This document shows positions 1 to 64,000 of a stretch of 64,000 nt of DNA, one piece after another. Source of the stretch: Pirellulales bacterium. Its GTDB lineage: Bacteria > Planctomycetota > Planctomycetia > Pirellulales > Lacipirellulaceae. Each line of letters begins with the position of its first letter. Within the stretch, counting starts at the first letter, position 1. The translations under genes and the position numbers were made by a program. The DNA lies in contig JADLBW010000161.1 of assembly GCA_020847515.1 (NCBI GenBank), forward strand, positions 1 to 64,000, given 5' to 3'. The notes beneath the pieces were generated by a model. The model had not been told where the DNA came from, did no database searches, and saw only the letters and a program-made list of their open reading frames with translations.

Positions 1-196
1 GCAAATCCAATCGCGGATCTTCAAACGACCCCGACTTCACTTCACAATCTGCCCAACGCACGACCATCACTCCAAAAAAACAATCATACGCAACAGCCTC
101 CTGCTAGCATGTGTATAAGGACGAGCCCTCGCGGGGAGGGTCGGGGAGGAGGTAGGAAGCAGGCACGCGCAGCATCTGCCACTTGCCGCGAGGTCT

Positions 197-1147
197 TCAC
201 TCGCCCGCCGTCAGCGCCCGCCAAGCAAGCTTCATGCACCCGGCCACCGGCTGTGAAACCGTCGCCACCGGATCCGGCTGAAGTCCCTTGCCGGCCAGTC
301 GCTGGAGCAGCTCGCGGCGCAAGACCTCGCTGCCGCAGATCACCCCTCCTGCCAGCGCCAGGGGAAACCGCTCCCCCAGGTGCAAGCGCCGCACGAGCGT
401 ATCGATCATTGCGGCCAGTTCTTCGGCAGCTTGTTGAACGATCCCGCCGGCGGCCGCATCTTCTTGCCGCGCGCAGTGTTCTACCGCATCGGCCAGGCTC
501 GCGATCGCGCCGCGAACGTCGCCGGTTTGCTCCAGGGCCCCCAGCATCGCCCGCGGGTCGTCAACCTGCAGCCGTTCGAGTAGCGTCTGGCTAAGCCTGG
601 TGGATGGCGAGCGGCCGTCCGCGGCGCGGGCAACCGCTTCCAGAGCCCGCCGGCCGATCCAGTAGGCGCCTCCTTCGTCGCCATAGTGGTAACCCCAGCC
701 GCCGATAATCAGCCGCTCGCCGGCGGCGGTCACGCCAATCGCCGCCGATCCGGTCCCCACAATCAGCGCCGCGCCCCAGCCCGCCGGCGTACCCTCGACG
801 AGCACCGGCTCGACGTCGTGTTCGAACCGCACAGCCCGCGCCAACTGCCGCTCGCGGGCCCAGGCCGCAATCTTGTCGCGCATGCTCTGGCGCCCGGCGC
901 CCGAGATCGCCAGCAGCGCCACGTCGGCGGTCGCTCTCGGTAGCCGGGCGTCGCCCCAGGCTGCGTCAACCGCCCCGCCCAGGTTCTCAAGCGCCCTTTC
1001 CAGTCCGACCGCCCGCGGATTGGACGACGCTGCGCGGCCCCGGCCGACGACCGTTGGCGGGCCGCCCCCATGGCCCCGCGCCAGCCAGGCCTCGGTCTTT
1101 GTGCCGCCGCCGTCGACGCCTAGTACGTAGAGCTCGGTCACGGGCAT
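197..1147 (-). CDS. BadF/BadG-type sugar kinase, probable MurNAc/GlcNAc kinase
   Basis: About 316 residues. The ATPase phosphate-1 motif GVDGGGTKTEA lies near the N-terminus and a second glycine-rich phosphate motif, IVGTGSAAIG, lies mid-protein, as in the BcrAD/BadFG ASKHA kinase family that includes GlcNAc kinases and clostridial MurK. The ATG at 1147 is chosen because the kinase fold begins right after it; the frame stays open upstream without homology-like sequence. The gene lies 115 bp downstream of murQ on the same strand, so the likely role is to phosphorylate imported MurNAc (and perhaps GlcNAc) in the cytoplasm to give the MurQ substrate. Family assignment is firm. The substrate is inferred from context, and a plain GlcNAc kinase is the alternative. 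Confidence 0.85.
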   Translation of the reverse strand: MPVTELYVLGVDGGGTKTEAWLARGHGGGPPTVVGRGRAASSNPRAVGLERALENLGGAVDAAWGDARLPRATADVALLAISGAGRQSMRDKIAAWARERQLARAVRFEHDVEPVLVEGTPAGWGAALIVGTGSAAIGVTAAGERLIIGGWGYHYGDEGGAYWIGRRALEAVARAADGRSPSTRLSQTLLERLQVDDPRAMLGALEQTGDVRGAIASLADAVEHCARQEDAAAGGIVQQAAEELAAMIDTLVRRLHLGERFPLALAGGVICGSEVLRRELLQRLAGKGLQPDPVATVSQPVAGCMKLAWRALTAGE

Positions 1148-1262
1148 CTCGGAAGAAATGGATAAAGCCAGCCGCCCGCCGAGCAAGCATTCTCGCCGGA
1201 CCGCCCGGGCTCCGCGAGCATGGCAGACACAGCGATGCGTCCGACTACACGGCCGCCGGGCG

Positions 1263-2180
1263 TCACGCCTGGCCGTTGCTGTGAACGCCGGTCGCCTGCA
1301 GCGCCTGCCGCAAATGACCGCGGGACGCCTCGAGCGCTGCACGGGCGTCGTCCGGACTCAGCCCCAGGCGGTGGGCGAGAATTGCCGTTTTGACTTCGCC
1401 GTTGCACCGCTGCAGCAATTCGGCCGCGGCGTCCGCCGTCACCCCCGTCACCGAGCAGATAATCCGCTTGGCCCGCTCGAGCAGCTTCGAATTGGTGGCG
1501 TTCATATCCACCATCAGGTTGCCGTAGGTCTTGCCGATGCGGACCATGGCGCCGGTGGTCAGCATGTTGAGCACCATCTTGGTGGCGGTGCCGGCCTTCA
1601 TGCGGGTCGAGCCGCTGAGCACCTCCGGACCGACCACTGGGATAATGCTGAGGTCGGCCCGGGCCCGCAAGGCCGCGTCGCGGTTGCAGGCCAGTCCAAT
1701 CGTGAAGGCGCCTTGGCTGCGGGCGTAATCGAGGGCGCCGATGACGTACGGCGTGCGACCGCTGGTCGCGATGCCAACCAGTACGTCGTGGCTGCATAGA
1801 TCGATTTTGCGCAAGTCCTCGGCCGCCATCTCTTGGGAATCCTCGGCGCCTTCCACCGCCTTGAGCATGGCCCCCGGGCCGCCGGCGATGATGCCCACCA
1901 CTTGCGACGGATCGGAGCGAAACGTCGGCGGGCATTCCGCCGCGTCGAGCAGTCCCAGCCGGCCCGAGGTCCCCGCGCCGATGTATACCAACCGGCCGCC
2001 GTGCGACAGGCGATGGGCGATTACCTCGATCGCCTTGGCGATGTGCTCTGCCTCGTGGGCGACCGCCGCCGCGCACTTGGCGTCCTCCGCGTTGATCAGA
2101 CGCACCAGCTCCAGCGGCGTCAACGTGTCGAGGCGTTCGGAGGCGGGATTCCGCGCTTCGGTGGTCAGGTGTTCCAACAT
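1263..2180 (-). CDS. murQ: N-acetylmuramic acid 6-phosphate etherase
   Basis: About 305 residues, the usual MurQ length. Cleaves the lactyl ether of MurNAc-6-phosphate to GlcNAc-6-phosphate and D-lactate. The N-terminus LTTEARNPASERLDTLTPLE is typical, followed by the SIS-fold sugar-phosphate segment with YIGAGTSGRLGLLDAAECPP and later STRMKAGTATKMVLNMLTT, both hallmarks of this family. The ATG at 2180 is selected because the conserved N-terminus starts there; the frame is open further upstream. It is the first gene of a minus-strand pair with the kinase and diverges from the symporter gene. No MurR-type regulator is visible in the window. Confidence 0.95.
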   Translation of the reverse strand: MLEHLTTEARNPASERLDTLTPLELVRLINAEDAKCAAAVAHEAEHIAKAIEVIAHRLSHGGRLVYIGAGTSGRLGLLDAAECPPTFRSDPSQVVGIIAGGPGAMLKAVEGAEDSQEMAAEDLRKIDLCSHDVLVGIATSGRTPYVIGALDYARSQGAFTIGLACNRDAALRARADLSIIPVVGPEVLSGSTRMKAGTATKMVLNMLTTGAMVRIGKTYGNLMVDMNATNSKLLERAKRIICSVTGVTADAAAELLQRCNGEVKTAILAHRLGLSPDDARAALEASRGHLRQALQATGVHSNGQA

Positions 2181-2472
2181 GAAATCGATTCTAGTAACCG
2201 TCCAGCGCAGGATACAGATTTGCTGCGCGAAAGTGAGTAAAGTTTGCGCGTGCCCTGCTGCGGCCCAGCGGGCCAAGGTTATACTGGAGGTGCTTGGATC
2301 GTAGATAGACCGGCCGCGCCGCTCGGCGTCGAACCGTCGGCGAACCGTCAGCGAGATGGCGCCGCTCCGCCAGAGCCTTCCTTTTTCGCGTCCGATCAGC
2401 GCCGACGTCCTCGCGCGGCTACCGTATCCGCACGGCGCGGGACGGGCCGGATATCTATCTAAACCGTAATCA
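2181..2472. promoter_or_regulatory. Divergent intergenic region between murQ and the symporter
   Basis: This 292-bp spacer must hold the promoters for both directions of the salvage locus. A TATACT hexamer at 2280-2285 could be a -10 box for the plus strand, but no convincing -35 box sits at the right distance. No clear operator palindrome was found. Confidence 0.35.
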
Positions 2473-4029
2473 ATGCCCATGGGAACGTTCGCCGTATCGA
2501 CCGGGAGATTGCCGCTCCACCCGGTCGATATTGCGGTGGTCGCCCTGTACTTGTTGGCCATGCTGGCAGTCGGCGTCTGGGTGGGCCGCGGTCAAAAGAC
2601 CACCAAGGACTACTTCCTGGGCGACCGCTCGCTCCCCTGGTGGGCGGTGCTGCTGTCGATCGTCGCCACCGAGACCAGCACCGTCACTTTCTTGAGCATC
2701 CCCGGCATGGCCTACGCCGCCGGCGGCGATTTGCGGTTCCTGCAGATCACGTTCGGCTACATCGTCGGCCGCACACTGGTGATGGCCGTGCTGCTGCCGC
2801 TCTATTTTCGGGGCGAGCCGTTTACCGCTTACGAGGTGCTGCAGCGGCGGTTTGGCCGGCTCTCGCGCCGCGCCACCTCGCTGCTGTTTCTGATCACGCG
2901 CAATCTCAGCGACGCGCTGCGGCTCTACCTGTCGGCCCTGGTGCTGCAGGCCGCCATGGGGCTCGATCTGCCGACGTCGATCGTCGTCATGGGCGTCGTC
3001 ACCCTCGTCTACACCTACATCGGCGGCGTGAAGTCGGTCATCTGGAACGATTGCGTGCAGTTCGCCATTTACATCGTCGGGGCCTGTTTAGCGCTCAACG
3101 AAATCATCGCCGGTCTGCCGGGCGGCATGGCACAGTTTCGCCAGTTTGCCCTGGAGCACGACAAGCTTCGCGTTTTCGACTTCGATCTCAGCCTGGTCAA
3201 ACCCACGATGACCTTCTGGGCGGGGCTGGTGGGCGGGGCGTTTCTCACCGGCGCCACCCATGGCGCCGACCAGCTCACCGTGCAGCGCCTCCTCACGGCC
3301 CGCAGCCAACGCGGGGCGGCGCTTGCCCTGGTCGCCAGCGGCGTCGTGGTCTGTCTGCAATTCGCGCTGTTTCTGGTCATCGGCGTCGGGCTCGCGGCGT
3401 TCTTCGCCGCTCACCCGGAGGGCGCCTCCCAAATCAACAGTAACGACCAGGCGTTCGCCTACTACATCGTCCATTACCTCCGGCCGGGGTTCGTCGGCCT
3501 GACGCTCGCAGCCGTCTTCTCCGCCGCCATGTCGACCCTGTCGGGCTCGCTCAATTCCTCAGCCACCGCCCTGGTCAAGGACTTCATCATCCCGCTGCGG
3601 CGCCAGCCGCTTAGCGAGACGGCCGAACTGAACGTCTCGCGGCTCGCCACCGGGCTGTTCGGCGTGCTGCAAATCGGCATCGCCCTGGCCAGCCACCTGC
3701 GCAGCGCCGACCAGAGCGTCGTGCAAAGCGTCCTGTCGATCGCCGCCTTTACGAGCGGGCCGATGCTGGGACTCTACCTCTTGGCCGTGCTCACGCCGCG
3801 AGTGCGCGAGCCGGCGGCCCTGGCTGGCTTTGGGGCGGGACTGGCGCTGCTGGCCTACATGGAGTTCAGCACCTGGCCAAGCTGGCCTGTGGAGTCGCTC
3901 CGCTGGCCCGCGGCGCCGGTGTACTGGCTCTGGTACGCTACCATCGGTTCGCTCGTGACGCTCGCGGTCGGCTGGTCGCTTAGCCTTTCCCCGCTGAATA
4001 CGACTGCCGCCGACATCGATCCTTCTTAG
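2473..4029 (+). CDS. Sodium:solute symporter (SSS family)
   Basis: 518 residues with more than a dozen hydrophobic segments, typical of SSS transporters. The first helix (VDIAVVALYLLAMLAVGVWV) is followed by KTTKDYFLGDRSLPWW, the family's characteristic first loop, then ATETSTVTFLSIPGMAYA. A second in-frame ATG lies two codons downstream. It begins the plus-strand arm of the locus and ends only 11 bp before the AmiE/NamZ-like gene. Its position between murQ and namZ-type genes suggests it imports MurNAc or a related amino sugar with sodium, replacing the PTS transporter MurP used by Bacillus. The substrate is inferred, not visible. Confidence 0.88.
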   Translation: MPMGTFAVSTGRLPLHPVDIAVVALYLLAMLAVGVWVGRGQKTTKDYFLGDRSLPWWAVLLSIVATETSTVTFLSIPGMAYAAGGDLRFLQITFGYIVGRTLVMAVLLPLYFRGEPFTAYEVLQRRFGRLSRRATSLLFLITRNLSDALRLYLSALVLQAAMGLDLPTSIVVMGVVTLVYTYIGGVKSVIWNDCVQFAIYIVGACLALNEIIAGLPGGMAQFRQFALEHDKLRVFDFDLSLVKPTMTFWAGLVGGAFLTGATHGADQLTVQRLLTARSQRGAALALVASGVVVCLQFALFLVIGVGLAAFFAAHPEGASQINSNDQAFAYYIVHYLRPGFVGLTLAAVFSAAMSTLSGSLNSSATALVKDFIIPLRRQPLSETAELNVSRLATGLFGVLQIGIALASHLRSADQSVVQSVLSIAAFTSGPMLGLYLLAVLTPRVREPAALAGFGAGLALLAYMEFSTWPSWPVESLRWPAAPVYWLWYATIGSLVTLAVGWSLSLSPLNTTAADIDPS

Positions 4030-4040
4030 CGTTTTCACCA

Positions 4041-6626
4041 ATGATCAGAACTTCTACGCGACCTACCATCCGCCCGGCGCTGCTGATGATCCTCAGTGCG
4101 GGCCTCGCCGCGGCGACAGCGCCCCTCCGCGCCGAACTGCCGGTCGTACCGCCTGGGCAACTGGGCCTCAGCGCCGAGCACCTCCAGCGGATCGACGCCG
4201 TCGTCGACGGGCAGCTCCGGGCCGGGAATCTCCCCGGATGCGTCGTCGCCATCGGCCGCACCGGCGGCATAGGTTTCCTGAAGGCCTATGGCCGGCGGCA
4301 GATCGAGCCCAGCGAAGAGTCGATGACGACTGACACCCTCTTCGATATGGCGTCCCTTACCAAGCCCGTCGCCACCGCCGCCAGCGTGATGATCCTTGTC
4401 GAGCGCGGCCAGGTGCGGCTGCGGAACCCCGTGGCCGATTACCTTCCCGACTTCGGCGCCAACGGCAAGGATCAGATCACCGTCGAGGACTTGCTCATCC
4501 ATCGCGGCGGCTTGATTCCCGATAACTCGCTGGCGGACTACCGGGACGGCCCCGAAAAGGCCTGGGAGCGAATCTATGCCCTCGAGGCCAAGGAGCCGGG
4601 CGAACGGTTCGTCTACTCCGACGTCGGTTATCTCGTCCTCGGCAAGCTCGTGAACCAGGTAAGCGGCCAGACTATCGCCCAGTTCGCTAAGGAAAACATC
4701 TTTCAACCGCTGGGGATGGAGGATACCGGCTTTACTCCCGATGAAGCCCTGCGCCGCCGCGCCGCCCCCACCGAGCAGCGCGACGGCAACTGGCTCCGCG
4801 GCGTGGTCCACGATCCGCGAGCGGCCCTGCTGGACGGCGTCGCCGGGCATGCCGGCTTGTTCTCGACCGCCGCCGACCTGGCCCTCTACTGCGACGCCAT
4901 GCTGCGAGGCGCCCGCTGGGGCGACGGCCAGTCCGGCGTTATGAGCCGCGCTACGCTCGCCGAGATGCTTCGCCCGCGCGACGTGGCAGGCAACCTTCGC
5001 GCCCTCGGCTGGGACGTCCGCAGCGGCTACTCGACCAACCGCGGCGAGCTGTTCAGCGAGCGGGCCTTTGGCCACGGCGGCTTCACGGGCACTGCGATGT
5101 GGATCGACCCGAAGCTCGATCTGTTCGTGATCTTCCTCTCCAACCGCCTGCACCCGGATGGCCAAGGCAACGTCAACCCGCTCGCCGGGCGGATCGGCGC
5201 CATCGCCGCCGCCGCCATCGTCGACCGACAGGGTCGGGATTCTGTGGCGACAGGAGGCCTTACACTGTCGGCAGACTCACCAGTCGCAAAAGCATCCCGA
5301 CCCCTTTCAAGCACCGCGCAAAACCCCCCTCCCTTGAAGGCAGGGGCTAGGGAAGGGACGGCAACTCGCCACGCTTCGCCCGGAAAGAAACGGCATCGCC
5401 AGCACGTTGATTCACAAACTCACGCCGATCGCCCCTCGCCTAAGCTCTCCCCGAACGGGAGAGGGACCGCAGCAGGGAGAGGCTCCGGAAGCGTCCTCAC
5501 CGGCATCGACGTGCTGGTCCGCGACGACTTCAAGCCCCTCCAGGGCCGTCGCGTCGGCCTGATCACTAACCACACCGGCCTCAGCCGCGATGGCCAGCGG
5601 ACCGTCGATCTGCTCCACCAGGCCGACGGCCTGGAGCTATTCGCCCTATTCAGCCCTGAGCACGGCATCGCCGGCAAGCTCGACCGCGAAGGGATCGGCG
5701 ACGAAGTCGACGCCGCCACCGGCCTGAAGGTCTTCAGCCTTTACGACGGCCCCAATCGCCGTCCCAAGCCCGAGCAGCTTGAAGGCCTCGACACCCTGGT
5801 GTTCGACATTCAAGACGTCGGCGCGCGTTTTTACACCTACGCCTCCACGATGGGCTGGGCGATGGAAACGGCCGCCCTGAACAACCTCAGGTTCGTGGTA
5901 CTCGACCGCCCCAACCCGATCGGCGGCCTCGCCGCCGAGGGCCCCTTGGCCGACGAGGGGCGCGAGTCGTTCGTCGGCTTCCACACGATTCCCGTGCGGC
6001 ATGGCATGACCGTCGGCGAGCTCGCGGAGATGTACCGTGCGGAGCGCGATCTCAAAGTAGACCTGGAGGTCGTCAAATGCGACGCCTGGCGCCGCCGCGA
6101 CTACTGGGACGCCACCGGGCTGGCGTGGGTCAACCCCTCGCCCAACATGCGGAGCCTCGCTGAAGCGGTTCTCTATCCCGGCATGGGCCTCTGGGAAACC
6201 ACCAACCTGTCGGTCGGCCGCGGCACGGATACGCCGTTCGAGGTGCTGGGCGCCCCTTGGATCGACGCCCGCCAGTTCGCCGCCGAGCTGAACGCCGCCG
6301 GCCTGCCGGGGGTGCGGTTTGTGCCGATTCAATTCACGCCCGAGGCCAGCAAGTACTCCGGCGAAAAGTGCGGCGGCGTCAACGTCATCGTCGTCAACCG
6401 AGCGAAGTTCGAGCCGATCGCCCTGGGGCTGGAACTCGCCTGCACGCTCCGCCGGCTCTATAAGGACCAGTGGCAAACCGACGCCGCCGACCGGCTCTTG
6501 ATCAACCAGCAGGCGTACGACGCGATTCTCAGCGGCAAGAGCCGTCAGGAGATCCAGAAGCTGTACAAGTCGGACCTGGAAGAATTTCGCAAGCGCCGCC
6601 AAAAGTTCTTACTGTACCACGAATAA
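4041..6626 (+). CDS. Secreted serine hydrolase (AmiE-like) fused to NamZ-type exo-beta-N-acetylmuramidase (DUF1343)
   Basis: 861 residues. A signal peptide (about residues 1-31) is followed by a class C beta-lactamase-type hydrolase (about 40-390) with Ser105-x-x-Lys108 in MASLTKPV, a YSDVGY tyrosine motif and a HGGFTG motif. A DUF1343/NamZ domain (about 488-861) includes GLITNHTGLSRDG, FSPEHGIAG, FDIQDVGARFYTY and LDRPNPIGG. In Bacillus subtilis the corresponding activities are separate genes, amiE (ybbE) and namZ (ybbC), next to murQ. Here they are one exported polypeptide that could strip peptides and then release terminal MurNAc. The linker (about residues 397-487) is low-complexity and is encoded by palindromic repeat DNA. 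Which of these activities the protein has is inference from the families. Confidence 0.88.
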   Translation: MIRTSTRPTIRPALLMILSAGLAAATAPLRAELPVVPPGQLGLSAEHLQRIDAVVDGQLRAGNLPGCVVAIGRTGGIGFLKAYGRRQIEPSEESMTTDTLFDMASLTKPVATAASVMILVERGQVRLRNPVADYLPDFGANGKDQITVEDLLIHRGGLIPDNSLADYRDGPEKAWERIYALEAKEPGERFVYSDVGYLVLGKLVNQVSGQTIAQFAKENIFQPLGMEDTGFTPDEALRRRAAPTEQRDGNWLRGVVHDPRAALLDGVAGHAGLFSTAADLALYCDAMLRGARWGDGQSGVMSRATLAEMLRPRDVAGNLRALGWDVRSGYSTNRGELFSERAFGHGGFTGTAMWIDPKLDLFVIFLSNRLHPDGQGNVNPLAGRIGAIAAAAIVDRQGRDSVATGGLTLSADSPVAKASRPLSSTAQNPPPLKAGAREGTATRHASPGKKRHRQHVDSQTHADRPSPKLSPNGRGTAAGRGSGSVLTGIDVLVRDDFKPLQGRRVGLITNHTGLSRDGQRTVDLLHQADGLELFALFSPEHGIAGKLDREGIGDEVDAATGLKVFSLYDGPNRRPKPEQLEGLDTLVFDIQDVGARFYTYASTMGWAMETAALNNLRFVVLDRPNPIGGLAAEGPLADEGRESFVGFHTIPVRHGMTVGELAEMYRAERDLKVDLEVVKCDAWRRRDYWDATGLAWVNPSPNMRSLAEAVLYPGMGLWETTNLSVGRGTDTPFEVLGAPWIDARQFAAELNAAGLPGVRFVPIQFTPEASKYSGEKCGGVNVIVVNRAKFEPIALGLELACTLRRLYKDQWQTDAADRLLINQQAYDAILSGKSRQEIQKLYKSDLEEFRKRRQKFLLYHE
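5231..5303. repeat. Palindromic element A, copy 1, in frame inside the NamZ fusion gene
   Basis: Left arm gggtcgggattct and right arm ccagtcgcaaaagcatcccg are near reverse complements flanking about 25 bp of variable middle. It is read in frame, giving GRDSVATG at one end and SPVAKASRP at the other. The same element recurs elsewhere in the window. Confidence 0.85.
5324..5482. repeat. Further palindromic, intergenic-like sequence in the NamZ linker
   Basis: Directly after element A the coding frame crosses a C-run/G-run stretch (5324-5357) and a hairpin with 7-bp arms CTCTCCC/GGGAGAG (5445-5463) followed by a G/A-rich arm to 5482. This sequence looks like spacer DNA, not domain-coding DNA, yet the frame stays open through it. 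Confidence 0.55.
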
Positions 6627-6720
6627 TTCAGTGAGCCGCGCCGCCGCGAAAGATTTCCAGGGTGTTGCGCTCCTTGCCGACTAGCTTCCGGCCCCTTGGG
6701 CCTTTGGGAAGACGCGCTAA

Positions 6721-6907
6721 GCTCGAATTTTGCATTTTTTTGCCCGCGAAGGAGCGCGAATGAACGCGAAATGCGAGCAATGGGAGTCTTCTAACTGCTG
6801 CGGTTAATCGGCGCCTACGAAAACCGAAGTGATTCTTGGCATCCGTTTCCTTCTTTCGCGTCTGCTCGCGCTTTTTCGCGGGCTCTAAAAAAGTGCAAAA
6901 GTCGAGC
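6721..6907. repeat. Long inverted repeat, family B copy 1
   Basis: Two arms of about 50 bp (6721-6775 and 6851-6907) are imperfect reverse complements around a 75-bp centre. The arms carry a T-run/A-run and the ttcgcgggc...aaaaaagtgcaaaa signature. A second copy of similar size lies at 29843-30030. It occupies most of the space between the NamZ fusion and glcD, ending 26 bp before the glcD start. It may form a strong cruciform or act as a terminator. Confidence 0.75.
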
Positions 6908-6933
6908 TAACTTCCGGATCTCGGCAGACGTCA

Positions 6934-8331
6934 ATGCAAACCACTGCCGCAACACTCGTTGACCAACTGTCCGCGCTGTTAGGCCACGATCGCGTCCTCG
7001 CCGCCGCCGAGGACGTTGCCGTCTACGCCTACGACGGCACGCCCGTACTGCGGCAGAACCCCGCCTGCGTCGTCTTCCCAATCACGACCGAAGAAGTCGC
7101 CGCCTGCGTGAAGATCGCCGCAGCCAACCAAACGCCGATCGTCACCCGCGGCTCGGGTACCGGACTCAGCGGCGGCAGCGTACCGCTGGTCGGCTCCATG
7201 GTGCTGTGCCTGGCGCGCATGAACCGCGTGCTGGAAGTCGACCCTCGCAATCTGACGATCGACGTCGAAGCCGGCGTCGTCACCGCCACGGTCGAAGAAA
7301 CCGCCGCCCGCTACGGGCTCTTTTATCCGCCCGATCCCGGCTCGCGCAAGATCTCGACCATCGGCGGCAACGTCGCCGAGAACTCGGGCGGCCTGCGCGG
7401 CCTCAAGTACGGCGTCACCCGCGACTACGTCATGGGACTGGAGGCGGTCCTCGCCACGGGCGAGGTCGTCTGGCTGGGCAACAAATGCGTCAAGGACGTC
7501 GCCGGCTATAACCTGCGGGACCTGTTCATCGGCTCCGAGGGAACGCTCGGCATTGTCACCCGCGTCCTGTTGAAGCTCCTCCCCCTGCCGCAGGCGCGGC
7601 AGACGATGCTCGCCTCCTTCACCTCGATCGAGGCCGCCGGCGAGACCGTCTCGGACATCATCGCCGCCAAGATCATCCCCTGCACGCTGGAGTTCCTCGA
7701 CCAGCAGACCCTGCGCTGCGTCGAGCAGTTCGCCCACGTCGGCCTGCCGACCGAGGCGGCGGCCATCCTGATCATGGAGACCGACGGCCATCCGGCGGTC
7801 GTGGCCGAGGAATCGGCCGCCATGGCGAAGATCGCCGCCCGGCGGGGCGCCATCGAAGTCCGCACCGCCGCCGACGCCGCCGACGCCGAGCGACTGCTCA
7901 CCGCCCGCCGCAGCGCCTTCTCAGCCCTGGCCCGCGTGCGGCCCACCACCATTCTGGAAGACGTCACCGTCCCCCGCAGCGAACTGGCCGGCATGGTGGG
8001 CTTCATCGCCGCCACGGCCGCCAAATACCGCCTGTCGATCGGCACGTTCGGCCACATGGGCGACGGCAATCTCCACCCGACGTTCCTGGCCGACGAACGC
8101 GACGAGGACGAAATGCACCGCGTCGAGCAGGCTCTGTCGGAGATCGTCGATCGCACGCTCGCCGTGGGCGGTACCATCACCGGCGAGCACGGCGTAGGAT
8201 TGGCCAAAAAGCCCTACCTCCGCCAGCAACTGGGCGATCACAGCTACCAGCTCCTAAAGCTGGTCAAACGCGCCCTCGACCCCCACGGCCTGCTCAACCC
8301 CGGGAAGATCTTCGATTGTTTACAGGAGTAG
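6934..8331 (+). CDS. glcD: FAD-linked oxidase, glycolate/D-lactate oxidase subunit GlcD-like
   Basis: 465 residues, family length. The FAD-binding PCMH fold is marked by VTRGSGTGLSGGSVPL and NVAENSGGLRGLKYGVTRDY. The C-terminal FAD-linked oxidase domain has GHMGDGNLHPTFLAD and ends GLLNPGKIF, as in GlcD and D-lactate dehydrogenases. It oxidises an alpha-hydroxy acid (glycolate or D-lactate) and passes electrons to the iron-sulfur partner encoded next. Only GlcD and GlcF are present; GlcE is absent. Its place beside a locus whose etherase makes D-lactate favours D-lactate as substrate, but sequence alone cannot separate the two. Confidence 0.93.
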   Translation: MQTTAATLVDQLSALLGHDRVLAAAEDVAVYAYDGTPVLRQNPACVVFPITTEEVAACVKIAAANQTPIVTRGSGTGLSGGSVPLVGSMVLCLARMNRVLEVDPRNLTIDVEAGVVTATVEETAARYGLFYPPDPGSRKISTIGGNVAENSGGLRGLKYGVTRDYVMGLEAVLATGEVVWLGNKCVKDVAGYNLRDLFIGSEGTLGIVTRVLLKLLPLPQARQTMLASFTSIEAAGETVSDIIAAKIIPCTLEFLDQQTLRCVEQFAHVGLPTEAAAILIMETDGHPAVVAEESAAMAKIAARRGAIEVRTAADAADAERLLTARRSAFSALARVRPTTILEDVTVPRSELAGMVGFIAATAAKYRLSIGTFGHMGDGNLHPTFLADERDEDEMHRVEQALSEIVDRTLAVGGTITGEHGVGLAKKPYLRQQLGDHSYQLLKLVKRALDPHGLLNPGKIFDCLQE

Positions 8332-8334
8332 GTG

Positions 8335-8455
8335 TCTCGCAGAGGCGCGGAGCCGCAGAGGGTGAAAGGTTACGTCCGCTCGCTTTAGAGATAATGAAAA
8401 CCTCCCTTAACTCGCGCCTTGGCGATATCTTTGCGCCTCCGCGGCTCTGCGAGAG
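8335..8455. repeat. Inverted repeat, family C
   Basis: Arms of 26 bp at 8335-8360 and 8430-8455 are reverse complements with about four mismatches, built around tctcgcagag and cgcggag. It starts 4 bp after the glcD stop and fills most of the glcD-glcF spacer. Confidence 0.8.
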
Positions 8456-8487
8456 TTCCTGTTCGATTTTTTTGCCTGCCAGCAAAC

Positions 8488-9816
8488 GTGCCTGAACCTA
8501 ACCTTTTGAAGTCGCTCGATTACTCCGTCCTGCAGCAGTGCATGCATTGCGGGATGTGCTTGCCGACCTGTCCGACGTACGACGCTACGAAGTTCGAGCG
8601 CAGCAGTCCCCGCGGTCGCATTCGCCTGATGCGCGAAATTGCCGACGACCGCCTCCAGGTCTCCCCCGCGTTCGCCGAGGAGATGTCCTATTGCCTCGGC
8701 TGCCTCGCCTGCCAGACGGCTTGCCCGGCCGGCGTCGATTACGCCACCCTCTTCGAGAACGCTCGCGCCGAGGTCGAGCGCAGCGGCGTCGCCAGCACCC
8801 CTCCCCGGCGGCTGATTCGCTGGATCACGATGTCGGTGCTGTTCCGCCGGCCGCGGCTGTTGCGGCTCTTCGGGCGCCTCCTCTGGCTCTACCAGCGCTT
8901 GGGCGTGCAGCGAGCCGTACGCACCCTCGGCGTGCCAAGACTCTTGCCAAAGCGGCTCGAGCGACTCGAATCGATGGCGCCGACCGTCCGCGCTCCCTTC
9001 TCCAATCAGCGCATCCAGCCGCAAGAGCTTCCTGCCGGCGGCGAGCCTCGTTATAAAGTCGCGCTGCTCACCGGCTGCGTTCAAGACTTGCTTTACGCCA
9101 ATATCAACCGCGCCACGGCCGACGTGCTGCTGGCCAACGGCTGCCAGGTCTTCACCCCGCCGGTGCAGTACTGCTGCGGCTCGCTGCACGCCCACAACGG
9201 CGAGCTGGAACTCGCCCGTGACCTGGCCCGCCGCAATCTCGACATGTTTCCAGTCGCCGAGCTCGACGCGATCATCACCAACGCCGGCGGCTGCGGCTCG
9301 CACCTCAAGAAGTTCGCTCACCTGCTTGGCGACGACCCGGCCTACCGCGAGCGCGCCGCCCGGTGGGACGCCAAGGTCTTCGACATTCACGAGTGGCTCG
9401 TCAGGATCGGCATTCGACCGCCGCAGAATCTGGTTCGCCCGCCCGCCGCCGGTTCGCCGCAAACCATTGCGTACGACGCCTCCTGCCATCTGCTGCATGG
9501 CCAGCGAGTCGCACGCCAGCCGCTGGAGGTTCTCCGCCTGATCCCCAGCGCCACGCTTGTGCCTCTGGCCGAATCCGACTGGTGCTGCGGCGCCGCAGGC
9601 GTGTACACGCTCACCCAACCTGAGCAGTCCGCAAAGCTGCTGGCCCGCAAGCTCGATCACATCGCCGCCAGCGGCGCGACGATCCTCGCCACCGGCAATC
9701 CAGGGTGCCTGCTGCAGCTTGAAACCGCCATGCGCAACGACCCCCGCCTGGCGCAGGTCCGGGTCTGCCATCCTGTGGAGCTGTTGGCCGATGCCTATGC
9801 CGCCGAAAATCCATAA
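8488..9816 (+). CDS. glcF: Iron-sulfur subunit GlcF-like
   Basis: 442 residues from a GTG at 8488, chosen because the conserved sequence begins there (PEPNLLKSLDYSVLQQCMHC). The open frame runs further upstream but through the family C repeat. Two 4Fe-4S motifs, CMHCGMCLPTCP and CLGCLACQTACP, are followed by two CCG domains (YCCGSLHAHNG and WCCGAAGVYT), the standard GlcF architecture. It transfers electrons from GlcD to the membrane quinone pool. It follows glcD after a 156-bp spacer and is followed by a terminator-like hairpin. Confidence 0.93.
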   Translation: MPEPNLLKSLDYSVLQQCMHCGMCLPTCPTYDATKFERSSPRGRIRLMREIADDRLQVSPAFAEEMSYCLGCLACQTACPAGVDYATLFENARAEVERSGVASTPPRRLIRWITMSVLFRRPRLLRLFGRLLWLYQRLGVQRAVRTLGVPRLLPKRLERLESMAPTVRAPFSNQRIQPQELPAGGEPRYKVALLTGCVQDLLYANINRATADVLLANGCQVFTPPVQYCCGSLHAHNGELELARDLARRNLDMFPVAELDAIITNAGGCGSHLKKFAHLLGDDPAYRERAARWDAKVFDIHEWLVRIGIRPPQNLVRPPAAGSPQTIAYDASCHLLHGQRVARQPLEVLRLIPSATLVPLAESDWCCGAAGVYTLTQPEQSAKLLARKLDHIAASGATILATGNPGCLLQLETAMRNDPRLAQVRVCHPVELLADAYAAENP

Positions 9817-9849
9817 ACCTAACGGCAATAATGATTTCGGGCGTGGCGA

Positions 9850-9883
9850 GCAGGCCCGCGCGCAGCCTGGCGGGCGCTTTTTT
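9850..9883 (+). terminator. Probable rho-independent terminator after glcF
   Basis: The stem cccgc/gcggg is followed directly by cgctttttt, 34 bp after the glcF stop. Confidence 0.6.
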
Positions 9884-9977
9884 ATGACTTTCCAGTACTA
9901 ATCAGGCAGCCGGCGCGCCTTACTACAATACGGCATTCGCTCGTCTCCCTCGTCAGGTCAGGTTTTGGGCGGCCAAC

Positions 9978-10559
9978 GTGGCGGAACAGCCTCTTGCACA
10001 GTCCGATCGCGGCGATAACGGCGCGTCGCTGGCCGCCGACCAGCGGCGGGACGCCTTTGCGCGGCTCTTTGCCAAGTACGACCGCTGGTTGTTCTCCTAT
10101 CTGGTCACGCTGCTGGCCAATCCGGCCCACGCGGAAGAGGTGTTCCAAGAGGTCTGCGTGGTCGTCTGGCGGATGTCCGACCAGTTCGAACTGGGAACCG
10201 ACTTCGTCAAGTGGGTCAGCGTCATCGCCCATAACCAGGTCCGCAAGTTCCGCCGCCAGTCGAAGCGCAGCGGCTTCCCGCTCAGCGACGAAACCTGCGA
10301 GCGCCTCGCCGCCGACGCCGCCCGCGGCGCCGATCTGTTCGATTTCCGCCGCGACGCCCTGCGGGGCTGCCTCGCCAAGCTTCACGCCCGCGACCGGCAA
10401 CTGGTGCAGCGGTGCTACAGCGAATCGTCCGCGAGCTTCAAGACCATCGCCGAAGACCTGGGCCGGCCGGCAAACACGGTATACAAGGCGCTTAATCGCA
10501 TCCGCCGGTCGCTCCACGAGTGCATCGATCGGACCCTTTCTGCGGAGGGGCTGCTATGA
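9978..10559 (+). CDS. ECF RNA polymerase sigma factor
   Basis: 193 residues from a GTG start. Region 2 is visible as RLFAKYDRWLFSYLVTLL, then HAEEVFQEVCVVVWRM and the DNA-melting segment DFVKWVSVIAHNQVRKFRR. Region 4 is the helix-turn-helix SFKTIAEDLGRPANTVYKAL. The pattern fits the Rhodopirellula/Verrucomicrobium subgroup of ECF sigma factors. Its stop overlaps the start of the FecR-domain gene by ATGA, so the two are translationally coupled as a sigma/anti-sigma-type pair. The target genes are unknown. Confidence 0.92.
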   Translation: MAEQPLAQSDRGDNGASLAADQRRDAFARLFAKYDRWLFSYLVTLLANPAHAEEVFQEVCVVVWRMSDQFELGTDFVKWVSVIAHNQVRKFRRQSKRSGFPLSDETCERLAADAARGADLFDFRRDALRGCLAKLHARDRQLVQRCYSESSASFKTIAEDLGRPANTVYKALNRIRRSLHECIDRTLSAEGLL

Positions 10560-12421
10560 CGGCGCCCTGGACCAGCGACCGGTTGCTGGAGGCCGTCGGC
10601 CAGTTGTGCAACGGCACGCTCCCGGAGTCCGAAGGCCGGCAGCTCGACGAACTACTGCGCGACGATCCGCAGGCCCGCCGGCTCTACACCAACTACATGT
10701 GGGTCCACGCCTGCCTGTACGCCGAAGGCGGCTCGCTCGTCGCCGACTCCGCGACGCCGGCGAGCGAACGGCCAGCGACGTCGCCCGACTACGGCCAGCG
10801 GCTCGACCTCGCGAGCGGTCCCCCCGCCGCTCAAGCGCTGCGCAGCAGGGCCTGGTGGGTCGCCTTGGCCGCGACGATCCTCGGCGTGGCAGCGTTCTCC
10901 AGTTGGCTGACCTACCGATTAACCGACGGTCGGCGACTGGCGCACAGCCCCGGTGCGGCCCCTGCAAGCCGGGGCTCGGATCCCGCCGCCAGTTCGCCTG
11001 CGGCGGTCGTCGCCCGCATTACCGGCACGCACAACTGCCTGTGGCGCGATCCCCATACGGCGCTAGGCTACGGTTCGTCGCTGGCCGCCGGGCAGCGAAT
11101 TGAGCTGGCCGAAGGATTGGCCGAGATCACGTTCAACGATGGCGCGGCGGTCCTGTTGGAAGGCCCGGCGACGTTCGACGTCAACGCCTCGGATAAGGTT
11201 GGCCTCCGCGCCGGTCGCCTCGCCGCCGTCGTCCCGCAGCGGGCCCGCGGCTTTCGCATTCACACCGCTGCCCTCGATTTGTTTGAAGCGGGGACCGAGT
11301 TCGGCCTGATCGCGCGGGAATCGGGCGCCGCCGAGGTGCACGTCTTCAGCGGCCTGGTGAAGGCGGACGTACTGGACGCCGCCGGACGCGCCTTCCGCCG
11401 CATCGAGCTCAACGCCGCCGAGGCCGCCCGCATCACGCCCCTGGCCACGACCATCGCCGAATTCCCCGCCGACGACGCCCAGTTCGTGCGCAATATCATG
11501 CCGCCGGTCGGGCCGCACGACGGTCTGTTGGCCGACGAGGCCTTCCGTTACCCCGAGGGACCGCTGGAGGCCCAGAACGGCGGCTTCGGCTGGGCCGGTC
11601 CGTGGTTTACTACCTCCGCCGAAGACGAAGCAGGCCCCGATTCCAACAGCGTGAAGGCCGGCAGCCTGGCCGTCCAAGGCGTGGTGCCGGTCGGCAATCG
11701 GGCCTGCATCGCCGGCCATTACAACCGCATTCGCCGGCAGCTTGCCACCAGCGTCGGCGGCGTGTTCGACGCCGAGGGGCTCGTCGAGAACCAGGACGAC
11801 GTCCGCCTCATCGGCCGCGACGGCAAGCGGGTCTACGTCAGCTTCCTCCAGCAGGTATCGCAGGCGGGCGACGGGTTCTACGGCGTCGAGCTTCACCGCG
11901 GCGACGGCAACGGCAACCGCGTGCTCTGCATCGGAAACGGCGCCGAGGGGGCCGGCTACGGGGCCACCTCGAACGTCAATATTTATGGCCCCAAGAATTT
12001 CCCCGCCCTGGGCGAGGAAACCAGCGAGACCAGCCTGCTGGTGATTAAGATAAGTTTCGGCGTCGACAACCGCGATACCGTCGAGGTGTTCCGCAACCCC
12101 CGGTCGCTGCGCGACGAAGCCGCCTGCCAGGCCGATGCGATCCTCCGCGGCAATTTCGCTTTCGACCGCATCAGCCTCGCCAATTTCGACGGCCGCAAAA
12201 CGCACGAAGTGGACGAGATTCGAGTCGGAACCCATTTTCTGGCGGTGACGGGCCGCTGGGGTAACAATCAGGGAAGGTTGCAGCGGCAAATCGCCCGCCG
12301 CCCAGATCGACAAGGGATGAGTGTTCAATTGTCAGTCGTCCGTTGTCCGTTGTTGACCGCCATTTGTACTAGCAAGCCAAACAACAGTTCCCGACCCCCG
12401 ACCCTGACCTATGACCTCTGA
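10556..12421 (+). CDS. FecR-domain membrane protein, probable anti-sigma partner
   Basis: 621 residues. The N-terminal cytoplasmic part (about 1-50) resembles planctomycete FecR anti-sigma proteins. A single membrane helix (about residue 100) contains VALAATILGVAAFSSWLTY. The FecR domain follows (NDGAAVLLEGPATFDVNA, GTEFGLIA, EVHVFSGLVKADV), then a long C-terminal region (about 320-580) that may be a lectin-like fold. ATGA overlap with the sigma gene sets the start. The last roughly 35 residues are encoded by heptamer-repeat DNA, and the stop codon lies inside a repeat unit. Confidence 0.82.
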   Translation: MTAPWTSDRLLEAVGQLCNGTLPESEGRQLDELLRDDPQARRLYTNYMWVHACLYAEGGSLVADSATPASERPATSPDYGQRLDLASGPPAAQALRSRAWWVALAATILGVAAFSSWLTYRLTDGRRLAHSPGAAPASRGSDPAASSPAAVVARITGTHNCLWRDPHTALGYGSSLAAGQRIELAEGLAEITFNDGAAVLLEGPATFDVNASDKVGLRAGRLAAVVPQRARGFRIHTAALDLFEAGTEFGLIARESGAAEVHVFSGLVKADVLDAAGRAFRRIELNAAEAARITPLATTIAEFPADDAQFVRNIMPPVGPHDGLLADEAFRYPEGPLEAQNGGFGWAGPWFTTSAEDEAGPDSNSVKAGSLAVQGVVPVGNRACIAGHYNRIRRQLATSVGGVFDAEGLVENQDDVRLIGRDGKRVYVSFLQQVSQAGDGFYGVELHRGDGNGNRVLCIGNGAEGAGYGATSNVNIYGPKNFPALGEETSETSLLVIKISFGVDNRDTVEVFRNPRSLRDEAACQADAILRGNFAFDRISLANFDGRKTHEVDEIRVGTHFLAVTGRWGNNQGRLQRQIARRPDRQGMSVQLSVVRCPLLTAICTSKPNNSSRPPTLTYDL

Positions 12422-12459
12422 CCTCTGACCTCTAACCTCTACCCATTACCCACTCCCGA
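12326..12459. repeat. Heptamer repeat tracts H0/H1
   Basis: Units cagtcgt, ccgttgt, ccgttgt, tgaccgc run from 12333 to 12360. Ten consecutive 7-bp units run from 12390 to 12459 (cccgacc twice, ctgacct, atgacct, ctgacct twice, ctaacct, ctaccca, ttaccca, ctcccga). The tract overlaps the 3' end of the FecR-protein gene. Confidence 0.85.
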
Positions 12460-12536
12460 CGTACGCTGCCCCGGCCAAACTCCCAACGGCCGCGGCGGCA
12501 CAACTTTTTTGGGGGACTTCTCCCGGAGGTAGCATC

Positions 12537-13397
12537 ATGAAGCGAGTGTTCGGACTTCTTCTCTTGTGCTTCGTCGCGTCGCCCGTCGCGGCGCAAATCA
12601 CCGTCGACGGCACGAAGGACGGCGCCTACGGCGGCCCGCTCGCCGTCCAGACCGTCGAAACCCAGTTCGGCGACAACTTCAGCGAGCTCGACGCCGGCTA
12701 CGGCCGCATCGACGGCGGCCGGCTGTACCTGATGCTCGCCGGCAACATCGAGGCCAACTTCAATAAGCTCGAGATCTTCATCGATTCCAAGGCCGGAGGG
12801 CAAAGCGTCTTCGACAGCTCCGGCAACGACAACGCAGGCAACATGGACGGGCTGATGTTCGACGTCGGCTTCACCGCCGATTACCACGTCATCGCTCGGC
12901 GCGGCGATGCCGGCGGTCCGCGGTTCGACCTCGATTTCGCCAACCTCGGCGCCCAGTCGGCTTCGAGCCATTTAGACTTCCTCGTCGGCGGCGGCGACGC
13001 CGGCGCCGGCTCGACCGGCACGGGCGTCAACGCCAGCCCCATCGAGGTCGGTTACGACGGCAGCAATACCGCCGGCGTGCTCGGCGGCACGGCTGCGGCT
13101 GATCAAACGGCCGCCGCCGCCGTCACCACCGGCCTGGAATTAAGCATCGCCCTGAGCGACCTCGGCTACGCCGGCGGTCCCATTCAGGTGATGGTCGGCC
13201 AGAACAATCAGAACCACGATTTCTGGTCCAATCAGTTCCTCGGAGGCATCCCGCCGCAAGGAAACCTGGGCGGACCAGGCGCGAAGAACTTCGCCACGAT
13301 CGACGGCAACCAGTTCTTCACCGTCGTCCCCGAACCGGCGACCGCGGCGCTGGTCGGCCTGGCCGGCCTGGCCCTTGCGCTCTTTCGCCGGAAGTAA
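12537..13397 (+). CDS. PEP-CTERM sorting domain protein
   Basis: 286 residues with a clean signal peptide (MKRVFGLLLLCFVASPVAAQ) and a C-terminal PEP-CTERM tail: VPEPATAALVGLAGLALALF then RRK. This predicts export and exosortase-type processing. The ATG follows a good ribosome binding site (ggaggt, about 10 bp upstream). The body carries VDGTKDGAYGGPLAVQT and NIEANFNKLEIFIDSKAGG, matching the protein encoded at 19606-21054, so the two are paralogues. It lies just downstream of the sigma/anti-sigma pair. The biochemical function is unknown. Confidence 0.85.
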   Translation: MKRVFGLLLLCFVASPVAAQITVDGTKDGAYGGPLAVQTVETQFGDNFSELDAGYGRIDGGRLYLMLAGNIEANFNKLEIFIDSKAGGQSVFDSSGNDNAGNMDGLMFDVGFTADYHVIARRGDAGGPRFDLDFANLGAQSASSHLDFLVGGGDAGAGSTGTGVNASPIEVGYDGSNTAGVLGGTAAADQTAAAAVTTGLELSIALSDLGYAGGPIQVMVGQNNQNHDFWSNQFLGGIPPQGNLGGPGAKNFATIDGNQFFTVVPEPATAALVGLAGLALALFRRK

Positions 13398-13484
13398 TCC
13401 TATCGTGCACCGAGTCTTCATCCGAGACTGGCATGAGTCAGAAGAGTTTGCAGCATTGCGAGTCGCCTGCAGCAGTTCGCCCTG

Positions 13485-13574
13485 CGTCGCCTGCCGCTCC
13501 GCCGGCAGGCGACGACGGCGATTCCCCAGGCTTGATGCCTAAAGCGATTCACAGAGCCCCTGGCCTACGCCAGG
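13485..13574. other. Cluster of three hairpins between PEP-CTERM and DUF1559 genes
   Basis: A perfect 12-bp stem (cgtcgcctgccg, 13485-13496, pairs with 13503-13514) with a 6-base loop is followed by a small stem at 13528-13540 and a 6-bp stem cctggc/gccagg at 13559-13574. No T-run follows, so it is not a standard terminator. It could be a leader structure or mRNA stabiliser. Confidence 0.5.
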
Positions 13575-13665
13575 CAATTAAATCGGACTCCCGACCGACA
13601 GTCGTTTAACCTACGGCCCGGTGCGCCGTCGGCTAGAACGCGAGATATCGAGGAAAGGACATGCC

Positions 13666-14760
13666 ATGTCTCAAGCTCGTCACAGCCATCGGCGCGGCGG
13701 CTTCAACTATCCAGGGACCGGCAAGCTTAACCGCTTCGCTCGGCCCCTACATGGTTTCACCTTGGTGGAGCTATTGGTCGTCATCGCGATCATCGGCGTG
13801 CTGGTGGCGCTGCTCTTGCCGGCCGTGCAAGCGGCCCGGGAAGCGGCCCGCCGCATGAGCTGCGGCAACAGCCTCAAGCAAATCGCCCTGGCGACGCTCA
13901 ACTACGCCGACGCCAAGCAGCACCTTCCTGACAGCATCAGCATGTGGCCCGAGGATATGGACGCTGGCGGCCAGTGGCTCGGTCCGCCTGACGGCAAGAT
14001 GGATCCCAAGAACGGCGGCCCCGGCTACAGCGGTCGCGGCTGGATGGTCGAGATCCTCCCGCAGATGGAACAGCAGGCCATGTACACGGGCATCATGGCC
14101 GGCCTCGCCACCGCCAAGGGCAAAACCAAATGGGGTCCGCCCCGCGGCGCCAACGGCACCGGCATGGGAGCGCCCGAGATACGCCAGTATTTGAAGCAGC
14201 AGATGCCCTGGCTCACCTGCCCCTCCGACCCCGACGCCATCCCCCGCGGCGACGTCTGGCACTGGAAGCCCGAGATCGTCGCCGTCGGCAGCTACAAGGG
14301 GGTCCTTGGCGACACCGTCATCTGGTCGGGATCGACCATCTGGCAGGACGGCACATTGCCTGATTGCCACAACAACGTCAGCGGCTGCAACGGCATGTTC
14401 TGGCGCACCACCTACTGGGCGCCCATTTCGCTCAAGGATGTCACCGACGGCCAGAGCAACACCTTCATGGTCGGCGAATCGGTCGTCCTGCAAGACTATC
14501 ACGCGGCCGCGCTGTTCGCCGACGGCGACTGGGCGAGCTGCAATTCGCCGCTGAACTTCTTCATCACCGGCGTCACGCCCGAAGAACTCCAAAACGATCA
14601 TTGGTACGACACCCGCGGCTTCCGCAGCCTCCATCCTGGCGGCGCCAACTTCGCCATGGGCGACGGCTCGGTGCAGTTCGTCCAGGAAGGCATCGATCAC
14701 AAGCTCTACCGCGCCCTCTCGACGCGCAACGGCGACGAGCCGGCCTCCTTGAACCAATGA
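13666..14760 (+). CDS. DUF1559 domain protein with prepilin-type N-terminus
   Basis: 364 residues. A type IV pilin-like methylation and cleavage segment, GFTLVELLVVIAIIGVLVAL, follows a basic leader, then LLPAVQAAREAARRMSC and the DUF1559 body ending in HPGGANFAMGDGSVQFV. This is one of the large DUF1559 families of planctomycetes, probably a surface or pseudopilin-like protein. The start at 13666 is chosen for the aggaaagg ribosome binding site; an ATG 5 bp earlier is in another frame. It is followed by two lipoprotein genes, a common planctomycete arrangement. Confidence 0.9.
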   Translation: MSQARHSHRRGGFNYPGTGKLNRFARPLHGFTLVELLVVIAIIGVLVALLLPAVQAAREAARRMSCGNSLKQIALATLNYADAKQHLPDSISMWPEDMDAGGQWLGPPDGKMDPKNGGPGYSGRGWMVEILPQMEQQAMYTGIMAGLATAKGKTKWGPPRGANGTGMGAPEIRQYLKQQMPWLTCPSDPDAIPRGDVWHWKPEIVAVGSYKGVLGDTVIWSGSTIWQDGTLPDCHNNVSGCNGMFWRTTYWAPISLKDVTDGQSNTFMVGESVVLQDYHAAALFADGDWASCNSPLNFFITGVTPEELQNDHWYDTRGFRSLHPGGANFAMGDGSVQFVQEGIDHKLYRALSTRNGDEPASLNQ

Positions 14761-14816
14761 CGCGGCGCCAAAGGTCCTGGATCTCCTTGAGGCCCGCCTG
14801 GCACACAGCAAGCAGT

Positions 14817-15554
14817 ATGAACCGACCGTTGACGAACCGCACGGGCCGACGTCTCGTCGTCCTCCTGGCCGCCGCCCTGGGGTGCGGCGACGCCCAATCC
14901 CAGTACGACGCCGCCGTGCAAGGCTCCGTCACGGTCGACGGAGAATTGGCCCAACGCGGCACGGTGACGTTCCACCCCGTTGAAAAGGGCCCCCCAGCCT
15001 ACGGCATCATTCAGAGCAACGGCACCTTCGCTCTCCGCACCGGACAGGGGGACCTCGGCAGCGTCGACGGCGGCAAGCTGCGATCGGGCGAATATATCGT
15101 CACCGTCGTCGTGCCGATGCCCGCCAACCGGAAGGAGACGGTCAACGACAGCGGCCCCCCGACCCCCAGTGCCCGGTTGACTGCCGCAAAGTACGCTTCG
15201 GCGAAAACCTCGGACCTCCGCGTTACCGTCAAGGCCGGCGAGAACATCATCCCGCTGGAACTCCAAGGCGCGTCCGCTGACCAGCCCGCCGCCGAAGCGA
15301 CCCCGCCTGCCGCCGAACCGGCCGAGGAGTCAACCGCGCCCGCGGACGCCCAGCAGCCGCCGGCAACGCCTTCGGAAGAGCCGCCAACCGCCGCCGACCA
15401 GTCGCCTTCGGACGCCGCCCCATCGAATTCGGAAGCCGCCTACGCGCCCGATGCCGATGCCGCGCCCCCAGCGCCGTCCGCCCCCCCGCAAGCCCCCGAT
15501 CCCGCCGCATCGCCCGCCCAGGAGGCCCAGCCCGCCCAGGAGGCCCAGCAATGA
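14817..15554 (+). CDS. Lipoprotein with carboxypeptidase-regulatory-like fold and Pro/Ala/Glu-rich tail
   Basis: 245 residues. A lipoprotein signal peptide ends at LLAAALGC, followed by a beta-sandwich-like domain (VQGSVTVDGELAQRGTVTFH, then GEYIVTVVVP) and a tail of about 85 residues rich in Pro, Ala, Glu and Gln ending in repeated AQEAQ. An earlier ATG at 14757 overlaps the DUF1559 stop (ATGA) and is also possible. The ATG at 14817 gives a cleaner signal peptide. Its stop overlaps the next gene by 4 bp. The function is unknown; a cell-surface role is inferred. Confidence 0.72.
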   Translation: MNRPLTNRTGRRLVVLLAAALGCGDAQSQYDAAVQGSVTVDGELAQRGTVTFHPVEKGPPAYGIIQSNGTFALRTGQGDLGSVDGGKLRSGEYIVTVVVPMPANRKETVNDSGPPTPSARLTAAKYASAKTSDLRVTVKAGENIIPLELQGASADQPAAEATPPAAEPAEESTAPADAQQPPATPSEEPPTAADQSPSDAAPSNSEAAYAPDADAAPPAPSAPPQAPDPAASPAQEAQPAQEAQQ

Positions 15555-16009
15555 CGCGCCGTCTCCCCCACGTTCTCGGCCCGATCGCCCTGGCGCTGGC
15601 AGCGGTCGTCGGCTGTGGCGGCATGTACGATTCCACCGTCAAGGGCGTCGTCAAGCTCGACGGCGCCCCCCTGCCCCGCGGCACGATCAAATACGTACCC
15701 GACAGCGGCGCCGGGGCCCCCGCCTATAGCATCATCGCCGCCGACGGCTCGTACTCGCTGCTGACCGGTCGCGAAGAAGGCCTCCCGCCGGGCGCGTATA
15801 CCGTCACCGTCGTCGCCAACGAGCCTTCGAAGTCCAATCCCGACAGCAGCACCCCGCCGGCGCCCGGCAAGCCGCTGTCGCCCCCCTGGTATCGCGACGC
15901 GGCCTCCTCGCCGCTGAAGCAAACCGTGGCCCCCGGCCACAACGATCTCAATATCGACCTCTCGACGACGCCCCCCGACGGCTGGAAACCGCCGGCCCGC
16001 CGCCGCTAG
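15551..16009 (+). CDS. Small lipoprotein, paralogue of the preceding gene
   Basis: 152 residues. The signal peptide ends at lipobox AAVVGCGG, then VKGVVKLDGAPLPRGTIKYV and GAYTVTVVANEP repeat the fold of the preceding lipoprotein without the long tail. The start overlaps the upstream stop as ATGA, so the pair is translationally coupled. Function unknown. Confidence 0.78.
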   Translation: MTRRLPHVLGPIALALAAVVGCGGMYDSTVKGVVKLDGAPLPRGTIKYVPDSGAGAPAYSIIAADGSYSLLTGREEGLPPGAYTVTVVANEPSKSNPDSSTPPAPGKPLSPPWYRDAASSPLKQTVAPGHNDLNIDLSTTPPDGWKPPARRR

Positions 16010-16071
16010 CCTCGTAGCCGCTCCTGTGATGAACCTGCCCGCTGTAACCCTCTCTGATCCGGCCGCCATTG

Positions 16072-19000
16072 ATGCTTCGATCGCCAGTCCGCCCGCCGAC
16101 TCCATCGGATCGTTCCCCACCGTCGATCTCCCGCGCCGCCTGCGCGACCCGGCGTCTCGTGCGACTGACCGCGGCGCTGATGTGCCTGGCTGGCTGGACG
16201 TCACCGCCGTCTGCGGCTCGCGCCGAGGATGCCTCGGCGCCTGCCATCCTGCAAATCTTTGAAGCCCGCTGGAGTACGATCGAGGACCGCATGGCCGACA
16301 TCCACGACATCGGCTACGGCCGGCTGTGGCTGCCACCCCCGGCGCGGGCCGACAGCGGCAATCAATCGGTCGGCTACGACGTGTTCGACCGGTTCGATCT
16401 CGGCCAGCCCGGGAGTGAAACCCTCTATGGCACCGAGCTCGGCCTGAAGCGGCTCATCGGCGCCGCGCACTCCGCCGGCGTGCTGGTCAACACCGACTTC
16501 ATCCCCACCCACAACGGCTTCAGCGATTCCAGCACCGTCGACTCCCGCGGCACGGCGTCGACGGCCGACGATGTGTCGTTCGTCGCCGGCGGGGGGTATC
16601 CAGGCTTCGTCCTCACCCTGCCGGGCGACGTTGACGGCGACTTCCACGGCGCCTTCGAGGGGGGGCAAGAACATGAGCGGCTTTCCGGCCTGATCGACAT
16701 TGCTCAAGAGAAGAACCACCAGTTCATCCGCCATCCGACGACGCCCGGCGACCCGCAAAATATTCCCGCCGGGACGCAGGGGGTCTTCGGCCGCCCGCCC
16801 GCCAACGTACCCCGTCCTTCCAACGCCCGGTTCTACCCCGACCAGGGCCTTGGCGGCACGACCGTCTTCGACCCGCGGCTGGGGTCGAGCGTCACGCTCT
16901 ACGATTTCAACACGGCCGACCCGCTGGCCGGCGACCCGTACGCCGAGAACGCCCTGGGCCTGGTCATGCGCAACGCCCGCTGGATGATCCAGGAAATCGG
17001 CGTCGACGGCTTCCGCATCGACGCCGGTCGCCACTTTCCCCGCTGGGTGCTCGACTACCTTGACCAGGCGATGTTCCTGGCCAAGCGAGAGCCGCTGCTC
17101 GACGGCAGCCCGCAGCACGTCTTCAGCTTCACCGAGACAGGCTACGACTCCAGCGCGTTCATCCAGGGCTTCATCCGCAAAGACGTCGACGACGCGAACC
17201 TGGCCCAGGTCGGCGGCAACCGCGACGCCCTCGACTTCAACCTCTTCGGCGCCCTCAAGGGCAACCTCACCGCGAACGGCTTCGCCAACAACTGGCACAA
17301 CATCAAGCGGGCGAGCATCGACCTAAACGACGACGGCCTCCGCAACGGCAGCCAGGGAGTCGCCTTCGCCCAAAGCCACGACGAGCTGGGCCCCTATCTG
17401 CAAAACGTCGCCTACGCCTACACGCTGATGCTTCCCGGCAACGCCATCGTCTACGCCAACGCCAGAGAGTTCGGCGCCGGCCGCGGCTTCCCCCGCGGCG
17501 GCGAGGACGACGCCCTGGGAGGCTATTACGGGGAGACGATCACCAAGCTGGTGGAGCTCCGCAATAGCCACGGCCGCGGAGACTTCCGCGAACGGTGGAT
17601 CGACGACGCGTTCAATCCCAACGGCTTCTCGAACATCTACGTCTACGAGCGATCCAACTCCGCCTTGATCGGGCTGAACAGCCGCAATGATTCCTTCGTC
17701 GAAACCCGCAGCGGCGTGGCGACCGACTTCGCGCCCGGCACGGTGCTGGTCGAACTGACCGGCAACGCCGCCGATCCGACCGTCGATCCGGACAACGCCG
17801 TTGCCGAGGCGATTCGCGTCGACGCCGCCGGCCAGGTGCAGCTCAGCATTCCCAGCAATGCCGGCCACGGCCGCGGCTATGTCGTCTACGGCTTAGCGAC
17901 TCCCCAGGGCGCCCTCTCCATCGGCGGCGTCTCGAAGGTCCTCGCCGGCGCGACGCCGACGGCCGCCCATAACGGCACGGCCCGCCTGGCCGACGTCGAC
18001 GTCGTCACGGGCGACTCGTTCACCGTCTCCCTGAGCACCGCGCCCGTAACGCTGCCCGCCCCCGTCGGGGAGTCGAGCCCGCTGCGCGACGAGCATGCCG
18101 ACGGCGACGCGGCGCTGATCAAGATCGACGGCGGCCGCGACCTGAACAACTTGCCTGGCGTCGACCACGTAACGCCGGGGAGCGTCGCCTACGGCTTCGA
18201 GGAGTTCACCGACGTCCGCTCGCCCGGTTTCGTGGCTGACGCCGCCGGGGCGAACATCGGCCCGGGCGCCGGCCAGTATTCGCAAACCATCGACGCCGCG
18301 CAGCTCGCCGAGGGCCGCCATTACATCACCGTCCGGGCCTTCCGTCATCGCAACGCCGCCACTGGCGGTGACGGCGGCCCGGCGGTGTTTAGCGACTTCA
18401 CGCGCACCGTGTACGTCGACCGCCTGCCGCCCGAGGCCGCCGTCGTCAGTTTCGAGCCCTTCGCCACGAGTCCCGGCGACCTCCAAAACCGCGACCTCGT
18501 CGTCCGCTCGACCGACGGCACGGCCGATAACATGCACTTCTTCCTCGATCTGCCGGCCGGCCTCAGCGACCAGCAGATTCTGCAACTGGTAAGCGGCGCA
18601 AACGATGCCGGCCGCTACGATCGCGACAGCTTCGTCCGGGGCTACTTCGGCGTAAAGACCGGCAACCACGTCGCCACGGTCGTCGCCTTCGAGCCGAGCG
18701 GCAATGTCAACGTCGAGCGCTTCGCCGGGCTGTTTACCGATACCGGCGCAGGCGCCGGCTTCGGCGATATGAACGGCAACGGCTTTATCACCGCCGCCGA
18801 CATTTCCGGCACGAGCGGCGGATCGTTTGAACAGGTCCTCTACAGCCAGAACGCCATGTTCAGCGCCGCCGCCGACGTCGACGGCGACGGGCTCGTCGAT
18901 AATCGCGACCTGTTGGCGCTCGGCCCGCGTTTGATCGCGCAAGGCGCCAGCGCCCCCGGGCTCGCCGCTTACGACGCCCTGCTGCTGAAGCGCGGCGACC

Positions 19001-21054
19001 AGAACCACGACGCCCGCACCGACGGGGCCGACGTCCTTGCGCTCTACGCCAGCTTCGGCCAGTCGACGTGGCTGGCCGATCTGAACGTCGACGCCGTTGT
19101 CACTGTCGCCGACGTCCAGACGCTCGTCGTCGACCTTGTGCGGACCAGCGCTGCGGACTTCAACCTGGATCGCCGCGTCGACGCGGCCGACCTGCTGGCA
19201 TGGCAACTGGGCGCCGCCCTGCCGGGGGCGCGGTTCGATCAAGGCGACGCCAACCTCGACGGCGTCGCCGACGCCGCCGACCTCGCCTTGTGGAACGCCG
19301 ACTTTGGCAACACCTATCCCGCGCCCGGCGCCGCTGCGGCGATCCCCGAGCCCTCTTCCGCGCGACTAGTCGGGCTGGCGGCATCGATCGTCCTGTCGCT
19401 GGCGGGCCGTCCTACGCGCTTCCGGCGCCGCGAGCGGCTAACTGACAAGGCGATGCAGAAATCAGAAATCAGAAATCAGAAATCAGAGGTCAGAAATCAG
19501 AGGTCAGAGGTCAGAGGGCGCTGCGAGCGGCCAACTTACAGGCAATGCACTAGACACCCGCGGCCCGCTACTGCGGGCCCACATCAACGAGGGAGGACTT
19601 GCGACATGAGAACTCATCCCGTGAGGCACTGCGCCGTCGCGGCGCTGGCGACGCTCGTCTTGAGCGCCGCCGCTGTGGCCGTTCCGCTGATGGACGGCAC
19701 GGCCGACGTCGAGTACGGCGCCGCCCTGTCGACGCAGAACACCAACACCCAGTTCGGCGACGCCGTTAACGGCGACCAGATCAACGGCGGCGGCGGCTCG
19801 GAGATCGATCAGATCTTCGCTACCGTGGCCGACGGACGACTCTATATCACCATCGCCGGAAACCTGGAGACCAACTTCAATAAGATCGAGGTCTTTCTGG
19901 ACTCGACCGGCGGCGGCGTCAATACGATCAACGGCGCCGACCAGCCGACCATGGTCGACGGATACTGCTGTAAGCAAGCTGGCGTCAACCTGCCCGATCC
20001 TGCCAGCGGCGCCTTGCAGCGGATGAACGGGCTCACGTTCGACGCCGGCTTCAACGCCGATTACTACCTCACGTTCACCCACGGCTTCGAAGGCAACATC
20101 GACGGAACCGGCAACGGCACCGACGGCGGGCTGCGGCTGTATGCCTCCAGCGTCCACTTCGCCAAGCTCTCCGACCCGGCTAATTCCGTCGTCGGCTTCG
20201 GCCAAGCGCTCGGCATCCAACTGGCCCAGCGCGGGCTGCCCAACGTGCTGCGCGGCACGACGGCCGATTTCGACATCGACGGCGACGCCGACGGCGACGA
20301 CTTCCTCATCTGGCAGCGCAACCTGGGCGCCGTCGGCGTCAACCGCAAGCAGGGCGACGCCGCCGAGCCCTTTGGTACCGTCGACGCCGCCGATCTGGCG
20401 GTGTGGCAGGCCGCCTACGGCTTCGACCACGCAACCGCCGCGTTCGACGCCAACTTCTTCGCCCCTCAAAGCCAGGGCATCGACAACTCGAACGTCTTGT
20501 TGGGCCCGGAGTTGCCGAACCTCAGCCCGGGCGAGCTGATCGATAAGGACTATGTCGCCGCCAATCCCGACGTGGGCGCGCCAGAACTGCAGTTCGTCCT
20601 CGAGCCGATCTCGGCCGACAACAAAGAGAACCGCCGCGACATGCTCAACACGGTCGAGCTGCAAATGGCGATCAACAACAGCAACGCGCAGGGCGTCACC
20701 GGCGACGGACCCTACGAGAATCCGACGACCGGCAATCCCCAGGAGGTCCGCACCGGCATCGAGTTCTCGATTCCGCTCGACAAGATCGGCAACCCCTCCG
20801 CTCCGATTAAGTTGACCGCCTTCGTCAACAACGGCGCGCACGATTTCCTTGCCAACCAGGTCTCCGGCGAAGGCATCTTGTTCGGCAACCTCGGCAGCCT
20901 GATGCCCGACTTCGAGTTGGAATTTCCCGGCGCCCAATTCGTGACGATCCCCCTCTCGGCGATCGGCGCGGCCAGCGCCGTTCCCGAGCCCGGCGCGCTG
21001 GCGCTGGCGGCCGTCGCGATCGCCGCCCTCGCCTTGCCGCGGCGGCGCAGTTGA
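16072..21054 (+). CDS. Continuous frame: secreted amylase-like GH13/dockerin/PEP-CTERM module read through into a second PEP-CTERM protein
   Basis: The frame is open for about 1660 codons. Residues 1 to about 1123 form one complete exported protein: signal peptide (LVRLTAALMCLAGW); a TIM-barrel GH13-like domain with the nucleophile-type GFRIDAGRHF (about residue 315), acid-type FTETGYD (about 355) and SHDE (about 436); beta-rich modules; five Asp-rich dockerin-like repeats (DMNGNGFITAADIS, DVDGDGLVDNRDLLAL and others); and a PEP-CTERM tail IPEPSSARLVGLAASI plus FRRRER. The frame then crosses a 63-bp heptamer tract and enters a second PEP-CTERM protein that has its own ribosome binding site and signal peptide at 19606. 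A TAA one base out of frame at 19439-19441 suggests the first stop was lost by a small frameshift. The protein probably ends there in function. Confidence 0.7.
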   Translation: MLRSPVRPPTPSDRSPPSISRAACATRRLVRLTAALMCLAGWTSPPSAARAEDASAPAILQIFEARWSTIEDRMADIHDIGYGRLWLPPPARADSGNQSVGYDVFDRFDLGQPGSETLYGTELGLKRLIGAAHSAGVLVNTDFIPTHNGFSDSSTVDSRGTASTADDVSFVAGGGYPGFVLTLPGDVDGDFHGAFEGGQEHERLSGLIDIAQEKNHQFIRHPTTPGDPQNIPAGTQGVFGRPPANVPRPSNARFYPDQGLGGTTVFDPRLGSSVTLYDFNTADPLAGDPYAENALGLVMRNARWMIQEIGVDGFRIDAGRHFPRWVLDYLDQAMFLAKREPLLDGSPQHVFSFTETGYDSSAFIQGFIRKDVDDANLAQVGGNRDALDFNLFGALKGNLTANGFANNWHNIKRASIDLNDDGLRNGSQGVAFAQSHDELGPYLQNVAYAYTLMLPGNAIVYANAREFGAGRGFPRGGEDDALGGYYGETITKLVELRNSHGRGDFRERWIDDAFNPNGFSNIYVYERSNSALIGLNSRNDSFVETRSGVATDFAPGTVLVELTGNAADPTVDPDNAVAEAIRVDAAGQVQLSIPSNAGHGRGYVVYGLATPQGALSIGGVSKVLAGATPTAAHNGTARLADVDVVTGDSFTVSLSTAPVTLPAPVGESSPLRDEHADGDAALIKIDGGRDLNNLPGVDHVTPGSVAYGFEEFTDVRSPGFVADAAGANIGPGAGQYSQTIDAAQLAEGRHYITVRAFRHRNAATGGDGGPAVFSDFTRTVYVDRLPPEAAVVSFEPFATSPGDLQNRDLVVRSTDGTADNMHFFLDLPAGLSDQQILQLVSGANDAGRYDRDSFVRGYFGVKTGNHVATVVAFEPSGNVNVERFAGLFTDTGAGAGFGDMNGNGFITAADISGTSGGSFEQVLYSQNAMFSAAADVDGDGLVDNRDLLALGPRLIAQGASAPGLAAYDALLLKRGDQNHDARTDGADVLALYASFGQSTWLADLNVDAVVTVADVQTLVVDLVRTSAADFNLDRRVDAADLLAWQLGAALPGARFDQGDANLDGVADAADLALWNADFGNTYPAPGAAAAIPEPSSARLVGLAASIVLSLAGRPTRFRRRERLTDKAMQKSEIRNQKSEVRNQRSEVRGRCERPTYRQCTRHPRPATAGPHQRGRTCDMRTHPVRHCAVAALATLVLSAAAVAVPLMDGTADVEYGAALSTQNTNTQFGDAVNGDQINGGGGSEIDQIFATVADGRLYITIAGNLETNFNKIEVFLDSTGGGVNTINGADQPTMVDGYCCKQAGVNLPDPASGALQRMNGLTFDAGFNADYYLTFTHGFEGNIDGTGNGTDGGLRLYASSVHFAKLSDPANSVVGFGQALGIQLAQRGLPNVLRGTTADFDIDGDADGDDFLIWQRNLGAVGVNRKQGDAAEPFGTVDAADLAVWQAAYGFDHATAAFDANFFAPQSQGIDNSNVLLGPELPNLSPGELIDKDYVAANPDVGAPELQFVLEPISADNKENRRDMLNTVELQMAINNSNAQGVTGDGPYENPTTGNPQEVRTGIEFSIPLDKIGNPSAPIKLTAFVNNGAHDFLANQVSGEGILFGNLGSLMPDFELEFPGAQFVTIPLSAIGAASAVPEPGALALAAVAIAALALPRRRS
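19456..19518. repeat. Heptamer repeat tract H2
   Basis: Nine 7-bp units, five cagaaat, three cagaggt and one cagaggg. The reverse complement acctctg is the same unit as in tract H1. Nine units make 63 bp, so the reading frame is preserved across the tract. Confidence 0.9.
19606..21054 (+). CDS. PEP-CTERM protein with internal dockerin-like repeat
   Basis: 482 residues from an ATG preceded by gggagga about 9 bp upstream, with its own signal peptide (VRHCAVAALATLVLSAAAVA). The body matches the 12537 gene (MDGTADVEYGAALSTQN, NLETNFNKIEVFLDSTGGG, FNADYYL). An Asp-rich dockerin-like pair (DFDIDGDADGDDFLIWQ and VDAADLAVWQAAYG) sits in the middle of the domain. The C-terminus VPEPGALALAAVAIAALAL plus PRRRS is a PEP-CTERM signal. 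It is probably a gene in its own right although it shares an open frame with the amylase upstream. Confidence 0.8.
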   Translation: MRTHPVRHCAVAALATLVLSAAAVAVPLMDGTADVEYGAALSTQNTNTQFGDAVNGDQINGGGGSEIDQIFATVADGRLYITIAGNLETNFNKIEVFLDSTGGGVNTINGADQPTMVDGYCCKQAGVNLPDPASGALQRMNGLTFDAGFNADYYLTFTHGFEGNIDGTGNGTDGGLRLYASSVHFAKLSDPANSVVGFGQALGIQLAQRGLPNVLRGTTADFDIDGDADGDDFLIWQRNLGAVGVNRKQGDAAEPFGTVDAADLAVWQAAYGFDHATAAFDANFFAPQSQGIDNSNVLLGPELPNLSPGELIDKDYVAANPDVGAPELQFVLEPISADNKENRRDMLNTVELQMAINNSNAQGVTGDGPYENPTTGNPQEVRTGIEFSIPLDKIGNPSAPIKLTAFVNNGAHDFLANQVSGEGILFGNLGSLMPDFELEFPGAQFVTIPLSAIGAASAVPEPGALALAAVAIAALALPRRRS

Positions 21055-21169
21055 GGTCGCCCCGCCGCCTGAAGGCGTCGCGAAACGAAGCTTATCCGCA
21101 GTCAGCCCCGGCCGCGCCTCGGTCGGGGCTGGCTCGGGCAAGCCCCCGCCAAACGTCGAAAGGGACCAA

Positions 21170-23197
21170 TTGTCCGCCCTGAACCGCAACCTTCGTGAAT
21201 CGGCGGTCGCCACATTGGTCGTGCTGCTGGCGTCGACCTCTCTGGGCTGCGGCGCCGCCGGCCCGCCGCCGCCCGCCGATCGCAGCGCCGCGCCGCCGAC
21301 GAGCGCTCCAACCGCTGCCTACGTCTCGCGCCCCGTTGATCGAGTCGCAGCCGAACAGCCGGCGCCCCCGGCGCTCGAGTGGAGCGAGGTCGAACCCCTG
21401 CCAAACGTCCCCCTGTGGGCCGTCGACGCGGTCTTCTACCAGATTTTCCCCGAGCGATTCCGCAACGGCGACCCGTCGAACGATCCCAACCGCCAGTCGC
21501 TCGAACTGCCCGACGTGGTCCCCCCCTCCTGGGCGATCACCCCCTGGACGGGCGACTTCTACGCCCGCGCCGACTGGGAACGGCAAAGCGGCGACAACTT
21601 CTACGACCACGGCGTCTTCAATCGCCGCTACGGCGGCGACCTCCAAGGCGTCCTCGACAAGCTCGACTACCTCGACCGGCTCGGCGTCACCGCCCTGTAC
21701 TTCAATCCGGTGTTCTACGGCCGCTCGCTCCATAAGTACGACGGCGCGTCGATGCACCACGTCGATCCCTACTTCGGCCCCGACCCGGCGGGCGACCTGG
21801 CGCTCATCGCCGCCGAGTCGAGCGATCCGCAAAGCTGGCACTGGACCGCCGCCGACAAGCTCTTCCTCGAGCTGCTCGCCGAGGCCCACCGCCGGGGCGT
21901 CCGGGTGATCATCGACGGCGTGTTCAACCACACCGGGCGCGACTTCTTCGCCTTCCAGCACCTCCGCGAGCACCAGCAGGACTCGCCCTACGACGATTGG
22001 TACATCGTCCAGCACTACGACGACCCCGAAACGCCGGCCAACGAATTCCGCTACAAGGGCTGGTGGGGCATCGATACGCTCCCTGAATTCGCCAATAGCG
22101 CCGCCGGCGACGATCTCCACGCAGGCCCGCGCCAGTACGTCATGGATATTACCCGCCGCTGGATGGACCCCGACGAGGACGGCGACCCGGCCGACGGCGT
22201 CGACGGCTGGCGGCTCGACGTGGCCGAGGAAGTTCCGCTGAACTTCTGGAAGGCCTGGAACGCCCGCGTCCGCCAGCTCAACCCTCAGGCCTACACCGTC
22301 GCCGAGATCTGGAACGACGCCCGCACCTATCTCGTCGGCGGCGGCTTCTCCGCCACGATGAACTACCACGCCTTCGCCTACCCGGCCAAAGGCTTTCTCA
22401 TGGACGGGCGGCTGTCGGCCCACGACTTCGGCCGCGAGCTGCTCCTGCGCCGGCAGAAGTACCCCTCCGCCATGCAGTTCGCCCTGCAGAACCTCGTCGA
22501 TTCGCACGATACCGACCGCCTCGCCTCAATGCTCGTGAACCATCCTGGCGACGCGCCCTACCGCAACGGCGATCGCTTCGACTACGACGAGTCGGGCCTC
22601 GTCTCGCCGCGGCAGGATCCGACCTACGACGTCCGCAAGCCCGACGCCGCCGCCAGCCGGCTGCAGCGGATGGTCGTCCTCATGCAAATGACCTATCTCG
22701 GCGCCCCCATGGTCTACTACGGCGACGAGGCCGGCATGTGGGGCGGCGACGACCCCTGCTGCCGCAAGCCCATGCTATGGGACGACCTGCAGTACGACGA
22801 CGAGGCCGGCGATCCGCTGGGCCGTCCGCGTCAGCCCGACGAAGTCGCCGTCGACCAGGACCTGCTGGCGTTCTACCGCCGCGCGATCGCCCTGCGCCGC
22901 CAGCACGACGTCCTCCGCCGCGGCAGTTGCACGACCGTGGCCAGCGACGACGACGCCAAATTCTTCGCCTTCGGCCGCAAGCTGGCCGGCACGCAAATGC
23001 TCGTCGCCCTTAACCGCGGCGACCAGCCCTACGCCTGGCAGCCGCCGGCCGACGCCCTGCCGTCCGGCGCAGGGGCGCTGGAGCTATTGCTGGCGACCGA
23101 CGAAGGCGCCCAGATCCGTCCCGCCGCCGAGGGCCGCCCGCCTACCGTCTTCATCCCCGCACGAACCGGCGTTGCGCTGGCCGGGCCATCGCCGTGA
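21170..23197 (+). CDS. GH13 alpha-amylase/cyclomaltodextrinase-type lipoprotein
   Basis: 675 residues from a TTG start, which is the only start that includes the signal peptide (AVATLVVLLASTSLGC, lipobox SLGC); aaaggg precedes it. All four GH13 regions are clear: VIIDGVFNHTG, GWRLDVAEEV (nucleophile about residue 349), YTVAEIWND (acid about 379) and VDSHDTDR (about 447). The family hydrolyses alpha-1,4-glucans and cyclodextrins. Lipid anchoring places it in the periplasm or at the surface, where it would feed oligosaccharides to the transporter encoded by the next genes. Its stop overlaps the next start (GTGA). Confidence 0.92.
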   Translation: MSALNRNLRESAVATLVVLLASTSLGCGAAGPPPPADRSAAPPTSAPTAAYVSRPVDRVAAEQPAPPALEWSEVEPLPNVPLWAVDAVFYQIFPERFRNGDPSNDPNRQSLELPDVVPPSWAITPWTGDFYARADWERQSGDNFYDHGVFNRRYGGDLQGVLDKLDYLDRLGVTALYFNPVFYGRSLHKYDGASMHHVDPYFGPDPAGDLALIAAESSDPQSWHWTAADKLFLELLAEAHRRGVRVIIDGVFNHTGRDFFAFQHLREHQQDSPYDDWYIVQHYDDPETPANEFRYKGWWGIDTLPEFANSAAGDDLHAGPRQYVMDITRRWMDPDEDGDPADGVDGWRLDVAEEVPLNFWKAWNARVRQLNPQAYTVAEIWNDARTYLVGGGFSATMNYHAFAYPAKGFLMDGRLSAHDFGRELLLRRQKYPSAMQFALQNLVDSHDTDRLASMLVNHPGDAPYRNGDRFDYDESGLVSPRQDPTYDVRKPDAAASRLQRMVVLMQMTYLGAPMVYYGDEAGMWGGDDPCCRKPMLWDDLQYDDEAGDPLGRPRQPDEVAVDQDLLAFYRRAIALRRQHDVLRRGSCTTVASDDDAKFFAFGRKLAGTQMLVALNRGDQPYAWQPPADALPSGAGALELLLATDEGAQIRPAAEGRPPTVFIPARTGVALAGPSP

Positions 23198-25590
23198 TCG
23201 AGCGCCCTGTAGTGTCGCCCGCCCTGGCCAGCCCGCCGCGCCGGCCTCTGCCTGGGTCTGCGGGCCTGCCGGCAGGAGCGGCCGGCGAAGTGATCGCAGC
23301 TCGAACCCGCGCCGCACGCCGGCTGGCCGTCGTCGCGCTGCTCCTGTCGGGGTGCGCCCCTGCCGATGCTCCGCGGGTAATCAACCTCTGGCATCAGATG
23401 CGGCCCGAGGACCGCGCCGTACTGGCCCAGCGGATCGAACTCTTCCAGCGCGCTCGCCCGGGCGTCCAGGTCCGCGCCCTCTACAAAGAAACCGAAGAGC
23501 TTCGCAGCGGTTTGGTCTCCGCGGTGCTCGCCCGCCGCGGCCCGGAGGTGATCTACGGCCCTTCGGACGTACTGGGCGTTTACCAGGCGATGGGCGTTTT
23601 GCAGGACATGTCTGCGTACCTGCCGCCGGGCGAAGTGGAGGCCTTCGATCGCCGCGCCGTCGTCCGCATGCCCGCGCGCAGCGATCCGGCCAACAGCGAA
23701 CTGATCTTCCTGGGCGACCGCTTCGGCAACCACCTGGCTTTAGTCTACAACAAACGCTTCATCGCCCAGCCCCCCCGCACGACCGACCAGCTCGTCGCGC
23801 TGGCCAGGCAAAACACCGTCGACGAAAACGGCGACGGCCAGATCGATCGCTACGGCATCGTCTGGAACTACACCGAGCCGTTCTTCTTCATCCCGTTCCT
23901 CACCGGCTACGGCGCCTGGGTCTACCAGGAATCGTCCGACGCCGCGGCGGTCCCCGCGCCCGCCCTCGACTCCCCGCAAGCCATCGACGCCTACCGCTTC
24001 GTCGCCTCGCTGCGGAGCGAGCACCGCGTGCTGCCTCCTTCGGCCGACTACGAAGCCGCCCGCGCCCTGTTCCTCGCCGGCAAGGCCGCCATGCTGATCG
24101 ACGGCGACTGGAGCTGGCAGAACTACCTCGCCGACAGCAGCGTCGACGCCGGCCTGGCGGTGCTGCCGGTAGTCTCCAGCACCGGCCTGGCCATGGCGCC
24201 GATGGTGGCCCCCAAGGGCTACAGCCTCAGCGCCTTCGCCGCGGGCGAAGAAGCCGACCTGGCGATGGAGCTCATCCGCTTTCTGACCAGCGCCGAAACG
24301 CAGCGCGCCTATCTCGCCCAGCAGCGGATCCTGCCCTCGCGGCTCGCCCTTCGCGACGATCCGCTGGTTACCGCCGACCCGCTGATGGCCGTGTCGGTGG
24401 CGCAGGCCGAGCGGGGCCGCGCCATGCCCGCCGACGTCGCCATGCGAAATATCTGGGACGCCATGCGCGGCCCCTACCAGCTCCTCTTGGCGGGCGGCAT
24501 CGACGCCGCCGAGGCCGGCCGCCGGATGCAGCGCGACGCCCTCGCCAAGAATCAGGCGATGCTCGCCCGCGCCGAGCCCGATCGCACGGTCCTGGCGGTC
24601 TACGGCTTAGCCGTCGCCGCCCTGGCCGCCCTCGTCTTCACGCAGCGCCGCAGCGCCCTGGCGTTCTTCCGCGATCTTCCCCGCAATCGCCTCGCCTACG
24701 CCCTGGTCGTCCCGTCGATCGCCCTGATCTTCCTGACGGTCCTCTTTCCGCTTGCCTATAACGTCGTCCTGTCGTTCTCGAACATGTCGCTCACGAACCT
24801 GCGCGACTGGGAGATTGTCGGCCTGCGAAACTACGCTTCGCTCGCCGGCGGCGAGCAGGCCGATCAGTTCTGGAGCGTCTTCTCGAAGACCCTCGTTTGG
24901 ACCGCCGTCAACGTCTTCTTCCACGTCGTCGTCGGGGTGCTGCTGGCCGTTGCGCTCCATGGTCCGCTGCGCGGCCGGGGCGTCTACCGGTTGCTGCTGA
25001 TCATTCCCTGGGCCGTCCCCGCTTATATCACGGCGCTGACCTGGCGGGGGATGTTCGACCAGCAGTTCGGCGCGGTCAACCACCTCATCCGCGCCCTGGA
25101 CAAGCTCCACGCCTACCTGCCTGGCTGGCTGCAGCTTGAACCGCTCAACTGGCTGGGCGAGGCGGGCCCCGCCTTCGCCGCGTGCATTGTCGCCAACGTG
25201 TGGCTCGGGTTTCCGTTCATGATGGTCATCGCCCTGGGCGGCTTGCAGGGCATCCCCGCCGAGCTGTATGAAGCCGCCCGCATCGATCGCGCCAGCCGCT
25301 GGCAGCAGTTCCGCCACATTACGCTGCCGATGCTCAAGCCGGTCCTCATTCCGGCGGTGACCCTCGGCGCCGTCTGGACGTTCAACAACCTCAACGTCGT
25401 GTGGCTCGTCTCCAACGGCGGCGAACCGGCCGACCAGACCCACATCCTCGTCTCCTACGTCTACAAGGCGGTGTTCAACATGTACCAGTACGGCTACGGC
25501 GCCGCGTTGTCGATGGTCATCTTCCTGATGCTGCTGGCGTTCTCGCTAGCGTTCCTCCGCAAAACCCGCGCCACCGAGGCCGTCTACTGA
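23194..25590 (+). CDS. Fused sugar ABC transporter: binding protein (MalE-like) plus permease (MalF-like)
   Basis: 798 residues from a GTG overlapping the amylase stop. A signal region with lipobox LLLSGCAP is followed by an extracellular solute-binding fold (about 65-460; VINLWHQM, YNKRFIAQ, DGDWSWQNYL). A membrane helix near residue 475 (VLAVYGLAVAALAALVF) then leads into a MalF-type permease with LAYALVVPSIALIFLTVLFP, IIPWAVPAYITALTWRGMF and the EAA loop EAARIDRASRWQQFRHITLP. Binding protein and permease are normally separate; here they are covalently joined. Context of amylases, a second permease and an ATPase points to maltodextrin uptake. Confidence 0.9.
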   Translation: MIERPVVSPALASPPRRPLPGSAGLPAGAAGEVIAARTRAARRLAVVALLLSGCAPADAPRVINLWHQMRPEDRAVLAQRIELFQRARPGVQVRALYKETEELRSGLVSAVLARRGPEVIYGPSDVLGVYQAMGVLQDMSAYLPPGEVEAFDRRAVVRMPARSDPANSELIFLGDRFGNHLALVYNKRFIAQPPRTTDQLVALARQNTVDENGDGQIDRYGIVWNYTEPFFFIPFLTGYGAWVYQESSDAAAVPAPALDSPQAIDAYRFVASLRSEHRVLPPSADYEAARALFLAGKAAMLIDGDWSWQNYLADSSVDAGLAVLPVVSSTGLAMAPMVAPKGYSLSAFAAGEEADLAMELIRFLTSAETQRAYLAQQRILPSRLALRDDPLVTADPLMAVSVAQAERGRAMPADVAMRNIWDAMRGPYQLLLAGGIDAAEAGRRMQRDALAKNQAMLARAEPDRTVLAVYGLAVAALAALVFTQRRSALAFFRDLPRNRLAYALVVPSIALIFLTVLFPLAYNVVLSFSNMSLTNLRDWEIVGLRNYASLAGGEQADQFWSVFSKTLVWTAVNVFFHVVVGVLLAVALHGPLRGRGVYRLLLIIPWAVPAYITALTWRGMFDQQFGAVNHLIRALDKLHAYLPGWLQLEPLNWLGEAGPAFAACIVANVWLGFPFMMVIALGGLQGIPAELYEAARIDRASRWQQFRHITLPMLKPVLIPAVTLGAVWTFNNLNVVWLVSNGGEPADQTHILVSYVYKAVFNMYQYGYGAALSMVIFLMLLAFSLAFLRKTRATEAVY

Positions 25591-25620
25591 ACACGCGAAA
25601 GCGGCCAGCGCTCAGACACA

Positions 25621-25683
25621 GCCCCAACCCCCAATCCGCAACCCGCAAGCCCCAATCCGCAATCCCCAATCGCCCACCCCCCA
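25621..25683. repeat. Heptamer repeat tract H3, ending in a start codon
   Basis: Nine 7-bp units (gccccaa, cccccaa, tccgcaa, cccgcaa, gccccaa, tccgcaa, tccccaa, tcgccca, cccccca) run without interruption between the two permease genes. The last base is the A of the next ATG. Confidence 0.85.
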
Positions 25684-26513
25684 TGCGCGAGCCCTTGCTC
25701 ATCACTCTCCTCCGTCACGCGGTGCTGCTGCTCTTCGTGGCCATGGCGCTTTGGCCGGTGATGGACGTCGTTTCGATCTCGCTGCGGCCTGGCAACCGCC
25801 TGCGGACGACCGAACTGGAGATCATCCCCGCCGACGCTACGCTCGATTCCTACCGGCAGTTGCTGACCGACCCGACGTTCTACCGCTGGCTGTTCAACTC
25901 GCTGCTGGTCGCCGGCGCCGTCACCCTCACGGGGGTCGCGCTGGCCTCGATCGGCGGATATGCCTTTAGCCGGTTTCGCTTCGTCGGCCGGCAGGCGATG
26001 ATGATTTCGATCCTCACGACGCAGATGTTCCCGGCGACGATGCTGCTGTTGCCGCTCTACCTCATGATCGCCACGCTGGGATTGATCAACACCTATGTTG
26101 GTTTGTGCGCGTTTTACGTCTCGACCGCGCTGCCGTTTTGCGTCTGGCAGATGAAAGGCTTTTACGACACCATTCCCCGCTCGCTGGAAGAGGCCGCCCG
26201 CATCGACGGCTGCAGCCGCTACGCGGCCTTCCGCCGGGTGATCTTGCCGCTCGCCGCGCCGGGGCTGGTAATCACGGCGCTGTTCAGCTTCATGAGCGCC
26301 TGGAGCGAATACATCGTCGCCGCCCAAATCCTCCAGGACCGCGAGATGTTCACCCTGCCCCTGGGCCTTAAGAGCTTCCAGTCCAGCCTCTCCACCCAGT
26401 GGGGCCTCTACGCCGCCGCATCTCTACTGGTGAGCCTGCCGGTCGTGGTAGTATTTATCCTGCTCAGCCGATACCTCGTGTCGGGGCTGACGCTCGGCTC
26501 AGTAAAGGAGTGA
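25683..26513 (+). CDS. Sugar ABC transporter permease, MalG-like
   Basis: 276 residues, six hydrophobic segments, starting MREPLLITLLRHAVLLLFVA. The EAA loop EEAARIDGCSRYAAFRRVIL contacts the ATPase, and the C-terminus LLSRYLVSGLTLGSVKE is typical of MalG-type subunits. The start is fixed by homology-like sequence; the upstream frame contains only repeat DNA, and no Shine-Dalgarno-like sequence is present because the heptamer tract H3 occupies that place. It pairs with the permease half of the preceding fusion protein. Confidence 0.93.
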   Translation: MREPLLITLLRHAVLLLFVAMALWPVMDVVSISLRPGNRLRTTELEIIPADATLDSYRQLLTDPTFYRWLFNSLLVAGAVTLTGVALASIGGYAFSRFRFVGRQAMMISILTTQMFPATMLLLPLYLMIATLGLINTYVGLCAFYVSTALPFCVWQMKGFYDTIPRSLEEAARIDGCSRYAAFRRVILPLAAPGLVITALFSFMSAWSEYIVAAQILQDREMFTLPLGLKSFQSSLSTQWGLYAAASLLVSLPVVVVFILLSRYLVSGLTLGSVKE

Positions 26514-26530
26514 AAGCCTAGACGGAGAAG

Positions 26531-26700
26531 CACCAATGACCAAGTTCCAATGACCAAGTTCCAATGACCAAGTTCCAATGACCAATCGCTGAAGAAAGGT
26601 TACCAAAGCGCTGATCCTTGGTCATTGGTAATTGGTGCTTGGTCATTGTCCCTCGCCCTTGTTCTCGAAATCCAAAATCCCGAAATCCGAAATCCCGAAA
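26531..26700. repeat. Heptamer repeat tract H4, arranged as a large inverted repeat
   Basis: Eight 7-bp units (caccaat, then gaccaag/ttccaat alternating) run from 26531 to 26586. Twelve units on the opposite sense run from 26617 to 26700 (cttggtc, attggta, attggtg, cttggtc, later ccgaaat). Segment 26617-26648 is close to the reverse complement of the first block, so a long hairpin is possible. It fills the spacer before the ATPase gene. Confidence 0.85.
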
Positions 26701-26708
26701 ACGCTCCC

Positions 26709-27935
26709 GTGGCCACCGTCTCTTTTCGCAACGTCAATAAACGTTACCCCAACGGCTACCACGCCGTTTGCGATCTCAATCTGGAGATCGCCGACGGCGA
26801 GTTCGTCGTCCTAGTCGGTCCCTCGGGCTGCGGCAAGAGCACCACGCTTCGCATGCTCGCCGGACTTGAGGAAATCACCTCCGGCGAGGTCCTGATCGGC
26901 AGTCGCGTCGTGAACGACGTCGAGCCGGGCCGCCGCGACATCGCCATGGTGTTTCAGAACTACGCCCTCTACCCGCACATGACCGTCCGGCAGAATCTCG
27001 CCTTCGGCCTCAAGATGCGCCGCACGCCCAAGGCCGAGATCGCCCGCCGCACGGCCGACGTGGCCGAAACGCTCGGCATTACTACGCTGCTCGATCGCCG
27101 CCCCCGCGAGCTGTCGGGCGGGCAGCGGCAGCGCGTGGCCCTCGGTCGCGCCATCGTGCGGCAGCCGCAAGTCTTTCTGTTCGACGAGCCCCTCTCGAAC
27201 CTCGACGCCAAGCTCCGCGTGCAGATGCGGGCCGAAATCGCCGCCCTCCACCAGCGGCTCAAGACGACCATGATCTACGTCACCCACGACCAGGTCGAAG
27301 CGATGACCCTCGGCCAGCGGATCGTCGTCATGGATCTGGGCGTCGTCCAACAGGCCGACGCCCCGCTGGCGATCTACCAAAACCCGGCCAACCGCTTCGT
27401 CGCCGGCTTTATCGGCAGCCCGCCGATGAACTTCGTCCACGGCCGCCTCGCAGGCGCGTGCTTCCTCCACCCCGCCGGGGAAGTAAGTCTGACCAATGGC
27501 GACGCACCAGGGGGTCGGGATTCTTTTGCGGCCCAACGGGGTCGGGATTCTTTGGCGACTGGAGAATTGACCAGTAAATCGGAGCCACCAGTCGCAAAAG
27601 CATCCCGATCCAGTGTTGCCGCGCCGCCAGTCGCCAAAGCGTCCCGACCCCTTTCCGCCGACGATCCCCTTCCCTCCGGCAGCGCCATCCTCGGCGTCCG
27701 CCCGGAAGACCTCGCCCTCGACGCCGCCGGGCCCCCGCTGGCCCAGGTTACGCTCGAAGTGGTCGAGCAGATGGGCCACGAATCCATGGGGTACTTCAGC
27801 CTCGCCGGCCAGCGGTGCGCCATGCGGCTCCCCGCCAACAGCGGCCTGGCGGCCGGCGATCGGGTCGAGCCTCGACTGCGACCGGGGTCCTGGCGTTTGT
27901 TCGCCGACGACCCTCAAGGCCGGCGATTACTCTAA
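26709..27935 (+). CDS. Sugar ABC transporter ATPase (MalK/UgpC type) with repeat-encoded insertion
   Basis: 408 residues from a GTG, chosen because the family sequence starts there ([16 protein letters not shown]). Walker [10 protein letters not shown], signature [14 protein letters not shown], Walker [13 protein letters not shown] and the switch VTHDQVEAM are intact. The C-terminal regulatory MOBE/TOBE-type domain is split: residues about 268-314 are encoded by a double copy of palindromic element A, giving [24 protein letters not shown] and PPVAKASRP. Family members are usually near 360-370 residues, so the extra length matches the insert. It energises the upstream permeases; other sugars than maltodextrin are possible. 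Confidence 0.93.
27511..27650. repeat. Palindromic element A, double copy, in frame inside the ATPase gene
   Basis: Two left arms (27511 onward and about 27538 onward, gtcgggattctttt/gtcgggattctttg) are followed by two right arms (ccagtcgcaaaagcatcccg near 27589 and ccagtcgccaaagcgtcccg near 27627). Variants of the arms pair crosswise: the second left arm matches the last right arm. The whole block is open in frame. Confidence 0.85.
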
Positions 27936-27940
27936 GCCCG

Positions 27941-28016
27941 GGGGGTCAGGATTCTTTTGCGACTGGAGACGTGATTAATAAATCGGAGCCGCCAGTCGCA
28001 AAAGCATCCCGACCCC
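27941..28016. repeat. Palindromic element A, intergenic copy
   Basis: Left arm ggggtcaggattcttttgcg and right arm ccagtcgcaaaagcatcccg surround a middle containing aaatcggagccg, closely matching the middle of the double copy 300 bp upstream. It begins 5 bp after the ATPase stop codon and could also end transcription. Confidence 0.88.
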
Positions 28017-28074
28017 GTTTTACGCAGAAGCCGCGCGGCGATCCCGTCGCGCCGTGCACTAACCGCATTCCGCT

Positions 28075-29730
28075 ATGAATCACCCGCCTGCTACTTCCCA
28101 GAAGCGCGGCCGATCGAACTCCGCCGTCGGGCGGGCCAGGCTTGCCGTTGCTGTCACGATCGTACTTGCCGCATCGCGCGCCCTCGCCCAGCAACCGCCC
28201 GATCCGCATTTCGAGCGCCAACAGGTGTTCGAGTCGTATCAGCGATTCAAAGACCGCCTCGCCGAAATCTCCTCCGTCTCCGACGCCGACCAGCGCCGCG
28301 CCCAGCTTGATGCCCTGTGGGCCGCCCTGAAAGCGGCCGGCCAGGTCCCCTACGCCCAAGGCGGCCAGGTCGCCTTCCTCTATCGCGGCGCGGCCGCCAG
28401 CGTCTCCTTTCCCGGCGACTTCAACGGCTGGAATCCCGGCGCCGCCGGGTGGAGCGCCGCCCGGTTGCCTGACACTGACTTGTGGATCCTCGAAAAGAGC
28501 TTTCCCGTCGATGCGCGGCTCGACTACAAGATCGTCGCCGGCGGGTCCACCTGGCTGCTCGATCCGGCCAACCCCCTGCAAATGTGGAGCGGCTTCGGGC
28601 CCAACTCCGAGCTCCGCATGCCTGAGTACCAATACCCGTCCGAGACCGTCCGGCAGGCCGACGCGCCCCGCGGAACGCTCGGCTCGAACGTCCGCACGAC
28701 TAGCGCCAGCCTGGGCTACGACGTGAACTATCGCGTCTACACGCCGCAGGGCTACTCCCCCGCGACGTCGCAAAACTTGCCGGTCGTCTACGTGACCGAC
28801 GGCCACGAATACGCCGCCGACCATATGGGCAGCATGGTCGTCGTGCTCGACAATCTCATCGCCGCCGGCGATTTGCAGCCGGTGATCGCCGTCTTCATCG
28901 ACCCCCGCGATCCGGGCAATCCTGCCAACAACCGCCGCGCCAGCCAGTACGTGCAGAATCCGAAATTCCTCGCCTTCGTCGCCCAGGAACTGGTCCCGGC
29001 GATCGACGGCCACTACCGCACGCTCGCCTCGCCCGGCGGACGCGCGATCCTGGGAACGTCGCTCGGCGGACTCAATTCCGCCTACTTCGGGGCCCAGCGT
29101 CCGGACGTTTTTGGCAACATCGCCGTACAGTCGCCCGCCAGCTTCGCGCAGCTCGCCCCCGGGCTGCTCAATCTGTACGCCACGGAGCCGCTGCAGCAGA
29201 AGCTCGACCTGTTCGTATCAGCAGGAACGATCGGCGACGGCAACGGCGGCACGAGCTTCGCCGCGGCGCTGCAGCAGAACGGGTACGAGTACCAATTCCG
29301 GCAAACGCACGAGGGACATTCCTGGGGCCAGTGGCGGGGATTGCTGGACGATGCGCTTCTCTACCTCATCGGGCCGACGCCCTTGGCAGGCGCCGACTTC
29401 AACGAGGACGGCGCCGTCGACGCCGCCGATCTCGTCCAATGGCAAGCCCACGTCGGAAATCCCTCCGGCACCGCAGGCGCCAGCCACGCCCAGGGCGACG
29501 CCAACGGCGACCGCGCCGTCGATGGCCTCGACTTCCTCCTCTGGCAACGGCAGCAAACCGCGGCCCCGGCGCCAGCGACCAACCCCCTTCCCGAGCCCTC
29601 ATCGGCCCGCCACGGCATGACGGCCCTGCTGGCGTCACTTATTCGCCGCCCTTGCCGCCGATATGCGCGACGTGGAGGCCCTTTCCTCGGGGGCCGACTC
29701 GGAAGGTCAGTCGTCCCAAGATCGCTGTAG
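28075..29730 (+). CDS. Secreted esterase with glycogen-binding-like domain, dockerin-like repeats and PEP-like tail
   Basis: 551 residues. A signal peptide (LAVAVTIVLAASRALAQ) is followed by an E-set/CBM48-like domain (VSFPGDFNGWNPGA, LDYKIVAGGSTWLLDPANP) and an esterase D-like alpha/beta hydrolase with VVYVTDGHEYA, nucleophile elbow GTSLGG and a late EGHSW histidine. Asp-rich repeats (DFNEDGAVDAADLVQWQ, DANGDRAVDGLDFLLWQ) and LPEPSSARHGMTALLAS come next. The final 25 residues are Arg/Gly-rich and atypical, so the original stop may have been lost. The domain order suggests cleavage of esters on a starch-like or other polysaccharide, matching the adjacent maltodextrin locus. Confidence 0.8.
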   Translation: MNHPPATSQKRGRSNSAVGRARLAVAVTIVLAASRALAQQPPDPHFERQQVFESYQRFKDRLAEISSVSDADQRRAQLDALWAALKAAGQVPYAQGGQVAFLYRGAAASVSFPGDFNGWNPGAAGWSAARLPDTDLWILEKSFPVDARLDYKIVAGGSTWLLDPANPLQMWSGFGPNSELRMPEYQYPSETVRQADAPRGTLGSNVRTTSASLGYDVNYRVYTPQGYSPATSQNLPVVYVTDGHEYAADHMGSMVVVLDNLIAAGDLQPVIAVFIDPRDPGNPANNRRASQYVQNPKFLAFVAQELVPAIDGHYRTLASPGGRAILGTSLGGLNSAYFGAQRPDVFGNIAVQSPASFAQLAPGLLNLYATEPLQQKLDLFVSAGTIGDGNGGTSFAAALQQNGYEYQFRQTHEGHSWGQWRGLLDDALLYLIGPTPLAGADFNEDGAVDAADLVQWQAHVGNPSGTAGASHAQGDANGDRAVDGLDFLLWQRQQTAAPAPATNPLPEPSSARHGMTALLASLIRRPCRRYARRGGPFLGGRLGRSVVPRSL

Positions 29731-29842
29731 ATTTTGGCCGCGGGCGCTACTACGCTGAGGGTCCTCCCCCTTCGCACGGCTAGCGGCCGGCCGTTGGCGA
29801 TTTACCGCCAAGCGCCTACGAGCAGCGCACGGCGAATAACGT

Positions 29843-30030
29843 TCGAGTTCTGCACGGTTGCACGCCCGCGAATCACGCCAATAGACGCCAATAGACCCAA
29901 TAGCGAACAATCCGCACACACCGCCTGTTGGGGGAGCCGGTTCACTCCCGCAGCGTCAGAAGAGACCCTCCCAGCCGTCTGCCCATTCGCGCTTTGATCG
30001 CGCGATTCGCGGGCAAAAAAGTGCAACAGC
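29843..30030. repeat. Long inverted repeat, family B copy 2
   Basis: The left arm (29843-29895) has gttctgcac...cgcccgcgaatcacgcc and a short tandem acgccaatag. The right arm (29985-30030) has attcgcgggcaaaaaagtgc. The arms are imperfect reverse complements, and total length and arm motifs match the copy at 6721-6907. It lies in the spacer between two genes that face each other. Confidence 0.65.
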
Positions 30031-30043
30031 CAACGCCCGCTGC

Positions 30044-30165
30044 GAATTCTGTCGCCAAAAACGCCCGCCCCGCAGCCGATGGTCGCCGCCGCACCGCGGG
30101 GCGCGATTTCGCACGAATCGTAACCCTTTACTCGCACAGAACTTGGAATTTTGTCGCCAAAAATG
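30044..30165. repeat. Pair of 20-bp direct repeats
   Basis: The motif gaattctgtcgccaaaaacg at 30044-30063 recurs as gaattttgtcgccaaaaatg at 30146-30165, two mismatches, 102 bp apart, within the same gene-free stretch (29731-30200). Confidence 0.6.
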
Positions 30166-30200
30166 GGCGTTGCTCCCTAAGTGCGACACAAAGCGGTCTT

Positions 30201-30923
30201 TCAATCCCAGGAGCCCAAGGAGCCCTCTCCAACGAACGGGTTCGTCCGCCGCTCCCGGCCGATGGTCGTTGCCGGCCCGTGTCCCGGGAGGATGACCGCG
30301 TCGTCGCCGAGCGTGAACAATTTGTCGCGGATCGAGGCGACCAGCGCCGCTGGATCGCTGTCGGGGAGGTCGGTCCGTCCGACGCTGCCGGCAAACAGCA
30401 CGTCGCCCCCCAGCACGACTACCGGCCGCAGGTCCATTGCGGCAAACACGACGTGGCCCGACGAGTGGCCCGGCGTTTCCAGCACCCGCCAGCGAACGCC
30501 TCCCAGATCGAGCTCGTCTCCTTCGCGAACCGTCTGGTCCGCCGGCGGACTGGTGATTGGTATGCCAAACCCGGCCGAAAGATTCGCCGCCGGATCGGTC
30601 AGTTTGCTGGCGTCGCCGCGGCCAATGATCAGCGGCGCCGCGGGCCACCGCTGCTTCATGGCCGCGTTGCCCGCGATGTGGTCGGCGTGTCCGTGGGTAT
30701 TGAGTATCGCCGAAGGGTTCCAACCCAGGCTGTCGAGTTCCGCCAGAATCAGCTCCGGGTCGAGCCCCGGATCGACAATCACCCCGTCGGTCCGCCCGGT
30801 CCGCGCGACAAGATAGGCGTTTTCCTCAAACAACGTAGAAGTCACCACCCGGATAACCAGGGTAGAGCGATGGCTTTGCACAGGGTTATTAACCTTTCGA
30901 CGTGCCGCCCGACTGGCTACCAT
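30201..30923 (-). CDS. MBL-fold metallo-hydrolase (glyoxalase II-like)
   Basis: About 240 residues. Metal motif THGHADHIAGN, later ETPGHSSGHVVF, GGDVLFAGSVGRTDL and a final LPGHGPATTIG are diagnostic of the small hydroxyacylglutathione-hydrolase-like family. Conserved sequence begins around VVTSTLFEENAYLV, so a GTG at 30848 is an alternative start; the ATG at 30923 and one at 30992 are further upstream with no clear ribosome binding site. The gene is alone on its strand here. The substrate cannot be told. Confidence 0.87.
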   Translation of the reverse strand: MVASRAARRKVNNPVQSHRSTLVIRVVTSTLFEENAYLVARTGRTDGVIVDPGLDPELILAELDSLGWNPSAILNTHGHADHIAGNAAMKQRWPAAPLIIGRGDASKLTDPAANLSAGFGIPITSPPADQTVREGDELDLGGVRWRVLETPGHSSGHVVFAAMDLRPVVVLGGDVLFAGSVGRTDLPDSDPAALVASIRDKLFTLGDDAVILPGHGPATTIGRERRTNPFVGEGSLGSWD

Positions 30924-31338
30924 GGCCGGCGCCTGGCGGCGGACTGGCCGCTTCCAGCGGCCGGCGCCCGCGAGGTCGCCCATCGCCGCCACGGCGGGCG
31001 ATCCGTTTGAACCGGTTGGGGTGAGTTCGTAGCTGGCGCCATGAATTGTAATTGTTTCGCTTGCGACGAACGATAGTTACCAAGCGGCGGCAGAAGCCCG
31101 ACTGCCTTGGCTGCGTCGTCCGGGCGCCTCAGGGCGGCGTCGCCGCAGCGTGGCTAACATCCTGCCTCGCTTCGACATAGGTTGCCGCAGCCAGTCAAGA
31201 TTTCGGCGTCGCTGGCAGCCGCTAACGACGCCGCGCCGGCTGCGGGAACGCGGTTTGCCAACCCGCTGGACCACCCTACCATAAGAGTCGCCGCCGCGCC
31301 TGATCCGCACGGCCTGACCATCCAGGAGAGCGCCGAAC
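30924..31338. other. Intergenic region between divergent MBL and DUF1571 genes
   Basis: About 415 bp. A patch around 31040-31080 is clearly less GC-rich than its surroundings and could hold promoter elements. No gene or RNA structure was recognised. Confidence 0.3.
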
Positions 31339-32328
31339 ATGACTTACCCGCTCCGCCGCTGCATTTTCCGCAAGACGTCTTGGGCCGTGGCGATATCGTG
31401 CGGCGGCCTGGCGCCGGCCGTCGCGGCCCCGCCGGCGGGCTGGGTGGAACCAATCTACCGCGTCGCCTACGAAGCCGACGCCGCCACCGCGCCGACCCCA
31501 GCGCAAGGCGCCCCCCTCAGCGCAACGCCCACGGCCGCCGCCGGCGCGACGCAGGTCGCCTCCCGCATCGTGCCGCCGATCGCGCCGCAGTCGGCGTTCA
31601 ACCTCGAACAGCTTCCCGGCGAACATCCGCTAATGCCCGCGCTGCGGGTCGCCCAGGAAGGCGTCAAAAACATCGACCAGAACATCCGCGACTACTCGGC
31701 GATTCTCTACAAGCAGGAGCGGATCAACGGCGAGCTGGGCGAGCAGGAGGTCGCCTTCGTACGCGTGCGCCATCAGCCGTTTGCCGTGCACATGTTCTTC
31801 CTCTCGCCCAACAAGGGCCGCGAATGCCTGTACATCGACGGGCTCAACGGCGAAAAGGGAGTCCTCCACGCCCGCGATTCCGGCTTCCGTCGCAAGCTCG
31901 GCGTCTTTAAGCTCGACCCCGACGGCCGGCTCGCCATGGCCGGCCAGAAATATCCGATCACCAAGATCGGCATCCGCAATCTTACGACCGAGCTGATTGC
32001 CGTGGCGTCGAACGACGTCGGCTACGGCGAGTGCGAGGTCCGCACCGCGCAAACGGAAATCGGGGCCGCCAACGGCGAGAAACGCCCTGTTACCATGATC
32101 GAGGTGATCCATCCCACCCCGCGGCGGAACTTCCGCTTCCACAAGGCGCAGGTCTTCATCGACAACGAGCTGCGGGTCCCCATCCGCTACGCGGCCTACC
32201 TGTGGCCCGATCAGCCGGGCGAGCAGCCGCCGTTGGAAGAGGCGTATACGTACCTCAACCTGAAGCTCAACAACGGCTTCACCGACGCCGACTTCGACCC
32301 GGAGAATCCCGAGCTGTTCAAGGATTAG
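31339..32328 (+). CDS. DUF1571 family secreted protein
   Basis: 329 residues. A probable signal segment (SWAVAISCGGLAPAVAA) and an Ala/Pro-rich linker precede the DUF1571 domain: IDQNIRDYSAILYKQERING, FFLSPNKGRECLYIDG, GIRNLTTELIAVASND and, near the end, RVPIRYAAYLWP and EEAYTYLNLKLN. The fold resembles LolA-like periplasmic proteins; the function is unknown. DUF1571 is frequent in planctomycetes. The gene stands alone and faces the efflux operon. Confidence 0.85.
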   Translation: MTYPLRRCIFRKTSWAVAISCGGLAPAVAAPPAGWVEPIYRVAYEADAATAPTPAQGAPLSATPTAAAGATQVASRIVPPIAPQSAFNLEQLPGEHPLMPALRVAQEGVKNIDQNIRDYSAILYKQERINGELGEQEVAFVRVRHQPFAVHMFFLSPNKGRECLYIDGLNGEKGVLHARDSGFRRKLGVFKLDPDGRLAMAGQKYPITKIGIRNLTTELIAVASNDVGYGECEVRTAQTEIGAANGEKRPVTMIEVIHPTPRRNFRFHKAQVFIDNELRVPIRYAAYLWPDQPGEQPPLEEAYTYLNLKLNNGFTDADFDPENPELFKD

Positions 32329-32364
32329 CCGCTCGAGCCTTCAGCAGCGTCACCCCGGGCGGCA

Positions 32365-35300
32365 TCACCCGCCCGCGGGCGTATCGCTGATTTGAGCTTC
32401 GTCCTGGACCGCGATCCGCTCGGCGTCCCGCCGTCCGAACAGCCAGAACAAGGCCGGATGGACGAGGAAGTCCAACAGCGTAGAGCTGATCAGCCCGCCG
32501 ACGATTACCGTAGCGACCGGGTAGAGGATCTCCTTGCCCGGCTCGCCGGCGGCGAGCGTCAGCGGCACCAGCGCAATGCCCGCGGTCAAAGCCGTCATGA
32601 GCATCGGCGCCAGCCGTTCCTTGCCGGCCCGCTCGATCATTTCCAACGAGAACGACTCGCCCTCATGCCGCATCAGGTGTAGATAGTGGGCGATTAAGAG
32701 GATGCCGTTTCGCGAGGCAATGCCCGAGAGCGAGATGAAGCCCACCAGGCTGGCGACGGTGAGCGATTGCCCCGTCGCCACCAGCGCCGCCACGGCGCCG
32801 ATCGCGGCCATCGGCAGCGCCGCCAGGACTTGCAGCGACAGGTTCACCGAGCCGAACAGCGTGTAGAGCGCCAAAAACATGCAGGCCAGCGAGCCGATGC
32901 TCAGCAGGCCGATGGTCCGGGTGGCCGACTGCTGGCTTTGGAACTGCCCGCTGTATTCGACGAAATAACCGGCCGGCAGCCCTTGTTCGACAGGCTGCAT
33001 GAGCCGCTGGATGTCGTCCACGACGCTCGCCAGATCGCGCCCGGCGGTGTTGCACTGCACGGCGATTCGCCGGCGCACGTTCTCGCGGTTAATCGTGTTG
33101 GGCCCGCTGGCCGTGACCAGGTCGGCGACCTCGACCAGGGGCGCTGCTCCGCCGCCCGGCAGGTTGATCGCCAGCCGCTGAAGATATTCCACGTTCTCGC
33201 GATAAGGCTCGTCGAGCCGCACCACCACGTCGAACGACCGCTGATCTTCCAACAATTGAGAAACCGTGCGGCCGTTCATCGCCGTCTCGACAAGCTCGTT
33301 GACGTCCTCGACCGCGAGCCCGTAGCGGGCCAGCGCATCGCGGCGCAGGCGGATTTGAAGCTGCGGAATTTCCACTTGCTGTTCGACCTGCAAATCGACG
33401 ACTCCCGGCGCCGGCTCGATCGCCTCCTTGCACTCGTTGGCGACGCGGCGCAGCACGTCGAGATCATCGCCATAGATCTTGATGGCGACCTGCGCCTGTA
33501 CGCCCGACAGCATGTGAGAAATGAGATGCTGCAGCGGCTGCTCGGCCGCGACGACTACGCCCGGCACCGAGGCGGCCTGTTCGCGGACGTCTTCCAGGAT
33601 CTCCTCGCGCGACCGGTGAGAGTCGGGATCGAGCGTAAGAATGATTTCCGATACGTTGACCCCCATCGCATGCTCGTCAAGCTCCGCCCGACCGGTCCGC
33701 CGGCCCACCGATTTAACGCCTTCGACGGCCAACAGCCGCTGGTCGACCAAGGCGCCGATCCGATTCGAGGCCTCGAGCGAACTGCCCGGGGGCAGCAGAA
33801 CGTTGACCTGGACGGCGCCTTCGTTGAAAGGCGGCAGGAAATCGCGGCCCAGGTGCGCAACCGCAGCTACGCTGACGCCGACGGCCGCCGCGACAACGAG
33901 CAGAATCGTCCGCGGGTGGCGCACGCTGAAGCGGATGACGCTCGAGCACAGGCCTTTCAAGACCCGCAGCAGCAACCCGTCCTGCGCGTGCTTCATGATG
34001 CGGGCGCCGGGCAGCAGCCAGTAGGAGAGCACCGGCGTTACGGTCAACGAGACGATCAGCGAGGCCGTAATCGAGACGATGTAGGCGATTCCCAACGGGG
34101 CGAACAGCCGCCCTTCCATGCCGCTCAAGGCGAACAACGGCACGAACACCAGCACCACCAGGATGGTGCTGAATACGATCGAATTGCGGACCTCGCTGCT
34201 GGCCTCGAACACCACCCGCATCGCCGGCTTGGGATGGGCGGCGTGCCGATTTTCGCGCAGGCGGCGGAAGATGTTCTCGACATCCACAATGGCGTCGTCC
34301 ACCAATTCGCCGATGGCGACCGCCAGCCCGCCCAGAGTCATCGTATTGATCGACATCCCGAACCACTTGAAGACCAGCCCGGTCACTACGATGGACAACG
34401 GGATGGCGGTGAGCGTAATGAACGTGGTGCGGAAATTCAGCAGGAAGATGAACAGTATGACGACCACCAGCAGCCCGCCGTCGCGGAGCGCCTCAATGAC
34501 GTTCTGAACGCTGAGATCGATGAAGTCCTTCTGTTGATAGACGTCGGGATTGATGCGGACGTCTTCCGGGAGCGTCCGCTGCAAGTCCGCCAGCGCCGCG
34601 CTGATGCGATCCGTAAGCCCGCGCGTATCGGAGCCGGGCTGCTTGGAGATTATCAACATCACGGCCGGCGAACCGTTGACGGCCGACTCGCCGCGCTTGA
34701 TCTGCGCCCCCTCGACGACCCGGGCGACTTGCCGCACCAGCACTGGCCGCTCGCGGTCGGCCTTGACGACGACCATCTCCAGGTCGGCGGGGGACTGAGC
34801 CCGACCGATCGAACGGACCAGCAGGTCCTCGTTGCCGGTTTCCAGGTAGCCGCCGGTGGCGTTGGCGTTGGCTCGGGCCACGGCTTGCTCGACTTCCGCG
34901 AGCGTCACGCCGTACTTCACCAGCGACTCTGGATTGACGAGCACCTGATACTGCAGCCGTCCGCCTCCCATGGTGATGACTTGGGCTACGCCCGGAATGG
35001 TCAGCAGCCGCTGCCGAACGACCCAATCGGCGAGCGTGCGGAGCTCGATCGGGTTGGTTCGCCCCCCTTCGCTATGCATGCCGACGATCATGATCTGGCC
35101 CATGATCGACGAAATGGGCGCTAGCTGCGGCCGCACGCCGGCGGGCATGCGTTCGGCGGCCAAGGCGAGCTTTTCGTTGACGATCTGCCGGGCGAGGTAG
35201 ACGTCGGTGTCCCAGCCGAACTCCACGTTGATGATCGACAGGCCCACCGCCGAAGAGCTGCGCACGGCCTCGACGCCCATGGCCCCGTTGAGCGTCGACT

Positions 35301-35508
35301 CGAGCGGAAAGGTGACCAGCGATTCCACCTCTTCGGGCGCCAGGCCGTGGGCTTCGGTAATGATGGTGACGCGCGGCCGATTCAGATCGGGAAAGACGTC
35401 GATCGGCAGTCGAAACAGGACATAGCCGCCATAGGCCAATACGACCAGCGCCAGGGCTATGGTCATCAACCGATAGCGCAATGCGGCGCGAATGATGGCA
35501 TTGAGCAT
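32365..35508 (-). CDS. Heavy-metal efflux RND pump, CzcA/CusA type
   Basis: 1047 residues with the two-fold RND layout: an N-terminal helix (LRYRLMTIALALVVLAYGGY), a large periplasmic loop, a helix cluster with AIGELVDDAIVDVENIFRR in the proton-relay helix, a second loop and a final helix cluster. IDVFPDLNRPRVTI near the start and GLVGFISLSGIASRNGIL-like sequence late are typical of the HME-RND group. The relay motif is not the DFG form of CzcA nor the exact CusA form, so the metal cannot be assigned. It is last in a minus-strand operon, 18 bp after the adaptor gene. Confidence 0.93.
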   Translation of the reverse strand: MLNAIIRAALRYRLMTIALALVVLAYGGYVLFRLPIDVFPDLNRPRVTIITEAHGLAPEEVESLVTFPLESTLNGAMGVEAVRSSSAVGLSIINVEFGWDTDVYLARQIVNEKLALAAERMPAGVRPQLAPISSIMGQIMIVGMHSEGGRTNPIELRTLADWVVRQRLLTIPGVAQVITMGGGRLQYQVLVNPESLVKYGVTLAEVEQAVARANANATGGYLETGNEDLLVRSIGRAQSPADLEMVVVKADRERPVLVRQVARVVEGAQIKRGESAVNGSPAVMLIISKQPGSDTRGLTDRISAALADLQRTLPEDVRINPDVYQQKDFIDLSVQNVIEALRDGGLLVVVILFIFLLNFRTTFITLTAIPLSIVVTGLVFKWFGMSINTMTLGGLAVAIGELVDDAIVDVENIFRRLRENRHAAHPKPAMRVVFEASSEVRNSIVFSTILVVLVFVPLFALSGMEGRLFAPLGIAYIVSITASLIVSLTVTPVLSYWLLPGARIMKHAQDGLLLRVLKGLCSSVIRFSVRHPRTILLVVAAAVGVSVAAVAHLGRDFLPPFNEGAVQVNVLLPPGSSLEASNRIGALVDQRLLAVEGVKSVGRRTGRAELDEHAMGVNVSEIILTLDPDSHRSREEILEDVREQAASVPGVVVAAEQPLQHLISHMLSGVQAQVAIKIYGDDLDVLRRVANECKEAIEPAPGVVDLQVEQQVEIPQLQIRLRRDALARYGLAVEDVNELVETAMNGRTVSQLLEDQRSFDVVVRLDEPYRENVEYLQRLAINLPGGGAAPLVEVADLVTASGPNTINRENVRRRIAVQCNTAGRDLASVVDDIQRLMQPVEQGLPAGYFVEYSGQFQSQQSATRTIGLLSIGSLACMFLALYTLFGSVNLSLQVLAALPMAAIGAVAALVATGQSLTVASLVGFISLSGIASRNGILLIAHYLHLMRHEGESFSLEMIERAGKERLAPMLMTALTAGIALVPLTLAAGEPGKEILYPVATVIVGGLISSTLLDFLVHPALFWLFGRRDAERIAVQDEAQISDTPAGG

Positions 35509-35526
35509 GTCAACGCTCCTTGCTGA

Positions 35527-36948
35527 CTAATGATTGTGGCCGGCATGCGGGTCGATTCCGCCCCCGGAGCGGTTCTTCAGCGCCAGGTGGATTTGGAAGG
35601 CCCCCCGGCCGGCAATCGTCTGGCCGATCCTCAAAGAGTCGTCCGCCGCCAGCACTGCCGATTGGCGATCGCGGTATTCCACGTGGACCGGAGTTTGGTG
35701 AAAGTGGCCCGGCTCCTCCTGCACGTAGACGTAGGACTCGGCGCCCTCGCTAATTACCGCTGCGGCTGGAACGACCAGTCGATCGCGCCACGATTCTACG
35801 GGCACTTGCAGCTCGACTCGCTGCCCCGGCTTATAGATCCATTGCTGGAAGCGGCGACCGTTTTCGCTGCGGTCCAACACAATGGAATTAGGCAGCATGA
35901 CGTAGAAGTGCAGAGCCCGCGATTCAGGATCGATCTGATCGGCGATATACAGGATCTTCAAATCGCTGATAGCCGGCCCTTCGCCGTCCGGCAGCCGCTG
36001 ATGGGCGGTGATGGAGGCCTGGTTCGCCGCCGCGTCGCGCAGACGCTGGGCGTCTTGCTCGAAGGCCGTTCCCTGGATGAACAGCTCGCAGTGGTCGGCC
36101 AGCACGCAGAGCTCGGCCCCGGCGTCGACCTGTTGGCCCCGCTGCACGGCGAGCGACTGGACGTGATACAGGTGATCGTCCGCACACGTCGAATCGTCTT
36201 CGTGCTGCGGAGCGCGGAGCGTCAGCGACTGCAGCAGCACCCGATGGCGGATGATGTTCTCGACGTCAGTTTCGGCGAGGCCGTGCAGCAGCAGCGCTTG
36301 CCGCTGGGCGCGCAGCCTCGCTTCCAGTTGCTGCCGACGATACTTTTCGTCGCGAATGCGGCCGCCGGCGACGACCCCTTCGGTGATCCCTTCCAAACGG
36401 GAGATCTCGCTATTGACGACGTCGAGCTCCTCGAGCGACTTGAGGTACTCTCCCTGAGCGGAAACGAGCTCCTCGTGCGTCAGACGGATGTCAAACAGGG
36501 GCGCCTCGGGCGCCACCGCCTCGCCAGGAATTACGTACACTCGCGTCACGACCCCCCCCAGCGGAGCGCCAACGTTGAGCTGCGTCCGCCCGGGACGCTC
36601 GACAACCATTCCCGGCAGCGATACGGTGCGCTGATAGTCGCTCAAAGCCAGCCGGAACGGTTCAAATTCAATGTTCTTGAGCGCCTGCGGGCTGAGCTCG
36701 ATAAAGTCTGTGGTCTCATGGTCGTGGTCGTGCTCGGCGTGCGCTTCACCCCCCGCGTGGTCGGAGTGGGCGCTGGCGCTGAGCGCATTGCTAAGGGCCA
36801 AGGCATGTTCTTCGGCAGTTTGCGGACGGTGGCGCAAGGCCGGAATAAACCGCTGCACTGCCGGTCGGCCCAAAGCAATAGCGCAAACCGCGACGAGGGC
36901 GAATAGTGCAATAACCGCACGGCGTAGATGGCGATAAGAAGCCGACAT
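35527..36948 (-). CDS. RND efflux periplasmic adaptor subunit with His-rich segments
   Basis: 473 residues. An N-terminal helix (AVIALFALVAVCAIAL) and a His/Asp/Glu-rich stretch (AHAEHDHDHETTD, about residues 65-82) precede the membrane-fusion fold: RTQLNVGAPLGGVVTRVYVI, a helical hairpin rich in Glu/Leu/Arg, and the beta-barrel region with GQRVELQVPVESW. The C-terminus DPHAGHNH is a second His-rich patch. A strong site (aggagggg) precedes the ATG. It joins the RND pump to the outer-membrane channel; the His patches probably bind the exported metal. Confidence 0.92.
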   Translation of the reverse strand: MSASYRHLRRAVIALFALVAVCAIALGRPAVQRFIPALRHRPQTAEEHALALSNALSASAHSDHAGGEAHAEHDHDHETTDFIELSPQALKNIEFEPFRLALSDYQRTVSLPGMVVERPGRTQLNVGAPLGGVVTRVYVIPGEAVAPEAPLFDIRLTHEELVSAQGEYLKSLEELDVVNSEISRLEGITEGVVAGGRIRDEKYRRQQLEARLRAQRQALLLHGLAETDVENIIRHRVLLQSLTLRAPQHEDDSTCADDHLYHVQSLAVQRGQQVDAGAELCVLADHCELFIQGTAFEQDAQRLRDAAANQASITAHQRLPDGEGPAISDLKILYIADQIDPESRALHFYVMLPNSIVLDRSENGRRFQQWIYKPGQRVELQVPVESWRDRLVVPAAAVISEGAESYVYVQEEPGHFHQTPVHVEYRDRQSAVLAADDSLRIGQTIAGRGAFQIHLALKNRSGGGIDPHAGHNH

Positions 36949-37189
36949 CGGCCCCTCCTATGAATCCAAGGATTCCGGTCGACGGGCGAGCCCGCCCAAG
37001 CCAGCACGCCTGGTTGGGCGGCAGCGAGCGGCGGCGGGCCGCATTACGGAAGATTTCGCGAGAGACGGGTGACGAGAGGCCTGTCAGTCATCGACCGACC
37101 GCCTCAGTTCGGACCGAGCGCCCCAGCTTTGAGGCGCTGCGGCGGTCCGCGCCTGACGAGTCCAACGACCACCAGGCGCGGCGCGGGCG

Positions 37190-37609
37190 TCAAACGAGAA
37201 GTACGCCTACCAGGAGGTGGAGCGGTATGGCGCCGCCTGACGGACGGCCGTAGCTAGCCTCGGCAGCGCTGATCGCGACCTGCGAGTGCGCCGCGGCTGG
37301 CTGCACCAGAATGGCCATGGAATGGCTCAGAAGGGGAGAATCGATCTGAGGCCGCAGGTTTTGCGAGGCGAAGCTGCATTTGGTTTCACCGCATCCGGGC
37401 TGGCCGTCGTGCTCATGATCGGGTCCCCCGCCGCAGCCATCGCGGGATGCGTGCTGTTCTTTCCAAGCGAAATGGCCGCCGGCCACGATTGGCTTGATCG
37501 CTGCGCCGTCGCCGGCCGCGGCGGGGCTGTGACCATGGTGCCAGCAACAACCCGCCCCCGCATGGGCTAGCAGGGCTGCGATGGTCAGCTTGGCGGCAAA
37601 CGAGTGCAT
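37190..37609 (-). CDS. Small Cys/His-rich lipoprotein in a metal efflux operon
   Basis: 139 residues. A signal peptide ends in a lipobox-like HAGAGC, immediately followed by CWHHGHS, then a Cys/His cluster (DGCGGGPDHEHDGQPGCGE and TKCSF). The C-terminal half lacks cysteines. It lies between the channel gene and the adaptor gene on the same strand, so it is likely co-transcribed. A periplasmic metal-binding or metal-handing role is inferred from the residue pattern and the neighbours. No named family is recognised. Confidence 0.68.
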   Translation of the reverse strand: MHSFAAKLTIAALLAHAGAGCCWHHGHSPAAAGDGAAIKPIVAGGHFAWKEQHASRDGCGGGPDHEHDGQPGCGETKCSFASQNLRPQIDSPLLSHSMAILVQPAAAHSQVAISAAEASYGRPSGGAIPLHLLVGVLLV

Positions 37610-37745
37610 GGGTAACGGCGGAGGAACTACTCGCGAGGGATGAGGGCTGAAGCTGGAGCCGCTGGGCGGATCCGAGTGCGAACGCCGATCGACCGGTATC
37701 AGGCTTGCGGCCCGTGAGCATGGCGGCGGACGCCGCTACGATCGG

Positions 37746-39125
37746 TTATCGGCCGAGGTCTGCCAGATCATTATAGCTGCCGGCCAGCAGTAGCCCATGG
37801 AGCATTTGCACGCTTTGATTGAGGTCCCCCAGGGCGGCTAAATACTCCAGATTCGCTTGGAAATAGGTTCGTTGCACGATCAAGAAGTCGAGGAAGGCCA
37901 ACTCCCCGGCGCGATAGCCCTCAGTCGCCAGCGATAGATTCTGCTGGGCGCGATTCAGGATTTCAAATTTGAAGGCGTTGACGCGGGCTAGCGACATTTC
38001 GTATCGCTGGTACTGCTCCGCCAGATCGCGGCGAAGCCGTAGATTGACGGCGTCGGCCCGACGGCGGGCGGCGACCAACTCGGCCTGCGCTTGCGCCACG
38101 CCGCCCTGATTGCGATTCCAAATGGGAATCGGCATCGTCACCTGCGCCCCGGCGATGGTGTAATTGGAGGCGTCGTCGTACTGGACGGAGGCTTGGGCGT
38201 TTACGTCGGGAATCGGCTCGACGGCGGCCCGCGCCAGCGCCGCGCGGGCCCGCTCGACGGACGCTTCGGCCTCGGCGACTTCCGGGCTGTCGCGGAGCAG
38301 TTCGGCGAGGGTGTCTTCCCAACTGGCGGACCAAACGAGGGTATCAAGATCGACGGCCAATGCCTGCGGCGGCAATTGCGATTGGCCGACCAGCGCTGCC
38401 AGCCGTCGCCAGGCCCCTCGGACGTTGCTTTCCGCCTGTGCCAGATCGGCGGTGGCCCGCTGACCTTCGATCTCCGCTTGCAGCAGGTCGGTCCGCCGGC
38501 CCTCTTGGGCCTCGATCAGGGCCCGGGCCGTGGCGGCGGCTTGCAGGCCGATCGTCTGCAGCTTCCCGGCCAGTTCGACGCGGCGTTGCGCCAGGTAGGC
38601 GTCGTAGAACGCGACACGCACGTCGGTGAGGACCCGCCGTTGCTGCGCGGCCAGTATTTGCTGGCGGCGCTCGACTTCGCGCCCGACCATAGCTCGATTC
38701 AAACCCAGCTTGTTGCCGCGGATAAAGTCCTGGGCCACCATGAGGCCCTGCTGCCCGCCATGGCCGTCGTTTCCCAATTCGCTGCCGAGGTATCCGAAGC
38801 TGGGATTGGGGGGCAAGCCGACCTGGTACTGCTGGCCGGCGGCGGCGCGAACTTGCGCGGCGGCCTGCGCTAGCGTGGGATTACAAGCCAGCGCCAGCGA
38901 CTCGACTTCCTGCAGCGTCAAAGCGGCGGCGCCCGCCGCGGGAAGCGGAATGGTCTCGGGCTGCCGCAGCGCTATGTATTCAGCGGGCGGAAGCAGTTCG
39001 AGGGACGGGGCATCGGCCGAGGCGCCGGACCCCAATTGCGGCGTTTGCGCGGGGGCGCTGCGCCATGCTGGCGCCGCCAGGAGGCATCCGCTGCCTAGCA
39101 AGAGCTTGGCTAATCGGCGATTCAC
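37746..39125 (-). CDS. TolC/CusC-type outer membrane efflux protein
   Basis: 459 residues. A signal peptide (LAKLLLGSGCLLAAPAW) and a Pro-rich linker precede two OEP-type repeats. LTLQEVESLALACNPTLAQA begins the first, and EVAEAEASVERARAALARA with PIPDVNAQASVQYDDASNYT begins the second. Long amphipathic helices rich in Ala, Arg and Gln fit the tunnel. It is the first gene of the operon (channel, Cys/His lipoprotein, adaptor, pump) and supplies the outer-membrane exit. Confidence 0.9.
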   Translation of the reverse strand: MNRRLAKLLLGSGCLLAAPAWRSAPAQTPQLGSGASADAPSLELLPPAEYIALRQPETIPLPAAGAAALTLQEVESLALACNPTLAQAAAQVRAAAGQQYQVGLPPNPSFGYLGSELGNDGHGGQQGLMVAQDFIRGNKLGLNRAMVGREVERRQQILAAQQRRVLTDVRVAFYDAYLAQRRVELAGKLQTIGLQAAATARALIEAQEGRRTDLLQAEIEGQRATADLAQAESNVRGAWRRLAALVGQSQLPPQALAVDLDTLVWSASWEDTLAELLRDSPEVAEAEASVERARAALARAAVEPIPDVNAQASVQYDDASNYTIAGAQVTMPIPIWNRNQGGVAQAQAELVAARRRADAVNLRLRRDLAEQYQRYEMSLARVNAFKFEILNRAQQNLSLATEGYRAGELAFLDFLIVQRTYFQANLEYLAALGDLNQSVQMLHGLLLAGSYNDLADLGR

Positions 39126-39355
39126 AAGGATTTCAAGGCTTTCGGGTCAGGCCGGCTTTTCCGAAGAACGGGGCTTACCTCTCTGAATCGGTTGTTGTGG
39201 ACGCATTTCCGTATCGGCGGGCGAATAATCGACAAGAATCCGCCAGTTTACCCAAGGCCCGAAGGGCGCTGGGGCGACTGTGATGCCGCCGGCCGAACGC
39301 ATGCGGAGGCGAGAACGGCAAAATCTGCGTTCGGGGCGAGGAGGTGCGCTACAAT

Positions 39356-41191
39356 ATGGGAATGAGCGATTTCGGAAGCCGATCCCGCGTTATCCGAGAC
39401 GCCGTCGTAGTCGCACTGCTGCTGGTTGGGAGGCTGCCGGCGGCCTCTTCGTGCGTCGGGGCGGTGGTCGTCATTGCGAATCGAACGCCAACGGCGATTT
39501 CGATTGAGCTGGCAGTCGACGACGGCGGCTTTCAGACGTTGTCGCTAGGCGGCGGCGACAGTCGGCCGGTGTTCGCCTGGTCTGCGGTCCGCGCGCGACT
39601 TCAGACCGGGGGCAAAAGCCACGAGGTGCTGTTGGCGCCTGATTGCGCGTACTACGTCGGACGTGCAAGCGGCGACGGCCGACTGGCGCTGGAAAAAATT
39701 GGCTTGGGAGAAACGGGGCCGCTGGCGTGGAAGCCGCCGTCCCGGCCGATCATCGAGCTTCCCGAGGCGGGCGTGATCAACGTCAAGGTATTGGTGGATG
39801 ACGATGAAATTCGCCCGCGTCCCTTGTGGGAGCGCACGATCCGCGAGCGGGTCGACCGCGCTTCAGCGGCGCTGGAGGCCCATTGCGGCCTGCGGCTCCG
39901 AATTGCGGCGATCGACTCATGGGATTCCGACGATCGCGAAAGCAACTTTGAACGATCGCTGGCTGAGTTCGAGCGCGAGGTGTTGCCGTCGCCGGCGATG
40001 GTCGCCATCGGTTTCAGCAGCCAGTATGCGATCGCCAAGGGGCGCGTACACTTGGGCGGAACACGGGGCCCGCTGCATTCGCACATTCTCATCAAGGAAC
40101 GATCGCAGAACGTGCTGGAGCCAGAACGGTTGGAGCTGCTTGTCCATGAGTTAGGACACTTTCTCGGCGCCACCCACAGCGTGGAACGGACGAGCGTCAT
40201 GAGGCCCGTCATCGGCCAGGGATTGCAGCGGGCCGCCGGCGCGGAAGTGCAGTTTGATCCGCCCAATACGCTGCTGATCTCGCTCATGGCGGAAGAAATT
40301 CGTCAGCGGCATATTCGCGACGTCGGCGGACTGTCGGCCGAGACGCGTCGACGCATGCGCGAGATTTACGAAGCAGTTGATCCGACCATCGCCCACGATC
40401 CGGCCTCTGGCCGGTATGCGCAGCTCATGGCAGGCGCGGCGGCCAAGCCGCTGCTGGAAGACGCTCGCAAGGTCCTGCAACAAATCACCCGCGTGGCCAA
40501 ACTTCAGCAGCAGCTCAATCTCGAGGCGGGCCGAGTTAGTCGATCAGGCGCGGATGAGCCGAAACTTGTGGCCGGCGACGAGTTGCTCGAGCTCTACGTG
40601 CGGCAGGCGGCCATTGCCGCCCGGCAGGTGCGACGCGACAACGCTGAAAAGGCCCTGCTGCTGGCGCTGGGGGTCGCGATGGATGATGCGGGAGTGCTGC
40701 CGCGAGTGCCCCTGGGCGCCAAGGTGTTGCCGTACCTCGAAAGCGAACAGGAACGGGCCGAGCGCATCGCCGCTTGTGGCCGCGTAACGCTGCGCGGACG
40801 GCCGGACCTGGCCCGCCAGTTTTTCGTAGCGGCCCATTTGGTCGTATTAACCGGCAGCGAGACGGCGCGCAGCACCGACGCGCTGGCGACGATATTGGAT
40901 TCGCACGGCGCCTCGGGACTCGGCTTTGCGGAGTTGGCTGCTAACCGCGCCGGGCTGGTATTCGCGCACGCCGTGCTGAGCGGTCGGATGTCGCTGGACG
41001 ATGTAGCGCGGCGCTTTACCGTCGCCGCCGTATTGCCCCCCCTGGAAACACTTCAAAAAGAACTTAACGCCGAGGAGTTCACGTCGCGCTTCGGCGGGGC
41101 GGGCGATGCGCGACTGACCGACCTGCTCAACAGGCTTGAAGGACGACTTACAGCGCTGCCGGCGTACCGAGGGGCGGCGGCGTCTCGGTAA
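39356..41191 (+). CDS. Secreted metzincin-type zinc metalloprotease
   Basis: About 611 residues. A signal-like segment (VIRDAVVVALLLVGRLPAASS) is followed by a beta-rich region and a protease core with the full metzincin motif HELGHFLGATHS and a Met-turn, SVMRP, seven residues later. Upstream sequence KVLVDDDEIRPRPLWERTIR fits the start of a small protease domain. The C-terminal 300 residues are helical and unassigned. A gaggagg site precedes the ATG; an ATG two codons later is possible. The substrate is unknown. The gene is transcribed away from the efflux operon. Confidence 0.75.
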   Translation: MGMSDFGSRSRVIRDAVVVALLLVGRLPAASSCVGAVVVIANRTPTAISIELAVDDGGFQTLSLGGGDSRPVFAWSAVRARLQTGGKSHEVLLAPDCAYYVGRASGDGRLALEKIGLGETGPLAWKPPSRPIIELPEAGVINVKVLVDDDEIRPRPLWERTIRERVDRASAALEAHCGLRLRIAAIDSWDSDDRESNFERSLAEFEREVLPSPAMVAIGFSSQYAIAKGRVHLGGTRGPLHSHILIKERSQNVLEPERLELLVHELGHFLGATHSVERTSVMRPVIGQGLQRAAGAEVQFDPPNTLLISLMAEEIRQRHIRDVGGLSAETRRRMREIYEAVDPTIAHDPASGRYAQLMAGAAAKPLLEDARKVLQQITRVAKLQQQLNLEAGRVSRSGADEPKLVAGDELLELYVRQAAIAARQVRRDNAEKALLLALGVAMDDAGVLPRVPLGAKVLPYLESEQERAERIAACGRVTLRGRPDLARQFFVAAHLVVLTGSETARSTDALATILDSHGASGLGFAELAANRAGLVFAHAVLSGRMSLDDVARRFTVAAVLPPLETLQKELNAEEFTSRFGGAGDARLTDLLNRLEGRLTALPAYRGAAASR

Positions 41192-41611
41192 TGATGCGTG
41201 GCACACGTTAACGATTCGTTGCCGACAGGCGCCTGACGGCCGCCCTCCGCTTCCCGCGGCGAATGGGCAAAAATCGATTCCCGCCCAGGCGGATCTGGGA
41301 GTGCGGACGGCGGCGCCGTCTCTGGATGCGGGCCGATAGTGCCGTTCGAGCTCCTTTCGGGGCGGACTGGCGTCACAGAAGCAAGGGAAACCCTGCGGCT
41401 TGTGCCAGCGCCTTGTCCCAGCGACTGCGGACGTCAATTGTGAAGCCTTGCCGGCAGCGGTAAACTCGTAGGCGAGGGCGGCGATGCCTTGCATCGCAAG
41501 GATCGGCGCCGCGCGATGAAGTTTAGTTTGGCCGCCCGCCGCCGCGACTTTGCTTCTGAAGCGGCCACGACACGACCTGGAATCGGGCCGCCAGGATGTG
41601 AATATGCCTTT
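41192..41611. other. Intergenic region, 420 bp
   Basis: No gene, repeat family member or terminator with a T-run was recognised between the protease and the HAD phosphatase. The frame of the HAD gene is open to 41489 but that part shows no family sequence. Confidence 0.3.
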
Positions 41612-42484
41612 ATGAGCACCATCGAATTTAAGCGTGAACGACACCTGCTGGTCGGCATCGATTCCGACGGGTGCGTCTTCGACACCATGGAACTGAAGCA
41701 CAAGGAGTGCTTCATTCCGGCGTTTATCAAGCATTTCGGCCTGCAGGGGGTGAGCAAGTACGCCCGCGAGGCGGCGGAATTTGTCAACCTGTACTCGAAA
41801 AGCCGCGGCGTAAACCGCTTTCCGGGCTTGGTGGAGCAATTGGATTGGCTGCGGCGGCGTCCGGAGGTACAGGCCCGGGGCGTTTCTGTGCCTCGCTTGG
41901 AGGGCGTGCGGCGGTGGATTGCCTCGGAGTCGAAACTCGGCAATCCCGCTCTGGAGCGGGCCGTCGCAGCCAGCGACGATCCAGATCTGAAGTTGACGCT
42001 CCAGTGGTCGCTCGCCGTGAATAATGCAATAGCCGATATGGTGAGCGGCGTGCCGCCGTTTCCGCACGTTCGCAAGTGTTTGGAGCGTCTGACCGGCAAA
42101 GCCGATATGCTCGTGGTTTCGGCGACGCCGGGCGAAGCGCTCGTCGCTGAATGGCATGAACATGATTTGGCGAAGTTCGTCGGCGCGATCTACGGCCAGG
42201 AATTCGGCACGAAGAAGGAAATGCTCGCGGTGGCGCGAGCTTATCCGGCGGGCAATGCGCTGATGGTTGGCGACGCCCCCGGCGACTTCAAAGCGGCTGA
42301 AGCCAACGGCTGCCTGTTTTTTCCGATCAATCCGGGTCGCGAGGAGCAAAGCTGGCAGCGGCTGTACGATGAGGGCGTCGATCGATTCGTCAGCGGGCGC
42401 TTTGCCGGCGAATACCAGCAGCGATTGCTGGAGGAGTTCAACGCCCTGCTCCCGGAGCGTCCTCCGTGGCCGGTTGACGAATGA
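41612..42484 (+). CDS. HAD-superfamily hydrolase
   Basis: 290 residues. Motif I is GIDSDGCVFDTME (nucleophile in DSDG), motif II the serine or threonine of LVVSATPGE, motif III the lysine of GTKKEML and motif IV MVGDAPGDFKAAE. The cap lies between motifs I and II and is about 120 residues, larger than in phosphoglycolate phosphatases. The ATG at 41612 starts just before the conserved region. Substrate unknown. It precedes the pentose phosphate genes, so a sugar phosphate is a reasonable guess. Confidence 0.85.
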   Translation: MSTIEFKRERHLLVGIDSDGCVFDTMELKHKECFIPAFIKHFGLQGVSKYAREAAEFVNLYSKSRGVNRFPGLVEQLDWLRRRPEVQARGVSVPRLEGVRRWIASESKLGNPALERAVAASDDPDLKLTLQWSLAVNNAIADMVSGVPPFPHVRKCLERLTGKADMLVVSATPGEALVAEWHEHDLAKFVGAIYGQEFGTKKEMLAVARAYPAGNALMVGDAPGDFKAAEANGCLFFPINPGREEQSWQRLYDEGVDRFVSGRFAGEYQQRLLEEFNALLPERPPWPVDE

Positions 42485-42642
42485 CGGTGGAAGAACTCGC
42501 CGCACGCCGCGGGCGGCAAGATGGGGCGCCACGGCCAGGGCTGTAATTCCCGGCAAATCGAGCAGGTCTGCGTTGCGGCCTCGGTCGATCCACCGAGGGC
42601 GTCCTTGGCTTACACAATCAGATGGAAGGGCCGGCGGCCGTC

Positions 42643-44106
42643 ATGCGTGCTCAATGTGATATTGGACTTATCGGTCTGGCCGTGATGGGGGAGAACCTGG
42701 CGCTCAATATCGAGCGGCGGGGTTACTCGATTGCGGTGTTTAATCGTACGGTGCACAAGGTCGACGATCTTCTCGCTGGACGCGCGAAAGGAAAGCGGTT
42801 CGTTGGCTGCCATACGTACGATGAGCTGGTCGCATCGCTGAAGCCGCCGCGCAAGATTCTGATGATGGTGAAAGCGGGGCCAGCCGTCGATCAGCTTATC
42901 GATTCGTTGCTGCCGCTGTTGTCTAAGGGCGACATCCTGATTGACGGCGGAAATACGTGTTACGCGGATACGGAGCGTCGCACCAGCTACGTCGAAGCAC
43001 ATGGCTTGCTTTACTGCGGCACAGGCGTCTCTGGCGGCGAGGAGGGCGCGCTGCTGGGGCCGAGCATTATGCCCGGCGGCAGCGAGGCGGCCTGGCCGCA
43101 TCTGAAGCCGATTCTGCAGGCAATATCCGCTAAGGTAGGCCCCAACCACGACATCCCGTGTTGCGAGTGGCTTGGGCCGCGAGGCGCTGGGCACTATGTG
43201 AAAATGGTGCACAACGGCATTGAATACGGCGATATGCAGCTTATCTGCGAGGCCTACTTTCTAATGAAAGAAGCCCTCGGACTTTCCAACGATGAATTAT
43301 ACGACGTGTTCGACCAGTGGAATCGGGGCGAACTGGACAGCTACTTGATCGAAATCACGCGCGACATCTTCAGCGTAAAAGACGACCGTGGCGAGGGATT
43401 TCTGGTCGACAAGATCCTGGATACCGCCGGCGCGAAAGGCACCGGCAAGTGGATGAGTCAGCTTGCGCTTGACTTAGGCCTGCCGAGCACGTTGGTGACC
43501 GAGGCCGTGTTCGCCCGCTGCTTGTCGGCCATGAAGGCCGAGCGGATTGCGGCGAGCAAGAAACTGCAGGGGCCGACGGCGACATATAGCGGCGATCGCA
43601 GTAAATTCATCGAGCAGATCCGGCAAGCGCTGTACGCCTCGAAGATTTGCAGCTATGCGCAAGGTTTTGTGCAGTTGCGCGCCGCTTCGCAGGAAATGGG
43701 CTGGGGTTTGGAGGATAAGTTGGGAAGGTGCGCGTTGCTGTGGCGGGGGGGTTGTATTATTCGGGCCGTATTTTTGGACCGGATCAAAGAGGCCTTCGAC
43801 GCCGATCCAAACCTCGACAACCTGCTCCTGGCGCCGTACTTCACCGCGATCGTACACAAGGCGCAGGACGCGTGGCGGCACGTAGTCGCCACGGCGGCGG
43901 AGCTGGGCCTGCCGGCGCCGGCTCTTGCGGCGGCGCTGGCGTACTACGACGGTTACCGGCGCGACCGGCTGCCGGCCAATCTGCTGCAAGCTCAGCGCGA
44001 TTATTTCGGCGCACATCAGTTCAAACGCCTGGACGAGTGGGGCGCCGCCGAGCTGCCGGAGCATCATGCCGATTGGCTGCATCGACGCCGACAGCCGGAG
44101 TCGTAG
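42643..44106 (+). CDS. gnd: 6-phosphogluconate dehydrogenase, decarboxylating
   Basis: 487 residues. Converts 6-phosphogluconate to ribulose 5-phosphate with NADP reduction. The Rossmann motif GLAVMGENLALNIERRG, the cofactor site FNRTVHKV, the substrate site GTGVSGGEEGA and the catalytic KMVHNGIEYGDMQL are all present, as is the C-terminal FIEQIRQALYASKI with YAQGF. The ATG at 43 bases into the 42.6-kb line (42643) fits the family N-terminus; an ATG seven codons earlier is also possible. zwf follows 89 bp downstream, so the two oxidative pentose phosphate dehydrogenases are paired. Confidence 0.96.
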   Translation: MRAQCDIGLIGLAVMGENLALNIERRGYSIAVFNRTVHKVDDLLAGRAKGKRFVGCHTYDELVASLKPPRKILMMVKAGPAVDQLIDSLLPLLSKGDILIDGGNTCYADTERRTSYVEAHGLLYCGTGVSGGEEGALLGPSIMPGGSEAAWPHLKPILQAISAKVGPNHDIPCCEWLGPRGAGHYVKMVHNGIEYGDMQLICEAYFLMKEALGLSNDELYDVFDQWNRGELDSYLIEITRDIFSVKDDRGEGFLVDKILDTAGAKGTGKWMSQLALDLGLPSTLVTEAVFARCLSAMKAERIAASKKLQGPTATYSGDRSKFIEQIRQALYASKICSYAQGFVQLRAASQEMGWGLEDKLGRCALLWRGGCIIRAVFLDRIKEAFDADPNLDNLLLAPYFTAIVHKAQDAWRHVVATAAELGLPAPALAAALAYYDGYRRDRLPANLLQAQRDYFGAHQFKRLDEWGAAELPEHHADWLHRRRQPES

Positions 44107-44195
44107 GCCGGCGCAAGCGGCTTCCTCCGTCCTGCCAACACTTGCCCAAGGCGCCTTAGGGAGGCGATTCTCCTGCAGACTCGCCCCATGAACAT

Positions 44196-45647
44196 ATGCC
44201 AGCCACGTTCGTTATCTTCGGCGCCTCCGGCGACCTCACGAGCCGGAAGCTGATTCCCGCGCTCTACAGCCTGTATCAGAAGAAGCGGCTGCGCGAGGGA
44301 CTGCGTGTCGTAGGCTTTTCGCGGTCGCCCTTCAGCCATGAACGGTGGCGGCAGGAACTGGCCGCCACAACCGCGCGATTCGTCGGCGAGGAGTTCGATC
44401 GAGCGTTATGGGGCGAGTTTGCTCAGAACGTGTACTATCAGCCGGGCGACATCGGCGAGGCGGGGTCGTTCGATGATCTGCGCAAATTCCTGAGCCAGGT
44501 TGAAAGCGGTCCGGCGCCGCGGGTGTACTATCTAGCGACGGCGCCCAAATTCTATGAGCCGGCCGTCGAACAACTGGCCCGCGCCGGCCTGACCGACGAG
44601 CGCCAGGCCCCGCGCCGCGTCGTAGTGGAAAAACCGTTCGGCTACGATCTGGTTAGCGCCCGGCGGCTCAATCAGGCGATTCACCATGCATTTGATGAGC
44701 AGCAGGTGTACCGCATCGATCACTACCTTGGCAAGGAGACGGTGCAGAACCTGTTCGTTCTGCGGTTCGCCAACGCAATCTTCGATCCGATCTGGAATCG
44801 CAACTACATCGACCATGTGCAGATCACCGTGGCCGAAGAAGTCGGCGTCGGTAAGCGGGCCGGATACTACGACTCGGCCGGCGTGATGCGGGACATGTTC
44901 CAGAATCACCTACTGCAGCTACTGATGATCACTGCTATGGAGCCGCCCGTGCGGTGGGCGGCCGACTCGATACGCAATGAGAAGGTCAAGGTGCTGCACG
45001 CCCTGCGGGCGCTGTCGCCGGCAGACGTCGCGACGGACACGCTGCGCGGCCAGTACGAGGGATACGCGCAGGCCGAGGGCGTCGCGCCAGGTAGTCACAC
45101 GGCGACATTCGCCGCGGCGAGGCTGCAGGTCGACAATTGGCGGTGGCAGGGCGTACCGTTCTACCTGCGGAGCGGCAAGGAAATGTCCTGCCGCACTACG
45201 CAGATCGTCATTCAGTTCCGAGAGCCGCCCCATAAGCTATTCAACGGCGCCGCCCGAAATCTCTGCGAAGCCAACCGGCTGGTTGTGCAGGTGCAGCCCG
45301 CCGAGGGTATTCAGCTCCATTTCCAGACGAAGGTTCCCGATGCCGGCATGAAGCTGCGCGAGACCGATCTTAGCTTCAACTACCGGAGTGAATACGGTCG
45401 CCCCGTGCCGGGCGCCTACGAGCGATTGCTGTTGGACGCCCTGGAGGGGGACGCCAGCCTGTTCGCCCGGGCCGACGAGGTGGAGGCGGCGTGGAAGGTG
45501 TGCGATCCGATCATCGCCGCCTGGCAGGAGGGAAAGACCCCGCCGCTGTTGCGGTACGAGCCGGGAAATTGGGGCCCGGAGGCGTCCGCAGCGTGGATGC
45601 GCAGTCAGGGTCGAGAGTGGTTCGACAGTTGCCCGGTGTTGTCGTAA
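44196..45647 (+). CDS. zwf: Glucose-6-phosphate 1-dehydrogenase
   Basis: 483 residues. The NADP motif FGASGDLTSRKLIPALY, the catalytic RIDHYLGKETVQNL and the C-terminal substrate-site segment (YLRSGKEMSCRTTQIVIQF) are intact. Oxidises glucose 6-phosphate to 6-phosphogluconolactone in the cytoplasm. No 6-phosphogluconolactonase gene lies between zwf and gnd. Confidence 0.97.
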   Translation: MPATFVIFGASGDLTSRKLIPALYSLYQKKRLREGLRVVGFSRSPFSHERWRQELAATTARFVGEEFDRALWGEFAQNVYYQPGDIGEAGSFDDLRKFLSQVESGPAPRVYYLATAPKFYEPAVEQLARAGLTDERQAPRRVVVEKPFGYDLVSARRLNQAIHHAFDEQQVYRIDHYLGKETVQNLFVLRFANAIFDPIWNRNYIDHVQITVAEEVGVGKRAGYYDSAGVMRDMFQNHLLQLLMITAMEPPVRWAADSIRNEKVKVLHALRALSPADVATDTLRGQYEGYAQAEGVAPGSHTATFAAARLQVDNWRWQGVPFYLRSGKEMSCRTTQIVIQFREPPHKLFNGAARNLCEANRLVVQVQPAEGIQLHFQTKVPDAGMKLRETDLSFNYRSEYGRPVPGAYERLLLDALEGDASLFARADEVEAAWKVCDPIIAAWQEGKTPPLLRYEPGNWGPEASAAWMRSQGREWFDSCPVLS

Positions 45648-45723
45648 GGTAGAGGCCGAGCCGCCGGCAAGCCTCTGGCGAGGCTTGCAGCGCCATTCAT
45701 TGATACGCTGGGTAAATACGTCC

Positions 45724-46686
45724 ATGCGAGCCGCGCCAGAGACTCAGAGTCAGCAAGCGCCGAACCACGTTCCGCTGCCCGCTAACATCCCTAGCGTGCA
45801 GCCGGGCGGCGGATTTTGCTACGGCGTTGAACTGGCCTGGGGACGATGGCGTCGTTGGTATTTGACGCGGTTTCGCCGCCCGTATGTCGATCGGATGGCG
45901 AAGCTGCGACGGGGCGAGCCTGCGGGGGCGCCACACGAGATTCTCGACCCCCGCGATCTGAAGTACTGTTCGAACCAGTGCACCGCCCATTGGTTGCCGG
46001 AAGACGATCCCTTCCGCTGGCGCGAGCGGCTGCCATTTGCTCGCTGGGGGCTGGCTGAACTGCAAATCATGGGCTGGCCATTGGCGCTGAGCGCCCTGGC
46101 CATCGGCCTCTTGCGGCCGCCGTGGTCGTATGCGGCGATTTTGCCGCTGGCGCTGCTCGGCTTGGTCGTATACTTCTTTCGCGATCCGCGGCGATTCGTT
46201 CCAGCCGATCCGGCGGCCGTTATATCGCCGGCTGACGGCGTCGTCGCCGAAGTGACGGAACTAGATCACTACGACTTCCTCGACGGCCCGGCCGTGCGCA
46301 TCGGCATCTTTCTGTCGATCTTCAACGTCCACATCAATCGGGCCCCGCGAACCGCTCGGGTGGTCGCGATGCATTACAAGCCGGGCGAGTTCCTCAACGC
46401 GCTCAACCCCGAGAGTGCGATTCGCAACGAGTTCATGTGGATCGGTTTTGAGGACGGCGACCGGCCGGACCTGCGGTACGCGGTGCGCCAGATATCGGGG
46501 CTGCTGGCCCGGCGGATCGTCTGCGCGCTGCGGCCCGGTCAGTCGGTCCGTCGCGGGGAAAAGTTTGGTATGATTAAACTGGGGTCGCGAACCGAGTTGA
46601 TCTTGCCGCGCGACGCGGTGCAGATCGCGACGGCAGTGGGCGACGTCGTGCGGGCCGGCAGCACGGTGCTCGCTCGATTGAAGTGA
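45724..46686 (+). CDS. psd: Phosphatidylserine decarboxylase proenzyme
   Basis: 320 residues. The catalytic C-terminal part has VISPADGVVAEV, IFLSIFNVHINRAPRTARV, and the self-cleavage site in KFGMIKLGSRTELILP, where the serine of GSR becomes the pyruvoyl group. Two hydrophobic segments precede it (LALSALAIGLLRPPW and AAILPLALLGLVVYFF). The first 110 residues are an extra N-terminal region with no recognised domain. It makes phosphatidylethanolamine from the product of PssA, encoded two features downstream. Confidence 0.93.
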   Translation: MRAAPETQSQQAPNHVPLPANIPSVQPGGGFCYGVELAWGRWRRWYLTRFRRPYVDRMAKLRRGEPAGAPHEILDPRDLKYCSNQCTAHWLPEDDPFRWRERLPFARWGLAELQIMGWPLALSALAIGLLRPPWSYAAILPLALLGLVVYFFRDPRRFVPADPAAVISPADGVVAEVTELDHYDFLDGPAVRIGIFLSIFNVHINRAPRTARVVAMHYKPGEFLNALNPESAIRNEFMWIGFEDGDRPDLRYAVRQISGLLARRIVCALRPGQSVRRGEKFGMIKLGSRTELILPRDAVQIATAVGDVVRAGSTVLARLK

Positions 46687-46731
46687 GAGTCGGCCGCCAA
46701 GTTAGCGGCGACGCGCGCCGGGGTCCCCTAC

Positions 46732-46803
46732 GGTCGGGCATGTTTTGCGATTTAAGACGCCGCCTGAACGGAGAGCCGCCAGTCGCGGATGCTCGTGCCC
46801 GTC
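46732..46803. repeat. Palindromic element A, degenerate copy
   Basis: Arms ggtcgggcatgttttgcga (left) and agccgccagtcgcggatgct (right) keep the element A pattern but with several mismatches, so this is probably an older copy. It lies between psd and pssA. Confidence 0.6.
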
Positions 46804-46920
46804 TTGCCCAGTCGCCCAGTTGGCAACTATTGATTCCTGCGCGGCAAATGGGCCCTTGGCATTTTTTGGCCGTCGGCTCCCGGCGATCGGCTGGAGGTTA
46901 GAATCAGCGTAGTTGCAACT

Positions 46921-46955
46921 GGCCGCAAGCCGATAGCCGCCGGCCGACAGCCAAG
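46921..46955. repeat. Heptamer repeat tract H5
   Basis: Five 7-bp units: ggccgca, agccgat, agccgcc, ggccgac, agccaag. It sits 50 bp before the pssA start. Confidence 0.7.
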
Positions 46956-47005
46956 CACTGTTTATTAGCGGCGCAGTCCTCAATAATTACGTCGAGTCCC
47001 CGCCG

Positions 47006-47863
47006 ATGCGTCGTCTGCGAGCCGTTGCCGTCTTCCCTACGATTTTTACGTTGGGGAATCTCGTGTGCGGCTTTTTTGCCATTGTGGTCGCTTCGCGAAT
47101 CGCCAAGCCGGGCGAGATTGCCGTGGTTCCTTCGCCGCGACTGGATTCGGCCCGCGAGCTGTTTGGCAGCGTCGATCCTACCCACAATCTTATGCTGTGC
47201 GGGGCGCTGATCTTCTTGGCCATGATTTTCGACATGTTCGACGGGCAAGTGGCCCGCATGGCTCGCGTGGCCAGCGACTTCGGCGCCCAGCTCGATAGCC
47301 TGTGCGACGTCGTGTCGTTCGGCGTCGCGCCGGGAATCCTGCTGGTGAAGATGTGCCCGCAATTCACGCAGGTCCATCGCGAGGCAATCTGGTTTATTGC
47401 GGCGCTGTTCGCCTGTTGCGCGGCGATGCGGCTGGCGCGGTTCAACGTCGAGTCGGATGAAGACGACGACCACACGATGTTCGAGGGGCTTCCTTCGCCG
47501 GCAGCGGCGGCGGTAATCGCCGGCTTTGCCGTACTGTCGTACCAACTCCGCAATGAAATCAACTACGCCGATTTTCAGGGCTTCGATCACTGGCTGCAGC
47601 TTACGCTGCCGCCGGCGGCGATGGTGATCGGGCTGCTGATGGTGTCGCGCGTTCCGTATCCACACTTCGTCAATCACCTGGTGCGCGGGCAAAAAACTTT
47701 TCCGCAATTGGTCGGAATCGTGTTTGCGGTAATGGCGCTGTTGGCGGTCCGCTGGTATGCGATTCCCGTGGCCTGCAGCCTCTACGCGTTGACGCCGCCG
47801 TTGGCGCACGGGTGGCGTTGGTTGTGGGGCCACCGCCATTTGATGCTCCGAAGGACGGGTTGA
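47006..47863 (+). CDS. pssA: CDP-diacylglycerol-serine O-phosphatidyltransferase
   Basis: 285 residues, about eight membrane segments. The CDP-alcohol phosphatidyltransferase motif DG(x)2AR(x)8G(x)3D(x)3D is seen as DGQVARMARVASDFGAQLDS followed by LCD. It condenses CDP-diacylglycerol with serine to phosphatidylserine at the membrane, upstream of Psd. It is followed 3 bp later by ribE. Confidence 0.93.
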   Translation: MRRLRAVAVFPTIFTLGNLVCGFFAIVVASRIAKPGEIAVVPSPRLDSARELFGSVDPTHNLMLCGALIFLAMIFDMFDGQVARMARVASDFGAQLDSLCDVVSFGVAPGILLVKMCPQFTQVHREAIWFIAALFACCAAMRLARFNVESDEDDDHTMFEGLPSPAAAAVIAGFAVLSYQLRNEINYADFQGFDHWLQLTLPPAAMVIGLLMVSRVPYPHFVNHLVRGQKTFPQLVGIVFAVMALLAVRWYAIPVACSLYALTPPLAHGWRWLWGHRHLMLRRTG

Positions 47864-47866
47864 CGC

Positions 47867-48460
47867 ATGTTTACCGGGCTCGTGGAAAGTCTGGCCCCAG
47901 TGCGGCGCGTCGTCCAGGCCGGGCCAGGCATAACGCTGGTAATCGCCAGCGAGCAAATCGCCGCGCGGAGCGAAATTGGCGACAGCATCGCGATCAACGG
48001 CTGCTGTCTGACGGCCGTGCAGGCGCAGGGCGACGAGCTATCCTTCGAAGCGGGCCCCGAAACGCTGCAGCGAACCAACCTCGGGCGTTTGCAGGCCGGC
48101 GACCAGGTGAATCTCGAAACCTCGCTTAAGCTGGGCGACTCGCTCGGCGGGCACCTGGTTACCGGCCACATCGACGCGGTCGGTCGCGTCGAGCGCCGGG
48201 TCGACGACGGCGCGTGGTGCTCGATGTGGTTGGAAGCCCCCGGCGAGTTGACGAGACAAATGGCGTCGAAGGGATCGATCGCCGTCGACGGGGTGAGCCT
48301 GACGCTAGTCGATGTCGAGCAGCGGCGGTTTAGCGTTGCGCTGATTCCGCACACGCTGGAAGCGACGACGCTGGGACGGCGACGCCCTGGCGACGAGGTG
48401 AACCTCGAAACCGATGTGCTGGCGAAGTACGTCCAGCGGCAGTTGAGCTGGAAGGCGTGA
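47867..48460 (+). CDS. ribE: Riboflavin synthase, alpha subunit
   Basis: 197 residues starting MFTGLVES, the typical N-terminus. Two lumazine-binding repeats are visible: GDSIAINGCCLTAV and GSIAVDGVSLTLVD, with TNLGRLQAGDQVNLE and TTLGRRRPGDEVNLETDVL. Dismutates two 6,7-dimethyl-8-ribityllumazines to riboflavin. No other riboflavin genes are nearby. Confidence 0.96.
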   Translation: MFTGLVESLAPVRRVVQAGPGITLVIASEQIAARSEIGDSIAINGCCLTAVQAQGDELSFEAGPETLQRTNLGRLQAGDQVNLETSLKLGDSLGGHLVTGHIDAVGRVERRVDDGAWCSMWLEAPGELTRQMASKGSIAVDGVSLTLVDVEQRRFSVALIPHTLEATTLGRRRPGDEVNLETDVLAKYVQRQLSWKA

Positions 48461-48471
48461 GGCGCGTTTTC

Positions 48472-48506
48472 CATTGACCGATCACCGCTCACCGAGCACC
48501 TCTGCC
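48472..48506. repeat. Heptamer repeat tract H6, ending at a start codon
   Basis: Five units (cattgac, cgatcac, cgctcac, cgagcac, ctctgcc) end at the base before the rsmA ATG. Confidence 0.65.
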
Positions 48507-49415
48507 ATGAGCCGCCAGACCAAGACCTTTCTGCTGGAGCGATTCCGCGAAATGGGCATTCGCCCGGCGACGCGGCACGGACAGAACTTTCTCATTGATC
48601 TCAACCTCCACCGTCTGATCGTCGACTCGGCGGAGCTTACAGAGCAGGACGTGGTGCTGGAAGTCGGCACCGGAACCGGCGCCATAACGGCGCTCGTGGC
48701 GGAGCGGGCCGGCGCGGTCGTCACGGTGGAAATCGACGGCCATCTGTTTGAACTGGCCAGCGAAATGTTGCTCGACCGGCCGAATGTGAGGATGCTCAAC
48801 CTCGACGCCCTTAAGAACAAGAACCGGTTCAATCCAGCGGTGCGCGACGCGGTTGGCGAGGCGCTGGGGGCGGCGCCGGGTCGGCGCCTGAAGTTGGTGG
48901 CGAACCTTCCCTACAATATCGCCACGCCGGTGCTCAGCAACTTGCTGGCGTGGGAATATACGCCTCATTCGATGGTGGCTACGATCCAAAAGGAGCTGGC
49001 CGACCGGATCGTCGCTCGACCGTGGTCAAAGGATTACGGAGCGCTGAGCGTCTGGATGCAGTGCCAGGCCGACGTAGAAATTGTGCGCATCATGGCCCCG
49101 TCGGTGTTCTGGCCGGCGCCGAAAGTGGATTCGGCGATCGTGCGAATCGTCGTCGATCCGGCGCGCCGCGCGGCCGTGCCCGACCTTCACTTTTTCCACG
49201 ATTTCACCAAGGCCATTTTTCTTCACCGGCGCAAGTTCCTGCGGGCGAACGTCGTATCGGCGCTCAAGCAGGTGCTGGAAAAGTCGGAGGTCGACGAGAT
49301 TCTGGGCATAATGGGCTTCGCCGACGATGCGCGAACCGAACAGCTCGACGTCTCGACGCTGCTGCGACTCACGGAGCTGGTGCGAGCCCGGGCTCCGCAG
49401 TGGACGTTGTCTTGA
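48507..49415 (+). CDS. rsmA: 16S rRNA dimethyladenosine transferase
   Basis: 302 residues. Motifs HGQNFLIDLNL, VLEVGTGTGAIT (SAM site), EIDGHLFELA and NLPYNIATPVLSNLL are diagnostic; the C-terminal helical domain follows. It dimethylates the two adenines of the conserved 3' loop of 16S rRNA. The ATG at 48507 starts the family sequence; a TTG at 48474 is in frame but lies in the heptamer tract. Confidence 0.96.
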   Translation: MSRQTKTFLLERFREMGIRPATRHGQNFLIDLNLHRLIVDSAELTEQDVVLEVGTGTGAITALVAERAGAVVTVEIDGHLFELASEMLLDRPNVRMLNLDALKNKNRFNPAVRDAVGEALGAAPGRRLKLVANLPYNIATPVLSNLLAWEYTPHSMVATIQKELADRIVARPWSKDYGALSVWMQCQADVEIVRIMAPSVFWPAPKVDSAIVRIVVDPARRAAVPDLHFFHDFTKAIFLHRRKFLRANVVSALKQVLEKSEVDEILGIMGFADDARTEQLDVSTLLRLTELVRARAPQWTLS

Positions 49416-49574
49416 GCAGGTCGCCCGGAAGGAGCGGCTGGCGTTGCACGCTTGTCGGCGCGGAACAAGCGCGCGTCGAGGCGACTGCTTGCCGAGCGGG
49501 CCGTCGGCGGAGTACGTTGGAGGCTTGCGGACAGCGTCGGCGGGCATGGTTTCGCTACGGAGGTTTGCGCAATT

Positions 49575-49802
49575 ATGAGCTTCATCGAAATGACGGGCGC
49601 CACCCTACGACGCGCGATGCACGAAGACGAGCTTGACGAGCATGTTCTGGCGAAGGCCCGCGTCGCGGACGACACGATTGTTCGGGTCAACCGGGAAGGC
49701 GATATCGAGGTGCGGCGCCCGCACGGCTGGGACGTCATCGGCGGGCTTTTAGGCGGTTTCGAAGAGCGCATTCGGAAAGAGACCGGCCTTGATTGGGCTT
49801 AG
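49575..49802 (+). CDS. Small conserved-looking protein of unknown function
   Basis: 75 residues starting MSFIEMTGATLRRAMHEDEL. The sequence is charged and has no membrane segment or signal peptide: LAKARVADDTIVRVNREGDI, then a VRRPHGWDVIGGLLGGFEER C-terminal half. It follows rsmA on the same strand after 159 bp and lies upstream of hisB. No family is recognised. Codon use and an ATG preceded by a small gap support it as a real gene, but the evidence is limited. Confidence 0.6.
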   Translation: MSFIEMTGATLRRAMHEDELDEHVLAKARVADDTIVRVNREGDIEVRRPHGWDVIGGLLGGFEERIRKETGLDWA

Positions 49803-50141
49803 CCTTCCAGCCCCCGCAAGGCGGCATCTTCCTGTAACGGGGCGCCGCTGGTCGATTCGTACCGCGAACGATAGGCCCTGCGCATCAAGCACAGAATAAG
49901 CCTATCGTACTGGGGCCGCGCAGACATTGGGACGGTTTAATGCGGTCGGCGCGGTTAGTTCGCCCGAGCGATGCGGCGGCGCAGCGGCCTGGCGACCGAA
50001 CCGATCGTTTTGGCCAGTTGTCCGTGGTAGGATCAGTGGGGGCTTTCTTGGGGTCGCGCCGGCGGCTCGCTGAGCCGCGGTTAGCGGCCGACCTCGCTTC
50101 TGATTTCTTTTGCGGACCGCGTGCAACGGCCCGGACTGAAC
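49803..50141. other. Intergenic region, 339 bp
   Basis: No gene, repeat or clear terminator was recognised between the small protein gene and hisB. Confidence 0.3.
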
Positions 50142-50735
50142 ATGGCACGCACAGCGTTGATTCAGCGCAAGACGGCGGAGACCGAGATCGAGCTGGAGGT
50201 CAACCTCGACGGCTCGGGGCAAGCGCAGGTAAAGACCGGCGTCGGCTTTTTGGACCACATGCTGGAGCTGATGGCAAAGCACGCAGCGTTCGATCTCCGC
50301 GCGGCCGCCCGGGGCGACTTGCACGTCGATCAGCATCACACGGTCGAGGATACGGGCATCTGCCTGGGGCAGGCGATTAAGCAAGCCCTCGGCGACAAGT
50401 CCGGCATCCGCCGCTACGGCCACTTCACGCTGCCGATGGAGGAGACTCTGGTCACCGTGGCGGTCGATCTGGGCGGTCGATACGCGTTGGCGTTCAACGC
50501 CCCCCTGCCCTCGCCCAAGATCGGCGCGTTCGACAGCGAGCTGCTCGAAGACTTCTGGCAAGCAGCAGCGGCCAACTGTCTGTGCAATTTGCACGTGCTG
50601 TTGCACTACGGCCGCAATAGCCACCATATCGCCGAGGCGGTGTTCAAAGCGGCGGCCCGCGCGCTGCGCATGGCGGTGGAAGCTGATCCGCGGATGCCGG
50701 GGGTCCCCAGCACGAAGGGTTCGCTGTTGGGCTGA
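50142..50735 (+). CDS. hisB: Imidazoleglycerol-phosphate dehydratase
   Basis: 197 residues, the usual length. Metal-binding repeats [45 protein letters not shown] are all present. Sixth step of histidine synthesis. An upstream frame is open but the ATG at 50142 gives the family N-terminus ([19 protein letters not shown]). No other his genes are nearby; it converges with ppa across an element A copy. Confidence 0.96.
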
Positions 50736-50748
50736 GGCGGACCGCAAC

Positions 50749-50822
50749 GGGTCGGGGAGTCTTTTGCGACTGGAAGGCCCGACTGCCATTCAAGGCCGCC
50801 AGTCGCAAAAGACTCCCGACCC
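50749..50822. repeat. Palindromic element A between convergent hisB and ppa
   Basis: Arms gggtcggggagtcttttgcg and ccagtcgcaaaagactcccg are almost perfectly complementary. It lies exactly between the stop codons of two convergent genes, so it may act as a bidirectional terminator. Confidence 0.88.
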
Positions 50823-50842
50823 ACTCGACTGCGTTAAGCCGC

Positions 50843-51454
50843 TCACTCGCCGAAGTGGTCGCGGTAATCGGCGATGGCGGCGGTGACGACCTGTTCGGCG
50901 TGTTCGCGCCCGTAGGCCTCGGCGATGTTTACTTTGGCGTCGTCGGGCGAGAGCATCTTGTAGGTGCTGAAATAGTGCCGTAGCCGGTCGACGAGCACTT
51001 TAGGCAGTTGCGACACGTCGGTCACGTCCTGCCACATATTGTCGTTCTCGAGGACGGCGATGATCTTGTCGTCGGCCTCGTTGTTGTCGAGCATCGGCAG
51101 GCCGCCCACGATCCGGGCCTTGAGGATGATTTCCGACATGGTGATGGGCCGCTCGCTGATAACGCAGATATCCAGCGGATCGTGATCGCCGGCCTGGGCG
51201 CCGCTCATCAGCTTGGCGACATGCGACCCGCAGTAGGTTCGCGGGACGAACCCATACAGCGTGGGGCAGAACGACGACGTGCGGTTGGGCCGGTCGACGC
51301 GCAGATAGCCGGTTTGCTTATCGAGCTCGTATTTGATGCGGTCGTAGGGGGTGAGCTCGATATACGCGTGGACCACCGAGGGCGGAGCTGGGCCGACGTC
51401 GAGGCCATGCCACGGGTGCGGTCGCCAGCGATAGAATGGTGAGGGAAATCCCAT
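50843..51454 (-). CDS. ppa: Inorganic pyrophosphatase (family I)
   Basis: 203 residues. The signature [10 protein letters not shown] and further acidic residues in [18 protein letters not shown] match family I soluble pyrophosphatases; [15 protein letters not shown] is the N-terminal part of the active site. It hydrolyses pyrophosphate to two phosphates in the cytoplasm. It is last in the minus-strand cluster, downstream of the pyrophosphate-type phosphofructokinase. Confidence 0.95.
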
Positions 51455-51493
51455 GCAGTCTCCGAAAGAAAGGTCGCGTCAGCCGTCCGGGTA

Positions 51494-51568
51494 GGGGGTC
51501 GGGAGTTTTTTGCGCCTGGCGGCCGTAATAAGCCGGCAGACTCGCCGGTCGCAAAAGACTCCCGACCC
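51494..51568. repeat. Palindromic element A between pfp and ppa
   Basis: Left arm gggggtcgggagttttttgc and right arm ccggtcgcaaaagactcccg. It lies in the spacer between two genes read in the same direction. Confidence 0.8.
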
Positions 51569-51607
51569 TGTCATTCTCACGAGCGTACTGAAGGACGAGC
51601 CTTGTTG

Positions 51608-52954
51608 TTAGACGGCGGTAAGCGTGCCGCCGGGCTCGCCTTCGTTGACGTACGTCTCCAGGAAGCGCGTCAGGCGATGGAAGTCGCTGTCGGTTTCAAT
51701 ATAGCGGACGACCGTAACCAGGGTTTCGGGATCGACCAGTTCCTCGAACGGTACGTACTCGAGCTGCAACTGCCCTGAGACGGACACCATCACGCCGCTG
51801 AGCCTCTTTTCGACCAGGGCGCGGTAGGCGCCGACGCCCAACTGGCTGCCGAGCATGACGTCGAAGGCATGCGGCTTGGTGCAGCGCGCCTCGTACCCTA
51901 ATTGCACGGGGGTGATCTTGCGCTTCTTTCCGGTCTGGCGCTTGTACTCCTTGCTAATCGCGTCGGCGAAGATGTCGTGCAGGTTGACGGCGGAAATATT
52001 GATATGCCCGTGCTCGTCCCGGCCGACCCCTTGCAGGTAGTTGCTGGGCAAAAGTTCCGCCAGTCCTTCGGCGATCACGATGACGCCATATTCCTTGCCT
52101 TCGCGCTCGCGCGCCAGAATGGTCTTCACGATGCGAGGAATGACTTCCTCCATGTTCATGATCGCGCGGGACGAATTCTCGCCGGTGTTGGGATCGACGC
52201 TCTCCTCCGTCTTTCGGTAGCGGCCGACGATGTCTTCCACGCTGATCACCAGGCTCGCTTCGCCGGCGATGGCGACGCCGTAGGCCAGCCAGCCGGCGCT
52301 GCGGCCCATCGACTCGGCCAGAAAGTAACTGCGGTTGGCCTCGGCGTCGGCCAGCATATTGCGCACTTCGGTCGCCAGAAAATCCACCGCGGTGAAGTAA
52401 CCGAACGTGAAATCGATGCCGCGATAGTCGTTGTCGATCGTCTTCGGAAGATGCACGACCGGAATGCGGGGCGCCTCCAACGGCAGGTGGTCCTGGAACA
52501 GTTTGAATTTGTTGGCGGTCTTGAGCGTATCGTCGCCGCCGATCGAGACCAGCAAATCAACGCCGATGGAGCGCAACGCCTCATAGACCGTCTTCAGCGG
52601 CGCCACGCGCTCGCGGTCTTTCAAATGCGACGGATGAGAGACCAAAATGCCGGGATTAGTCCGGGCGGTGCCAATGAGGATGCCCTGCGAACTGCGCGTG
52701 CGGCGGAGCGTTTTGTGGTCGAGCATCACGTAGTCTTGCCCTTCGACCAGCGGGCGATGGGGGCCGTACTCCACCAGTTGGGAATAGCCGTGCTTGACGC
52801 CGACAACCTCAATGTCGTCGCGGAGAAACGAGACGGCCGCCGCGCTGATGACGGCGTTAGCGGCGGGTGCGGGACCGCCGGCGAACAGAATGGCGGCCCG
52901 GCGAAAGTTATGCGGTTGGCGGGGCGGGCGGGACAGCGTGCTTTTTTCTGCCAT
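51608..52954 (-). CDS. 6-phosphofructokinase, probably pyrophosphate-dependent
   Basis: 448 residues. The phosphate-donor motif reads SIGGDDTLKTANKF, with Asp where ATP enzymes have Gly (GGDGS), and the catalytic PKTIDNDYRG follows. These are signatures of the PPi-dependent group. MGRSAGWLAYGVA and the C-terminal ARCTKPHAFDVMLG segment also fit. The ATG at 52954 is used; two ATGs lie up to eight codons upstream. It interconverts fructose 6-phosphate and fructose 1,6-bisphosphate. It lies between accC and ppa on the same strand. Confidence 0.9.
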   Translation of the reverse strand: MAEKSTLSRPPRQPHNFRRAAILFAGGPAPAANAVISAAAVSFLRDDIEVVGVKHGYSQLVEYGPHRPLVEGQDYVMLDHKTLRRTRSSQGILIGTARTNPGILVSHPSHLKDRERVAPLKTVYEALRSIGVDLLVSIGGDDTLKTANKFKLFQDHLPLEAPRIPVVHLPKTIDNDYRGIDFTFGYFTAVDFLATEVRNMLADAEANRSYFLAESMGRSAGWLAYGVAIAGEASLVISVEDIVGRYRKTEESVDPNTGENSSRAIMNMEEVIPRIVKTILAREREGKEYGVIVIAEGLAELLPSNYLQGVGRDEHGHINISAVNLHDIFADAISKEYKRQTGKKRKITPVQLGYEARCTKPHAFDVMLGSQLGVGAYRALVEKRLSGVMVSVSGQLQLEYVPFEELVDPETLVTVVRYIETDSDFHRLTRFLETYVNEGEPGGTLTAV

Positions 52955-53091
52955 GATACTCATTCCGAAGTTGCGCAAGTCGCTAGAGGGCCGCGGGCGC
53001 GCCGCAGGCGAAGCTCAGGTCGCCCGCATGCCGAAACGGCATTCTAGAGCGCCAAGCCGCAGGCGAGAATGGCGGCTCGCGCGAGGCCGCA

Positions 53092-54438
53092 TCAGCTTGC
53101 GCCAAACGTTCGCTCGACGAACGTGGTGTCGATGCGGCCATCGGCAAAGGCGCTATGGCTGAGAATTTCTTGGTGAATCGGAATGGTGGTCTTAATGCCG
53201 TCCACCCGCATCTCAGCGAGGGCGCGGAGCATGGTGCGCACCGCCTGTTCGCGGGTCGGTTGGTGGACGATCAGCTTGCCGATCATCGAGTCGTAATACG
53301 GCGGAACGACGTAGCCGCTATGGGCGTGCGAATCGAACCGGACGCCGAAGCCTCCCGGGACAATCAACCGCTCGATCCGCCCAGGAGACGGCTGAAAGTT
53401 CCGCCGGGGATCCTCGGCGTTGATGCGGCATTCGATGGCAGCGCCGCGGTGCGTCACGTCTGCTTGGGAAAACGGCAACGGCTCGCCGGAGGCGACCAGG
53501 AGCTGCTGCTTGATCAGGTCGATGCCCGTCACCATTTCGGTGACCGGATGCTCAACCTGGATGCGGGCGTTGACCTCAATGAAGTAGTAATTGCCCTCCC
53601 GATCGACGATGAATTCCACCGTGGCGGCATTAGCGTAATTGGCCGTTTGAATGAGCCGTCGGGCGGCTTCGCACATCGCGGCGCGGGTTTCCGGTGTGAT
53701 GCTGACGCTGGGGCTTTCTTCGATGAGCTTTTGATGGCGTCGCTGGACGGAGCAGTCCCGCTCCCAGAGGTGAACGGCGTTGCCGTGATGGTCGGCGATT
53801 ACCTGGACTTCGACGTGTCGCGGCTGCTCGATGTATTTTTCCAGGTAGACGGCGCCGTTGCCGAACGCGGCTTCCGCCTCCGCTTGGGCTTGCTGGAGAG
53901 CCGATTTGAGGGCCAGATCGTTGGCGGCCACCCGCATGCCGCGCCCGCCGCCGCCGGCGACCGCCTTGATGAGCACCGGAAAGCCGACTTCGTGAGCGAA
54001 TCGCAAGGCCTGGTCCGGCTGCTCGATGACGCCTTCGCTTCCCGGCACTACGGGGACCCCGGCTTTCTTCGCCAGAATGCGAGCCGCGTTCTTGTCGCCA
54101 AGCTGCGCCATGGCCTCCGGCGAGGGCCCTATGAAATCAATATTGCAGCTTCGGCAGATCTCGTTGAAATGAGCGTTTTCCGCCAGAAAGCCATACCCCG
54201 GATGAATTGCCTGCACGTTGCCGACTTCGGCGGCGCTGATCACGTTGGCAATCCGCAAGTAACTTTCCGAGGCCTTGGCCGGACCGACGCAGTACGCCTC
54301 GTTCGCCAAATCGAGGTAGTGCGATCCGCGGTCAGCCTCGCTGAAGATGGCCACCGTCTCGATGCCCAATTCCCGGCATGCGCGGATGACGCGCAGTGCG
54401 ATTTCACCGCGGTTGGCAACGAGTATTCTTTGATACAT
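53092..54438 (-). CDS. accC: Acetyl-CoA carboxylase, biotin carboxylase subunit
   Basis: 448 residues, family length. [20 protein letters not shown] starts the protein; the ATP-grasp glycine loop [24 protein letters not shown] and [18 protein letters not shown] are intact. Carboxylates the biotin of AccB in the first step of malonyl-CoA formation. It lies 139 bp downstream of accB on the same strand, with a heptamer tract just before its start. Confidence 0.97.
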
Positions 54439-54440
54439 GG

Positions 54441-54489
54441 CGGGCTACGGCAGAGGGGCCAGGCGACGGGGATCAGGAGTCAGGCGAGG
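54441..54489. repeat. Heptamer repeat tract H7 before accC
   Basis: In the gene direction the units read cctcgcc, tgactcc, tgatccc, cgtcgcc, tggcccc, tctgccg, tagcccg. The tract ends 2 bp before the accC ATG. The units are degenerate. Confidence 0.6.
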
Positions 54490-54577
54490 GCTGAACGCCG
54501 TCTACGCGTGCGTTAGCTCGGCGCGGGCGCCCGCAAGCCGCGACTCAACGAGCCGCCGGTGCGGGCAAGCGGCGTCG

Positions 54578-55090
54578 CTAACCCGCCTTTTCAACGCGAA
54601 ACAGCTTCTGGCCATACTCGACCGCGGCGCCATTCTCCACCAAGACCGCCGCGATCTTGCCGGAGCAGTCCGCCGGGATTTCATTGAACACCTTCATGGC
54701 CTCGATGATGCACACCACCGTCTCCGGGCCGACCTGGTCTCCCGGTTTTACAAAGGAGGGCGAATCCGGATTTGCCGAGGCGTAGAATGTGCCCACCATC
54801 GGACTGGTGATGAAGTGGCCAACGGCCGCTTCGGCAGCCGAGGCCGTCGGTATATGTGAACTGCCGCCGGCAGAGGGCGCCGGCGCGGGCGGAGTAACGG
54901 GCATGGCCGGAGGCATCGGAGCGTAGCCGCCGGGCACGACGATCGGCTCTTGATCCTTTCGCAACCGGATCCGCTGCTCGGATTGGCGCAAGTCAATTTC
55001 GGCGAGTTCGAACTCCTGCATCAATTCAACGAGCCGACGCACGCGGCGCACGTCGAACACGTCGTCGGGGTTCGATCCGCTGCTTCCCAT
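54578..55090 (-). CDS. accB: Acetyl-CoA carboxylase, biotin carboxyl carrier protein
   Basis: 170 residues. The N-terminal helical region ([20 protein letters not shown]) is followed by a Pro/Ala-rich linker and a biotinyl domain with [19 protein letters not shown], whose Lys in EAMK carries biotin. The ATG at 55090 is chosen over one eight codons upstream. It lies between pepQ and accC. Confidence 0.95.
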
Positions 55091-55144
55091 AATGTCTCCC
55101 TGTTGGACGCTCAAAACTCTGTCCGGCTGCAGCTCGCCCGAGCG

Positions 55145-56227
55145 TTAGCCCACAAGGCACTCATCCAGCTCCTTCGGCACGCTGGAGAGGACTTCATGCC
55201 CGGCGCGGGTAACCAATACGTCGTCCTCGATGCGAATCCCCCCCCAATCGGGGAAGTAGATGCCTGGTTCGACCGTGACAATCATTCCCGGCTTGAGCGC
55301 TCGCTGCTGCCCCTGGGCCAACCGCGGGGCCTCATGAATCTCCAAACCGATGCCATGGCCGAGCCCGTGCCCGAAGTGCTTGCCATAGCCTGCGTCGTCG
55401 ATGACGCGCCGGGCGGCCTGATCGACCTCTTCGCAAGTCGCGCCAGGCCTGACGGCGTCGATTCCCGCCAACTGCGATTTTAACACAACTCCATACAGCT
55501 TACGGAGTTTCGGCGAGATTTTAGCCGTGGCCAAAACGCGAGTCAAGTCGCTCATGTACAGGCCTTCGTTGACCCCCCAGTCGATGAGCGTGAAGTCGCT
55601 GGCGCCAATATGGCGGCCGGTCGGCCGGGCATGGGGCAGCGCGGCCCGGGGACCGACTGCGACGATAGTCTCGAAGCTGACGCCCTTGGCGCCGAACTGG
55701 CGGGCCTGGTATTCCAATTCGTTCGAGACCTGCTGTTCGGTCATTTCGGGGGTCAGCTTAGCCCGGACGACGTCGAACGCCCGTCTAGCCAATTCGCACG
55801 CCCGGCGAGTGCGCTGGATCTCCTCCTTATCCTTGATCAGCCTAAGTTCCTCGACCCAGCCTGAGGTGGCAACTAGCTCGATCTTCGGCAACGCCTCCGC
55901 CAAGGCATTACGCAGGGCGACGGTCATCGAGTCGGCCTCGATGCCGAGCCGCCGAGGCCTCGCCCTTTCCAGCGCCTTAGCCGTGAATTCCAGCATCTTT
56001 GAGCCGGGACCGCGGATCGCCAGTTCCAGCCCCGGGCATTCTTCTTCCAGTTGTGTGGAGTACCGCTGATCGCTGATGAGCAAATCGCCCGTTGGTGTGA
56101 CCAGCAGATAGCTGTCATCGCCGGTGAAACCGGTCAGATAGGTGACGTTGACGAAATTAGTCACCAACAGGGCGTCGAGCCCTTCCTGCTTGATTTGTCG
56201 GCGGAGCTTATCACGGCGATCGGACAT
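55145..56227 (-). CDS. pepQ: Xaa-Pro aminopeptidase/dipeptidase (M24 family)
   Basis: 360 residues. N-terminal creatinase-type domain, then the pita-bread fold with all five metal ligands: Asp in DWGVNEGLYMSDLTRV (two), His in HGLGHGIGLEIHE, Glu in VTVEPGIYFP and Glu in GIRIEDDVLVT. It cleaves the residue before proline in cytoplasmic peptides. It heads the pepQ-accB-accC set. The ATG at 56227 is preferred over one nine codons upstream, which lies in a heptamer tract. PepQ versus PepP cannot be distinguished here. Confidence 0.93.
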   Translation of the reverse strand: MSDRRDKLRRQIKQEGLDALLVTNFVNVTYLTGFTGDDSYLLVTPTGDLLISDQRYSTQLEEECPGLELAIRGPGSKMLEFTAKALERARPRRLGIEADSMTVALRNALAEALPKIELVATSGWVEELRLIKDKEEIQRTRRACELARRAFDVVRAKLTPEMTEQQVSNELEYQARQFGAKGVSFETIVAVGPRAALPHARPTGRHIGASDFTLIDWGVNEGLYMSDLTRVLATAKISPKLRKLYGVVLKSQLAGIDAVRPGATCEEVDQAARRVIDDAGYGKHFGHGLGHGIGLEIHEAPRLAQGQQRALKPGMIVTVEPGIYFPDWGGIRIEDDVLVTRAGHEVLSSVPKELDECLVG

Positions 56228-56231
56228 GGCG

Positions 56232-56280
56232 GAGGGTGCGGGCATGAGGCTCAAGGCCCGAGGCTCGCGGCTCGAAGGGG
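56232..56280. repeat. Heptamer repeat tract H8 before pepQ
   Basis: Plus-strand units gagggtg, cgggcat, gaggctc, aaggccc, gaggctc, gcggctc, gaagggg. In the gene direction the core is gagcctc. It ends about 4 bp before the pepQ ATG. Confidence 0.7.
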
Positions 56281-56423
56281 GCCTGGCGGCTAGAGGCGTA
56301 CGCGGGGGAAAGTGTAGACTGAAGGGCGGTTCACAGTATGCGTGAACTGGCAGACTGACGGCAAGTCCTGCCGCTTAACCCCTCGCCGCTCAAGGCTTCG
56401 CACCTACCTGCTGCCGGAGTCCC

Positions 56424-56834
56424 ATGTTTCGCGTAACTCGTGAAATCGAATTCTGTTACGGTCACCGGTTGCTCAACTACGAGGGCAAATGTCGCTACCT
56501 TCATGGCCACAACGGTCTGGCCGTGATTGCCATCGAGGGGCCAGAATTGGACGACCGCGGCATGCTCGTCGACTTCTCGGACATCAAATCGGCGGTGAGC
56601 ACTTGGATCGACCAGAACCTGGACCATCGCATGCTCCTTCACCGGGATGACCCTGTCGTGGGCCTCCTTCAGGACATGGGGGAACCTGTGTATCTGCTCG
56701 ACCGGAACCCGACCGCCGAGAACATCGCCCGGCTTATCTTCGAGGAGAGCGCCAAGCTCCAGCTTTCCGTCCCGATCGTCGAGGTCAAGCTATGGGAAAC
56801 GCCCAAATGCTTCGCGACCTTCCGCCCGGATTGA
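56424..56834 (+). CDS. queD: 6-carboxytetrahydropterin synthase/6-pyruvoyl-tetrahydropterin synthase family
   Basis: 136 residues. Zinc ligands appear as FCYGHRLL and LHGHNG, with the nearby catalytic-type cysteine in GKCRYLHGH. The rest matches the T-fold family (DFSDIKSAVSTWIDQNLDHR, PTAENIARLIFEE). The family makes the queuosine precursor 6-carboxytetrahydropterin in bacteria. No other queuosine genes lie in the window. Confidence 0.9.
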   Translation: MFRVTREIEFCYGHRLLNYEGKCRYLHGHNGLAVIAIEGPELDDRGMLVDFSDIKSAVSTWIDQNLDHRMLLHRDDPVVGLLQDMGEPVYLLDRNPTAENIARLIFEESAKLQLSVPIVEVKLWETPKCFATFRPD

Positions 56835-57070
56835 TCGGCTCGGCTGATGGCTGGCAGACTGAAGCCATAGCAATGGCGCGGAGAGGTCAACGCTAATCTC
56901 GCTGCGGCACGGTTTACGCGACGCCGCGATCGGCGTCCGAGACGCCTTTTCACAGAACGATTAGCGGAGGATCGCCGGGGATGTAACGTTGTAAAACTCA
57001 GCCCTAACAGTTAGCCTGCTGGATATCCGGCGCCCCGAGCGCCGCCGCTTTTCTTTAGCCGGAGTGAGCC

Positions 57071-57937
57071 ATGAACAACTCGGCCGCCAGCGCTCGGCCC
57101 GCCGACGCCGCCGAAGCGTGGGAGGACTTCATCGGGCAGCAGGTCTATCCCCAACCAGGCACGAAGGCCAAGTCCGACTACCGCAATTACGACAATCCTG
57201 CCCGGGAGACGGTGCGGCGGTTCTATGAAGAGAATCACCGCCGGCAGACGTACGACTTCGTCGTGGGGAAGCGGGCGGAGTTTTTGCAGCTCAACCGCCG
57301 CGAGATGGGCGTCTTTGAGGCCTGTGAGTATCTGAACACGCTGGTTGACGACTCCGATCCTGACATCGAGCTCGATCAACTGCAGCATCTGCTGCAAACC
57401 AGCGAGGCGATTCGCGCCGACGGCCACGAAGACTGGTTCGTGCTGACCGGGCTGCTGCACGATCTGGGCAAGGTGCTCTGCCTGTACGGCGAGCCGCAGT
57501 GGGCGGTCGTGGGGGATACGTTTCCCGTCGGCTGCCGATACAGCGAGCGCATTGTTTACCACGAATATTTTGCCGCTAACCCAGACGCCAGCGACCCGCG
57601 GTACAACACCCGCCTAGGGGTCTACGAGCCGAACGGCGGCCTGCGCAACGTGCTGATGTCGTGGGGTCATGACGAGTATCTTTACCACGTCATGAAGGGG
57701 TACCTGCCTGAGCCGGCGTTGTACATGATCCGCTACCATTCGTTCTACGCCTGGCATCGCGAAGACCAGTACGACTGGCTATGCGACGATCACGACCGCG
57801 AGATGCTCGCCTGGGTGCGAAAGTTCAATCCCTATGATTTGTATTCTAAATGCCCACAGCCGCCGGATTGGAACCGATTGCGCCCCTACTACGCTGAACT
57901 GGTCGCGAAATATCTGCCGGCAAAGATAGCGTTTTAG
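57071..57937 (+). CDS. Inositol oxygenase (MIOX)
   Basis: 288 residues. The sequence is MIOX-like along its whole length: a YDNPARETVRRFYEENHRRQ start region, then the HD-type di-iron ligands in LTGLLHDLGKVL, GEPQWAVVGDTFPVGCRYSE, MSWGHDEYLYHVMKG, IRYHSFYAWHRE and FNPYDLYSK. It oxidises myo-inositol to D-glucuronate with oxygen. Its stop overlaps that of the convergent CAP-domain gene by four bases. No other inositol or glucuronate genes are in view. Confidence 0.93.
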   Translation: MNNSAASARPADAAEAWEDFIGQQVYPQPGTKAKSDYRNYDNPARETVRRFYEENHRRQTYDFVVGKRAEFLQLNRREMGVFEACEYLNTLVDDSDPDIELDQLQHLLQTSEAIRADGHEDWFVLTGLLHDLGKVLCLYGEPQWAVVGDTFPVGCRYSERIVYHEYFAANPDASDPRYNTRLGVYEPNGGLRNVLMSWGHDEYLYHVMKGYLPEPALYMIRYHSFYAWHREDQYDWLCDDHDREMLAWVRKFNPYDLYSKCPQPPDWNRLRPYYAELVAKYLPAKIAF

Positions 57938-59697
57938 GCCGTGCGGCAATCGCGCCAAGATCTGCAGCGCCGAACAAGCGCCATTGCCCAAAGCAGCAGC
58001 GTCGCGGCGGCCGGCTCGGGTACGGCGGCCGCCGGAACGGAAGCCGCCGCCCCCAAGCCGAGCTGCTGCTGCCAGATAAGGAAATCCGCGCCGTCGCTAT
58101 CGCCGTCATCGTCGGCGTCGCCCAGCGCATTGACCCCGAAGCCGGCGACCCACTTGCTCAGGTCGTCGGCGTCGACGTCGGAGTCGTTGTCGAAATCGGC
58201 GGCGTAGGCGACCATGTTCGCCGTGAGATAGTCGACCTTGTAGTTCAGCCCGCCGGTAATCTTCGCGGTGGCGGTGAACGATTCGAACCCGCCGCCTTGA
58301 AACCTCACCGTATACTGGCCGTCGACGGGCACGCTGTACCCGCCTGATTCAGCGCTGATGGCGAAATAGGCCGAACCTTCGACGTCGATCCGCACGCCGG
58401 AACGCCCTTCGCCGACGTCGTAGAAGCTGTTGTTATTGACGTCCTGGTACACCACGCCAGTGATAAACGTCGCCGCGCCCGGATCGCCAAAATCCTGCGT
58501 CACGAGCTGCGGCCCGACGGAGCCGTTCGTGCCGTTGAGGACGCCGATGCCAATTTCCTTGAAGGCGCCATGGTGGAGGTTCCGTCGGTGCCCAGCGGGG
58601 TTTTGCATCCCTTGGCCGACAAAGGCCGGATTGTAAGCGGGGTCGCTCGGATTGGAGACGTCGCCCCAATCGACGTCGAAGCCGGCATGCCCTTCGCGGG
58701 CGGAACTGGCGTGGGAGTACACGTTCTCGCCGGCGCCGCCGCTGTAGCCCACAGCTTCGAGCCGATCGTCCAGGGAGCCAAACGGCGTGAGCGGCGCCGG
58801 CGGATTGCCGGAGCTGTCGTGACCCTGAAACTGGTTATCGAACATGTCCTGGGTGTGCAATTGCGCCGCCGTAAGCAGCTTTTCGTTGAACGACAAGGGT
58901 TGCGTCGTCTGCTCGATCAGGCCGCTGGCCACCGAGGCCGTAAACTGGTCGACGATGTCTTGCGGTTCGATCCCGAAGAAGGAATAGGCGCTGGTGACGT
59001 CGGGATCGGTCTCGTTCATTAAGCGATTGGCTTCAACAATGGCGTCGGCCCGAGCGCGATTGACGTATTCGAGATATTGCTGCGCGTCGGCGCTCGGATT
59101 GCCGATGGAATACTGCTGCTTCTGGAACTGATCGGCGACCTGGATGTTGTCGAGGTACCAACCGACCGGATGGTTTACGTCGGTGAAGGCCAGGCCGCCG
59201 GGTACGTAATCCAGATAGAACCGAAACATGGCGGACTGGCCGGCATAGGGCGCCAGGTCCACCGTCTTCAATGAGAAGGCGCCTTCGACGGGGCTGCTGC
59301 CGGTGCTGGTTCCGGTTTGCGAGTAGAGCGTAGTCGGCCAGGTGGCCCCGCCGTTAGTTGACATCTGCACTTTGGCAATCTGGCCGGATGCTGCAAAACC
59401 TAGTCGGCTGAGAAAGAACAGCTTCGAATCCGCCTGGATCGACAGCGGCTCGTTAATCGAAAACCAGTTGTCCTGGAATTGCGGATTGGCCAGGTGGAAG
59501 GCATGCGAGCCTTCGGCGACGACGTCTGATTGGATCAGGTCATAACTGGCCGCGGTGTTGTCGAGGACATTGGCCGCCCCGCTTTCGGCGTTTTCTACCA
59601 GCAGTACGTCGGCGCGCGAAGTTGAGACCGCGACCATAGATGCCAGCGCCAAAGCGACGAGCGAGCGGCGCTGCGCGAATAATGGAGAGTTCATCAT
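57934..59697 (-). CDS. CAP-domain PEP-CTERM protein
   Basis: 587 residues. A signal peptide (SLVALALASMVAVSTSRA) is followed by a beta-rich region, a CAP/SCP domain (YVNRARADAIVEANRL, QPLSFNEKLLTAAQLHTQDM, GAGENVYSH, HRRNLHHGAFKEIGIG), a Cna-B/SdrD-like repeat (YQDVNNNSFYDVGEGRSGV), Asp-rich dockerin-like repeats (DFDNDSDVDADDLSKW, DADDDGDSDGADFLIWQ) and a PEP-CTERM tail (VPEPAAATLLLWAMALV plus RRCRSWR). Two ATGs lie side by side at the start. Surface placement is inferred; the role is unknown. Confidence 0.85.
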   Translation of the reverse strand: MMNSPLFAQRRSLVALALASMVAVSTSRADVLLVENAESGAANVLDNTAASYDLIQSDVVAEGSHAFHLANPQFQDNWFSINEPLSIQADSKLFFLSRLGFAASGQIAKVQMSTNGGATWPTTLYSQTGTSTGSSPVEGAFSLKTVDLAPYAGQSAMFRFYLDYVPGGLAFTDVNHPVGWYLDNIQVADQFQKQQYSIGNPSADAQQYLEYVNRARADAIVEANRLMNETDPDVTSAYSFFGIEPQDIVDQFTASVASGLIEQTTQPLSFNEKLLTAAQLHTQDMFDNQFQGHDSSGNPPAPLTPFGSLDDRLEAVGYSGGAGENVYSHASSAREGHAGFDVDWGDVSNPSDPAYNPAFVGQGMQNPAGHRRNLHHGAFKEIGIGVLNGTNGSVGPQLVTQDFGDPGAATFITGVVYQDVNNNSFYDVGEGRSGVRIDVEGSAYFAISAESGGYSVPVDGQYTVRFQGGGFESFTATAKITGGLNYKVDYLTANMVAYAADFDNDSDVDADDLSKWVAGFGVNALGDADDDGDSDGADFLIWQQQLGLGAAASVPAAAVPEPAAATLLLWAMALVRRCRSWRDCRTA

Positions 59698-61041
59698 CAG
59701 TCCATGAGGCGAGGACGGGACGTGTTTTTTCCTAGATTGGCTGCCAGGCGGAAGAAATGCAAGCGGCGCGTTGCCCGCCGCTTGGGAAGGCGTCGCTTGG
59801 ATTCGACGCAGACGGCCGACGATCTGTACAGCCTCGCACCTGATGATTTCAGATGCGTCGTGGCCTGAATGTAACTGCTACGGGAACGGTGCATTCCGCC
59901 TGGAGGCCGGCCTGCTGATAACTATTGAGAACTGCGACGAATGAACCGTGCCTGGCTGTCGGCTAGCGGCTAGCCGCCGACGGCCAGAGGGAGCAGGCCT
60001 AATTCTGGCCGCTAGCCAATAGCCGATAGCCGATAGCCGATAGCCAAATCCTCAAGTGACGCAATGTGCGGCGGAGCTTGATCAGCCCTTCGTCCTCGAA
60101 GCGAATTGGAGTATCCCTCAGGCGCAAGTTCTGCGGCGACGGGAGCTGGCTTTGGCCGCCCTCCCAGCGCGCGGGCGCGTAGTGGGGTATTCTGCACTGG
60201 TTCGGCCAGCAGGGCCGACCGCCCAACAGGGCCGTTCTCTGGCGCTCAGGCGCCCGAACGGCGGTGGCGCGAGGCCGCGACGGCGCGGGCAGTAACTGTA
60301 ATGAGCGACTCCAATCCGCCTGAGGGACGGGGCGGCAACTGATTGACAGCGGGCGGTTTGACGATCGCTTTCCGCCCCGCCCCTACAGCTTGTCGCGGCA
60401 CCGCCAAAAAATTTGCCAAATCTGCGATTGCAGGCCTTGTCGAAAGTCGATACTTTGCCAAACATTGAAACCAGAAGTGACAGCACTGCTACTTCACTCT
60501 TACCAAGGCGGTTTCCAGCGACAGCACCTATAGCCCCGAAAGGCCCTCGCGGCGTTGACAGCAGCTTCCCTTCATCAAGTAGTGCCAGAAGCTACTCGCC
60601 GCACCCCTCGGCTCGCCCGGCCGGTGCGCAGTTGGATCGATCAGGCCGCCCTTCGTTTGCGGATCGCCCTCAGCTCTCTTAGCTGGCGGGGGCGTTTGCG
60701 TCGTTGAGCCATGTCCCACGGGGCGCCGCTGCACGCTTGCTCGGCCGCCTGCTTCGCACAGTCCTCACTGTAGGTTGTCCGCCTCTGTACGGCGGCGGCC
60801 AGTTCTCCAGCAACTGTCGGCGTCTGGCGTTGTAGTCCAGCGTCGAGCCACGCCCGGGACGATCCGCCCGGCCCAAATCGCCCGGCTCTTACCGGGCAAA
60901 TCCGCGTTTCTTTCCGCGACGCCGTGTGCCGCGTACCGCGCTCGCCATGCAAGGCGTGCCGCATGGGCAAAGGTGGCTGGTGGCCGCACCTTTGAACAAG
61001 TTGTCGCACCCTTGGGCGACTGCCGCAGGAGGCTCTCTACG
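59698..61041. other. Long intergenic region, 1.34 kb
   Basis: Between the divergent CAP-protein and DUF3326 genes. It holds two heptamer tracts (59954-60048) and otherwise no gene that can be supported. The frame of the DUF3326 gene is open back to 60775, and a minus-strand frame of 122 codons at 60641-61009 shows no recognisable sequence. No tRNA or obvious stable RNA fold was recognised. Confidence 0.4.
59954..60048. repeat. Heptamer repeat tracts H9/H10, in inverted orientation
   Basis: Units ggctgtc, ggctagc, ggctagc, cgccgac, ggccaga run from 59954 to 59988. Units ggccgct, agccaat, agccgat three times, agccaaa run from 60007 to 60048. The second block is roughly the reverse complement of the first. 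Confidence 0.75.
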
Positions 61042-62481
61042 ATGAAGGTTTTTGAATCTGAAGTCATTGTCCCCGGCTGGCTCAACAGCGGCTCGCCGCT
61101 GGCGGGTTTGCAGAAGGCCGTCGTCGAGGCCTGCGGCAAGAAGGCCGCCCCGATCCGCGTCGCGATGGTCGGCAAGAACCGCCTCGGCCACGTGTGCGAG
61201 ATGGAAGCCATCGGCGGCCTCGCCAGCCCGAAGGCGACGCTCCCGTCGTCGGTGTTCGACTATCGCCAGCGCCGCAGCGAGCGGACCAGCTCGTTCAACG
61301 CCGTGATGCTGATCCCCACAGGGGTCGATTGCGCCATCGGCGGTCACGCCGGCGACGCCACCCCGGCGGCCCGACTGCTCGCCTCGCAGGTCGACCACCT
61401 GATCGTCCACCCGAACGTGGTCAACGCCTCGGACATCAACGAGCAGGCCGAGAACTGCCTGTACGCCGAAGGCTCGCTGATCTGCCGGCTGATGATGGGC
61501 ACGATCGGCCTGCAGAAGGTCCGGCAGAACCGCGTGCTGTTGGTAACCGAAGAGCGGCCCGACGCGCCGCACGTGGTCGACAACACCATCAACTGCGCCG
61601 AGGGCGCCCGCGCTACCCTAGGCATGGACATCCAGGACGTGGTGGTGCTCGAAGAAGGCCTCGAGATGCGGACCGGCGTGGCCGACTCGGGCCGGGTGAC
61701 CGGCGCCATCAACGGTCTGCAGGCCCTGCTGGAGATGCTCCACTCGAAGCGCGGCTCGTACGACGCGGTGGCCCTGGCCACGCGAATCACGCCGCACATC
61801 GACACGGTCGAGCTGCACCGCGCGTACTTCGGCGAAGGCGGCCCGAACCCCTGGGGCGGCGTCGAAGCGGTCCTTACCCACACCACCAGCACGGTGCTCG
61901 ACGTGCCGACGGCCCACGCTCCGACCATGTCGAGCGAAGCCATCCGCACCGAGCGGTGGGGGATCGTCGAGCCGCGCAAGGCCGCCGAGGTCATCAGCAG
62001 CACCTACCTGTTCTGCGTGCTGAAGGGCCTCAACCGAGCGCCGCGCGTGGTGACCGGCGTCGACGGCTCGTATGATCCGTCGATGCTCACGGCCGAGGAC
62101 GTCTCGGCCCTGGTGATTCCCGACGGCTGCGTCGGCTTGCCGACGCTGGCCGCCGTCCAGCAGGGCATCCCGGTGATCGCCGTCCGCAACAACACCAACC
62201 TGATGCGGAACGATCTGGCGGAACTGCCGTTTAGGTCGGGCCAGCTCAAGTTCGTCGAAAACTACTACGAGGCGGCCGGCGTGCTGGCGGCCATGCGTAG
62301 CGGCGTCTCGACCTCGACGCTCGTGCGGCCGATGACCCCGATTCGCATCGAGCGGTTCTCGACGGCCAAGGTCGTCAAGCCCGCGGCGGGCAGCAACGGA
62401 AAGGCCAAGACGGTTGCCAAGACCAATGGCCATGTGAACGGCCATGCCAACGGTCACGTCGTCAACGGCGCCAAGGCCTAG
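61042..62481 (+). CDS. DUF3326 family protein with Asn-Gly-His-rich tail
   Basis: 479 residues. Core sequence MLIPTGVDCAIGGHAGDATP, then LLASQVDHLIVHPNVVNASD and VIPDGCVGLPTLAAVQQGIP, match DUF3326, a family of unknown function also found in cyanobacteria. The ATG is preceded by a strong site (aggagg, 10 bp upstream). The last 25 residues are low-complexity (KTNGHVNGHANGHVVNG), coded by a short tandem DNA repeat. It is followed by a terminator-like hairpin. Confidence 0.78.
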   Translation: MKVFESEVIVPGWLNSGSPLAGLQKAVVEACGKKAAPIRVAMVGKNRLGHVCEMEAIGGLASPKATLPSSVFDYRQRRSERTSSFNAVMLIPTGVDCAIGGHAGDATPAARLLASQVDHLIVHPNVVNASDINEQAENCLYAEGSLICRLMMGTIGLQKVRQNRVLLVTEERPDAPHVVDNTINCAEGARATLGMDIQDVVVLEEGLEMRTGVADSGRVTGAINGLQALLEMLHSKRGSYDAVALATRITPHIDTVELHRAYFGEGGPNPWGGVEAVLTHTTSTVLDVPTAHAPTMSSEAIRTERWGIVEPRKAAEVISSTYLFCVLKGLNRAPRVVTGVDGSYDPSMLTAEDVSALVIPDGCVGLPTLAAVQQGIPVIAVRNNTNLMRNDLAELPFRSGQLKFVENYYEAAGVLAAMRSGVSTSTLVRPMTPIRIERFSTAKVVKPAAGSNGKAKTVAKTNGHVNGHANGHVVNGAKA

Positions 62482-62545
62482 CAACCAGCGGCGCAGCGGG
62501 CCGCGGGTGTATTCCTTGGCCCGCCGCCAAACCAATTGAATGATT

Positions 62546-62582
62546 CAATGGCTGGGGATGGCATCCGCCGCCCCAGCCATTG
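62546..62582 (+). terminator. Probable terminator after the DUF3326 gene
   Basis: A perfect 12-bp stem caatggctgggg/ccccagccattg with a 13-base loop is followed by ttattt. Confidence 0.65.
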
Positions 62583-62604
62583 TTATTTGAGCTTCCTTTG
62601 TGGC

Positions 62605-64000
62605 ATGCATCGCTTCCCCTCTAGCCCAGGAGCGTTGCTCGCAGCTCGGGCGGGATACTCCCGCAGCGACGTGAAAGATCAACCAGCCAACGCCGCACAA
62701 CTGAATCAAGATCGCGCGCCGATCCTTGAAACGCTGCGCGACTACATCGCCGGAGGCACGTACGCCTTCCACACGCCGGGGCACAAGGCCGGTCGGTTCG
62801 CTCCGCCGGAGCTGGTCGAGCTGTTCGGCCAGACGGCATTTGACTACGACCTGCCGGCGATGACGGCGACTGATAACCTCCTCCACCCGGCGCACTGTGT
62901 GCAGGAGGCGCAAGCGCTTGCCGCCGAGGTGTTCGGCGCCGCGGCGACGTTCTATCTCGGCGGCGGCGCCACTACGGGCATCGCCGCCATGATCCTCGCC
63001 GCCGTTCCGCCCGGCGGGACGATTCTGCTGCCCCGCAACGTCCATCGCTCCGTGGCGGCGGCGCTGGTCCTCTCCGGCGCGCGGCCCCGCTTCATCGAGC
63101 CGCAGGTCCTGCCCCACTGCGGCGCCCTCGGCATCAGCGGCGAGACCATCGCCGCCGAACTGGCCCGCGAGCCCGCCAGCGCCGTCCTCCTCACGCGTCC
63201 CACCTACTACGGACTGGCCCGCGACCTATGTGAAGTCTCGGCCGCATGCCGCCGCTACGGCATACCTCTGCTGGTCGACGAGGCCCACGGCCCTCACTTT
63301 CGGTTCCTGCCGGAAGGCGCCCCGCGGCCAGCGCTCGACGAAGGCGCCGACCTCGTCGCTCAAAGCGCCCATAAGACCCTCAGCTCGCTCGTCGGCACAG
63401 CGCAGGTGCACGTTGGCCGCAACTCGCCCATCAGTCCCGCACGGTTCCGCGACGCCTTCAATCTGCTGCAGACGACCAGCCCGAACTATCTGCAACTGAT
63501 TTCGCTCGACGCCACCCGCCGCTACTTGGCCCGCGAGGGTCGCGCGCTCTTCGCCGAAGCCGTCTCTGCCGCACAGCGACTGATCCGCGACATCGACGCC
63601 CTGCCAGGCCTGAAGGTCCTCAGCACCGCCGGCGACGGGCGCCTCGCCGACCATCGCCAAGATCCGCTCCGCCTGGTGATCAACGTCGCAGCCGCGGGCT
63701 GGACCGGCTACGACGTCGAGATGCTGCTGCGCACCCGCTACCGAGTTGAAGACGAGCTTTCCGACTGGTTCAATATCGTCCTGGTTACCAGCCCCCACGA
63801 CGACGCCGCGGCCACCGAGCGGCTGCTCGCGGGCTTGCGCGAGATCAGCGCCCGCCCCAAGCCGCCCGTAAAGTCGAAAATTGCCGAAGCGTCGAACCTG
63901 CTGCAACCGGCCATCCCGCCGCTGGCGATGACGCCGCGCGACGCCGCGCTCGGGCCAAAGCAGGCCGTGCCGCTTGCCCGATCGGTGGGCCGCGTGTGCG
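62605..64000 (+). CDS. Orn/Lys/Arg decarboxylase-type PLP enzyme, 3' end cut by window
   Basis: About 465 residues visible. Fold-type I PLP enzyme: TYAFHTPGHKAG near the start, GGGATTGIAAMILAAVPPGG, VDEAHGPHFRF, and the PLP lysine in QSAHKTLSSLVG. This layout fits the major Orn/Lys/Arg decarboxylase group without the N-terminal response-regulator-like wing domain. The start is either the ATG at 62605 or a GTG at 62671; the conserved region begins shortly after the latter. The C-terminus lies beyond the window. Confidence 0.82.
   Translation, partial: MHRFPSSPGALLAARAGYSRSDVKDQPANAAQLNQDRAPILETLRDYIAGGTYAFHTPGHKAGRFAPPELVELFGQTAFDYDLPAMTATDNLLHPAHCVQEAQALAAEVFGAAATFYLGGGATTGIAAMILAAVPPGGTILLPRNVHRSVAAALVLSGARPRFIEPQVLPHCGALGISGETIAAELAREPASAVLLTRPTYYGLARDLCEVSAACRRYGIPLLVDEAHGPHFRFLPEGAPRPALDEGADLVAQSAHKTLSSLVGTAQVHVGRNSPISPARFRDAFNLLQTTSPNYLQLISLDATRRYLAREGRALFAEAVSAAQRLIRDIDALPGLKVLSTAGDGRLADHRQDPLRLVINVAAAGWTGYDVEMLLRTRYRVEDELSDWFNIVLVTSPHDDAAATERLLAGLREISARPKPPVKSKIAEASNLLQPAIPPLAMTPRDAALGPKQAVPLARSVGRVC

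What the first reader, a model, noticed from the sequence alone, without database searches (positions are those of the whole stretch)
19380..21054. Two PEP-CTERM proteins joined in one open frame through a 63-bp heptamer tract
The amylase-like protein has a full PEP-CTERM tail at about 19340-19440, then no stop for 55 codons, and the frame passes nine 7-bp units into the next protein, which has its own ribosome binding site and signal peptide. A TAA one base out of frame at 19439 suggests loss of the stop by a small indel. Gain or loss of one or two 7-bp units would shift the frame, so the fusion could switch on and off between cells.
Basis: partly seen in the sequence, partly recalled or inferred. 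Interest (0 to 1): 0.5.

Follow-up and report, generated by a model that had tools for sequence, protein, structure and literature searches.

The report
Two secreted-protein genes newly joined
Two neighbouring genes for surface-sorted proteins, separate in the related bacteria where this could be read, run together here as one open frame across an inserted patch of 7-letter repeats; following this up showed that related bacteria carry conserved genes in which two or three such proteins are chained in one frame, an arrangement not found in the papers searched.

Summary
In detail: frame 16069-21054 runs from an amylase-like protein with a PEP-CTERM-like tail, through a 62-bp CAGARRT tract, into a second PEP-CTERM protein that keeps its own start. 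The phase-switch idea is not supported. In 20 of 20 relatives where the join could be read (3 more could not), the two genes are adjacent but the amylase stops 25-47 residues after PEP, and the tract is absent. The tract lies between two imperfect 28-bp copies. Removing tract plus one copy either (92 bp) brings TAG 19551 into frame, for a normal 1130-aa amylase, or (93 bp) leaves the join, so the insertion itself may have made it. No tract length tried restores the normal tail. The wider result is larger: this genome and at least 27 of 43 genomes of its family carry single frames with two or three PEP-CTERM units joined as PEP-helix-Arg-signal peptide-AxA. 21 of 46 junctions have no start codon, so these look like exosortase 'polyproteins', whereas PEP-CTERM is described as C-terminal virtually without exception (Haft et al. 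2006). The window is best read as a young, loose join of ordinary genes, possibly a nascent member. No reads or proteomics could be checked.

The parts
16069..19440 (+). Amylase-like protein (unit 1) with signal-peptide-like start; the true start codon is not determined
   Evidence: PF00128 E 7.9e-6 and NCBIfam PRK09441 family E 2e-25, below its curated cut-off; matches in 37 of the 96 other genomes searched
19342..19440 (+). PEP-CTERM-like tail of unit 1 (IPEP - hydrophobic - RFRRRER)
   Evidence: sequence; no PF07589 hit; 9.8 bits to the PEP half of the junction model; orthologues end in PEP-CTERM-like tails
19430..19457 (+). Left copy of 28-bp imperfect direct repeat
19439..19445 (+). Out-of-frame TAA (19439) and TGA (19443)
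19456..19517 (+). Heptamer tract, CAGAAAT/CAGAGGT, about 9 units; no forward stop
19523..19549 (+). Right copy of the direct repeat (27 nt, one base shorter)
19551..19553 (+). TAG, out of frame now; ends the amylase at 1130 aa if a 92-bp insertion is taken out
19562..19579 (+). 7-bp hairpin in the spacer before gene 2; spacers of relatives mostly not significant
19591..19597 (+). Ribosome binding site of gene 2 (GGGAGGA); CCACATCAACGAGGGAGGA is identical in G002
19606..21054 (+). Gene 2 (unit 2): secreted protein of unknown function with its own PEP-CTERM end
   Evidence: matches in 28 of the 96 other genomes searched at E<=1e-10, several only partial; PEP-CTERM at 20977-21036: 20.7 bits, at the cut-off, but 15.3 bits, below it,

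Best explanation
These are two ordinary neighbouring genes, an amylase-like one and one of unknown function, in a Lacipirellula-like planctomycete. So far seen only in this genome, an insertion into the spacer brought in a heptamer tract and a second copy of about 28 bp of flanking DNA. A net 92-bp change moved the amylase's stop (most simply TAG 19551) out of frame and joined the two frames. Gene 2 keeps its own ribosome site and is probably still made on its own. If ribosomes read through, the product is a tandem precursor: PEP-CTERM helix, basic loop, signal peptide, second protein. The same order occurs in the conserved chained PEP-CTERM frames of this family, so the join need not be harmful. 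Shown: the open frame, the tract, the repeat copies, and separate genes in relatives. Inferred: the insertion as cause, the translation, and the processing.
For: Separate genes in 20 of 20 readable relatives, tails of 25-47 aa, no CAGARRT tract. Flanking repeat: 0 of 5000 shuffles and 2 of 5000 random same-spacing pairs in the window score as high. A second CAGARRT tract, G000:C18:15615-15648, also lies between copies of about 35 bp. Taking out tract plus one copy as a 92-bp insertion gives a 1130-aa amylase ending in TAG; most same-family frames that cover the gene are 1088-1193 aa. The gene 2 leader is identical in G002.
Against: If the ancestral repeat copy was the 27-nt form, the excision is 93 bp and the join remains, so the stop was lost otherwise; the alignment cannot tell the two apart (29 of 58 crossover models each). 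Only 2 of 14 CAGARRT tracts have strong flanking copies. The relatives are too distant (62% or less in gene 2) for an exact empty site. The source is a draft assembly in 282 contigs, 68.6% complete.
Confidence: 0.55

Rival explanations
1. Nascent functional polyprotein: the joined frame is translated whole and cut at the first PEP-CTERM and at the second signal peptide.
For: Conserved two- and three-unit PEP-CTERM frames in the family; exosortase genes present; same order of parts in the window.
Against: By one rule the next hydrophobic core starts 93 residues after the PEP motif begins in the window, against 24-44 in 46 collected junctions (24 is the floor of the rule). Gene 2 keeps an ATG with a ribosome site. 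The join is not conserved (0 of 20). The signal-peptide half scores only 1.0 bit.
Confidence: 0.2
2. Sequencing or assembly error removed the stop.
For: Draft metagenome-type assembly; TAA and TGA lie out of frame close by; no reads to check.
Against: No homopolymer longer than two bases at 19430-19445. A correctly read insertion can by itself explain the lost stop.
Confidence: 0.15
3. Phase-variable switch: gain or loss of 7-bp units turns the fusion on and off.
For: 7 is not a multiple of 3 and the tract carries no stop; changes by 1 or 2 units would end the frame at TAG 19551 or at TGA 19607, which overlaps the ATG of gene 2.
Against: No such tract at this place in 20 relatives; similar tracts lie mostly outside predicted genes (8 of 35 and 6 of 20 inside, against coding fractions of 0.78 and 0.76); no state tried restores the native end; gene 2 has its own start.
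Confidence: 0.04

Closest known systems
PEP-CTERM/exosortase sorting (TIGR02595, PF07589, TIGR02602)
   Same: PEP motif, hydrophobic helix, basic end; signal peptide; exosortase genes in the genome
   Different: Known as a C-terminal signal; here one copy lies inside the frame, followed by another signal peptide and protein
Intergenic heptanucleotide repeats of bacteria (TAACTGA arrays of Beggiatoaceae PMC4679880; GGGACCG arrays of Geobacter metallireducens PMC2700814; GATAGRA of Chloroflexus PMC6749651; passages seen)
   Same: Short tandem 7-bp units dispersed at many places of a genome
   Different: Different units; at two places here the array lies between copies of about 30 bp of flanking DNA, and here it lies inside an open frame
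Viral polyproteins with internal signal peptides (recalled, no call)
   Same: Membrane helix, then an internal signal peptide that starts the next secreted unit
   Different: Bacterial; the upstream unit ends in an exosortase signal; processing not shown

Membership tests
PEP-CTERM protein | PEP motif - transmembrane helix - basic cluster | tested here: inconclusive
   Unit 2: 20.7 bits, at the cut-off, but 15.3 bits. Unit 1: visible by eye, no PF07589 hit, 9.8 bits to the PEP half of the junction model
PEP-CTERM protein | signal near the C-terminus (87% within ten residues in PMC1569441) | tested here: not met
   Unit 1: 570 residues from PEP to the end. Met for unit 2
PEP-CTERM protein | exosortase encoded in the same genome | tested here: met
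   2 matches over the TIGR02602 cut-off
Conserved chained PEP-CTERM frames (class described here) | single open frame with internal PEP-CTERM and a following signal peptide | tested here: met
   frame open; parts in that order by sequence, weak scores
Conserved chained PEP-CTERM frames (class described here) | compact junction (signal-peptide core starts 24-44 residues after PEP) | tested here: not met
   93 in the window against 24-44 in 46 junctions
Conserved chained PEP-CTERM frames (class described here) | join conserved in orthologues | tested here: not met
   0 of 20 for the window pair; 7 of 7 relatives whose loci cover both junctions for the C109 frame
Conserved chained PEP-CTERM frames (class described here) | no separate start with ribosome site for the downstream unit | tested here: not met
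   window has GGGAGGA + ATG 19606; only 3 of 46 collected junctions have such a start
Phase-variable simple-sequence-repeat locus | unit number varies between cells | not testable with these tools
   no reads held
Phase-variable simple-sequence-repeat locus | unit length changes the reading frame of a dependent product | tested here: met
   but gene 2 has its own start
Dispersed heptamer repeats | same unit in tandem at many places of the genome | tested here: met
   41 overlapping hits at 13 places against 0 in the control pattern

The most novel reading that the evidence does not exclude
Planctomycetes of the Lacipirellulaceae make many exosortase substrates as secreted polyproteins: two or three PEP-CTERM proteins in one frame, each PEP-CTERM helix and Arg cluster followed at once by the signal peptide of the next unit, cut by exosortase and signal peptidase into separate surface proteins in fixed ratio. 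The window shows how such genes begin: an insertion shifts a stop and joins two neighbours while the old start of the second gene is still there.
Probability: 0.5. Interest if true: 0.8.

Novelty: new variant of a known kind. Interest (0 to 1): 0.6.

Why it matters
PEP-CTERM is described as a C-terminal signal. Conserved internal copies followed by signal peptides mean that either exosortase can act on internal sites or these proteins stay as membrane-threaded chains. Both would change how exosortase is thought to work and how these genes are annotated. Genomes whose sizes match those of type strains in culture carry such frames, so the question can be tested by mass spectrometry. The window adds a possible early step in their making.

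Tried and rejected
Phase switching: rejected because no unit number tried (-8 to +6) gives a normal end and the tract is absent in the readable relatives. It cannot be excluded without reads.

Conserved fusion of this pair: rejected (0 of 20). Left out of that count: L043, L057 and L062 (G005, G039, G037), where the script found no PEP tail in the locus; for G039 a second copy (L069) was readable and is counted. The start the script chose for G020 gives an overlap of -4 and looks wrong, so its spacer and frame are not used. The 1669-aa frame of G008 is a stop-to-stop frame that ends after the PEP tail; it is not a fusion.

Tract in relatives: besides reading the spacers, looked for 21 nt or more with 80% identity at lag 7. 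One spacer (G031) has a C-rich 22-nt stretch of that kind, not CAGARRT; the other 19 have none.

Conserved hairpin before gene 2: window z -2.1 and G038 -2.0, the other 14 spacers between -1.5 and +2.2; not pursued.

Flanking duplication as a general rule for heptamer tracts: 3 of 79 arrays in two genomes score at or below 3 of 300 shuffles, one of them a weak 14-bp-period array. Of 14 CAGARRT arrays, two have copies of about 30 bp; a third (C59) shares only a 12-bp match, 3 of 400.

One search read minus-strand loci in the wrong orientation. Its rows, and the minus-strand rows, were discarded and redone. One search failed on a missing key. One search lost L208 to its own filter. In one search two rows (L035, L054) are pattern matches in gene 2 relatives, not the unit searched for.

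Full report
WHAT IS THERE. The frame 16069-21054 is open for 1661 codons. It joins an amylase-like protein to a second secreted protein with its own start at 19606. In between lie a PEP-CTERM-like tail (from 19342), 55 stop-free codons and the tract 19456-19517. The window lies in a draft genome of 4.18 Mb in 282 contigs, 68.6% complete. The downstream neighbour at 21170 is a second amylase-type enzyme.

WHOSE GENOME. Some relatives can be named by inference. G026 has the 818,070-bp contig of Bythopirellula polymerisocia Pla144, and G004 the 58,480-bp contig of Pirellula sp. PB1.3.31. In Table 2 of PMC7717034 (passages seen), Lacipirellula parvula PX69 has 6.92 Mb in one contig, as G003 (6,922,258), and Pla175 (Pirellulimonas nuda) 6.62 Mb in one, as G015 (6,618,662). 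G017 (6.6 Mb, one contig) would fit Pan181 (Aeoliella mucimassa). G002 (6.78-Mb main contig, but two contigs) would fit 'Lacipirellula limnantha' I41. The family is thus Lacipirellulaceae and the genus, shared with G002 and G003, probably Lacipirellula.

THE PAIR IN RELATIVES. The amylase matches in 38 of 97 genomes, own included, and gene 2 in 29 of 97, own included, several only in part. In 20 relatives the join could be read; in 3 loci it could not. All 20 have the two genes in the same order on the same strand, all 20 stop 25-47 residues after PEP, and none has a CAGARRT tract in the spacer. In 19 of them with a credible start the spacer is 10-145 bp. Gene 2 lies in the frame of the amylase stop in 3, one base off in 10 and two in 6, so there is no conserved frame relation. 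The leader CCACATCAACGAGGGAGGA is identical in the window and G002. Gene 2 is therefore normally an independent gene, and its start is still kept here.

HOW THE JOIN AROSE. The tract lies between 19430-19457 and 19523-19549, two copies of one 28-bp sequence. Their alignment score is not reached in 5000 shuffles, and is reached by 2 of 5000 random pairs at the same spacing. If the single ancestral copy had the 28-nt length, taking out tract and one copy removes 92 bp and the amylase ends at TAG 19551 after 1130 residues, with a 39-residue tail. If it had the 27-nt length, 93 bp are removed and the frame stays joined. I favour the first but cannot prove it. A second tract of the same unit (G000:C18:15615-15648) also lies between copies of about 35 bp. 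Of 14 CAGARRT tracts only these two show it, so it is not the rule.

THE TRACT. Period-7 arrays are a feature of these genomes. There are 22 in 281.5 kb of the own genome against 0 in a shuffled copy (a biased sample: most of the added stretches are from contigs chosen for a CAGARRT match), and 13 against 0 in an evenly spaced 400 kb of G002. Of arrays with strong 7-bp periodicity, 8 of 35 (own, the window's tract among the 8) and 6 of 20 (G002, all six within about 4 kb) lie mostly in predicted genes, where the coding fraction is 0.78 and 0.76 (simple codon-usage gene calls). Dispersed heptamer repeats are known in other bacteria (PMC4679880, PMC2700814 and PMC6749651, passages seen). With -8 to +6 units the amylase keeps 51 or more residues after PEP, so slippage in that range cannot restore a normal end. 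With changes by 1 or 2 units the frame ends at TAG 19551 or at TGA 19607, which overlaps the gene 2 start.

THE WIDER CLASS. A search of the own genome with the Pfam PEP-CTERM model at E<=1 gave 110 hits, of which three each fall in two single frames: C80 (1423 aa) and C109 (1510 aa). In both, the helix and basic cluster of one unit are followed at once by a signal-peptide-like segment with AxA and then the next unit. Against TIGR02595 the two proteins score 28.8 and 33.2 bits (cut-off 16), the best stretch being an internal copy in each. The C109 frame is conserved: the 7 relatives whose loci cover both junctions (G001, G002, G003, G008, G015, G023, G027) are all open through both. The stops that one search counts in the matches of G001 and G002 lie at the C-terminal end, by comparison with the frames. 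The C80 frame is full length in G001; G003 and G005 have related frames with units in another arrangement. From the hits of these two queries 46 distinct junctions were collected (hydropathy and pattern rules of my own). 21 of 46 have no in-frame ATG, GTG or TTG, and 3 of 46 have a start with a ribosome-site-like sequence. The joins evolve fast while the mature parts stay. Over five full-length C109 frames identity is 0.61, 0.54 and 0.63 in the bodies of units 1-3, 0.44 in each of the two internal PEP-helix parts, and 0.32 and 0.22 in the two signal-peptide parts. One free-standing homologue of unit 3 (L219) has SD, ATG and a signal peptide that ends at the matching place, so the junction's second half corresponds to an ordinary signal peptide.

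HOW COMMON. A model of 41 of the junctions (A1) was run over 43 genomes of the family at E<=1e-5. All 43 have some match, but many are plain PEP-CTERM ends. Of the 150 rows listed (the list was cut), 103 reach model position 45 or beyond, and 96 of these are free of stops, in 27 of 43 genomes and about 85 frames; G017 alone has 17. The model was built from such junctions, so its fit is not independent evidence; the open frames and missing starts are. In a spread of 294 genomes of the phylum at E<=1e-7, 12 have a match, own included. Outside the own genome the full-span stop-free matches are one in G173 and two in G255; two more full-span matches (G123, G279) hold stops. I read G173:C36, where the locus shows one junction but not the end of the next unit, and G255:C26, which has two PEP-CTERM copies; for G255:C226 my frame filter returned nothing. 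Only 23 candidates per genome were scored, so this is a lower bound. In evenly spaced samples, 400 kb of G003 held 19 terminal and 2 internal PEP-CTERM (both in one three-unit frame), and 400 kb of G002 held 19 terminal and two internal pattern hits, neither a junction. In 281.5 kb of the own genome there were 13 terminal ones and only the window's internal one. Internal copies are thus a minority.

WHERE THE WINDOW STANDS. It has the same order of parts but not the compact junction (93 residues against 24-44), not the lack of a start, and no conservation. I therefore do not file it as a member. If translated through it would work like one, and it may be an early stage. L216 (G026) shows junctions that still have a start with a ribosome-site-like sequence within a three-unit frame, a possible middle stage.

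WHAT IS IN PRINT. Haft et al. [quoted passage not shown] Four searches showed no report of such chains: exosortase, PEP-CTERM and planctomycete (7 papers, listing seen); PEP-CTERM with polyprotein (0 papers); multiple or internal PEP-CTERM (2 papers, listing seen); PEP-CTERM with tandem, signal peptide or processing (top 15 of 689 listed). Apart from PMC1569441 the papers listed in these four searches were not opened, and subscription papers are mostly not held, so absence from print is not established.

Noticed in passing
L165:4486-8754 (-) and L166:3071-7600 (+) (G000:C80, G000:C109): Single frames of three PEP-CTERM proteins each, conserved in relatives including single-contig genomes; the wider class described in the report.
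   Followed up: yes
G000:C18:15615-15648 (L081, L142:3016-3049): A second CAGARRT tract lies between two imperfect copies of about 35 bp, like the window's; possibly an insertion that duplicates its target.
   Followed up: partly
window 26533-26648 and 59953-60046; L082 19860-19958; L084 9711-9790: Heptamer arrays come as inverted pairs that could form hairpins in spacers (window pairs; the others by eye); several unit families per genome.
   Followed up: partly
G096:C1:4042-10533: Two amylase-like copies in one 3615-aa open frame; G046, G051 and G064 also have frames of 1427-1764 aa around the amylase.
   Followed up: no
window 12561-12854 and 19606-21054: A smaller relative of gene 2 lies upstream of the amylase, after another CAGARRT-type tract at 12400-12440; several relatives have hits of similar kind near the pair.
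   Followed up: no
L216 (G026:C4), junctions at residues 265 and 727 of the frame: Chained PEP-CTERM frame in which the inner units still have start codons with ribosome-site-like sequence: a possible middle stage between separate and chained genes.
   Followed up: partly
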